This document shows, one piece after another, positions 1 through 34,963 of a stretch of DNA of 34,963 bases. Source of the DNA: Verrucomicrobiota bacterium. Its GTDB lineage: Bacteria > Verrucomicrobiota > Verrucomicrobiia > Chthoniobacterales > JAFAMB01. Position 1 is the stretch's first letter, and each line of letters opens with the position of its first letter. Made by a program: the position numbers and the translations under genes. The notes beneath the pieces were generated by a model, which did not search any database, was not told the origin of the DNA, and saw only the letters and a program-made list of their open reading frames with translations. The DNA is taken from the NCBI GenBank assembly GCA_019247695.1, contig JAFBAP010000106.1:1-34963 (forward strand), given 5' to 3'.

Positions 1-322
1 GGAAGAGTTGTGAGTTCGGAGTTCGGAGTTCGGAGTTCGGAGTTCGGAGTTCGGAGTTCGGAGTTCGGAGTTCGGAGTTCGGAGTTCGGAGTTCGGAGTG
101 GCATCCTGGGGGGTAGGTGCGAATGTCAAGTTCACAGTTGCCCAGGGTTTCTTAATCTGTGTCAATCTGTGTAATCTGTGGATGTATTCTCTTTTCTGCG
201 TTCTTCTGCGTGTTCTGCGGATCATTTCGTTTTCCGGCCGGGTGAGCGTGCACCTCGGGGGAGATCGGACCTGGTTCTACGACGCCTCCGAACCCCGAAC
301 TCCGAACGCCGAACCTCGCCCG
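1..322. repeat. Composite layered intergenic repeat, copy 1
   Basis: Gene-free stretch made almost entirely of short-period repeats. From left to right: a GAGTTCG tandem array (12-99); a 37-nt segment (91-127) that recurs at the right end of the window; an AATCTGTG-type block with 9- to 10-nt period (about 151-182); a TTCTGCG block (about 196-222); then mirrored CCGAAC units (about 289-316) and a final CCCGTTACCCGTTACGC that carries the stop codon of the exporter gene. The arms are inverted relative to one another (GAGTTCG on the left, CCGAAC on the right) around the TTCTGCG core, as in the copy at 21343-21728. No convincing gene is present; the open frames here are by-products of the periodic sequence. 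Confidence 0.85.
12..99. repeat. Tandem array of the 7-mer GAGTTCG
   Basis: About 12.5 uninterrupted, essentially identical copies of a 7-bp unit. This is the longest pure array of this unit in the window; elsewhere the same unit appears in 2 to 5 copies with variants such as GGGTTCG. Such perfect arrays usually change copy number by slippage, so length may vary between strains or be mis-assembled. Confidence 0.95.
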
Positions 323-2590
323 TTACCCGTTACGCTCCTTGCGTGCGAGCAGGGTGTACGAGGCCATGAATCCGCCTAACGTCCACAGCACAAGGTTCAG
401 GAAACCCAGGTAGACAGGGGTGGCATCATTGAACACCGTGCCGTTTTTAAGGCGTGTGTTGTAGATCGAGCGGTACCACTGGTTGATGTTCTGGTAGGCT
501 ATCGTGTAATCGCGGGCCAGTTCGCCCGAGATGGATTGTCCCAGGATGAAGCTGGAGTCGGCGATTCGCTCCGCGGCGAAGCTTGGGAAAAGCTCGCTGA
601 CGACAAGCACGGAGGGCGGCATGTCGCTGGCGGCCACGGTGAAACCGGAAAACAGGATTTGTGGAATCAGGATGATGGGCACGAGCATCACCGCCTGAAG
701 CGGCGATTTGGCCAGGTTTGAAAGCGTCAGGCCGATTCCGGTCGCCGCAAAAGCCAACCCGATGAGGCTGCCCAGCTGCAACGGCCAGAGCGCGGCCGGC
801 TTGCCCCCGGCAAGGGTCAGGACGAGAAAAAGCAGGATGACCTGCAGGGACGTCAGGCCGCCCATCCAAAGGAACTTTGCCAGGAGGTAACTCCAACGGC
901 TGAGCCCGACGAGCCGTTCCCGGCGGTAGATCGGCAATTCCCGGATAATTTCCTGGGCCGAGTTGCTGCAGCCGAACCAGAGGGTGGCAATGTAGGCGAA
1001 GAACTGGGTCAGCGGCGCCGACTGGCTGACCCAGGCCACAAGCGCACCGATCACCAGGGGTTGGCCGAGCACAATGAGCAGGTTTTTAAAATCCGCCCGG
1101 AAAATTGCAGCCTGCCTCTCCAGGAGGATGGGCAGCGAAAACGCCCGGCGAATCGGTTTCGGCAGCGTTCGAGGCTCCGTCGGTTCGCTTTTCGGGGGTG
1201 CAGGCTCAAAAGACGGGACGGTCGACGCATCCAGGTTTTGGAGGGTGTCATAAAGGTTGCTCAGGCGGGTCACCCCGAAACGTTCACGCGCAGCCTCCGG
1301 TGTTCCCTGGAAGACGATGCGGCCATCGACCAGGATCGCGATCTGGTCCATCAGGTACACGTTTTCCATCACGTGAGTGGTACAAACGACGGTGCAGCCG
1401 GTGTCGGCCAGCCCGCGCAGCAACTCCATCAGTTTAAATTCCGAAAGCGGGTCGAGGCCGGAAGTCGGTTCATCCAGGAACAGCAACGGCGGCCGGCTCA
1501 ACAGTTCGACGGCCACGCTGGCCCGCTTGCGCTGGCCGCCTGAAAGCTGCTCGATCGGCAAATTGCTCCGGTCGGCGAGCCCGAGGTTCTGAAGGGTATG
1601 AGCAACCAGCGTGCGGATTTCGGAACGGGGGGTGCCGGCCGGCAACCGGAGGCGTGCGGCGAACGTGAGCGCCTCGCGCGCAGCCAGTTCCCGGTGGACG
1701 ATATCGTCCTGCGGCACGTACCCGAAAAGGGCGCGCAGTTCGTGGAGATGTTCGTAATACTCGGCGCCGTCGACGAGGATTTCCCCGGAATCGGCCGGAC
1801 GCAGGCCGCTCAAGGCATTCAGCAACGTCGTCTTGCCGGCGCCGCTGGGACCCAAAATCCCGATGAACTGCCCGGGCTCGGCTACAAAGGAGACGTTCTT
1901 GAGGATGGGAGGGTTTTGGCCCCGCTTGACGACCAGGTTTTGAGCCACAATCCGGCCCACGGACAAGCGGTAAGTCCGGACCAGCTGGCGGCCGTCAAAA
2001 ACAAAACAGAAAGGCCCGACCTGAACCTGGTCGCCGATGACCAGGTCATGCGCATCGAATCTGCGCCCGTTGACAAACGAGCCGGCTTTGCTGTGCAGGT
2101 CCGTGATCCGGAACCCATGCGGTCCCTGTTCAATCCGGGCGTGCTGCCGGGAAATTGCGACGTCATTCAGCTGGACGTTGGCCTCCTCACTCCGGCCGAT
2201 GACAATCGGTTGGTCAAGCGGGATCGCGTTGGCCAGCTTGCCTTGCACCCGCATCCGGCCGCGCCCGGCTTCCGTCTGTTCGCCCGGAACCCCATCCGCC
2301 GAGGCTTGAACGCCGAACCCCAGGATGACGGGACCGAGCGTGATGCGGTCGCCCGATTTCAGTTCGGTGCGTCCGCCAATCTTGACTTGATTGACTAACG
2401 TGCCGCGCTGGCTGCCAAGGTCCTCGATGAACCAGTTGTCGCCGTCCCGTACGAGCCGGCAATGGCGGCGCGAGATTTCGGGGTGCACCAGCACCAGGTC
2501 GGCCTCGACCGCGCGACCAATGACGCTCGTTTGAGAAATTGAAAGGGTACGCGGCGGTAGGCCACTAACGATTGAGAGCTGCGTTTCCAA
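323..2590 (-). CDS. FHA-FHA-ABC transporter ATPase/permease fusion
   Basis: A 755-residue single-chain half-transporter with two N-terminal phosphothreonine-binding FHA domains. FHA1 spans about residues 20-90 (GR near 25, SRRH near 40, N near 67) and FHA2 about 125-195 (IGR, SRQH, VNG). An ABCG-like ATPase follows, with Walker A GPSGAGKTT (247-255), signature LSGGQRKR (349-356), Walker B LLFLDEP (369-375) and switch His 406. The C-terminal third (about 490-750) is a hydrophobic ABC-2 permease with roughly six membrane segments. The layout resembles Mycobacterium Rv1747 and cyanobacterial FHA-ABC proteins, in which Ser/Thr kinases control transport; the substrate is unknown. The start codon is TTG: an in-frame TGA lies two codons upstream, and the nearby ATG at 2597 is out of frame. 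The last codons lie in repeat sequence (ends R-N-G-stop). No kinase gene is in view. Confidence 0.9.
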   Translation of the reverse strand: METQLSIVSGLPPRTLSISQTSVIGRAVEADLVLVHPEISRRHCRLVRDGDNWFIEDLGSQRGTLVNQVKIGGRTELKSGDRITLGPVILGFGVQASADGVPGEQTEAGRGRMRVQGKLANAIPLDQPIVIGRSEEANVQLNDVAISRQHARIEQGPHGFRITDLHSKAGSFVNGRRFDAHDLVIGDQVQVGPFCFVFDGRQLVRTYRLSVGRIVAQNLVVKRGQNPPILKNVSFVAEPGQFIGILGPSGAGKTTLLNALSGLRPADSGEILVDGAEYYEHLHELRALFGYVPQDDIVHRELAAREALTFAARLRLPAGTPRSEIRTLVAHTLQNLGLADRSNLPIEQLSGGQRKRASVAVELLSRPPLLFLDEPTSGLDPLSEFKLMELLRGLADTGCTVVCTTHVMENVYLMDQIAILVDGRIVFQGTPEAARERFGVTRLSNLYDTLQNLDASTVPSFEPAPPKSEPTEPRTLPKPIRRAFSLPILLERQAAIFRADFKNLLIVLGQPLVIGALVAWVSQSAPLTQFFAYIATLWFGCSNSAQEIIRELPIYRRERLVGLSRWSYLLAKFLWMGGLTSLQVILLFLVLTLAGGKPAALWPLQLGSLIGLAFAATGIGLTLSNLAKSPLQAVMLVPIILIPQILFSGFTVAASDMPPSVLVVSELFPSFAAERIADSSFILGQSISGELARDYTIAYQNINQWYRSIYNTRLKNGTVFNDATPVYLGFLNLVLWTLGGFMASYTLLARKERNG

Positions 2591-2718
2591 TCTTCATGAG
2601 CACAATCTTCCTGAGACGAAACATCGTCGAGCAGAAATTCAGGCACCTGCCACTTAAAGACTCTGAAATCCCGGCCACAAAAGTCATTGCCGAGCGCAGC
2701 ATCCTGTTGCATCCATTA

Positions 2719-2824
2719 AGAGCCGTCAGGGGCCATGGATCGTAGACATGCGAACCCCGCCAGGGCAGGAATGCAGCAACGGTAGTATGCTTTACATTGC
2801 CGTGGTGCTCTGACGGCCTTTTTT
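2719..2824 (+). ncRNA. ffs: Signal recognition particle RNA, small bacterial (4.5S) type
   Basis: The segment folds as one long hairpin typical of 4.5S SRP RNA. GCCGTCAG at 2722-2729 pairs exactly with CTGACGGC at 2810-2817. The apical part holds the conserved Ffh-binding core: CCGCCAGG, a GGAA tetraloop closed by GC pairs (GCAGGAATGC, 2765-2774), then AGCAACGG (2774-2781). A run of six T follows the basal stem (2819-2824), so the closing helix doubles as an intrinsic terminator. The RNA pairs with Ffh to deliver nascent membrane and secreted proteins to the translocon. It lies alone between the divergent exporter and the coiled-coil gene. The 5' end is approximate. Family assignment rests on the core motif and fold; a covariance-model search would settle it. 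Confidence 0.92.
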
Positions 2825-2833
2825 CGATGTCCC

Positions 2834-2850
2834 GGCGAGCCTGGCTCGCC
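2834..2850. other. Perfect 7-bp hairpin after the SRP RNA
   Basis: GGCGAGC, loop CTG, GCTCGCC. No T-run follows on either strand, so it is not a standard intrinsic terminator. It lies in the 120-nt gap before the coiled-coil gene; role unknown. Confidence 0.5.
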
Positions 2851-2947
2851 CCGTTAAAAAGGTCTTGATTTCAGCCCGACACAGACTTAGACACCCACCC
2901 ATCGGCCCCGGCGAGGCTTTACCGGCGGCAACGCTCCGAGGTTGGTG

Positions 2948-3670
2948 ATGGTCAGGTTTCTCCTCACGCTTGCCCTTTTATGCGCTCTAGGAACGGTGGG
3001 TTTCGGTTATTTCAACCGGGCGAAGTTGGGCCGTTTGGTCCAGGATCTGGCTTCCGTCCGCCAGGAGAACGACCGGACAAAAGCGGCCATGGCACAGCTG
3101 CAACAGCGCTTTAAAGGCGGCGAGGAACGCCAGGCCGGCGAGCTTAAGATCATGCAGGATCAGCAACAAAAGCTCACCGCGGATCTTACCGCCACCAAGG
3201 CGCACCTGAGCAGGGCAACCGAACAACTGGATCTCCGGGACAAGGAAAATAAAGCGCTCACGGCAGCTTTGACGCAGGCAGGACAAAATATCGAACAAAA
3301 ACAACGGGCGGAAAGTGAACGCAACGCCTTGGCCGGCCGCCTGATCCGGGTCGAAGACACGCTCAACCAGTTCCGCCTCAACCTGGAGGCGACACCAGCC
3401 GCAAAGGGTAAGCCGAAGGCGGGACTGCCCGTTGAGGGAACGATCATTTCAATGAACCCGGGCGCTCAAGCGTTGACCATCAGCCTCGGCAGCGATGCGG
3501 GCCTGGCGCCAAACGCGCGCCTGACGGTCCTGAAAAACGGTGTAACCTTGAGCCAGTTACGCGTCGTCTCCGTGGAGAAAGACAGTTGTGTCGCCGAATT
3601 TATCTCGGCAGCGCCGGAAAACTTTTCCAAAGTCGCCGTCGGCGATCCTGTAACCCTGGCCATACGATAG
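2948..3670 (+). CDS. Membrane-anchored coiled-coil protein, function unknown
   Basis: A 240-residue protein. It has one N-terminal hydrophobic segment (about residues 3-20, signal anchor or signal peptide), then a long Gln/Lys/Glu-rich heptad region (about 28-135) predicted as coiled coil. A compact C-terminal beta-rich domain (about 155-238) contains a repeated pattern of the type LGSDAGLAPNARLTVLKNG and GDPVTLAI, as in small barrel-like domains of envelope proteins. I chose ATG 2948 because GAGG at 2937-2940 lies 7 nt upstream; TTG 2942 and GTG 2945 are in frame but too close to it. It is followed 12 nt later by a small lipoprotein gene and then a glycosyltransferase, so a three-gene operon is likely. 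The cellular location is inferred to be the periplasmic face of the inner membrane. I cannot assign a specific function. Confidence 0.8.
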   Translation: MVRFLLTLALLCALGTVGFGYFNRAKLGRLVQDLASVRQENDRTKAAMAQLQQRFKGGEERQAGELKIMQDQQQKLTADLTATKAHLSRATEQLDLRDKENKALTAALTQAGQNIEQKQRAESERNALAGRLIRVEDTLNQFRLNLEATPAAKGKPKAGLPVEGTIISMNPGAQALTISLGSDAGLAPNARLTVLKNGVTLSQLRVVSVEKDSCVAEFISAAPENFSKVAVGDPVTLAIR

Positions 3671-3682
3671 ATAAAGTACACG

Positions 3683-3877
3683 ATGAACAGAGTGCTCCTC
3701 GTTCTCGGCTGGATGGCTTTGCTGACCGCGTGCCAGACGCCGCAAGACGACAGAACGACAGAACAACGGAAACCGCAATTCGGACAGCCGGAAAGCACGA
3801 TTCCTTGGAACAAACCGGAATCATGGGAACAGGCAGGTTCGCTCGGAGCGATGCCCGGTCTCACGTCGCCTCATTGA
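3683..3877 (+). CDS. Small predicted lipoprotein
   Basis: 64 residues beginning MNRVLLVLGWMALLTAC, a short positive n-region, hydrophobic core and lipobox LTAC with the acylated Cys at position 17. The mature part is polar, Gln/Pro-rich and apparently unstructured. It sits 12 nt after the coiled-coil gene. Its stop TGA is directly followed by the TTG start of the glycosyltransferase, and both genes use the same reading frame, separated by that single TGA. No family was recognised; the product is a peptide of about 48 residues anchored in a membrane. The signal features make it likely real despite its size. Confidence 0.7.
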   Translation: MNRVLLVLGWMALLTACQTPQDDRTTEQRKPQFGQPESTIPWNKPESWEQAGSLGAMPGLTSPH

Positions 3878-4780
3878 TTGAAAGTCCTGGTTTTCCGGGG
3901 AGGGGCCCTTGGGGATTTGATCCTTACCCTTCCTGTCCTGGCCTCGCTTCGGAGGGGGTATGCGGGAGCCGGCCTTCGCTTGTTTGGGGTGATGCCCCAA
4001 GCACGCCTCAGCCGCCCCGTCGCAGCCGGGGTTTATGACCTCGACGCCGCCGGGATGGTGCCGCTCTTTGTCGAGAACGGCGGCAAGCCGGACGCCGCGT
4101 TACTTGAAGCCGTCGACGGTGCGGATCTGGCCCTGAGTTATCTCTCGGATCCGGCGGGCGTCCTCGGCTCCAATTTGCGGCGCTGGGGCGTAAAGCGTCT
4201 CGTTGCCGGCCCTTACCGCATGGATGAACACGGACCGCATGCGGTTGAACAGTTGGCCGCGCCGCTGGCCGGCCTTGGCCTCCCGCTTGTCTGCCCCTTT
4301 CCGAGGGTCGAATTTCCGAAACCCGGGGCTCAGTCTGAAGGGGCCGGCCTTGCCTTGCACCTGGGGAGCGGTTCCAGCCGGAAGAACTGGCCTTGGGAGC
4401 GGTGGCGGCGGCTGATTGAAAAGCTGCAGGCGGAAGGCTTGGCCCGCCACGTTGCCCTGGTAAGCGGGGAAGCCGACCAAGGGCCGACCAAGGCATTCCT
4501 GTCCGGGTGGCGCGGCGGCCGGGTGGACGTCTGGGATCGGCTCCCCTTGCCCGAGCTTACGGGCCGGCTGGCCGCTTGCGCAGCTTTCTTCGGGCACGAC
4601 TCCGGGATTTCTCACCTGGCAGCCGCGGCGGGCGCCCCGGTCCTGGCCCTTTTCGGTCCCACCAATCCCCGCGTTTGGGCGCCGCGGAGCCCGCGGGTAC
4701 AGGTGGTCGTATCGCCGTCCGGGCAGATGCAGGGGCTCGCCGTGGACGATGTGCTGGAGACGGCGCGAACCATGTTCTGA
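3878..4780 (+). CDS. Glycosyltransferase family 9 (ADP-heptose:LPS heptosyltransferase-like)
   Basis: 300 residues with the family-9 signature. The N-terminus KVLVFRGGALGDLILTLP is the classic first strand and loop of the acceptor-side Rossmann domain. LHLGSGSSRKNWPWERW (about 158-174) opens the nucleotide-sugar domain, and GHDSGISHLAAAAGAP (about 239-254) followed by LFGPTNP is the conserved ADP-heptose-binding loop. Known members transfer heptose to the LPS core on the cytoplasmic face of the inner membrane; the exact donor and acceptor cannot be read from sequence. TTG is chosen as start because it begins the conserved N-terminus and the preceding in-frame codon is the TGA of the lipoprotein gene. 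Slightly shorter than typical WaaC/WaaF (about 320-350 residues). Likely co-transcribed with the two upstream genes. Confidence 0.88.
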   Translation: MKVLVFRGGALGDLILTLPVLASLRRGYAGAGLRLFGVMPQARLSRPVAAGVYDLDAAGMVPLFVENGGKPDAALLEAVDGADLALSYLSDPAGVLGSNLRRWGVKRLVAGPYRMDEHGPHAVEQLAAPLAGLGLPLVCPFPRVEFPKPGAQSEGAGLALHLGSGSSRKNWPWERWRRLIEKLQAEGLARHVALVSGEADQGPTKAFLSGWRGGRVDVWDRLPLPELTGRLAACAAFFGHDSGISHLAAAAGAPVLALFGPTNPRVWAPRSPRVQVVVSPSGQMQGLAVDDVLETARTMF

Positions 4781-4878
4781 ACGCCCCCACCGCCACGCGC
4801 GCAAGTTGGCAAGTTAAGAAAATGTGAAACATTGGCCGCGGCGGCGACAAATGAAGTCCGGCCGTCCACACGTTCTGT

Positions 4879-5577
4879 ATGCGACTGTCTCGTAAGATTG
4901 AAAAACTCTGGACGGGCGAATTCCTCGATAGCGCCGTCGATGCTTTCCACCGTTGGCGTCACCCGCTCGACGCCAAAAGCCTGGTTCAGAAAGTTGACCT
5001 GGCGAAGTTAGACCTGATCCGCGCCAAGTACGAAATCCAGGGCGAACGGGTAGCCTGGCCGAAGTACGTCAACGCCGAACACTGGTTTAACAAAGCGATC
5101 GGACAGGTGCGCGAGTTGCATCTTGACCGCGGAACCGGCAAGACCATTCTCGACCTGGGCAGCGGCGCGGGCTATTTCCTGTTCACGTGCAAACAAGTCG
5201 GACACGACGGGCTTGGGTTGGACCTGCCGGAGCCGGCTTATTTCGGCGAGATGTTCGATCTGCTCGGCCTTAAGCGGGTCATCTGGCGCATCAACCCACA
5301 CCAGCCCTTGCCTGATCTCGGCCGGAAATTCGATCTGGTAACCGCTTTCGCGATCTGCTTCAACGGGCATAACAGTGACCAGGTCTGGGGTCCGGCCGAA
5401 TGGGAATTTTTCCTGCGCGATTTGGAGACCCGTTTTCTCAAGCCCGGCGGTGAAGTCTTTCTGGCATTGAATCCCGAGCCTTACGGCCACTTCACCCCGG
5501 AGTTGGAACGTTATTTCCGCGCCCGCGGCGGGTCGATCCACCGCGGAAAGGTGAGGTTGAGCGGAAACGCCGGGTAA
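4879..5577 (+). CDS. SAM-dependent methyltransferase (class I), substrate unknown
   Basis: 232 residues. A helical N-terminal part (1-80) is followed by motif I ILDLGSGAGYFLF (about 90-102), an acidic residue ending strand 2 in LGLDLPEP (about 112-119), motif post-II FDLVTAFAICF (about 152-162) and KPGGEVFLALNPEP (about 189-202). These define a Rossmann-fold methyltransferase resembling group 11/25 families. The substrate cannot be inferred. It stands between the glycosyltransferase and the MMPL exporter on the same strand with gaps of about 98 and 131 nt, so a link to envelope lipid or glycan modification is only contextual. ATG 4879 has no evident Shine-Dalgarno. The stop codon sits in GGGTAAC, similar to the outer module of the intergenic repeat family. 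Confidence 0.85.
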   Translation: MRLSRKIEKLWTGEFLDSAVDAFHRWRHPLDAKSLVQKVDLAKLDLIRAKYEIQGERVAWPKYVNAEHWFNKAIGQVRELHLDRGTGKTILDLGSGAGYFLFTCKQVGHDGLGLDLPEPAYFGEMFDLLGLKRVIWRINPHQPLPDLGRKFDLVTAFAICFNGHNSDQVWGPAEWEFFLRDLETRFLKPGGEVFLALNPEPYGHFTPELERYFRARGGSIHRGKVRLSGNAG

Positions 5578-5708
5578 CAACCTTCGGGTGCCGCTCCCGC
5601 CTGTTCTCCGGGTTATCCGAAGGAGGCACCGTCGAGAAGCGGTTGCTCAAAGCCTCACCGTAGCGTACAGGAGGTGGGCTTTACTTTCGAAACGAACGTT
5701 GCTTTGGC

Positions 5709-8267
5709 ATGAGCTTTTCTCCTCGGACCTCAGGTCCGCCTCAACGGTTTGCCGGCCTGACGCGCTGGCTGGCGAATTTGATTGCGCATCGAACCGGAGT
5801 GCTGGTCACCCTCGCACTGGTGGTCGCCGCGTCCGCACTCTACGTGACGGTTACTCGCAGGAACCTCGACTCGGAAGTGCTCGACCTTCTGCCCGCGCAA
5901 TTTCCGTCGGTGCAGGGCCTTAAGATTTTCAACAACGAATTCTCCCAGGCGCGCCAGATGGTGTTTGCGTTCGTGGCCGACGAAGGCCACCAGGACGACA
6001 TCGAGCCGTTCAAGGAACACTTCATGGCGGAACTCAAGCAGCAGCCGTGGGTGGTGCGGACCTTCGACCGGATCCCGCTGGAAACCGACGACGGCTTGAA
6101 AGAGGTGCAACGGCTCGTGCCTGTCCTGCTCCTGAATCTGCCCCCGGATCAGTTCAAGGACGCCATGAAACTCCTGGAGCCGCAAGCCATTCAGGAACGG
6201 CTTGCCCGGCTCCGTGACACGTTGACGGGCGATTCGATCCGGTCCCAAATCGAGGTGCAGGTGGATCCGCTCGGGTTGTTCAGCCGGGCCATGAAGCCTT
6301 TCGGGGAAAGTTCCGCGATGGACCAGGGCAGTTCCCTGACTTCGCCGGACGGCCTCCTCCAATTGGCGCTCATCATTACCAATCAGCCCGGACTCGGTCC
6401 CAGGGAGTGCCAGGCCGTGATGGACCAGCTGAATGCCTTCAAGGCGCGCATGCTGGCTGAGTGGACCGGTTACAAACCGAAGGTGCTGGTGACGGGCCGC
6501 ACCGCGTACGTGGCCGAGATCTCCCGCAGCATGGATCACGACGGCATCATGAGCTCGACCCTCTCGATCCTGATCGTGAGCGGGTTGTTTTACCTCGCGT
6601 TCCGGCGGTTTTTGCCCCTGGTCGCGATTTGCCTGATCCTGGGACTGTCCGCGTTGTCCGCCCTGGCGATGGGCATGCTGGTATTTCGGAATCTGAACAT
6701 GATCGCCATCGGGTTCTGCTCGATCCTGGTCGGTCTGGGCGTAGACTTCAGCCTCCTGCTGTTCGGCCGGTACCTGCAGGCCCGCCGGGCCGGCGATGAC
6801 CATGCACGGGCGGTTTTTGTCTCCGTACGCGATATCGGGGCGGCCGTCTTTTACGTCGTGGTGACCACGGCCATCGGCTTCATGGCGCTGAGTTTCAGCA
6901 AGAGTTCGGGCTTCGCGCAGCTCGGCACCCTGGTGGCTTTCGGCGTCGCGTTCGCCGGCCTGTACATGACCCTGTTCCTGTTCATGTTTTTCAAGCGGGT
7001 CCGGCCGGCGACCGGCACCGACTTTTTACTGGCCGGCGCCACCCGGTACGTCGAAAGCGTTTTTCGCCGGCCGGCGCCGTTGCTGGCCGTATCGGGCACG
7101 ATCCTGGGGATTGCGGCATTGATCGCGCTCCTGCCCGTGGTCCCGCTCGAGTTTGATACGAACCCGCGATCACTGGAGCCGAAGCGAAGCCAGGCCTCCA
7201 TCGCCTTGCGTACGATCGCCGACAAACTCAACCAGGAGGCAGACCCGGTCACGATCGTCATCGACGCGCGCGATCCTCAGACTTTTCACGATCGCTGGGA
7301 AAAGCTCACTGATGACCTGAGTGCCGCTCAAAAGGCGGGTGAGATCAAACGGTTCAGCACGCCCGTGGCCCTGGCGCTTTCGCCCGGACGTTTTGCCGAG
7401 AATCGGACGTACCTGCAGGGCATCGACCTCGGCGCGGTAACCCGGAACGTCCGCGCGACCCTCGATCAGAACGGGTTCGACCCTAACGCCTTTGAATCGG
7501 TGTTCGGAATCCTGCAGCAACTCGACGCGCAGAAGCACCAAACGGGTCTGCCTGACTGGTCGCAGTTGTTTCCGCAAAGTTCCAGCTGGTGGTTCTTTAT
7601 CGACCGGTACTTTTCCGATCGTCCGACGCGTGCCGTCGGTTTTGTTTATCCGGACCACCCGCTCCGCACCGAGGCTGAGCAGAAGCAGCTGCTGGAGCTG
7701 ATTCACCGGTCGGATCCCGATGCGATCGTCACCGGTTGGAGTTTTACGCTGTTTGATCTGATCCCCTGGGCCGAGGGCGAACTCGTCACGTTCACGACGG
7801 GCGTGGGCATTACCATTCTGGTGCTGCTCTGGATCGTGTACCGGCGCTTGTCGCTATGGCTGATTCACGCCTCCGCCCTCCTGTTCTCCATGCTGGGCAT
7901 GATCGCGTCCCTCAAGCTGATGCATTTGCCGATCAACCTGCTGAACGCGCTGGCCTTTCCGCTGGTACTTGCGATCGGGGTTGATTACGGCATCCAGTTC
8001 CTGGTCGTAAGCCGGCGTGAGGGTGACCTGAAGGAAAACCTGGCCAATGTCCTGAAGCCGCTCTCGATCTGCGGCCTGGCAACCGTTGCCGGGTTCGCCG
8101 TCCTGATTCCGGCTCAAAACCCGGCGCTCAGCGGGCTTGGCGTGGTCTGCACGACGGGCGTCGTTTGGTGCGTGTTGAGCACCTTCTTTTATATGGTGCC
8201 GGCCTTTGCGCTGCTTCAGCGCAGGCGCGCCGCCAGGCCGGTTGCGGACGCGATTGTGCGGGTGTAG
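5709..8267 (+). CDS. MMPL/RND-family exporter (HpnN-like)
   Basis: 852 residues with the duplicated RND plan: TM1 (about 31-50), a large periplasmic loop (about 51-275), five TMs (about 280-425), TM7 (about 450-470), a second loop (475-690) and five TMs (695-840). The two TM4-like helices carry the conserved acidic residue of the proton relay: GLGVDFSLLLFGRY (about 341-354) and AIGVDYGIQF (about 754-763). Relatives move lipids or hydrophobic compounds out of the inner membrane using proton motive force; the nearest subgroup I recall is the hopanoid-associated HpnN. No hopanoid gene lies in view, so the cargo is open. Start ATG 5709: the frame is open only back to 5664 with no other usable start codon. 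A strong AGGAGGT at 5669-5675 is 33 nt upstream, too far to serve this ATG. Confidence 0.88.
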   Translation: MSFSPRTSGPPQRFAGLTRWLANLIAHRTGVLVTLALVVAASALYVTVTRRNLDSEVLDLLPAQFPSVQGLKIFNNEFSQARQMVFAFVADEGHQDDIEPFKEHFMAELKQQPWVVRTFDRIPLETDDGLKEVQRLVPVLLLNLPPDQFKDAMKLLEPQAIQERLARLRDTLTGDSIRSQIEVQVDPLGLFSRAMKPFGESSAMDQGSSLTSPDGLLQLALIITNQPGLGPRECQAVMDQLNAFKARMLAEWTGYKPKVLVTGRTAYVAEISRSMDHDGIMSSTLSILIVSGLFYLAFRRFLPLVAICLILGLSALSALAMGMLVFRNLNMIAIGFCSILVGLGVDFSLLLFGRYLQARRAGDDHARAVFVSVRDIGAAVFYVVVTTAIGFMALSFSKSSGFAQLGTLVAFGVAFAGLYMTLFLFMFFKRVRPATGTDFLLAGATRYVESVFRRPAPLLAVSGTILGIAALIALLPVVPLEFDTNPRSLEPKRSQASIALRTIADKLNQEADPVTIVIDARDPQTFHDRWEKLTDDLSAAQKAGEIKRFSTPVALALSPGRFAENRTYLQGIDLGAVTRNVRATLDQNGFDPNAFESVFGILQQLDAQKHQTGLPDWSQLFPQSSSWWFFIDRYFSDRPTRAVGFVYPDHPLRTEAEQKQLLELIHRSDPDAIVTGWSFTLFDLIPWAEGELVTFTTGVGITILVLLWIVYRRLSLWLIHASALLFSMLGMIASLKLMHLPINLLNALAFPLVLAIGVDYGIQFLVVSRREGDLKENLANVLKPLSICGLATVAGFAVLIPAQNPALSGLGVVCTTGVVWCVLSTFFYMVPAFALLQRRRAARPVADAIVRV

Positions 8268-8362
8268 GGGCCGAAAGCCGCTTGTAGGCGCAATAACGAC
8301 ACCAAAACCAAGCGCCACTGCGGCCACTGTCAGTAAAGTGGTCCGGAACCTGCCGTGCGCTT

Positions 8363-8391
8363 TTGACAGGTTTTTGGGGCCATGCTAGCCT
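8363..8391 (+). promoter_or_regulatory. Predicted sigma-70-type promoter for the HNH gene
   Basis: A perfect -35 box TTGACA (8363-8368), a 17-nt spacer, and TAGCCT (8386-8391) preceded by TG at 8383-8384 (extended -10). The expected start of transcription is near 8398, 36-48 nt before the candidate start codons. The -10 box is a weak match (3 of 6). Confidence 0.45.
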
Positions 8392-8408
8392 CGCGGGGTC
8401 CGGCGTGG

Positions 8409-8445
8409 AGGGAGCCCTAGACGACCAACCGCGTTGGTGCTCCCT
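8409..8445 (+). promoter_or_regulatory. Leader hairpin overlapping the HNH start region
   Basis: AGGGAGC (8409-8415) pairs with GCTCCCT (8439-8445), and inside it ACCAAC (8424-8429) pairs with GTTGGT (8433-8438) around a CGC loop. Candidate starts TTG 8434 and GTG 8437 lie inside the stem and GTG 8446 directly after it, so the fold could limit ribosome access. No known riboswitch class was recognised. Confidence 0.5.
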
Positions 8446-9063
8446 GTGAGTTCACTGCTTTACAGTCAAGTCCTGGTGTTGAACCGGCTCTGGCAAGCCG
8501 TTCACGTGTGCTCCGCGCGCCGAGCTTTCATATTGTTGTACCAGGGCAGCGCACAGGTGGTGTCGACCGATCCGGCCAACGAATATGCCACGCTGGATTT
8601 TCCGGAATGGCTGCGGCATTCCCAGGACTACAGGGGCGGTGATGTGGTCGGAACCGTGGCGCGACGGGTGCGTATCCCGAAGATCATCGTGCTGCGCACC
8701 TTCGACCGGCTGCCCAAAAAAGACGTAAAATTCAGCCGGCAGAACGTCTTCGAGCGTGATGGCCACACCTGCCAGTATTGCGGTTCCCGGTTTGAGCGGG
8801 CCGAGCTTAACCTTGACCACGTGGTGCCGCGGGACCGGGGCGGCCAGACGAATTGGGAAAACGTGGTTTGCTCATGCGTCCGGTGTAATACGCGCAAGGG
8901 CAACCGCCTCCCGCATGAAGCCAACATGCGGTTGCTGCGGGTGCCGCGCAAACCGCGCTGGCATCCTCTCAGCGCGTTTGCGCTCGAGCCTCAGCATGAT
9001 GCGAGTTGGCGCAAGTTTGTCGACGTCTCCGTCTGGCGGGTCGAACTGGGCGATGCGGCCTAA
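8434..9063 (+). CDS. HNH endonuclease-domain protein
   Basis: Up to 209 residues. The C-terminal half is a canonical HNH/McrA-like nuclease fold: zinc pair CQYCG (about 109-113), catalytic core LNLDHVVPRDRGG (about 122-134), NWENVV (136-141) and second zinc pair CVRC (about 144-147), then N-x-x-K-G. The N-terminal part (VLVLNRLWQAVHVCSARRAFILLY) is typical of a widespread single-domain HNH family in Verrucomicrobia, Planctomycetes and Cyanobacteria whose role is unproven. The true start may be GTG 8437 or GTG 8446. It is preceded by a promoter-like sequence and a hairpin that overlaps the start codons. No restriction, toxin or mobile-element partner is adjacent, so a defence role is not supported. 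The gene is followed at once by a 7-nt tandem repeat. Confidence 0.85.
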   Translation: MVLPVSSLLYSQVLVLNRLWQAVHVCSARRAFILLYQGSAQVVSTDPANEYATLDFPEWLRHSQDYRGGDVVGTVARRVRIPKIIVLRTFDRLPKKDVKFSRQNVFERDGHTCQYCGSRFERAELNLDHVVPRDRGGQTNWENVVCSCVRCNTRKGNRLPHEANMRLLRVPRKPRWHPLSAFALEPQHDASWRKFVDVSVWRVELGDAA

Positions 9064-9127
9064 ACGGTAACGCGTAACGCGTAACGGGTAGCGGGTAGCG
9101 GGTAGCGGGTAGCGCGTCACGGGTGGA
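9064..9127. repeat. 7-nt tandem repeat CGSGTAR (outer layer of the repeat family)
   Basis: Begins directly after the HNH stop codon: about nine degenerate copies of a 7-mer running CGCGTAA, CGCGTAA, CGGGTAG (four times), CGCGTCA, CGGGTGG. The matching inverse (CGCTACGCGTTACCCATTACGC) lies at 9493-9514 beyond the next gene, so the two arms flank the small conserved gene at 9208-9450. Confidence 0.85.
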
Positions 9128-9207
9128 GGAGATGAGCGGCGGCAAGCCCTTGGAACGAAAACCGCTTGCTCGGCAGTGCTCCCGGCATAAAACTGCTTTT
9201 GGCCCTG

Positions 9208-9450
9208 ATGATCCCGCAGATTCGAAAGCTCAAGTACGCGCAACCCTTTGTCGCCTTCTACCTCGAGTTGTCCAGTGGCCGGGTGATTAAGGTTGCCACC
9301 CCCGACCACATCGCTTTGGCTGAAGCCGGCCCGGGCCAGGTAGTTGTGCTCGACGATGACGGCACCTGGACTGCTTTGAGCGGTCTGCACCTGGCCAGCG
9401 TCGCGACTAATGATCCCCGGCCCAGGCGCCAGAACGGGCAAAACGCGTGA
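9208..9450 (+). CDS. Small conserved protein of unknown function
   Basis: 80 residues starting MIPQIRKLKYAQPFVAFYLEL, with a compact beta-rich pattern: SSGRVIKVATPDHIAL, then GQVVVLDDDGTWTALSGLHLASV. The protein has a small barrel-like look with alternating hydrophobic residues and no signal peptide. I recall similar short proteins in Verrucomicrobia but no assigned function. The frame is open upstream to 9166, but the upstream residues look non-conserved; ATG 9208 begins the apparent domain. It lies between the HNH gene and, on the opposite strand, smpB, and is bracketed by inverted arms of the intergenic repeat (9064-9127 and 9493-9514). Confidence 0.65.
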   Translation: MIPQIRKLKYAQPFVAFYLELSSGRVIKVATPDHIALAEAGPGQVVVLDDDGTWTALSGLHLASVATNDPRPRRQNGQNA

Positions 9451-9485
9451 GGTACCCCTTCCGCGAGGCCCAACCGAGCCGCCCG

Positions 9486-9520
9486 GCCACCCCGCTACGC
9501 GTTACCCATTACGCTTATTG
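9486..9520. repeat. Short repeat arm at the 3' end of smpB
   Basis: Contains CGCTACGCGTTACCCATTACGC (9493-9514), the inverse of the CGGGTAA-type 7-mers. The smpB stop codon (TAA, 9502-9504) lies inside it, so the last residues N-K-R-N-G of SmpB are written by repeat-like sequence. Confidence 0.7.
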
Positions 9521-9963
9521 AAGGCGGAGATGGCCCGATCGGTTTCGCGACGTTCCGCTTTCTCCTTCAGATCCTCGCGTTTATCGCTGTGGGTTTTACC
9601 CTGGCCCAGGCCGAGTTCGAGTTTGACGCGATGGTTCTTCCAATAAAGCCGGAGCGCCACGAGGGCTTGACCTTTTACGGAGCTCGCTTCGAACAGCCGT
9701 GCGATCTCGGCCTTATGCAACAGGAGTTTGCGCCGGCGTTTCGGCTCGTGCTGTTCATGGCTCGCCCGCACGTACGGCTGAATGTCGGCGTCATAAAGAA
9801 ACACGCCGTCCGGCTCAACCCTGGCGAAGGCGTTGTTCAAGTTGGCTAAACCCGCCCGGATCGATTTGACCTCGGTACCCTTCAGCTCGATACCGGCTTC
9901 GATCTTGTCCGTGATCCGGTAACTATGGTAAGCGCGCCGGTTGCTGGCAATCTCCGCTGACAT
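9502..9963 (-). CDS. smpB: SsrA-binding protein SmpB
   Basis: 153 residues covering the whole family. The N-terminal strand region is NRRAYHSYRITDKIEAGIELKGTEVKSIRAGLANL (about 7-42), the OB-fold core includes VFLYDADIQPY and HEPKRRRKLLLHKAEI, and the basic tail GKTHSDKREDLKEKAERRETDR (about 121-142) inserts into the mRNA path. SmpB binds tmRNA and loads it on stalled ribosomes for trans-translation. The tmRNA gene itself was not found in the window. It lies 18 nt downstream of rpoZ on the same strand, so the two probably share a transcript. The final residues and stop fall within a short repeat arm. Confidence 0.97.
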   Translation of the reverse strand: MSAEIASNRRAYHSYRITDKIEAGIELKGTEVKSIRAGLANLNNAFARVEPDGVFLYDADIQPYVRASHEQHEPKRRRKLLLHKAEIARLFEASSVKGQALVALRLYWKNHRVKLELGLGQGKTHSDKREDLKEKAERRETDRAISAFNKRNG

Positions 9964-9981
9964 GCCGGGAAGGATGCTCGA

Positions 9982-10200
9982 TCACTCCAGGTCGGGCCCG
10001 GCTTGCGGGGAAGCATCGATTTTGAGTTTGCCCTCGATGATTTCCTTAAAGGCAATGTCGGCGTGCGACATGCGAGGACCCACTTCGACCAGCGGTTGCC
10101 GGCCATTGCTGAGTTGGCGTACTCGTTTTGAGACCACGTTAACCAGGACCGCCGTATTCGGGATGATCTTGGCAGCTTCCTCGAGCAAATGACTGGACAT
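9982..10200 (-). CDS. rpoZ: RNA polymerase omega subunit
   Basis: 72 residues. NTAVLVNVVSKRVRQLSNGRQPLV (about 15-38) is the omega core helix that clasps the beta-prime subunit, followed by HADIAFKEIIEGKLKI (about 46-61), the conserved I-A-x-x-E-I-x-x-G-K-I element. It lacks the long acidic tail of enterobacterial omega, as in many phyla. ATG 10200 starts the conserved helix. Upstream on the minus strand, a TTGACA occurs at 10277-10272, but no convincing -10 box stands at the usual distance, so the promoter is unsure. Promoter-distal partner: smpB, 18 nt downstream. Confidence 0.85.
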   Translation of the reverse strand: MSSHLLEEAAKIIPNTAVLVNVVSKRVRQLSNGRQPLVEVGPRMSHADIAFKEIIEGKLKIDASPQAGPDLE

Positions 10201-10374
10201 AGCGAATGGAAAGGCGCAAACAAAAAATACCCACGCAGGGAAACAGGAAAACTGCAGGCTAAAACTGCCCCTGTCAAGGGCGCATCGGCGGAATGCATCC
10301 GCCCGGCGTGCCGCCCTCAGCTGAATGGCTGCGGAATAAGTGCCCCCGCTGCCGCGTCCAGTCCCTTGCGGGGT

Positions 10375-10857
10375 CTAAGGTTCGGCGCCCGCCCCCGGCT
10401 GAGCCGGCGTCGTCTTGCCGCCGGCCTGATCCCGATCACCACTGTTACCGGGGGTTTGGGTTCGCGATTCCGCCGGTGCCGCGTCTTTCTTTTTCGTCTC
10501 GTTGAAAACGGGGAGATAATCGTACGTCGGATAATATTCGGTGCGGAACGCGCCCCAGACGCCTTTCTCAAAAGCCAGATTCACCTCACGAAGTTTTTCC
10601 GGGGGCAGCCGGAGGGTGATGACGTGTCCGATCCCCATGACGATGTGGTACGACAGAATCTCGACGCCCGGAGGCGGAAAGTTGCGGCGAAATCCCGTTT
10701 GGTCAAGGTGGCGATTAATCTCGTCGAGGGTTTTTGACTGGTCATGCCGTAGGAAAACCGTGAGCATGATCTTGCCGTCCGATCCCGGTTCCTGGGCGGA
10801 AAGTGGGGTTGACGGCAGAGCGGCGAGCAGCGCAAGGGCGGTTAGAAACGGTTTCAT
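10375..10857 (-). CDS. Secreted conserved protein of unknown function, coupled to tgt
   Basis: 160 residues. A clear signal peptide MKPFLTALALLAALPSTPLSA (1-21) precedes a compact domain (about 28-120) with TVFLRHDQSKTLDEINRHL, GVEILSYHIVMGIGHVITLRL and GAFRTEYYPTYDY. The remainder (about 125-160) is Pro/Gly/Ala-rich and disordered. The domain reads as an alpha/beta sandwich with a pattern I recall from hypothetical proteins in Proteobacteria and Verrucomicrobia. Predicted periplasmic or extracellular. The ATG overlaps the tgt stop codon by one base (TGATG), implying translational coupling to a cytoplasmic tRNA-modifying enzyme; functional linkage is not obvious. An in-frame longer start exists at 10923 but would place 22 charged residues before the signal peptide. 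Confidence 0.75.
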   Translation of the reverse strand: MKPFLTALALLAALPSTPLSAQEPGSDGKIMLTVFLRHDQSKTLDEINRHLDQTGFRRNFPPPGVEILSYHIVMGIGHVITLRLPPEKLREVNLAFEKGVWGAFRTEYYPTYDYLPVFNETKKKDAAPAESRTQTPGNSGDRDQAGGKTTPAQPGAGAEP

Positions 10858-12086
10858 CAACCAGGTTCGCACGCAGACGATGGATCGTGAGTCCCGGCCG
10901 TGGCGCCGTTGGGGTCTTCCCAAAGCGGGGCGTCCTCGCTGCCCTCAGGACCGCCCCCGGTCCCGGGCACGTGGCGCACGTAATTTGACCCGAAGTTTTT
11001 TCGGAATTGCGGGAAAGTGCCGTTTTCGATCGCAGCCCGGATCTGGGCCATGAGGTTCAGGTAGAAATGCAGGTTGTGGATGGTTATAAGGCGGAGACCT
11101 AAAATCTCCTCAGCCTTGATCAGGTGCCGGATATATCCGCGGGTGAAGTCGTGGCACGTGGCGCACGCGCAACCCGCTTCGATCGGACGCTCGTCCGTCC
11201 GGAATCGCTGGTTTTTCAGATTGAGCGTGCCTTGAGCGGTGAAGGCGGTGCCGTTCCGCGCCAGCCGCGTCGGCAGCACGCAGTCAAACATGTCAACCCC
11301 GCGCGCGACCATCTCGACGATCTGGGGCGGGGTTCCCAAGCCCATCGCGTAACGCGGCTGGTCTTTCGGAAGGAAGGGCACGCTCTGTTCGACCGCGCGC
11401 ATCATCGCGGGTTCGGGTTCGCCGACGCTGACGCCGCCGATCGCGTAGCCGTCGAAGGATTGCCCGACCAGTTCGCGGGCGCTCCGCTCCCGTAATTCCG
11501 GATAAACGGACCCTTGCACGATGCCGAAAACCAGGGGATGGCGGGCCGGATCCGCCCGGTCCGCCCACTCCCGGCAGCGCCGGGCCCAGCGCAAGGTGCG
11601 TTCGAGGCTGGCCTCCGCGTACGCTCGTTCGCATGGATAGGGCGGGCACTCGTCAAAAACCATCGCGATGTCAGACCCTAGGGCGGTCTGGATTTCCATC
11701 GCGATTTCCGGACTCAGGAAACAGGGACGCCCATCGATGTGGCTGCTGAAATGGACGCCTTCCTCCTTGATCCGCCGCAACCTGGCCAATGAGAAAACCT
11801 GGAAACCGCCGCTGTCGGTAAGGATCGGGCGCTCCCAACCCATGAACCGGTGCAGGCCATCAAAATGTTCGATGACCTCCAGGCCGGGCCGCAGGAAAAG
11901 ATGGTACGTGTTTCCCAGGATGATCTGCGCGCCGAGTTCACGCAGTTCGGCGGGACTGGTGGCTTTCACGGTGCCCTGAGTACCGACGGGCATAAACACC
12001 GGGGTCTCAATCGTACCGCGGGGCATCTGAAGCCGGCCGCGACGCGCCTGCGAGCATGGGTCGGTGACCAGCAGTTGAAACGCCAT
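10857..12086 (-). CDS. tgt: Queuine tRNA-ribosyltransferase
   Basis: 409 residues. Swaps guanine 34 of the GUN-anticodon tRNAs for the queuosine precursor preQ1. Catalytic features seen: general-base Asp 91 in TDSGGFQ, substrate-pocket DECPPY (145-150), QGS (191-193), GGVSVGE (217-223), nucleophile Asp 268 in MFDCVLPTRLARNG, and the zinc site C306-x-C308-x2-C311 with His 337. The TIM-barrel core is complete. The C-terminal 35 residues (PGTGGGPEGSEDAPLWEDP onward) form a low-complexity extension not found in typical 370-380 residue enzymes. The next gene starts on the last base of its stop codon. Upstream, the divergent PPK2 gene is separated only by repeat sequence, so a promoter must lie inside or beside the repeat. 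Confidence 0.97.
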   Translation of the reverse strand: MAFQLLVTDPCSQARRGRLQMPRGTIETPVFMPVGTQGTVKATSPAELRELGAQIILGNTYHLFLRPGLEVIEHFDGLHRFMGWERPILTDSGGFQVFSLARLRRIKEEGVHFSSHIDGRPCFLSPEIAMEIQTALGSDIAMVFDECPPYPCERAYAEASLERTLRWARRCREWADRADPARHPLVFGIVQGSVYPELRERSARELVGQSFDGYAIGGVSVGEPEPAMMRAVEQSVPFLPKDQPRYAMGLGTPPQIVEMVARGVDMFDCVLPTRLARNGTAFTAQGTLNLKNQRFRTDERPIEAGCACATCHDFTRGYIRHLIKAEEILGLRLITIHNLHFYLNLMAQIRAAIENGTFPQFRKNFGSNYVRHVPGTGGGPEGSEDAPLWEDPNGATAGTHDPSSACEPG

Positions 12087-12089
12087 TCG

Positions 12090-12209
12090 GGGAGAGTGTC
12101 GGGTGTCGGGTGTCGGGTGTCGAGTAAAGTTCGGGGTTCGGAGATGGTCTTCCCGCCGTGGTCACCGCGTGAACTCTTCCACTGCACTCGACACCCGACA
12201 CCCGGCGCC
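12090..12209. repeat. Composite layered repeat, short inverted copy
   Basis: Fills the gap between the divergent tgt and PPK2 genes. Four tandem GTGTCGG units (12096-12124) lead to GTTCGGGGTTCGG, then a CCGCCGTGGTCACCGCG block in the inverse sense, and end in ACTCGACACCCGACACCC. The 17 nt at 12108-12124 and 12187-12203 are perfect inverse complements. The layer order (GTGTCGG outside, GTTCGG next, CGCCGTGG inside) matches the larger copies, but there is no TTCTGCG core. Confidence 0.85.
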
Positions 12210-12221
12210 CTACACTGGCGG

Positions 12222-13136
12222 ATGTTCCACGTTGGCGAGCATCTGTCCAAAACCGGCGGTTTCGACCTCAAGGCCCTTATGGTCGAGCCCGAAAGCAAGA
12301 TTTCTCTTACCAAGGATTTCGATCCCGGTTACACGGGCGACTACAAGGATAAGGGCGACGCGGAGGCGGCCACGCTGCACAACGTCCAGCAACTTGCCAC
12401 GTTCCAGGACATCCTCTACGCCAGCCGCACCTACGCGCTCCTGATCGTTCTCCAGGCATTGGACGCGGCCGGTAAGGACAGCACGATCAAGCACGTCATG
12501 TCCGGGGTAAACCCGCAGGGCTGCGACGTCCATAGCTTCAAGTCGCCCAGCGCGGAAGAGCTCGGCCACGATTACCTTTGGCGTTCCGTCAAAGTGCTGC
12601 CTGAACGGGGGCGCATCGGGATTTTCAACCGTTCCTATTACGAGGAAGTGCTGGTCGTTCGTGTGCATCCGGAATTCCTGGCCGCGGAGCATCTGCCGCC
12701 GACTGATCCGGATACCTCCCTCTGGAAACAGCGTTTTCAGGAAATCAATAACTTTGAACGCCACATCGTCGATAACGGCATGATCGTGCTCAAGTTCTTT
12801 CTGAACGTCTCAAAGAAAGAGCAGATGAAGCGATTTCTGGCCCGGATCGACGACCCGGAGAAAAACTGGAAGTTTTCGGCCGCGGACCTTCGGGAAAGGA
12901 GATACTGGGACGACTACATGGACGCTTATGAGGACATGTTCAACCACACGAGCACCGCTGCCGCGCCCTGGTTCATCATCCCTGCCGATCACAAGTGGTT
13001 TACGCGCCTGGCGGTGTCGCAAATCATCGCCGAAACGATGGCGAGCCTGAGTCTCGCCTACCCGAAGGCTACGCCGGAACAACTCGCGGCGCTCCGGAAG
13101 GCCAAGGACGAGCTCGAGGCCGAGAAGAAGGCCTAA
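12222..13136 (+). CDS. ppk2: Polyphosphate kinase 2 family protein
   Basis: 304 residues in the PPK2 P-loop kinase fold. Walker A-like LDAAGKDSTIKHVMSGVNPQG (about 80-100), Walker B and lid region GIFNRSYYEEVLVVRVHPE (about 133-151), and KWKF-type segment NWKFSAADLRERRYWDDY (about 222-239) are all present. PPK2 enzymes use polyphosphate to phosphorylate AMP, ADP, GDP or other nucleotides; which nucleotide is used here cannot be read from the motifs. ATG 12222 begins the homologous sequence, and everything upstream in the frame is repeat or tgt antisense. The start lies 19 nt after the 17-nt perfect repeat arm and has no strong Shine-Dalgarno. Cytosolic. Confidence 0.93.
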   Translation: MFHVGEHLSKTGGFDLKALMVEPESKISLTKDFDPGYTGDYKDKGDAEAATLHNVQQLATFQDILYASRTYALLIVLQALDAAGKDSTIKHVMSGVNPQGCDVHSFKSPSAEELGHDYLWRSVKVLPERGRIGIFNRSYYEEVLVVRVHPEFLAAEHLPPTDPDTSLWKQRFQEINNFERHIVDNGMIVLKFFLNVSKKEQMKRFLARIDDPEKNWKFSAADLRERRYWDDYMDAYEDMFNHTSTAAAPWFIIPADHKWFTRLAVSQIIAETMASLSLAYPKATPEQLAALRKAKDELEAEKKA

Positions 13137-13416
13137 TACCATTCCGACGGCCATGGAGGTAAAACAATGCTTTCTGCCGCCCCTTCAGCAAATCCAACCC
13201 GGCGGGCGGGCGTTTGTTAGGGAGGGCGTACAGGCGTGACGCCTTAGGAGGGCTCGATCGTGATTTTACGGTTACCCAGGGGGTAAAGCCCTGGGCTAAG
13301 TTCCCCCGGCCCGTTGCGCCTAAGACGGATTTAACGCCGTGCGGAGCATCCGGCAGCACCTCCTCCCGCCGGAATTCTACCGAACTATCTGTGTAAATGG
13401 TATAACAGAGAACGCT
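13137..13416. other. Gene-free stretch after ppk2 with a hairpin repeat
   Basis: No supported gene. Contains CCCAGGG (13275-13281) pairing perfectly with CCCTGGG (13289-13295) around GGTAAAG, inside a segment (about 13261-13325) whose GGTTACCCAGGG...CCCTGGGCTAA style resembles palindromic intergenic elements I have seen in Planctomycetes and Verrucomicrobia. No T-run follows, so it is not a simple terminator. A second weak feature is a run of CACCTCCTCCCGCC near 13357-13370. I found no promoter or start codon with a good ribosome site. Confidence 0.5.
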
Positions 13417-13580
13417 CGGTCACCCGGGACCGAACCCCGAACTCTTCCTCTTCCCGCCGTGGTCGCCGTGTTCCGCCGTGGCGCCGTGTGATTCTCCTCC
13501 GCTGTGCCCGCCGTGTGACCGAACTCCGAACCCCGAACCCCGAACGCCACCCGACACTCCTCACCCGTTCCCCGTTACCT
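13417..13580. repeat. Composite layered repeat, half copy
   Basis: Right-hand half of the family, written in the inverse sense: CCGAACCCCGAAC, then CCCGCCGTGGTCGCCGTG and related 9-nt units, CGCCGTGTGACC, CCGAACTCCGAACCCCGAAC, CACCCGACAC, and finally CACCCGTTCCCCGTTACC. The purC stop codon (TGA, 13561-13563) lies within the last layer, so the final residues of PurC are repeat-derived. The layer order is the same as in other copies. Confidence 0.8.
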
Positions 13581-14454
13581 GCCCGCCGGTCAGCAATTCA
13601 AAAATCTCCCGGTATCGGGCCGCGGTCCTTTGGATGATTTCGGGCGGCAGGTAAGGTGCGGGCGGGGTTTTGTCCCAATCGAGCGTGTCGAGGTAATCGC
13701 GGAGAAACTGCTTGTCGAGGCTGACGAGCCTGGAGCCGGGCCGATGCTCCTCGGCCGGCCAGAATCGGGACGAGTCCGGGGTCAGGCATTCATCAATCAA
13801 TGCAATCTCCCCGTCGATGAGCCCAAATTCGAATTTGGTGTCGGCGATGATGATGCCGTGGTTTGCGGCATGCGAATTTGCATCCGAGTAAAGGCCCAGG
13901 CTCAGGTCGTGCAGCTTATCGGCAGCCTCGGTACCGACCAATTCCACAAACCGCTGCCAGGGGATGTTCTCGTCATGCCCGGCCTGGGCCTTGGTGGCCG
14001 GGCTAAACAGGGGAGCCGGCAGCGGCGACCCGAGCTCCAGGCCGGCCGGCAGCGGATCACCCGCCAGCGTCCCGCGCTCGCGGTATTCGCGCCAGGCCGA
14101 ACCTGCAAGGTAGCCGCGGACGACGCACTCGACGGGAAACGGTTCGGCCTTGCGGACCAGCATGGAACGGCCGCGTAACTTTTCCGGATACGCCTGCGGT
14201 TCCTCCGGGAACTCGTCAAAGTCAGCCGTCAGAAAATGGCTCGTTACGTGCGGAAAACGCTGGAACCAGAAGGCCGACAGCTGGGTCAGGATTTCGCCTT
14301 TTCCGGGTATGGGGTCGGGAAGAATGCAATCGTAAGCCGAAATCCGGTCGGTCGCGACCATCAGGAAGGAATCGCCGAGGTCAAACAACTCGCGCACCTT
14401 ACCGCTGCGCACCTTCGGTATTCCCGGCAGTTCCAGGTCGGTAATGACGCTCAC
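13561..14454 (-). CDS. purC: Phosphoribosylaminoimidazole-succinocarboxamide synthase
   Basis: 297 residues. Condenses CAIR with aspartate using ATP in purine synthesis. Seen: nucleotide-binding GKVRELFDLGDSFLMVATDRISAYDCILPDPIPGKG (about 18-53), VECVVRGYLAGSAWREY (about 108-124), KAQAGHDENI (about 154-163), and ADTKFEFGLIDGEIALIDECLTPDSSRFW (about 204-232). The length and the GHDEN loop fit the longer bacterial/yeast-type enzyme. The start is GTG 14454, overlapping the upstream phosphatase-like stop by four bases (GTGA), which argues for translational coupling. The last codons (G-N-G-stop) lie in the adjacent repeat. Cytosolic. Confidence 0.97.
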   Translation of the reverse strand: MSVITDLELPGIPKVRSGKVRELFDLGDSFLMVATDRISAYDCILPDPIPGKGEILTQLSAFWFQRFPHVTSHFLTADFDEFPEEPQAYPEKLRGRSMLVRKAEPFPVECVVRGYLAGSAWREYRERGTLAGDPLPAGLELGSPLPAPLFSPATKAQAGHDENIPWQRFVELVGTEAADKLHDLSLGLYSDANSHAANHGIIIADTKFEFGLIDGEIALIDECLTPDSSRFWPAEEHRPGSRLVSLDKQFLRDYLDTLDWDKTPPAPYLPPEIIQRTAARYREIFELLTGGQVTGNG

Positions 14455-14879
14455 GCGCCAAGCTCCTCGATCAGTGACAACACTTTCGATTCGATTTCCG
14501 GCAACGCCAGTTCAACCGCCTGAAAGCCCAGGTCCGCCACGCTCCAATACTCGATGCGGTCGGCCCATTGGGGAAACTGAATCTGCATCATGCTGTGGTG
14601 TTCGTCCCTGTCCAGCGCGATCCGGCGCTGCGCCGTCTCCAGATCGTGCTCGGTCAGTTGGACACGGGCAGGTCCGGTGTGCCGAAGCTCGATTTTACGA
14701 ACAGCCAGCGCGTCGATCGTGAACGGAGAAAGGTAACCCTCAACCCAATGAATCGCGAGGCCGCGCGAGACAGCCTTCCAATTCAGCCGCTTCAGTTCGG
14801 CGTAATGATTGAAGACCGCTTCCGCGAAGCGGCTGCGGTAGTAATTACCGGTGCAAACAAACAGAACCAGGCTCGTCAC
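14451..14879 (-). CDS. Low-molecular-weight protein tyrosine phosphatase-like protein
   Basis: About 142 residues if started at GTG 14879. The N-terminus MTSLVLFVCTGNYYRSRFAEAVF has the family P-loop C-x5-R (C9, R15) at the end of strand 1, which forms the catalytic cysteine site of LMW-PTPs and arsenate reductases. The usual late catalytic Asp-Pro is not apparent; the equivalent region reads WSVADLGFQ. The protein may therefore act on a non-protein substrate or be weakly active. A longer frame reaches 14960 but its first 27 residues are basic and overlap the divergent helicase leader. It overlaps purC by four bases, so the two are likely co-translated. Function in purine metabolism is not implied by the family. 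Confidence 0.78.
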   Translation of the reverse strand: MTSLVLFVCTGNYYRSRFAEAVFNHYAELKRLNWKAVSRGLAIHWVEGYLSPFTIDALAVRKIELRHTGPARVQLTEHDLETAQRRIALDRDEHHSMMQIQFPQWADRIEYWSVADLGFQAVELALPEIESKVLSLIEELGA

Positions 14880-14960
14880 GTGCGTGATAAAATACAAGAA
14901 AGCCGGATGAATCAATCTCCGGCTGGCACGTGCCGGTCGCCGTGGTTGTAGAATGGGCAT

Positions 14961-14988
14961 TTGCGCCGGGCCGCGATTGCCCGATAAT
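14961..14988 (+). promoter_or_regulatory. Possible promoter for the helicase gene
   Basis: GATAAT (14983-14988, 5 of 6 to consensus) lies 16 nt after TTGCGC (14961-14966, a weak 3 of 6 match). Transcription would start near 14994-14996, only about 5-7 nt before ATG 15001, giving an almost leaderless message; consistent with no Shine-Dalgarno at that ATG. Unproven. Confidence 0.35.
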
Positions 14989-15000
14989 CTACGTGAAAAA

Positions 15001-16215
15001 ATGAGTTTCCAAGATTTGGGGTTGTTGGAGCCGGTGATGCACGGAGTGCAGAGTCTCGGCTACACCGATCCGACTCCCATCCAAGAGCGTTGCATTCCGC
15101 TCATCCTTCAGGGCCGTGACGTTGTCGGTTCGGCCCAAACCGGGACTGGTAAAACGGCGGCCTTTGCGTTGCCGATCCTGACTCGGCTCAGACAGCGGAC
15201 CGGGGTGGCGCGGTGTCTGATCCTTGAGCCCACCCGCGAGTTGGCGGTTCAGGTTGAGACCGCCATCCAGTATTACGCCCGATTCAGCGACCTCGAGATC
15301 GGCGTGTTCTATGGCGGGGTCGGTTATCACCGGCAGAAACAGCTACTGGGGTTCGGCGTGGATGTGATTGTGGCGACCCCGGGGCGCCTTCTGGATCTGC
15401 AGCAGCAAGGCATATTGAAGCTTTCGGCCATCGAGATCCTCGTCCTGGATGAAGTGGATCGGATGGTGGACATGGGCTTTTTGCCGGACGTCCGCAAGAT
15501 TGTGCAGCTTTGTCCGAAGGAGCGGCAGACCCTGCTCTTTTCGGCCACGATTCCGCCGGAAATCGAAAACCTGTGTTCGTGGGTATTAAAGAACCCGGAG
15601 ATCGTCGAAATCGGTGAACGCCGGTCAGTTGCGGAGACCGTAACGCATGCTTTTTACCCGGTTGCAGCCGCACAGAAGTTTGACCTGCTGGTGGCGTTGC
15701 TGGAGCAGACCCATTACCAGAGCGTCATTGTCTTTACCCGTACCAAACAAGCCGCAGACAGCATTTCGGACCGGCTTAAAGCGTTGCGGCACTCGGTTAC
15801 CGTATTGCATTCGGACCGGAGCCAGGGGGAGAGGACGGCCGCCCTGGAAGGCTTCAAGTCAGGTAAATACGAAGTGCTCGTGGCTACCGACATCGCCGCA
15901 CGGGGGCTCGATATCTCGGGCGTCACGCATGTGATCAACTATGATATCCCGCTGCACCCGGAAGATTACGTCCACCGGGTCGGACGAACCGGGCGGGCCG
16001 AACGGGTGGGGGATGCCTTTACGCTGGTTACCGCCGAGGAGGCGAAGGCGATGATCGAGATCGAGAAGTTTATCGGGCAGAAGATTCCCCGGCAACGCCT
16101 GCCAGGTTTCAATTACGTGTACACGGCGTTGTTTGATGAAGGGAAGAATTTGCTGAAGCCGGTCAAGGGCGTACGGACCAGCCGCGGCTATTCCTATGGG
16201 CGGTTTGGCCGCTAG
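15001..16215 (+). CDS. DEAD-box-type RNA helicase with a DEVD motif II
   Basis: 404 residues with the full two-domain helicase core: Q-motif region FQDLGLLEPV...GYTDPTPIQ (3-28), motif I AQTGTGKT (45-52), Ia PTRELA (77-82), Ib TPGR (126-129), motif II D150-E-V-D153, motif III SAT (181-183), RGLDI (about 301-305) and motif VI HRVGRTGR (about 324-331). Resembles RhlE-type enzymes that remodel structured RNA, for example during ribosome assembly. The third motif-II residue is Val in place of Ala. The C-terminal tail is short (about 40 residues) and lacks the basic RGG-rich tail of many RhlE proteins. ATG 15001 is used because the upstream 16 in-frame residues do not match the family. Confidence 0.95.
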   Translation: MSFQDLGLLEPVMHGVQSLGYTDPTPIQERCIPLILQGRDVVGSAQTGTGKTAAFALPILTRLRQRTGVARCLILEPTRELAVQVETAIQYYARFSDLEIGVFYGGVGYHRQKQLLGFGVDVIVATPGRLLDLQQQGILKLSAIEILVLDEVDRMVDMGFLPDVRKIVQLCPKERQTLLFSATIPPEIENLCSWVLKNPEIVEIGERRSVAETVTHAFYPVAAAQKFDLLVALLEQTHYQSVIVFTRTKQAADSISDRLKALRHSVTVLHSDRSQGERTAALEGFKSGKYEVLVATDIAARGLDISGVTHVINYDIPLHPEDYVHRVGRTGRAERVGDAFTLVTAEEAKAMIEIEKFIGQKIPRQRLPGFNYVYTALFDEGKNLLKPVKGVRTSRGYSYGRFGR

Positions 16216-16316
16216 GCCGCTGGCCCGCCGAATCACGCGAAAGCCGGGCGAGGAGGTCCGCTGCTTTGTCCCGCCGGGCCAAAGGCACGGCCGATACACC
16301 GGCAGCCATCATTAAT

Positions 16317-17360
16317 TTAACCGCCGCTGCGGCTGGTATCCAGCCGGGCGGCCTCAATAACCTGCTCCACCGCGGTTGCAATCCGTTTTTGGTGAGTCAA
16401 CCGGTCGCGCCATTCGCACGGAATCTTCTCCAGGCCAAGGTGCGCACCGAGCCACGCCCCCAGCATGGCGGCTCGTCCCGCATTGTCGCCGCCGGCCTGC
16501 AGGGTGGCCAGAATCGCCCTCTTGAAATCGTCCGGGTGCCGCAGGAACGCGTGGAGTGCCGCCGGAAAACTATGCTCAAGCGGGCAGGACTGACCGAAGC
16601 TGAGGGTCGCCGGGACAACGTCCTGCTCCAGGGCCGCCAAGGCAGCCCGGCACTTTTCCTGAACTTCAGGACCGGCTTCAGGTTCCAAGGCGGTAATCCG
16701 GTCGTCGACGGCAGCCAGCGCCGGGCGCGGCTCCAGCCCTTCCAGCAACCCGGACAAAAATAAGGCGTGCGCCTTCATGTACGCAATCGTCCGCGGATTA
16801 TTCTGGCAAACCCGGGTTAAGGCTTCCACCCGGTTGAGCAGGTAGGGATCGGCACGGTGCCGGACCACCAAACCGGCAAGGCGCGAAGCAGTGCCAAGGT
16901 GGTCATCATCTGCACCCTTCTGAAAATCGAATTCATCGGCCCGGTGCGTTTCGGTAAACGTGCGGTAATTGCCGATTGTTCCCCTGGTTGACTGATCAAT
17001 ATAACCTTGGTATAGACCCGGCTCGAACGCTTCCAGAAATCGGAGACCGAAAGCGCGCGCGTCAAAATGGCCGACCTGAGCGATGGATTCCAACAGTACC
17101 AAGGCCCCGTCGCCGTAATGGGTTTGATCCCCCGGCTTTTTACCGAAATGGTAATCGCCCTCGGCGGGCGGCTCGAACCCGCTGAGCCCCTGGAGGAAAC
17201 GCTGCCTCAGGACGTCGAGATCATAAATCCAATGGGAACCCAGGGCAGCGGCATCTCCTGCCAACTGTCCCCAGAGGGCGCCGCGCAACCGCTCTTCGGG
17301 CGTTGGCTGGCTGTTCGAATCGACCGTGGTCATGCCGTTAAAGGTAGAAGCAAATTGCAT
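16317..17360 (-). CDS. ADP-ribosylglycohydrolase-family protein, divergent metal site
   Basis: 347 residues with the all-helical ADP-ribosylglycohydrolase architecture: RLRGALWGQLAGDAAALGSHWIYD (about 24-47), a middle block GDQTHYGDGALVLLE (77-91), DDDHLGTASRLAGLV (151-165) and the late motif GGDNAGRAAMLGAWLGAHLG (290-309). The family removes ADP-ribose from proteins or small molecules using two metal ions held by clusters of Asp/Thr. Here the usual DDT triad is GDG at 83-85, and the late D-x-D-T reads D292-N-A-G, so several classic ligands are missing. It is probably a subfamily with altered or lost catalysis. The start may alternatively be ATG at 17333. Convergent with the helicase upstream in coordinates. 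Cytosolic. Confidence 0.82.
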   Translation of the reverse strand: MQFASTFNGMTTVDSNSQPTPEERLRGALWGQLAGDAAALGSHWIYDLDVLRQRFLQGLSGFEPPAEGDYHFGKKPGDQTHYGDGALVLLESIAQVGHFDARAFGLRFLEAFEPGLYQGYIDQSTRGTIGNYRTFTETHRADEFDFQKGADDDHLGTASRLAGLVVRHRADPYLLNRVEALTRVCQNNPRTIAYMKAHALFLSGLLEGLEPRPALAAVDDRITALEPEAGPEVQEKCRAALAALEQDVVPATLSFGQSCPLEHSFPAALHAFLRHPDDFKRAILATLQAGGDNAGRAAMLGAWLGAHLGLEKIPCEWRDRLTHQKRIATAVEQVIEAARLDTSRSGG

Positions 17361-17378
17361 CAGTGTGAATCCCGGAGT

Positions 17379-18596
17379 GTGATCCCCGCAAGGTGGTTGA
17401 TTAAATCGGCGGGCGCATGGCTCATTTGCCTGGCGGCGTTGAATCTACCCGCCACGGCAGCGAGTTCGAAAACGGGCAAAAAACATGTTGCGCAGAACCA
17501 CCCGGCTGCATCTCACCATGGTTCGCACGCTTCATCGAAATCGGGTTCATCAAAGTCGCGGCCCGCAGAGCTGTCCCGGCCATCGCATGCGCGTGCGTCC
17601 GGATCACCGCGCGCGGGATCGTCCAAATCGCGCCAGGCAGGCTCATCCCATTCGTCACGTGCGAGCGCATCCAGATCGTTGCACGCGAGTTCAGCCGGGT
17701 CGCGCCGGGTGAGTTCAGCAGGACGGCGCGCCGTAAGCTCGTCAAAAGGCCGCGGCGTCAAGCGGAGCGAACGGCGCACGGCCCCCGTGGTGCGGAGCAG
17801 CGGCCGGTACGGCCGCGCGACGGTTAGCAGGACCGCGATCCGTGGCGCCCGCGAGAGGAGGAGGATCACTAAACGCCGGGTGACGGGACGGCAGGCGGCA
17901 ACAAAACACGACCAAGGGCCGGTGCGCGCGGAAAAATTGGAGGAAATTTTCCCGCCCGGACACCGGTTTACGGACGAGGAAAGGGCGGAAGCCAGCGCGC
18001 TCGGCGTCTACATGCAAAATGGTTTGTGGAAAGATGCCTATAAATATTCGACCAGGGCCGGACGGCAGCATCCCGACCGTTGGTGGCTTCACGCCGCCCG
18101 GGCCGCCGCCGCAGCGAACGTGAATCGGCCGAAAGATACGATCGAATCGGTCGACCAGGCGCTGCTGACGAACCACGGCGACGCGAACCGGCTTAACCTT
18201 TCTCAGCTGTACATGCTTAAGGCCGATGCCCTCAGCCGCCTGAACCGCAAGTCTGAGGCCATCGAAAACTTTTACAACGCGGCCCGGGTTAATCCCAAGG
18301 ACCCTTACAGCTGGGCCGGAGCAGCCTGGCTTTACGCGACCGCCGAAGATAGCCGCATTCGGGACGGAGCCCGTGCGGTCTCACTCGCGATCCAAGCGGC
18401 AAGACTGAGCCGGGAGCAGGACGGGACGATCCTCGACGTGCTGGCAGCCGCATGCGCTGAGGCGCGCGATTTTTCGGCGGCCCAGCGCTGGGAGCAAAAG
18501 GCTATCCTGACCGGTGACTCCACCGACACTCCATTTTACCAGCAGCGGCTTCAAAGTTACCAGCTCGGCCAGCCCTGGCGGGCGGGGGGACGGTAA
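17379..18596 (+). CDS. Secreted Ser/Arg-rich TPR-repeat protein
   Basis: About 405 residues. The N-terminus IPARWLIKSAGAWLICLAALNLPATA reads as a signal peptide (1-26). Residues about 28-180 form a strongly basic, low-complexity stretch rich in Ser, Arg, Lys, His and Ala (many SSKS, SRAS, SHAR motifs). The C-terminal 220 residues are helical with TPR-like pairs, for example RLNLSQLYMLKADALSRLNRKSEAIENFYNAARVNPKDPYSWAGAAWLY. TPR repeats usually mediate protein contacts. The GTG start at 17379 is inferred: it begins the signal peptide, but GGAG at 17374-17377 is too close to be a good ribosome site, and TTG 17397 is a rival. The gene is divergent from the ADP-ribosylglycohydrolase gene. Its stop codon abuts a composite repeat. 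Function unknown. Confidence 0.7.
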   Translation: MIPARWLIKSAGAWLICLAALNLPATAASSKTGKKHVAQNHPAASHHGSHASSKSGSSKSRPAELSRPSHARASGSPRAGSSKSRQAGSSHSSRASASRSLHASSAGSRRVSSAGRRAVSSSKGRGVKRSERRTAPVVRSSGRYGRATVSRTAIRGARERRRITKRRVTGRQAATKHDQGPVRAEKLEEIFPPGHRFTDEERAEASALGVYMQNGLWKDAYKYSTRAGRQHPDRWWLHAARAAAAANVNRPKDTIESVDQALLTNHGDANRLNLSQLYMLKADALSRLNRKSEAIENFYNAARVNPKDPYSWAGAAWLYATAEDSRIRDGARAVSLAIQAARLSREQDGTILDVLAAACAEARDFSAAQRWEQKAILTGDSTDTPFYQQRLQSYQLGQPWRAGGR

Positions 18597-18799
18597 GGGG
18601 TGTCGGTCGCACGGCGGGCACAACGACTGAGTTCACACGGCGAACACGGCGAACCACGGCGACCACGGCGGGAAGAGGGGGAAGGGGTTCGCAGCGGCTC
18701 ATTGGGGGCGAGTTGCCGGTGTCAAGCTCCTGTTCCGTGGATCCTTTTCTGCGTGTTCTGCGTGTTCTGCGGAGGATTCTGCAAACTTCTCACCCGTCA
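18594..18799. repeat. Composite layered repeat between two convergent genes
   Basis: Lies between the TPR gene and hrpB, both ending in it. Order: TAAGGGGTGTCGG (holding the TPR stop), a CGCACGGCGGGCACAACG block, 9-nt units CACGGCGAA / CACGGCGAC / CACGGCGGG (about 18633-18672), GGGTTCGCAGCGG, a spacer, the core TTCTGCGTG in three copies (about 18747-18771), and finally TCTCACCCGTCACCG holding the hrpB stop. Positions 18598-18676 match 34760-34838 at 74 of 79 bases, with no gaps. Confidence 0.9.
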
Positions 18800-21319
18800 C
18801 CGCCATTCGTGCTTCGGGTATTTGCGTTGCAGTTCCGGTTTGATCTTCGGATAGACCTCCGACCAGAACGTGGAGAGGTTCTGCGTGATTTGCATCGGCC
18901 GATGATTGGGCGCAAGCACGTGAATGAGGACCGGCACCCGGTTGGCGCAGATGTGAAGGGTCGAATTGATGCCGTAGAGATCCTGGATGCGGGCTGCCAG
19001 CACCGGGGATTGACCTTCGGTGTAAGTCAGCTTCGGGCGCCGCCCGTTCGGCAGTTCAAACCGTTCAGGGGCGAGTTGATTCAACGCCTGCAACTGAGGG
19101 GCCGAGAGCCATGTGCGCAGTACCGGCCAGACCGCGCGTTCCTTGATCTCCCGGTAACTGGTGGCGCCGTAGCAGATCTGGGTGATGAGGTACCGGCGCG
19201 CCTCGGCGTCGATCCTGTGAAGGCCGAGTTCCGGATACCAACCTGCCAGGCAGTTCAGGCGTGCGATCCATTGTTCGACCTCATGATTCCAGTGCACCAG
19301 GGTGCACCGGCCATCAAGGACCTCCTGGGCGAGCACTTCGGCGGCCGCGTCCGCTGAAGCAGGCTCACCCTTCGTGACGTGAAGCACCAGGTCCCGGAAT
19401 ACCTGTTCCCGCCGGCCGATCACTCGCCGGTTGGCCGGGTCAAAAGCCACCACCTCGCGATTCTCAAAATCTTCCGGGTACAATTCCTGCAGCCATTCCT
19501 CGCGCACCGCGGTAGCGAAAGAGAGCAGCACCAGCAATTCATCGTTGCGTCCCTGGATTTCGCGGATCTCGGCGGCAACAAACAGGGGGCTCTTCTGTAC
19601 CACGCTTTCACGGGCAAGCACGCCGTGCCGGCGATGCACCAGGTCGCATCGCAACGTGCCCGCATCGAGCCGGCGCGCCAGGTGATCGGAAAAACCTGCC
19701 AGCAGGCATTTGCCGAGCGCCTCGGCGTCAAATGCTTCCAACGGCCGTCCGATCCGAAGCTCCTCAATTTCCGCCAGGTCCAGAAACTGGTGATAAAGTT
19801 GTTTCACCTGCTGGGCAACCGCGTAGCGGATCCCGAGGCGACGGGCCTCATCGGCCCCCTGTTTGAGCGCGAACTGCCAGGCGCGGATCAGCACGAAAAA
19901 GTCGGACTCAGCTTCATCGGCGAACAGGAGTTCGCGATCGTGGTCCATCTGGCCGTTATCAGTTTTTTTGAGTAGGTAACGCTCCTGGGTCAGCGCGGCG
20001 ATCAGCGCCACGGCGCGCACACAGTCAAGTTCGTCGGCCATGATCAACATCCGGGCGTACCGCGGATGCACCGGAAACGAAAGCATGCGCCGGCCCAATG
20101 GGGTGATGTCTCCGCCGTGGCGGTGAAGGGCCCCCAGGTCCTGCAGGAGGTCAAGGGCTCGTTCCAACGAGCGCGGGTCCGGCGCCTCGATCCAGCCGAA
20201 ATGCTCGATGTCCTTCACCCCGCCGGCCTTGAGGTTCAGCACCACTTCGGCCAGGTCAAGCCGCTTGATTTCGGGTAAATCCTGAGGGCGCCGGTTAAGG
20301 TGATCGCGTTCGGACCACAGCCGGACGCAGCGGCCCGGAGCAGTGCGGCCTGCACGTCCGGCGCGTTGATCCGCCGAGGCATGGCTGATCTTCTCGGTGA
20401 TCAGGGTATTGATGCCGCGGTGCGCGTCGTACTTCGCGATTTTGGCCAGGCCGCTGTCGATGACAAGGGTGATTCCGTCGATGGTCAGCGAAGTCTCGGC
20501 GACGTTCGTCGAAACCACCACCTTGCGTCCGTCGTAACGGGCGACGGCCGCGTCCTGGGCCCTGTGCGAGAGGTCGCCGTGCAGCGGCAGGACGATACCG
20601 TCGAACTTCGACCGCTTGACCTCTTCGATCGTGCGCGCAATTTCGTAGGCGCCCGGCATGAAAATCAGCACGTCGCCGCCGTCGTTTTCCGCTTGGGAGA
20701 GGGCATCTGCCGCCAGTTCCCAGGGAGGCTCATCCACCACCTGCCGCTTCAGGTATTCGATCTCGACCGGAAAGGTGCGCCCCGCGGAGGTCAACAGTTC
20801 GCAGGGAGAGAGGTAAGCCTGCAGCAGATCCGTGTCGAGCGTGGCCGACATCACCACCAGCTTCAGATCCGGACGGTGGGCCTGCTGGATTTCCACCGCC
20901 CGCGCCAGCGCGATGTCACCGTAAAGGTGTCGCTCGTGAAATTCATCAAAGATAATGACGTCGACGCCTTCCAGGTCCGGGTCGCTGACCATCTGGCGCA
21001 GCAGGATGCCCTCGGTAACAAAACGGATGCGCGTCCGATCGGACGTTACGTTGTCCAGCCGGATCTGGTAGCCTACCTCCCGGCCGAGTTCGGCGCCGCG
21101 CTCCTGGGCCACGCGCGCTGCCAGCATCCGGGTGGGCAGACGGCGCGGCTGCAGGACCACGATCTGACCCTCCCCGGCCAGGCCGTAGTCGAGGATCATC
21201 TGGGGCACCTGGGTCGATTTGCCGGACCCGGTAGGCGCCTGCAGAATCAGGCGATTACTGCGTTTCAGGGCCGCAACCAGGGCCGGTTCAAGTTCAAAGA
21301 TCGGTAAACTACGCTCCAC
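18797..21319 (-). CDS. hrpB: ATP-dependent RNA helicase HrpB
   Basis: 840 residues, full length for the HrpB family of DExH helicases. Seen: motif I APTGSGKST (28-36), motif II DEFH (125-128), motif III SAT (158-160), motif VI QRAGRAGR (318-325), then the helicase-associated helical domain and the HrpB-specific C-terminal region ending YPKIKPELQRKYPKHEWR. The family has RNA-dependent ATPase domains but its cellular RNA target is poorly known. The start codon is GTG 21319; no ATG exists near the conserved N-terminus. The upstream gap to the divergent pseudouridine synthase is fully occupied by the largest composite repeat, so both promoters would have to lie in it. The stop codon sits in TGACGGGTGAG, an outer-layer repeat module. 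Confidence 0.95.
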   Translation of the reverse strand: MERSLPIFELEPALVAALKRSNRLILQAPTGSGKSTQVPQMILDYGLAGEGQIVVLQPRRLPTRMLAARVAQERGAELGREVGYQIRLDNVTSDRTRIRFVTEGILLRQMVSDPDLEGVDVIIFDEFHERHLYGDIALARAVEIQQAHRPDLKLVVMSATLDTDLLQAYLSPCELLTSAGRTFPVEIEYLKRQVVDEPPWELAADALSQAENDGGDVLIFMPGAYEIARTIEEVKRSKFDGIVLPLHGDLSHRAQDAAVARYDGRKVVVSTNVAETSLTIDGITLVIDSGLAKIAKYDAHRGINTLITEKISHASADQRAGRAGRTAPGRCVRLWSERDHLNRRPQDLPEIKRLDLAEVVLNLKAGGVKDIEHFGWIEAPDPRSLERALDLLQDLGALHRHGGDITPLGRRMLSFPVHPRYARMLIMADELDCVRAVALIAALTQERYLLKKTDNGQMDHDRELLFADEAESDFFVLIRAWQFALKQGADEARRLGIRYAVAQQVKQLYHQFLDLAEIEELRIGRPLEAFDAEALGKCLLAGFSDHLARRLDAGTLRCDLVHRRHGVLARESVVQKSPLFVAAEIREIQGRNDELLVLLSFATAVREEWLQELYPEDFENREVVAFDPANRRVIGRREQVFRDLVLHVTKGEPASADAAAEVLAQEVLDGRCTLVHWNHEVEQWIARLNCLAGWYPELGLHRIDAEARRYLITQICYGATSYREIKERAVWPVLRTWLSAPQLQALNQLAPERFELPNGRRPKLTYTEGQSPVLAARIQDLYGINSTLHICANRVPVLIHVLAPNHRPMQITQNLSTFWSEVYPKIKPELQRKYPKHEWR

Positions 21320-21342
21320 GACGCGCGCAATGAACTACACCC

Positions 21343-21728
21343 GGGGGCGGGTGTCGAGTAGGGTTCGGAGTTCGGGGTTCGGGGTTCGGAGTTCGGTCAC
21401 ACGGCGGCCGCAGCGGGTTTGGCGGGCACAACGTAAGAGTTCACACGGCGAACACGGAGAGCCACGGCGACCACGGCGGGAGGAGGAGAGTTCGGGGTTC
21501 GGAGTTCGGAGCGGCAGCATGGGCTCCGCCTCTCGGTGTGAAGTCCAGCAGTTGGGATTCTTTTTCTGCGTTCTCTGCGTGTTCTGCGGATGATTTAATC
21601 TTTCCGCCGTGGTCGCCGTGGCTCGCCGTGGTCGCCGTGTGAACTCTTACGTAGTGCCCGCCACACCCGCTGCGGCCGCCGTGTGACCGAACTCCGAACG
21701 CCAAACCCCGAACTCCGAACTCCGAACT
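21343..21728. repeat. Composite layered repeat, most complete inverted copy
   Basis: A near-palindromic element filling the gap between two divergent genes. Left arm: GGGTGTCGAG, several GTTCGG units (21361-21396), the 50-nt block 21398-21447, 9-nt units CACGGCGAC and CACGGCGGG, and another GTTCGG set (about 21488-21511). Centre: an unrelated spacer and TTTTTCTGCGTTCTCTGCG with TTCTGCG (about 21560-21588). Right arm: 9-nt units in the inverse sense (about 21603-21640), the 50-nt inverse block 21636-21685, then CCGAAC units to 21728. The two 50-nt blocks are inverse complements at 48 of 50 bases. The element ends on the base before the ATG of the pseudouridine synthase. It encodes no transposase. 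Confidence 0.92.
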
Positions 21729-22292
21729 ATGCTGATCGCGCTGCATAAACCATTCGGGGTGCTGTCCCGGTTTACGCCCGACGGATCGCCGAATCGAACC
21801 CTGGCGGATCTCGGGTTGCCGCGAGGGGTTTATCCGATCGGGCGTTTGGATGCTGATTCGGAAGGGTTACTGCTGCTGTCGGATGAGGCCGGCTGGAACG
21901 CCGCTTTGCTCGACCCGGAGCGCGGCCACGAGCGGGAGTATTGGGCGCAGGTGGAGCGGGTGCCGGGAGCGTCCGCCTTGCGGCGGCTGTGCGAGGGAAT
22001 CGTCATCCAGGGACGCCGGACCCGGCCGGCCGAAGCCTGGATTCTGGACCCGCAACCGCAGGTGCCGCCGCGGGATCCTCCCATCCGCTTCCGTATAAAC
22101 GTGCCCGAATGCTGGCTCGCTTTGGTCTTGCGAGAGGGCAGAAACCGCCAGGTACGCCGGATGACGGCGGCCGTCGGGCATCCGACCCTGCGGCTGGTCC
22201 GGGTGCGTATCGGCGGGTGCAGACTCGGCGACCTCCCTCCGGGGGAGTGGCGTGAACTGTCGTCGGAGGAACGCCGGCAGCTGGAGAGATGA
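21729..22292 (+). CDS. rRNA large/small-subunit pseudouridine synthase, RsuA/RluE-type
   Basis: 187 residues. YPIGRLDADSEGLLLLSD holds the catalytic Asp 41 of the RsuA/RluA superfamily, preceded by LHKPFGVLSRF (5-15). EYWAQV and REGRNRQVRRMTAAVGHPTLRLVRVRIG (about 136-163) complete the family core. No S4 domain is present, and the small size matches RluE (U2457 of 23S rRNA in E. coli), but the exact target cannot be fixed by sequence. ATG 21729 is the first base after the composite repeat; there is no Shine-Dalgarno, because the preceding sequence is CCGAACTCCGAACT. Overlaps nothing downstream; the ABC exporter starts 46 nt later on the same strand. Confidence 0.9.
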   Translation: MLIALHKPFGVLSRFTPDGSPNRTLADLGLPRGVYPIGRLDADSEGLLLLSDEAGWNAALLDPERGHEREYWAQVERVPGASALRRLCEGIVIQGRRTRPAEAWILDPQPQVPPRDPPIRFRINVPECWLALVLREGRNRQVRRMTAAVGHPTLRLVRVRIGGCRLGDLPPGEWRELSSEERRQLER

Positions 22293-22338
22293 CGGACGAT
22301 GGAAGCGTGTTATGGTCTCGGGATTTGGGCGTAGGTAG

Positions 22339-24105
22339 ATGCGGACGATTTTCAGGGTTTTCAAATACACGGGGCGCTACCCCGTAACGGCGGCCGCCAC
22401 CCTCGGGTGTGCGGCATTGAGCACGGTGATGGTGATTGTTTTTCCGGCGGTGACCCAGCGGATCATCGACGTAGGTATTCGTGGGCACCGGCCGGACCTC
22501 ATCGCGCCGTTGATCCTCCTGGCGGTGCTCTCGTTTCTGATCCAGAACTCCGCCAACGCGGTCCGCATCATCCTGAACAACACGTTCGAGCAGAAGGTGA
22601 TCTTCGATCTCCGCAGCGACCTTTACGATCACATCCAAAAACTGCCCCTGCAATGGTTCGAACACCGCGCCACGGGTGACATCATGACCCGCGTGCTCGA
22701 GGACGTGAACGCGGTGGAACGGGTGCTCATCGATGGAATCGAGCAAGGTTCCGTTGCCTTGCTGCAGGTGCTGATCGTCGCCGGCCTGCTTTTCTGGCGC
22801 CAGCCGTGGATCGGTTTGCTCAGCATGGTGCCGGTCCCGTTCCTGGCGGCGGGGGCTTTAACCTATACCCTGACCGCCCGCGCACGGTATGGCGCCCAGC
22901 GCCGTGCCGCCTCGGAAATGAATTCACTTCTGCACGATAACCTTTCCGGGGTGCGCCAGATCAAAGCCTACGTGCGGGAGGCGGCCGAGCACGCCCGGTT
23001 TAATGCCGCGAGTGAAAAACTCAAGGCTGCCACCCTGGTGGTGATGAAAGCATGGGCGCTTTACTCGCCGGCAATGGAATTTCTGACGTCCTGCGGCCTG
23101 GCGATCGTCACCGGGGTGGGCGGAAAGGCGGTCCTGGACGGCAGGATGGAGATCGGTGAACTGGTCGCGTGCTTGATTCTGGTCCGTTTTCTATACGAAC
23201 CCATCGGCCGCCTGCACGGCTTGAACCAGATGCTGCAGGCTGCCCGCGCCGCCGGGCAGCGGGTCTTCGAAATCATCGACGAACCGGCTGAACGGGACCT
23301 GCGGCCTGACGAGAGCGTTGTCGGTGCGACCGGCAGGGTCGAGTACCGTAACGTCAATTTCGGCTATGCGCCGGACCGGCGGATCCTGCATAACGTTTCC
23401 CTGACGGCTGAGCCGGGCCAGACGGTTGCGCTCGTCGGCGCCACCGGGGCGGGCAAATCGACGCTGGTCAGCCTCTTGCTGCGTTTTTATGAATTGGCGC
23501 CGGACGGGGGCGACATTCTGATCGACGACCGGCCCATCAAATCGCTGTCAAAGCTCGCCGTGCGGCGTGCCATCGGCTTCGTCAGCCAGGAGAGTTTCCT
23601 GTTCCACGGCACCATTGCGGAAAATCTGCGTCTGGGCCGGCCCGGCGCTTCAAACGAAGAACTCTTCGAAGCGCTCAAAGCGGCGGACGCTTACGATTTT
23701 GTCATGCATCTCCCGTCGGGCCTGGACACCAACGTCGGTGAACGCGGCGTGCGGCTGAGCGTCGGTGAAAAGCAACGCCTTTCCATCGCGCGCGCCCTGC
23801 TTAAAGATCCGCCCATCCTTATCCTGGACGAGGCCACGGCGAGCGTCGACACTGAGACCGAGAAGCAGATTCAGCGGGCTCTGCAGCGTCTGTTGCTGGG
23901 CCGTACGAGCTTCGTGATCGCACACCGCTTGTCCACGGTGCGCGATGCTGACCAGATTCTGGTTCTGGAACGCGGCCGCATCGCCGAGCGCGGCACCCAC
24001 GACGAATTGCTGGCCCAAGGCGGTCTGTACACCCGACTATGCGAGAGCGGATGGTTCCTTGAAGGCGAACAGGAGGACGATTTGACGGTCGCGGTGGAAG
24101 GCTGA
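22339..24105 (+). CDS. ABC exporter half-transporter (MsbA-like)
   Basis: 588 residues: an N-terminal six-helix exporter domain (about 15-310) fused to an ATPase. Walker A GATGAGKST (about 367-375), Q-loop in IGFVSQESFLFHGT, signature LSVGEKQR (about 473-480), Walker B ILILDEA (about 493-499) and switch His in AHRLST are intact. It likely works as a homodimer flipping a lipid or exporting a hydrophobic compound across the inner membrane. Whether it handles lipid A (as MsbA) cannot be decided, although an LPS-type glycosyltransferase is in the window. An intrinsic terminator lies about 75 nt past the stop codon, separating it from mlaE. ATG 22339 was taken as it begins the family N-terminus. 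Confidence 0.92.
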   Translation: MRTIFRVFKYTGRYPVTAAATLGCAALSTVMVIVFPAVTQRIIDVGIRGHRPDLIAPLILLAVLSFLIQNSANAVRIILNNTFEQKVIFDLRSDLYDHIQKLPLQWFEHRATGDIMTRVLEDVNAVERVLIDGIEQGSVALLQVLIVAGLLFWRQPWIGLLSMVPVPFLAAGALTYTLTARARYGAQRRAASEMNSLLHDNLSGVRQIKAYVREAAEHARFNAASEKLKAATLVVMKAWALYSPAMEFLTSCGLAIVTGVGGKAVLDGRMEIGELVACLILVRFLYEPIGRLHGLNQMLQAARAAGQRVFEIIDEPAERDLRPDESVVGATGRVEYRNVNFGYAPDRRILHNVSLTAEPGQTVALVGATGAGKSTLVSLLLRFYELAPDGGDILIDDRPIKSLSKLAVRRAIGFVSQESFLFHGTIAENLRLGRPGASNEELFEALKAADAYDFVMHLPSGLDTNVGERGVRLSVGEKQRLSIARALLKDPPILILDEATASVDTETEKQIQRALQRLLLGRTSFVIAHRLSTVRDADQILVLERGRIAERGTHDELLAQGGLYTRLCESGWFLEGEQEDDLTVAVEG

Positions 24106-24178
24106 CGGCCGGGCGAAATGCAAAACGAGTTGTAATTAAACGGCCGCTCCCTTACCCTTGAGTCAGGCCGGTTCGACT

Positions 24179-24235
24179 CGGAGCCTAGGGTTGCCGCCCT
24201 TCGGAGTAGCGTCAACTTGTAGGCTCCGATTTTTT
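24179..24235 (+). terminator. Intrinsic terminator or attenuator before mlaE
   Basis: CGGAGCCT (24179-24186) pairs perfectly with AGGCTCCG (24221-24228). The 34-nt loop has an internal AGGG/CCCT stem (24187-24190 with 24197-24200). Six T follow at 24230-24235. It ends 22 nt before the TTG start of mlaE, which leaves little room for a separate mla promoter downstream. Confidence 0.75.
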
Positions 24236-24257
24236 ACCGGACCCTGGATACGACACC

Positions 24258-25049
24258 TTGCTTTACCAGATAGGCAACTTCACGCAAATCGCCCTCGTCA
24301 ATATCGGCAGCATCCTCTGGCTGCTCCTGAACACGATTGAGGAAATGGGCGATAATGTTCGCCGCGGCCGGCTTCCGTTCCGGTTGAGGGCGTTCTTTGC
24401 CCAGACCGAACGAACCGGGGTAGGCTCGGTGCCGCTCGTTTTGCTGGTCTCCTTCTTCCTGGGCCTGACGATGGCTTTGCTGACCGGCTACCAATTGCAA
24501 AAGTTCGGCACGGAGCGCCTCGTGCCCACCCTGATCGCGATCTCATTCACCCGTGAACTCGGGCCGTTGCTGACGGGTATCGTGCTGGCGGCGCGCATCG
24601 GGGCGGCGTTCACCGCCGAATTAGGCACGATGCAGGTGTCTGAAGAGGTTGAGGCGCTCGAGGCCATGGGCATCGGTCCGCTGCGGTTCCTGGTGGCGCC
24701 CAGGCTTATGGCGATCACGTGGTTGTTGCCCTGCCTCTCGGTCGTCTCTTGCGTGGCGGCGCTGATCGGGTCAGCCCTCATTTCCTGGATGACGTTGAAT
24801 CTCGTGCCGGCCTTCTACTTCGATGCCGCCCTCAGCAGCCTGCTGGTGAGCGACATCGTCATCGGGCTGTTCAAAGGCATGTTTTTCGGCCTTCTGATCG
24901 GGTTGATTGCCTGCTTCAAAGGTCTTTCCGTCAAGGGCGGCGCTGAAGGGGTCGGAACGGCGACGACGGACAGCGTCGTGATCGCGATCACTGCGGTGAT
25001 CGGGTTTGACACCTTGTTCAACGTCATAGCTACCAAAATCACCGGATGA
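24258..25049 (+). CDS. mlaE: MlaE-family lipid transport permease
   Basis: 263 residues with about five to six membrane segments and the MlaE/YrbE core: VPLVLLVSFFLGLTMALLTGYQL, FTRELGPLLTGIVLAARIGAAFTAELGTMQVSEEVEALEAMGI (about 93-136) with the conserved R-x-G-x-A-x-x-A-E-x-G segment. It forms the inner-membrane core of the MlaFED-type complex that moves phospholipids between the inner and outer membrane. TTG 24258 is the start; the frame has no ATG close to the homologous N-terminus. It overlaps mlaF by four bases (ATGA), and mlaF overlaps mlaD by 20, so the three form a tightly coupled operon. A terminator-like hairpin lies directly upstream. Confidence 0.93.
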   Translation: MLYQIGNFTQIALVNIGSILWLLLNTIEEMGDNVRRGRLPFRLRAFFAQTERTGVGSVPLVLLVSFFLGLTMALLTGYQLQKFGTERLVPTLIAISFTRELGPLLTGIVLAARIGAAFTAELGTMQVSEEVEALEAMGIGPLRFLVAPRLMAITWLLPCLSVVSCVAALIGSALISWMTLNLVPAFYFDAALSSLLVSDIVIGLFKGMFFGLLIGLIACFKGLSVKGGAEGVGTATTDSVVIAITAVIGFDTLFNVIATKITG

Positions 25050-25837
25050 GCGCCCATACCCCGTTGATTCAGCTGAAGGATGTTGCTCTGAACTTTGGGG
25101 ATCGTACGGTACTCGACGGCATCAACCTGGCCGTTCAGCCGCGCGATCGTCTCGTGATCATGGGACAGAGCGGTGGCGGCAAAAGCACCCTGCTCCGCCT
25201 GATCCTCGGCATCCTGAAGCCGACCCGGGGCGAGGTGCTCTACCGGCACCTGCGGGTGAACCGGTTGGGCCGCGGCAGGCTGAACCGGCTCCGGTCGCGC
25301 ATCGGCATGGTCTACCAGTACTCGGCGCTGATCAGTTCGCTGACCGTCCGCGAGAACCTCGCGTTACCGCTGGAAGAACTGACGCGAAAGTCCCAGGGCG
25401 AAATCGATGCCATGATTGAGGAACGACTGGCCACGGTCGGGATGAGCGGTACCGAGGACAAACTCCCCTCCGAGCTGAGCGGCGGCATGCGCAAGCGGAT
25501 CAGCCTGGCCCGGGCGTTGATGATGGACCCTGAATTGATCCTGTTCGATGAACCGTCCGCCGGGCTGGATCCGGTGATCAGTTCGGTTATCGATGAATTG
25601 ATCATCAACCTGACCGAACAGACGAACACCACTTCCATCATCGTTACCCATGAAATGGACAGTGCGTTCCGGGTCGCCACGCGCATGGCCATGCTTTTTC
25701 AAGGAAAAATCATTCAGGACGACCTCCCGGAAAATTTTAAAAAATCGAGTAATCCGATCGTCCGCCAGTTTGTGACTGGGGAGGTGGAGGGTCCGATTAC
25801 CGAGGGGATTACAAGCCATGCAGATCATTCGAAATGA
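25046..25837 (+). CDS. mlaF: MlaF-family lipid transport ATPase
   Basis: 263 residues, a single ABC ATPase domain. Walker A GQSGGGKST (40-48), signature LSGGMRKR (144-151; the Met at the fifth position is typical of the Mkl/MlaF group), Walker B LILFDEP (164-170) and THEMDSAF with the switch His are all seen. Powers the MlaE permease to traffic phospholipids. The start overlaps the mlaE stop codon (ATGA) and its end overlaps the mlaD start by 20 nt. The 20-residue C-terminal tail may bind a partner, as in E. coli where the MlaF tail contacts MlaB; no mlaB gene is seen in this operon. Confidence 0.95.
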   Translation: MSAHTPLIQLKDVALNFGDRTVLDGINLAVQPRDRLVIMGQSGGGKSTLLRLILGILKPTRGEVLYRHLRVNRLGRGRLNRLRSRIGMVYQYSALISSLTVRENLALPLEELTRKSQGEIDAMIEERLATVGMSGTEDKLPSELSGGMRKRISLARALMMDPELILFDEPSAGLDPVISSVIDELIINLTEQTNTTSIIVTHEMDSAFRVATRMAMLFQGKIIQDDLPENFKKSSNPIVRQFVTGEVEGPITEGITSHADHSK

Positions 25838-26774
25838 AGTTCGCACCGGCCTCCTGGTCCTGCTGACCCTTGGGTTGGCGGTGGGGGTGGTGCTTTACCT
25901 GTCTGCGCCCGGCCTATTCAGGCCGTTGCATTTCTACCGGGTGTATTTTGATAACGCTGCAGGCATCAAACCGGGGGCGACCGTCATGCTCGCCGGCCGC
26001 AAGATCGGGACGGTGCGGAGCATCCAATCGCCGGTGCCGCTCAATGAGCGGCCGCCCGGCCATCCGACTTACGAAGCGGTGGTCACCGTTGAGGTCGCGT
26101 CCGATTCGCAGATTTACAAGGAAACCAACGTGACGATGCGCACGTTCGGGTTGCTCGCTGACCTGGTGATCGATTTTACCAACGGCGATCCGCTCTCGGG
26201 CCTGGCCCAGCCGAACGACAGCTTCGTCGGCGGCCGTGCGCCCGACCTGGGGGAACTCGGGCCCCAGATCATTCAGAGGCTGAACCCGGCCCTCACGCAG
26301 GCCGAGTCGACCCTTGCCGAGTTGCAACGTGCCGCCTCGAATCTGACTAATCTGATGGCCGACGATTCGCCGTTGGTCGGCACCATCAAAAACTTCGACG
26401 CGATCGGTAATAACCTCAAAGGAATGACGGGCGCGGGCGGCGCGATCGACACCTCCTTAAGCAAGCTGCAGGATACCTTGACCAACGTCCAGAATGCGAC
26501 GGCGCAGTTGGACAAAGACAACAACCTCGAGAAAACGCTGGCCAACTTCAACGCGTCATCCGAACGGCTACGATCGGTTTTGGGCGAGTTGCATGGTACC
26601 CTGGGCACCGCGTTGCCGCGCCTGAACACCATTGTAACCGACTTCAGCGAGTTGAGCGGCCGGCTCAAGACTCAGCCCTGGCGGCTGGTCTGGCCGAGCA
26701 CGATCAAGTATGACCAACCGGCTGAGCAGACCGCGCCGGTGCCGCCCCGGCGGCGGGCTCGCGAGCGCGAGTAG
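25818..26774 (+). CDS. mlaD: MlaD-family MCE-domain lipid-binding protein
   Basis: 318 residues. One N-terminal TM (about 10-30) is followed by an MCE domain (about 38-120: YRVYFDNAAGIKPGATVMLAGRKIGTVRSI, ending in LADLVIDFTNG) and a long helical C-terminal part (about 150-290) with heptad-like spacing. MCE proteins form hexameric rings that channel lipids across the periplasm. Longer than E. coli MlaD (183 residues) because of the helical extension, as in many non-enteric bacteria, where it may form a tube. It completes the mlaEFD set; mlaA, mlaB and mlaC homologues are not present. Its last codons lie in a hairpin. Confidence 0.93.
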   Translation: MQIIRNEVRTGLLVLLTLGLAVGVVLYLSAPGLFRPLHFYRVYFDNAAGIKPGATVMLAGRKIGTVRSIQSPVPLNERPPGHPTYEAVVTVEVASDSQIYKETNVTMRTFGLLADLVIDFTNGDPLSGLAQPNDSFVGGRAPDLGELGPQIIQRLNPALTQAESTLAELQRAASNLTNLMADDSPLVGTIKNFDAIGNNLKGMTGAGGAIDTSLSKLQDTLTNVQNATAQLDKDNNLEKTLANFNASSERLRSVLGELHGTLGTALPRLNTIVTDFSELSGRLKTQPWRLVWPSTIKYDQPAEQTAPVPPRRRARERE

Positions 26775-26822
26775 CGCTCGCTCGCTAGCCGGCGCGGCCG
26801 CGGCCGCGGCGCTGCGCCGGCT
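26761..26822. terminator. Two GC-rich hairpins between convergent mlaD and ruvB
   Basis: GCGAGCG (26761-26767) pairs with CGCTCGC (26775-26781) across the mlaD stop codon. AGCCGGCGC (26787-26795) pairs with GCGCCGGCT (26814-26822), with further GGCCGCGG self-complementarity inside. No T-run follows on the plus strand, so termination could rely on the stable stem or on Rho. Only 58 nt separate the convergent stop codons. Confidence 0.5.
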
Positions 26823-26832
26823 GCGTTGCCGG

Positions 26833-27852
26833 CTAAAACATCTCGGCCTGCTCCCCGCGCGGGGCGGTGAGCCCGAGTTTCTGGTAACTCTTCGGCATCG
26901 CCACCCGGCCTTGCGGGGTCCGTTTGATGTAGCCCATCTGGATCAGGTAAGGTTCGTTCACCTCTTCGACGCTTCCCGCATCTTCGCCGACGGCGACCGC
27001 CAGAGAACTGATGCCGACCGGGCCGCCCTGGAACCGGACCACAAGGGCTTCAAGGATGCGTTTATCCATCTCGTCCAGGCCGTCGTCGTCAATGTCGAGC
27101 ATGTTCAGGGCTCGGTCGGCGGTCTCTTTGTCAATCTTGCCGGAGCCCCGAACCTGGGCGTAATCACGAACCCAGCGCAGCAGGTTGTTCGCGATCCGCG
27201 GCGTGCCCCGGGATCGGGTGGCGATTTCGGTCGCGCCTTCCGTATCGATCTCTACCTGGATCAGCCCGGCGCTGCGCTCAACGATCTGGGTCAGCTCCTT
27301 CACGCCGTAATAGTTCAGGTAGTTGGTCATCCCAAACCGTGAACGGAGCGGTGAACTTATCAGCCCGGCCCGCGTGGTGGCACCGACCAGGGTGAACTTC
27401 GGCAGGTTCAGCCGGACGCTCCGCGCATTCGGTCCCTGGTCAATGATGATGTCCAGCCGGAAATCTTCAATGGCCGGGTAGAGGTATTCCTCGATCGACA
27501 CCTGCAGCCGATGAATCTCGTCGATGAAAAGGATGTCGCCACGCTCCAAGTTGGTGAGGATCCCCGCGAGATCGCCGGCCTTCTCGATCATCGGCCCGCT
27601 GGTGCTCCGGATGTTGGAGCCCATGGCATTGGCCAGGATGAACGCAAGCGTGGTCTTGCCCAAGCCGGGCGGCCCGATCAGGAGCACGTGCTCAAGGACG
27701 TCGCCCCGCTGCTTGGCAGCTTCCACCATGAGTTCCAATCGTTCCCGCACCCGCGCCTGCCCTTGAAATTCACTGAAGAGCGGCGGACGAAGCGAAAAGT
27801 CGAACGCATTCTTGGGGGACTGCAGAGTTTGCTGATAGAAATTTTCGGCCAC
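26833..27852 (-). CDS. ruvB: Holliday junction branch migration ATPase RuvB
   Basis: 339 residues, full length. Walker [10 protein letters not shown] (60-68), Walker B FIDEIH (109-114), sensor [18 protein letters not shown] (157-174) with the arginine finger region, and the C-terminal winged-helix DNA-binding segment (about 265-330) are present. RuvB hexamers drive branch migration with RuvA, and RuvC resolves the junction; neither ruvA nor ruvC is in view. The start is GTG 27852. There is no Shine-Dalgarno on this strand, and the divergent strand holds a perfect AGGAGGT for a small open frame. Convergent with mlaD. Confidence 0.97.
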
Positions 27853-27881
27853 AAAAAACTAAAATTCAGGAGGTTGGAACA

Positions 27882-27971
27882 ATGCACCCTTCAGCCCCGG
27901 AAACAACCTTATCCGGCCACCAAGATCGGATCAATGGCGTTGATCGCCCGGATCGAGATTCTCTCGATTGA
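27882..27971 (+). CDS. Possible 29-residue leader peptide upstream of mqnC
   Basis: An ATG 7 nt after a perfect AGGAGGT (27868-27874) opens a short frame, MHPSAPETTLSGHQDRINGV and nine more residues, ending at TGA 27969-27971. The frame is polar and has no known family. A second overlapping frame (open from 27874 and ending at 28032) shares four bases with the mqnC start (ATGA). A hairpin (ATCGAGA/TCTCGAT, 27952-27968) lies just before the stop. The ribosome site is among the best in the window, so translation is plausible, but a peptide product is unproven; it may act as a leader or be a decayed gene. Confidence 0.35.
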   Translation: MHPSAPETTLSGHQDRINGVDRPDRDSLD

Positions 27972-27996
27972 TCCTGCGCCCGAGCTGACCTATAGC
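27968..27996 (+). promoter_or_regulatory. Predicted sigma-70-type promoter for mqnC
   Basis: TTGATC (27968-27973, 4 of 6) and TATAGC (27991-27996, 4 of 6) are separated by exactly 17 nt. Transcription would start near 28003, giving a leader of about 26 nt. That leader holds GCAAG/CTTGC (28012-28016 with 28021-28025) around GGGG, a hairpin that includes the AAGGGGG ribosome site for ATG 28029. Confidence 0.45.
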
Positions 27997-28028
27997 ATAA
28001 GGGATTCCCTCGCAAGGGGGCTTGCCCA

Positions 28029-29123
28029 ATGAACGTGATTGCTTCCGATTCTGGCGTGGTCGACCGGGTTCTGGCCGGTGAGAGAATAACGTGCGAAGAT
28101 GCTTTGGACCTTTACCGGCTGCCGCTGGAGGAACTGGGCACGCTGGCCGATTTCCGGCGTAACCTGGCCAAGCAGACCGCGTACGGCGGCGCCGGTAACG
28201 AGATCGTCACCTACATCGTTGATCGCAACATCAATTATACCAACGTCTGCAACGTCTATTGCAAGTTTTGCGCTTTTTACCGGACCGAACGGGACGAAGA
28301 CCATTACGTGCTCAGCCTCGATGAGATTGATCGCAAGCTCGATGAGTTGGTCGCGATCGGCGGTGTGCAGATCCTGATGCAGGGCGGCCATCATCCGAAA
28401 CTGGGCATCGATTACTACCTGGACCTCTTGGGCCACATCCGGGAGAAATACCCGCAGATCAACATCCACGCGTTCAGCCCTCCCGAATTCAACCATTTTT
28501 CGCAGGTGTTCGGAATGCCGTTGCGCGAGGTCATCGTTCGATTCAAAAAGGCCGGTCTGGGATCCATTCCAGGGGGCGGCGGGGAAATCCTGGTCGACCG
28601 GGTGCGCAACCGGATTGCCCCGCTCAAATGCAATACCGAGCAATGGCTGGCGGTGATGCGGATCGCGCATGAAGAAGGCCTGAACAGCAGCGCAACCATG
28701 ATGTTCGGGCACGTCGAGGCGGTGGAGGACCGGATCGAGCACCTGCAGCGGCTGCGCGATCTGCAGGATGAAACGCACGGCTTTACGGCCTTTATTTGCT
28801 GGACGTTCCAGCCGGAAAACGTCGTCCTGAAAGCGACTCCGGTCGGTTCGGCGGAATACCTGCGGATGCAGGCGCTGGCTCGCATTTTCCTCGATAACAT
28901 TGAAAACCTCCAAAGTTCCTGGGTCACGCAGGGACCCCGGATCGGCCAGGTGGCGCTCCGCTACGGCGCCAATGACTTTGGTTCGGTGATGATGGAAGAA
29001 AACGTCGTGAGCAAAGCCGGGACCACCTTCCGGATCGACCGCCAGGAAATTGAGCGGCTGATCAATGACGCCGGCTATCAGGCGCGGACCCGAAACAACT
29101 GGTACGAATTGCTGCCGGGTTGA
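28029..29123 (+). CDS. mqnC: Dehypoxanthine futalosine cyclase (radical SAM)
   Basis: 364 residues. The radical-SAM cluster motif C74-x3-C78-x2-C81 reads CNVYCKFCAFYR. MqnC-type blocks follow: GGVQILMQGGHHPKLGIDYY (about 116-135), AGLGSIPGGGGEILVDRVR (about 176-194), MMFGHVEAVEDRIEHL and LQDETHGFTAFICWTFQPEN (about 251-270). The enzyme cyclises dehypoxanthine futalosine to the cyclic form in the futalosine route to menaquinone. The related MqnE differs in the region after the cluster, so MqnC is preferred. No other mqn gene lies in view. The ribosome site AAGGGGG (28014-28020) is part of a small hairpin. Cytosolic. Confidence 0.9.
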   Translation: MNVIASDSGVVDRVLAGERITCEDALDLYRLPLEELGTLADFRRNLAKQTAYGGAGNEIVTYIVDRNINYTNVCNVYCKFCAFYRTERDEDHYVLSLDEIDRKLDELVAIGGVQILMQGGHHPKLGIDYYLDLLGHIREKYPQINIHAFSPPEFNHFSQVFGMPLREVIVRFKKAGLGSIPGGGGEILVDRVRNRIAPLKCNTEQWLAVMRIAHEEGLNSSATMMFGHVEAVEDRIEHLQRLRDLQDETHGFTAFICWTFQPENVVLKATPVGSAEYLRMQALARIFLDNIENLQSSWVTQGPRIGQVALRYGANDFGSVMMEENVVSKAGTTFRIDRQEIERLINDAGYQARTRNNWYELLPG

Positions 29124-29249
29124 GCGCTCCAAAGAGGTCTGAACGCTACGGCGCGTTGCGTTTACATTTAAAAACCGGGTAAGCCGTCCCGTGAGGCGTG
29201 CGCGTCGGTTCGACCCCCGGCCTCCGGGGAATTCAGCGTCCGTTTTTCG

Positions 29250-29278
29250 TTGACGTTTCGGGCATCCTCGTCATCAAT
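29250..29278 (+). promoter_or_regulatory. Weak promoter candidate for bamA-skp
   Basis: TTGACG (29250-29255, 5 of 6) and ATCAAT (29273-29278, 3 of 6) with a 17-nt spacer, about 40 nt before ATG 29319. The -10 match is poor, so confidence is low. Confidence 0.3.
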
Positions 29279-29318
29279 ACCGCGATCTTTCTCGTCGCTG
29301 GCTTCGGCTACCCACCTT

Positions 29319-31739
29319 ATGAATTTCTGGTTCTCCCTCAGTCGACTTTGGATCGTCGTGGCGGCATCATCGGCCTTCCTGGCTTTATCGGTGCGAGCTC
29401 AGCAGCCAGGGCCGCCGCCGACCCTTCCCTCCGTGCCGCAGCCGCAATCGCAATCGCAACCGCCCGCGCCGGTCGCGCCGCCGCCTCCGGGATCGCGCGG
29501 GGGAACCCAGCCGGCGCAGGCAGCGCCCATCGTCCGTCAGATTGAGATTCAATACGCCGGTCCGGCGACCCTGAGCCGCCAGCGCATCCTCTCCAACATG
29601 CGGACCACCGTTGGCCAGCCCTACTCCGAGGCGACGGTCGAAGAGGATGTCCGGAGCCTGTACGGCACCGGGTTGGTGACGAACGTGCGTATTTACGGTG
29701 AACCGTTGCCCGATGGTGTAAAGGTCATCGTCGTCGTGCAGACGCGGGTAACCCTTTCCTACGTTAACATCCTCGGCAACCAGTTGGTAAGTCGCAAGCG
29801 CATCCGGCGCGAGCTCAATCTCAAAATCAATTCACCCCTGGAAGAGCAGCAGCTTGAGCAGGCCCGCCAGAAGGTGGTTGAACTCTACCAAAAACGCGGG
29901 TTTCCGGACGTCGACGTCCAGTACAAGACCGACGTGAATGAAGATCGCGGCACAGCGACGGTAACCTTTTCGATCAGTGAAGGCGCCAAAGGAACGGTTC
30001 ACCGGGTCTTTTTCGTCGGCAATCGCGCTCTGAAGGCGAAACAGCTCCGCAAAGTGATGACCACGAAGCCGAACAACCCGATCGGCTTTATCACCGGTGC
30101 GGGGCGCTTCAGCAGCCGCCAGCTCGATGACGACATTCAGAAGATTAAAGAGCTTTATCAGGATAACGGTTATGAAGACGCCCAGATCACGGACGTACGA
30201 GTCGACCGGCTCACCCGCAAGAAGCAGGTCGACATCACGTTCTACATTACTGAAGGCATTCAGTACCGGGTCGGCACCGTCACGGTAGAAGGGCTGCGCG
30301 TCGTTTCTGAACCGAATTTTCGCAAGGTGTTGAAGGTCACCGAAGGCAAGGTTTTCTCGCCGCAGAAGCTGCAGAAGGACATCAAAGCCGTGGAGGATGC
30401 CTACGGGGTGGCGGGGTACGCCGACGCCAAGGTGAATGTCGAAACGACTCCGGGCGGCCCGGGTCTCGTCAACCTGCATTACAAAATTGACGAAGGGATT
30501 CAGTCGTACGTCGAACGCATTAACATCAGCGGCAACACGCGAACCAGGGATAAGGTGATCCGTCGCGAGCTGGTCCTTGCCCCCGGAGACGTGTTTGACA
30601 CCGTCCGGGTTGAGATCAGCAAAAAGCGCCTGGAAGGTCTCCAGTACTTTGAACGCGTCGATACCTACGCCAGCGACACCAATGTTCCCGGCCGCAAGGA
30701 CCTTAACGTCGTCGTGACGGAAAAGAAGACCGGCAACCTGAATTTCGGGGCCGGGTTCAGCTCGACCGAAGGTCTCCTCGGCTTCGGCGAAATTTCACAA
30801 GGCAACTTCGACATCACGAACTGGAGAACCTTCACCGGCGCCGGCCAGAAGTTTCGTCTGCGCGCGCAGATCGGCACCGAAGAAAAGGACGTGGAGCTGT
30901 CATTTACCGAACCCTACTTCCTGGACCAGCGGTTGGCGCTCGGCTTCGACGCCTTCTACCGGGACTTGCAGTACACCAGCGACGTGTATAACCAGAAGGA
31001 GTACGGATTCGACGTTTTCCTGCGCAAGCCGATCACGACTTTCCTGGCTGCCAAGCTGCAGTACCAGCTTGAGAACGTGGAGATCTACGGCGTTACCTCG
31101 ACGGATCCGGCGATCACCAGTCAGGCAGGTTACAACCTTGAAAGCCGCGTTACCCTCAGCCTCACCTACGATAAGCGCGACAGTGCGTTCCTTACGCGCA
31201 AGGGCACCCGCATCGACGCTGCGGTATACATTTCCGGCGGTCCCCTCGGCGGCGACGTGAATATCTACGGCTTCGATTTGAACGCCGCGCAATATTTCCA
31301 CCTCCCGTTCGATACAATCCTGACCCTCAATGCCGAGGTCGCAGGCGTGGATATGTATAACGGCAGCACCAACGTGCCGCTCTACGATCGGCTTTACCTC
31401 GGCGGCGCAGATACCCTGCGCGGCTTTAAGTTCCGCTACGTCTCACCCAAGGATGCCGAGGGCGATCCGATCGGCGGCCTCTCCATGGCCCGCTTCACCG
31501 CGGAATACACCATTCCCGTCATCGAGCGGGTGCGCGTCGCCGTGTTCTACGACACCGGGTTCGTGAATGCCGGCGCCTGGAATTTTGGCACCGGCAACGT
31601 CAACTCAGACGTCGGCTTCGGTGTGCGCCTGAATCTGCCGATCGGACCGCTTCGAATCGACTACGGCATACCGATCCAGAGTGACCGCTTCAACAGTTCG
31701 AGCGGTCGATTCCAGTTCAGTGTGGGCTACCAGTTTTGA
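29319..31739 (+). CDS. bamA: Outer-membrane protein assembly factor BamA
   Basis: About 806 residues. A signal peptide MNFWFSLSRLWIVVAASSAF (and a few more residues, to about 27) is followed by a Pro/Gln-rich linker (about 28-65) and a series of about five POTRA domains (about 68-440). The C-terminal beta-barrel (about 460-806) shows alternating strands and ends in YQF, the terminal aromatic needed for outer-membrane insertion. VRQIEIQYAGP and GRKDLNVVVTEKKTGNLNFGAGFSS mark the first POTRA and the barrel entry. BamA folds and inserts beta-barrel proteins. A longer frame reaches 29250 but would put 23 residues before the signal peptide. It is followed 72 nt later by an OmpH/Skp-like chaperone gene, the classic pairing. 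Confidence 0.95.
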   Translation: MNFWFSLSRLWIVVAASSAFLALSVRAQQPGPPPTLPSVPQPQSQSQPPAPVAPPPPGSRGGTQPAQAAPIVRQIEIQYAGPATLSRQRILSNMRTTVGQPYSEATVEEDVRSLYGTGLVTNVRIYGEPLPDGVKVIVVVQTRVTLSYVNILGNQLVSRKRIRRELNLKINSPLEEQQLEQARQKVVELYQKRGFPDVDVQYKTDVNEDRGTATVTFSISEGAKGTVHRVFFVGNRALKAKQLRKVMTTKPNNPIGFITGAGRFSSRQLDDDIQKIKELYQDNGYEDAQITDVRVDRLTRKKQVDITFYITEGIQYRVGTVTVEGLRVVSEPNFRKVLKVTEGKVFSPQKLQKDIKAVEDAYGVAGYADAKVNVETTPGGPGLVNLHYKIDEGIQSYVERINISGNTRTRDKVIRRELVLAPGDVFDTVRVEISKKRLEGLQYFERVDTYASDTNVPGRKDLNVVVTEKKTGNLNFGAGFSSTEGLLGFGEISQGNFDITNWRTFTGAGQKFRLRAQIGTEEKDVELSFTEPYFLDQRLALGFDAFYRDLQYTSDVYNQKEYGFDVFLRKPITTFLAAKLQYQLENVEIYGVTSTDPAITSQAGYNLESRVTLSLTYDKRDSAFLTRKGTRIDAAVYISGGPLGGDVNIYGFDLNAAQYFHLPFDTILTLNAEVAGVDMYNGSTNVPLYDRLYLGGADTLRGFKFRYVSPKDAEGDPIGGLSMARFTAEYTIPVIERVRVAVFYDTGFVNAGAWNFGTGNVNSDVGFGVRLNLPIGPLRIDYGIPIQSDRFNSSSGRFQFSVGYQF

Positions 31740-31811
31740 ACGAAACCAGGCGCATGCGGTCCAACTCAAACCTAACAACCTCTCCCGAGAAGAAGTAAGC
31801 AATTGTATCCT

Positions 31812-32513
31812 ATGAAAAAAACGTTTTCTTTGGCGGCCGCCGGACTATTCGCCGCAACTTTTGCATTTGCCGTGCCGGCTAACGCGGATTTGAAAGTTGG
31901 CACGATCGACATGCAAAGGGTCTTCGCCGCTTATTATAAAACGAGGGACGCTGAAGAAAAACTCACCGATGCCCAAAAGGCCTACAAGGAGGAGCTCGAT
32001 CAGCGAATGGATCTTTACAAGAAGAACCTCGACTCGATCAATAAGCTCAACGAGGAAATGAACCGGCCCGAGCTGAGCACCGCCAGCAAGGATCAGAAAG
32101 GGCAGGAGCGGGATGCAAAGATCGCCGAGACCAAAGGGTTGGAGAAAGAAATCGGCGAGTTCCGTGCGACCCGTGAGAAGCAGTTGCAGGAGCAGGTTAA
32201 CCGCATGCGCCAGGGCATCATCGAGGAGATCATGCATGTGGTGAATGACCAGGTGAAAGCGCAAAGTTTTGACCTGGTTTTCGACAAGTCCGGCCAGAGC
32301 CTCAATTTCGGCGTGCCGGTACTCGTGTACTCCTCAGGCAATACGCTGGATTTCAGCGAATCGGTCATCAGCAAACTTAATGCGAACCGTCCGCCGCCGT
32401 CCGCCAAACCTGACAAGTCCGGAAACGCGCAGCCCTCCGGCACGAACACGCCGGCGACGACCACCAAACCCGGCGGTTTTCCGCCGAACCCGATGGCTCC
32501 CAGAAAGCCCTGA
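31812..32513 (+). CDS. skp: OmpH/Skp-family periplasmic chaperone
   Basis: 233 residues. Signal peptide MKKTFSLAAAGLFAATFAFA (1-20, cleavage near ANA-D25) is followed by the Skp core: DLKVGTIDMQRVFAAYYKT (about 26-44), two long coiled-coil helices rich in Lys/Glu/Gln (about 45-165), and VKAQSFDLVFDKSGQSLN (about 148-165) with PVLVYSSGNTLDFSESVISKLN. The last 45 residues are a Pro/Thr/Asn-rich tail longer than in enteric Skp. Skp holds unfolded outer-membrane proteins in the periplasm for delivery to BamA, matching its upstream neighbour. ATG 31812 begins the signal peptide; an in-frame TTG at 31803 adds only three residues. A strong terminator lies 100 nt past the stop codon. Confidence 0.92.
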   Translation: MKKTFSLAAAGLFAATFAFAVPANADLKVGTIDMQRVFAAYYKTRDAEEKLTDAQKAYKEELDQRMDLYKKNLDSINKLNEEMNRPELSTASKDQKGQERDAKIAETKGLEKEIGEFRATREKQLQEQVNRMRQGIIEEIMHVVNDQVKAQSFDLVFDKSGQSLNFGVPVLVYSSGNTLDFSESVISKLNANRPPPSAKPDKSGNAQPSGTNTPATTTKPGGFPPNPMAPRKP

Positions 32514-32612
32514 CGATCTGCGCAGGCCGCCGGCGTGATTCCGCAACGCACGTAGAAAACCGGACCAAGGCCGGCGATGATTAACGGGAGATTTTAAATC
32601 ATAAATTCATAC

Positions 32613-32664
32613 GGCACGGGATCACCGTCACACCGCAGTGTGGCCGTGATCCCGCCTTTTTTTT
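32613..32664 (+). terminator. Intrinsic terminator of the bamA-skp operon
   Basis: CGGGATCAC (32617-32625) pairs perfectly with GTGATCCCG (32646-32654); an inner CACAC/GTGTG stem (32629-32633 with 32638-32642) closes the loop CGCA. A run of eight T follows at 32657-32664. The strongest terminator signal in the window. Confidence 0.93.
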
Positions 32665-32739
32665 GGGACGACCCGCCACCCCGGCTGCTGCAGGAGCCGT
32701 CCACGTGTATTGGAAACATGCGCACGGCCCATCGCGGGC

Positions 32740-32768
32740 TCGACAAACGGGCGCGCCATCGTTATAGA
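32740..32768 (+). promoter_or_regulatory. Predicted sigma-70-type promoter for the GH43 gene
   Basis: TCGACA (32740-32745, 5 of 6) and TATAGA (32763-32768, 4 of 6) separated by exactly 17 nt. The expected start near 32775 leaves a leader of about 35 nt before ATG 32810. It lies downstream of the skp terminator, consistent with independent transcription. Confidence 0.5.
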
Positions 32769-32809
32769 GCCTTCAAACATTCCGGTAATTACCCCCCGAA
32801 ACCGCTCGC

Positions 32810-34750
32810 ATGAGGCTCTCCAGACGTCCCCGGGACCGCGTACTTCCCCGCAGATCACGCACCGCCGTACGGCCATCCATCCTGTGGCTGGCTGTGCTGC
32901 TCAGCCTCATCAGCGGCCTGCCGGCCTTTTCACAATCGGGCGGCGGAATCGCGCCGCTGCACGGGCCCGCTTTTTATCGGAACCCCCTCATCCTGAACCT
33001 GCCGGGAGGCGGCCGGGCTGAAACCTGCGCGGATCCCTCAAACGTTCATTCCAACGACCCGCGCGACCCTGCCTGGTACCTTTTCGGCACCGCTGATCCG
33101 TTGACCGATTCCGATCGTGACGAGAATGGTAACCTGATCCTGCACCGTATTCCCACTTACCGGTCGCTCGACCTCATCCACTGGGAATACCAGGGCGATG
33201 CGCTTCCCACGCTGCCGGTCTGGGCCAAACCTGACGCGCTCCTTTGGGCGCCCCGGGTGATTTACTCTCAGGGGCGTTATTGCCTTTATTTCACCGTCAC
33301 CGATGCCAACGTTGCCGGCGGCGGGAGTGCCGTCGGGGTGGCTACCGGGCCCACGCCGCATGGTCCGTGGACGGATTCCGGCCGCCCCCTGGTCGCCCCG
33401 GAACCCGGCTTGGGAACAAACGGAGCGCCTCGCTGGGCCTACGATCCGGAAATCGTGGATGGATACGACGGCAAACGTTACCTCTATTTCGGCAGCTACC
33501 TCGGCGGCATCTCCGCACGCGAATTATCTGCGGACGGACTCTCGGCGGATCCCGCTACGGAACGGCAGATCACCATCCCCAATCGGTATGAGGGATGCTC
33601 GGTCATCAAACACGACGGGTTCTATTACCTGATTGCTTCGGCAACCAACTGCTGCAATGGGCCCCTGACCGGCTACAGCCTGTTTTCGGGCCGTTCACGC
33701 AACCCGTTCGGCCCGTTCGTGGACCGCCAGGGCAACTCGTTGCTGGACGGCTTTGTCGGCGGCACGCCGGTCATCAGCATGAACGGCAACCGGTGGGTGG
33801 GCCCGGGCCACGGCCATTACCTGCGCGATTTCGCCGGTCAGGACTGGCTGATTTACCACGCCATCGATCAAAACGATCCCTACTTCGTCCGCGTTAATCC
33901 GGACGGGAGCGTCACGGTGGAATCCATCAACAAGCGGCCCCCGTTGATTGACCGCCTGGATTGGGTCGATGGGTGGCCCTCGATCCGGGCCGGCTTCTGG
34001 GCCTCGGACGAACCGCAACTTGCACCGGTGGCCCAGCCGAACCAACCGCACTGGACGGCGCCCGTGATCCCCTTCCCGGACTGGATCGATCAACCCCGCG
34101 AGACGCTGGCTTTCGATAGTTTCGAGGGTAGCCAGCTCAGGCCCGACTGGACCTGGGTACGCCAACCGGATCCCTCAGCGTATTTTGTAGGAGGGGGCGC
34201 CCTGCATTTCAACACCCAGGCCGCAGACCTCAATGTGGACAATAACACGGCCTCGGTCTTGCTCAGGGATCTCCCGCCGGGTGACGTCGTTATCGAAACC
34301 GGGCTCAGCCTGAACGTTCCCGATGACGGCAAGGTCTATAACTACGCTCAGGCCGGATTAGTGTTTTACCGCGATGACGACAATTACCTGAAGCTCACCG
34401 AAACGTCGATCTGGGAAACCCGGCAGACCGAGTTCGGTAAAGAACTCAAACCGGTTCCCGCAGGCTACCCGCGGTACGGCAACACGGTGGTGGGCACCCC
34501 CGGCCAGGACACCTACCTGCGAATTGTGCGACGGGACTGGAACGGCCTGGAACTTTATACCGCGTACACGAGCCAGGACGGCACGCATTGGGTGCACGGC
34601 GGCACCTGGGATCATCAACTTGGGTCGCAGGCCCGGCTGGGCTTGGTGGCGATGGGCCATTCGGGTTTTGTCGCCCAATTCAAATACGTCCGGATTTCAC
34701 GTCCGTTCCTGAGCAACCCGTTCGCTGCGACGCCCCGGATTGCTCCTTAA
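32810..34750 (+). CDS. Secreted glycoside hydrolase family 43 enzyme with a C-terminal jelly-roll domain
   Basis: 646 residues. An Arg-rich n-region and hydrophobic segment (about 23-42) end near AFSQ, a signal peptide. The five-bladed GH43 propeller (about 55-400) shows the catalytic set: base Asp 75 in ADPSN, WAPRV (146-150), pKa-tuning Asp 212 in WAYDPEIVD, and acid Glu 261 in YEGCSVIKHDGFYYL. The C-terminal 220 residues (from LAFDSFEGSQLRPDW, about 431) form a concanavalin-like domain as in beta-xylosidases (DUF1349 style). GH43 enzymes cleave arabinan, arabinoxylan or xylan side chains; the exact substrate is not readable. No regulator or transporter is adjacent, so it is not in a polysaccharide-utilisation cluster. 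The stop codon abuts a composite repeat. Confidence 0.9.
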   Translation: MRLSRRPRDRVLPRRSRTAVRPSILWLAVLLSLISGLPAFSQSGGGIAPLHGPAFYRNPLILNLPGGGRAETCADPSNVHSNDPRDPAWYLFGTADPLTDSDRDENGNLILHRIPTYRSLDLIHWEYQGDALPTLPVWAKPDALLWAPRVIYSQGRYCLYFTVTDANVAGGGSAVGVATGPTPHGPWTDSGRPLVAPEPGLGTNGAPRWAYDPEIVDGYDGKRYLYFGSYLGGISARELSADGLSADPATERQITIPNRYEGCSVIKHDGFYYLIASATNCCNGPLTGYSLFSGRSRNPFGPFVDRQGNSLLDGFVGGTPVISMNGNRWVGPGHGHYLRDFAGQDWLIYHAIDQNDPYFVRVNPDGSVTVESINKRPPLIDRLDWVDGWPSIRAGFWASDEPQLAPVAQPNQPHWTAPVIPFPDWIDQPRETLAFDSFEGSQLRPDWTWVRQPDPSAYFVGGGALHFNTQAADLNVDNNTASVLLRDLPPGDVVIETGLSLNVPDDGKVYNYAQAGLVFYRDDDNYLKLTETSIWETRQTEFGKELKPVPAGYPRYGNTVVGTPGQDTYLRIVRRDWNGLELYTAYTSQDGTHWVHGGTWDHQLGSQARLGLVAMGHSGFVAQFKYVRISRPFLSNPFAATPRIAP

Positions 34751-34963
34751 CCCGGTAACGGGTGTCGGTCGCACGGCGGGCACAACGTAAGAGTTCACAC
34801 GGCGAACACGGCGGAACACGGCGACCACGGCGGGAAGACGGGAAAGAGTTCGGGACGGAAGAGAATGCCGCAAATGCTGCAAGCGGAAAAATGCCACAAA
34901 TGGAAGCGGGGAGTGTCGGGTGCCGAGTTCGGAGTGGCATCGTGGGGGGTGGGTGCGAGTGTC
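34751..34963. repeat. Composite layered repeat, left half, cut by the window end
   Basis: Begins directly after the GH43 stop codon: CCCGGTAACGGGTGTCGG, the CGCACGGCGGGCACAACG block, 9-nt units CACGGCGAA / CACGGCGAC / CACGGCGGG, GAGTTCGG, a new module AATGCCGCAAATGC...AATGCCACAAATGG (about 34864-34902), GTGTCGGG, and the 37-nt segment 34927-34963 that matches 91-127 at 34 of 37 bases. The layer order and the 79-nt block 34760-34838 (74/79 to 18598-18676) tie it to the family. Confidence 0.88.

Follow-up and report, generated by a model that had tools for sequence, protein, structure and literature searches.

A hairpin between hrpB and rsuA in a Verrucomicrobiota bacterium as a probable gene-less relic of nested inverted-array elements

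The window analysed here is a stretch of 34,963 nucleotides (contig JAFBAP010000106.1) from a Verrucomicrobiota bacterium. In this window, the genes of an hrpB-like helicase and of an RsuA-type pseudouridine synthase diverge from an intergenic space that is filled by a long inverted repeat (Table 1). A first-pass annotation had described two blocks of this repeat (21398-21447 and 21636-21685) as inverse complements at 48 of 50 bases, with further similarity outside them. We found exactly 48 of 50 matching bases, and the ungapped arms extend beyond these blocks (21363-21484 and 21599-21720), match at 114 of 122 positions (93%) and leave a spacer of 114 nt. When the window was scanned for inverted repeats of at least 30 nt within 1 kb, only four were detected, and the hairpin (21363-21720) is by far the longest of them. 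Folded as RNA, the hairpin stretch yielded -301.8 kcal/mol compared with -165.8 kcal/mol for shuffled sequences (z = -22.7). The annotation had also let the element fill the space between the two genes, had let it abut the start codon of the pseudouridine synthase and had denied it any coding capacity, and our data agree on all three points: two open reading frames inside the element are encoded by the repeats, and neither matches a Pfam family above the cut-off. In contrast, the TTCTGCG units that had been placed at the core are present but do not mark the centre of symmetry. They belong to a separate array module in the right half (21561-21596), and a second heptamer array (21488-21511) sits in the left half of the hairpin. 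The only Rfam match was to the microRNA precursor MIR1858 (21412-21670). With 74 bits it stayed below the gathering score of 137, and we did not accept this identity since any long hairpin might give such a match.

Table 1. Modules of the hrpB/rsuA element, its neighbouring genes and further clusters built from these modules elsewhere in the window
Feature	Position	Strand	Remark
hrpB-like helicase gene, left neighbour	18797..21319	-	GTG start
GGTGTCGAGT remnant, GGTGTCG-type heptamer	21350..21359	+	shared with the same-genus relative at this position
Outer heptamer array, left arm, GTTCGGA/GTTCGGG x4.9	21363..21396	+	S23 gene at L051 lies between arrays of this type
M2 module, left arm, CACACGGCGGCCGCAGCGGG...GAACACGGAGAGCCACGGCGACCACGGCGG	21397..21484	+	9-10-nt ACACGGCGA-type repeats, 88 nt; GxxExxY gene at L056 lies between similar arrays
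Inner heptamer array, GAGTTCG x3.4	21488..21511	+	
Core, GCGGCAGCATGGGCTCCGCC...GGTGTGAAGTCC...	21512..21560		one among several recurring core types
M3 module, reverse of ATCATCCGCAGAACACGCAGAGAACGCAGAAAAAG, ACGCAGA-type	21561..21596	-	GxxExxY gene at L055 lies between similar arrays
M2 module, right arm	21599..21686	-	
Outer heptamer array, right arm, CCGAACT x6	21687..21727	-	one base before ATG 21729
RsuA-type pseudouridine synthase gene, right neighbour	21729..22292	+	
Other same-module cluster	12-315		
Other same-module cluster	12096-12216		
Other same-module cluster	13454-13545		
Other same-module cluster	18613-18771		
Other same-module cluster	34797-34905		

The hrpB/rsuA hairpin is one of several hundred dispersed and nested repeat elements in this genome. 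A genome search with the element returned 205 matching pieces, and the heptamer pattern occurred 886 times, with no occurrence of the reversed control pattern. Mapping of seven array classes in 770 kb of contigs of this genome gave 92 clusters, which make up 2.9% of the sequence. Extrapolation suggests about 620 clusters per genome if these contigs are representative, but this number may be an overestimate since the contigs were chosen partly for carrying repeats. The arrays point inward: same-class neighbours less than 400 bp apart were arranged plus-minus in 70 cases and minus-plus in none, and in 0 of the 92 clusters did a minus array lie ahead of a plus array (plus left, minus right). The classes are also nested in a preferred order, as indicated by the outside-to-inside counts (A/T 14:1, T/H 6:0, G/H 7:1, M2/H 42:10, M3/M4 20:1). 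Listed from the outermost, the usual sequence is ATGCCACAA, GGTAACG, GGTGTCG, M2/GTTCGGA, M3 and M4, and ATGCCACAA occurs also in some cores. The number of units per array varied between 1 and 17. The arrays do not qualify as quadruplex-forming heptamer repeats, in which each unit has a run of at least three G, since their units are GTTCGGA and GTTCGGG.

The annotation had made its reading as a mobile element depend on further copies of the element or on conserved pairing of its arms. No second full-length copy was found in the genome, where the best other match covered 217 of 386 nt at 89% identity, and module maps were therefore used for comparison. No two of the mapped loci shared an identical module order. 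However, inverted copies with the same modules were detected at L003, L004, L008, L017 and other loci, and two inverted M2 arms recur at 31 loci, so that the reading is not refuted on these grounds. The contig of the window and many others start or end in such clusters, which indicates that these repeats break the assembly. At 13165-13407 lies a member of a second dispersed repeat family (TAATACCATTCCGACGG...ATGGTATAAC, about 230 bp), of which the genome holds many copies (82-94% identity). Here it adjoins a GTTCGGA/M2 cluster, and it is missing from the same-genus relative at that site.

The high identity of the two arms had been interpreted as recent formation or arm-to-arm correction, and this interpretation was not supported. 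Over the 31 loci, the identity of M2 arms was 0.909 within a locus and 0.898 between loci (permutation p = 0.018), and the left arm at hrpB/rsuA is more similar to the right arm of another locus (0.954) than to its own partner (0.932). Because the excess within loci is only slight, arm-to-arm correction was rejected as main cause. Strong correction is not supported, and local correction, if there is any, has a minor effect. Local copying between arms can happen, as can be seen at L005, where the same internal duplication is present in both arms. The high arm identity is the ordinary conservation of a family that is homogeneous throughout the genome. We also looked for two fixed arm lineages, which would be expected if the element always moved with both arms, and rejected them: heptamer-side and M3-side arms are not separate lineages (p = 0.18).

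Comparison with relatives indicated that the site itself is variable. In a genome of the same genus (G001, contig C118, JAFAUY010000132.1), a different inverted-array element lies between hrpB and rsuA. It has ATGCCACAA arms and a 190-nt core, and only the GGTGTCGAGT stub is common to both genomes. The divergent gene pair was found in L057, L099 and L082, and in the latter two, which belong to more distant relatives, the gap measures only about 50 bp and is free of arrays. Content was likewise switched at most other intergenic gaps that were compared between the two same-genus genomes. At 9066-9507, compared with the relative over 9103-9502, both carry GGTAACG-type arrays, and only the present genome has an open reading frame between them. 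This frame (about 9208-9447, about 79 aa, MIPQIRKLKYAQPFVAFYLELSSGRVIKV...) has no family match above the cut-off. At C88:14226-14725, an outer ATGCCACAA shell is common to both genomes and the inner GTTCGGA/M2 shells are limited to the present one, which constitutes direct evidence of nesting. No target-site duplication was visible at the pairs of sites compared between the two genomes, and no clean recent empty site of the element was seen among them. At an S23 locus on contig C80 of the present genome, the contigs of the relative break and do not allow a clean comparison. In the counterpart of 26776-26826 on contig C203 of G001, we observed a palindromic insert (GCCTGCATCGCCC...GGGCGATGCAGGC), and the same insert occurs again in G001 at a site that is empty in the present genome (C88:940). 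These inserts appear to be a further mobile palindrome family.

Environmental bacteria very commonly carry S23/four-helix-bundle proteins and GxxExxY proteins of the nuclease-like PD-(D/E)XK type, and, to our knowledge, neither has been assigned a role. In the present genome, both GxxExxY genes (TIGR04256, PF13366) and three of the four S23 genes (TIGR02436, PF05635) lie inside inverted arrays of the same modules, the fourth S23 locus (L053) being left out of this count. The S23 genes are bracketed by GTTCGGA arms (L051), by GTAACGA arms (L052) and, at the divergent L054, by ATGCCACAA arms with a pitch of about 9 nt, which is an exception to the 7-nt rule. The GxxExxY genes have M3 arms (L055) and M2 arms (L056). 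The hrpB/rsuA element combines inverted GTTCGGA arrays with ACACGGCGA/ACGCAGA arrays, and these modules recur at L051, L055 and L056. Its outer and inner heptamer arrays are of the kind that brackets S23 genes, and its 9-10-nt arrays (ACACGGCGA, ACGCAGA) are of the kind that brackets GxxExxY genes.

This arrangement is not restricted to a single genome. In a phylum sample of 145 genomes, S23 matches were found in 103 and GxxExxY matches in 69. An inverted flank score of at least 18 was reached by 31 of 70 S23 loci, compared with 0.6% of mismatched flank pairs, and by 47 of 69 GxxExxY loci, compared with 1.8% of mismatched flank pairs, and such flanks were seen at none of 30 rsuA control loci. 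About 40% of the S23 loci and about 25% of the GxxExxY loci in this sample scored below 16. The period of S23 arms is 7 nt, with self-match values of 0.67 (lag 7) and 0.64 (lag 14) over a background of 0.24. GxxExxY arms, typically TTAACCACAGAGGACACAGAGG, follow a looser period of about 9 nt, with a self-match peak of 0.42 at lag 9. Array pitch and protein family are strongly associated (Fisher p = 2e-15), and since several genomes carry both kinds of array, the pitch goes with the protein family and not with the genome. Plasmid copies from other phyla extend this pattern, with heptamers around S23 genes in Nostoc, Geminocystis, Azospirillum and Gemmatirosa and 9-mers around GxxExxY genes in Bacteroides, Bernardetia and Gemmatirosa; some plasmid loci had no clear arms. 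The neighbours of these plasmid copies are linked in function, for instance the two ribonucleotide reductase subunits and two Cmr genes. At L344, L346, L353 and L358, an S23 or GxxExxY gene was inserted between functionally linked genes, the split pairs being cas6/cas4, ribonucleotide reductase subunits, cas10/cmr3 and fabD/fabG. The D...ExK nuclease signature of GxxExxY was kept in 67 of 68 pattern-found reads, and the exception was a chance match in a wrong frame.

In an Akkermansia-like genus, different states of an S23 element can be seen at one site. Two conserved genes of G031 enclose an intact S23 gene (121-aa frame), which is flanked by AGTTAAT heptamer arms. The S23 frame of G114 and G025 stops after 19 codons, with the AGTTAAT arms kept, and G097 has an empty site that lacks both the S23 gene and the heptamers. 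This series of intact, decayed and empty sites is the clearest support for the idea that gene-less inverted arrays are remnants or non-autonomous forms of gene-carrying elements. At the hrpB/rsuA locus, no open reading frame with a family match is present between the arrays, so that the element can be at most a gene-less derivative. Since its ends match the arrays that bracket S23 and GxxExxY genes, it is probably a leftover of those elements. Taken together, we consider it probable that the hrpB/rsuA element is a nested, gene-less composite relic of intergenic inverted-array elements. Several observations speak against the relic reading: we found no autonomous copy with the exact layout of M2, GTTCGGA and core, the cores do not resemble what simple deletions inside the known gene-carrying copies would leave, neither movement nor a target-site duplication was observed, L054 departs from the 7-nt rule, and part of the S23 and GxxExxY loci in the phylum sample have low inverted scores.

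How such elements move is inferred. A gene-carrying element would be inserted as one unit (array, gene, inverted array), with a preference for existing palindromes, or sites beside them, and for intergenic space. The S23 or GxxExxY nuclease-like protein would recognise its own array and act there, and it might also mobilise gene-less copies in trans. Homologous recombination among the many like-oriented arrays could then shuffle arms and cores between loci.

A classical MITE or foldback-type DNA transposon, which would have inverted ends made of subrepeats, an unlinked DDE-type transposase and a target-site duplication, is an unlikely alternative. Dispersed inverted-end elements with empty sites would be in line with it, and the architecture resembles that of eukaryotic foldback elements with their long ends of short subrepeats. 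However, no target-site duplication was seen at the compared pairs of sites, the side test (p = 0.18) gave no sign of two fixed arm lineages, and the same arrays were found to enclose S23 and GxxExxY genes rather than known transposases. The first-pass annotation had called the element MITE-like. Its dispersal, its non-coding nature and its terminal inverted repeats justify this term, but a strict MITE is unproven as no target-site duplication was observed.

Somewhat less probable still is a selected regulatory structure, either a promoter module of hrpB and rsuA or a bidirectional terminator or insulator formed by a long RNA hairpin. A consensus scan detected neither a sigma-70 promoter nor a U-tract terminator-like site inside the element, and relatives carry other content or only about 50 bp between the two genes. 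The very stable RNA fold would suit such a function. Clusters were also enriched at convergent junctions (22/53 compared with 18% expected, p = 8e-5, on orientation counts from a rough ORF-based gene call), but purging of insertions near promoters would predict this enrichment equally well, and the hrpB/rsuA site is divergent, which is the rarer kind (6/53). Most likely, the element at this site is a tolerated passenger and not a conserved regulatory element.

A purely mutational origin, in which arrays expand by slippage and are transferred to the opposite arm by template switching within the locus, is very improbable. The hundreds of dispersed copies with the same arm of about 88 nt and the 70:0 polarity would be left unexplained, and arms from different loci resemble one another almost as closely as the two arms of one locus. 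These processes may contribute, and the varying copy number of the arrays, the duplication shared by both arms of L005 and the slight excess of identity within loci are consistent with that, but as sole cause they are disfavoured. Least credible is mobilisation of a REP/BIME-like element by a RAYT (Y1 transposase), which would account for intergenic palindromes at high copy number: this genome has only two Y1_Tnp matches, one of them IS200/IS605-like, neither is bracketed by arrays, and RAYT was rejected as mover for this lack of association.

Beyond the reading of the hrpB/rsuA hairpin as a composite relic, a more general proposal, for which we see the chances as about even, is that S23 and GxxExxY genes define two unrecognised superfamilies of one-gene intergenic mobile elements. 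They would have tandem-array ends with a protein-set pitch (7 nt for S23, about 9 nt for GxxExxY) and would insert into each other, and their gene-less descendants, including the hairpin, would form about 3% of the genome. The fixed link between protein and array pitch offers a direct handle on the role of both protein families, and the widespread 'CACAGAGGACACAGAG' and heptamer intergenic repeats should be treated as ends of elements and not as unexplained simple repeats. In the literature searched, the coverage of which left out most subscription journals and preprints, we found no paper tying S23 or GxxExxY genes to inverted arrays and no description of the array-gene-array arrangement with its distinct pitch. 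Heptamer arrays in convergent pairs (Xanthomonas, Nostoc) and IVP-coding rRNA insertions are already known.

Foldback (FB) elements of Drosophila have long inverted ends which consist of short subrepeats in variable number. The architecture of the ends is similar here, but FB elements are eukaryotic and linked to a transposase, and no homology is implied. REP/BIME elements with RAYT are also intergenic palindromic repeats of high copy number, but their units are much shorter, and no RAYT is bracketed by arrays in the present case. The G-rich heptameric repeats of Xanthomonas and Nostoc (Rehm et al., 2015; PMC4692102) likewise form 7-nt intergenic arrays, and in Xanthomonas 70-75 cases per genome were reported in which two convergent arrays form an inverted repeat. 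That study focused on the quadruplex-forming GGGAATC, did not report a general link to mobile elements, and its text contains no mention of S23 or four-helix proteins. In contrast to GGGAATC, GTTCGGA is not a G4 motif, the shells described here are nested and 9-nt arrays are added. The TAACTGA heptamers of Beggiatoaceae (PMC4679880) are abundant, intergenic and patchily shared with cyanobacteria and Bacteroidetes; the authors considered mobile carriage and favoured a regulatory role. Both heptamers are abundant between genes, but TAACTGA was reported to form direct repeats that lie upstream of genes, only one case being inverted, whereas the arrays described here are inverted. Finally, rRNA insertions, including those that code for IVP, mostly occupy the top or the base of stem-loops in the rRNA (PMC11270868). 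The S23/IVP protein (PF05635) of 23S rRNA intervening sequences belongs to the same small protein family as the proteins described here, but the S23 copies described here lie between protein genes. The gene-less hrpB/rsuA element lies outside any rRNA gene, between hrpB and rsuA, which rules out an rRNA intervening sequence at this locus.
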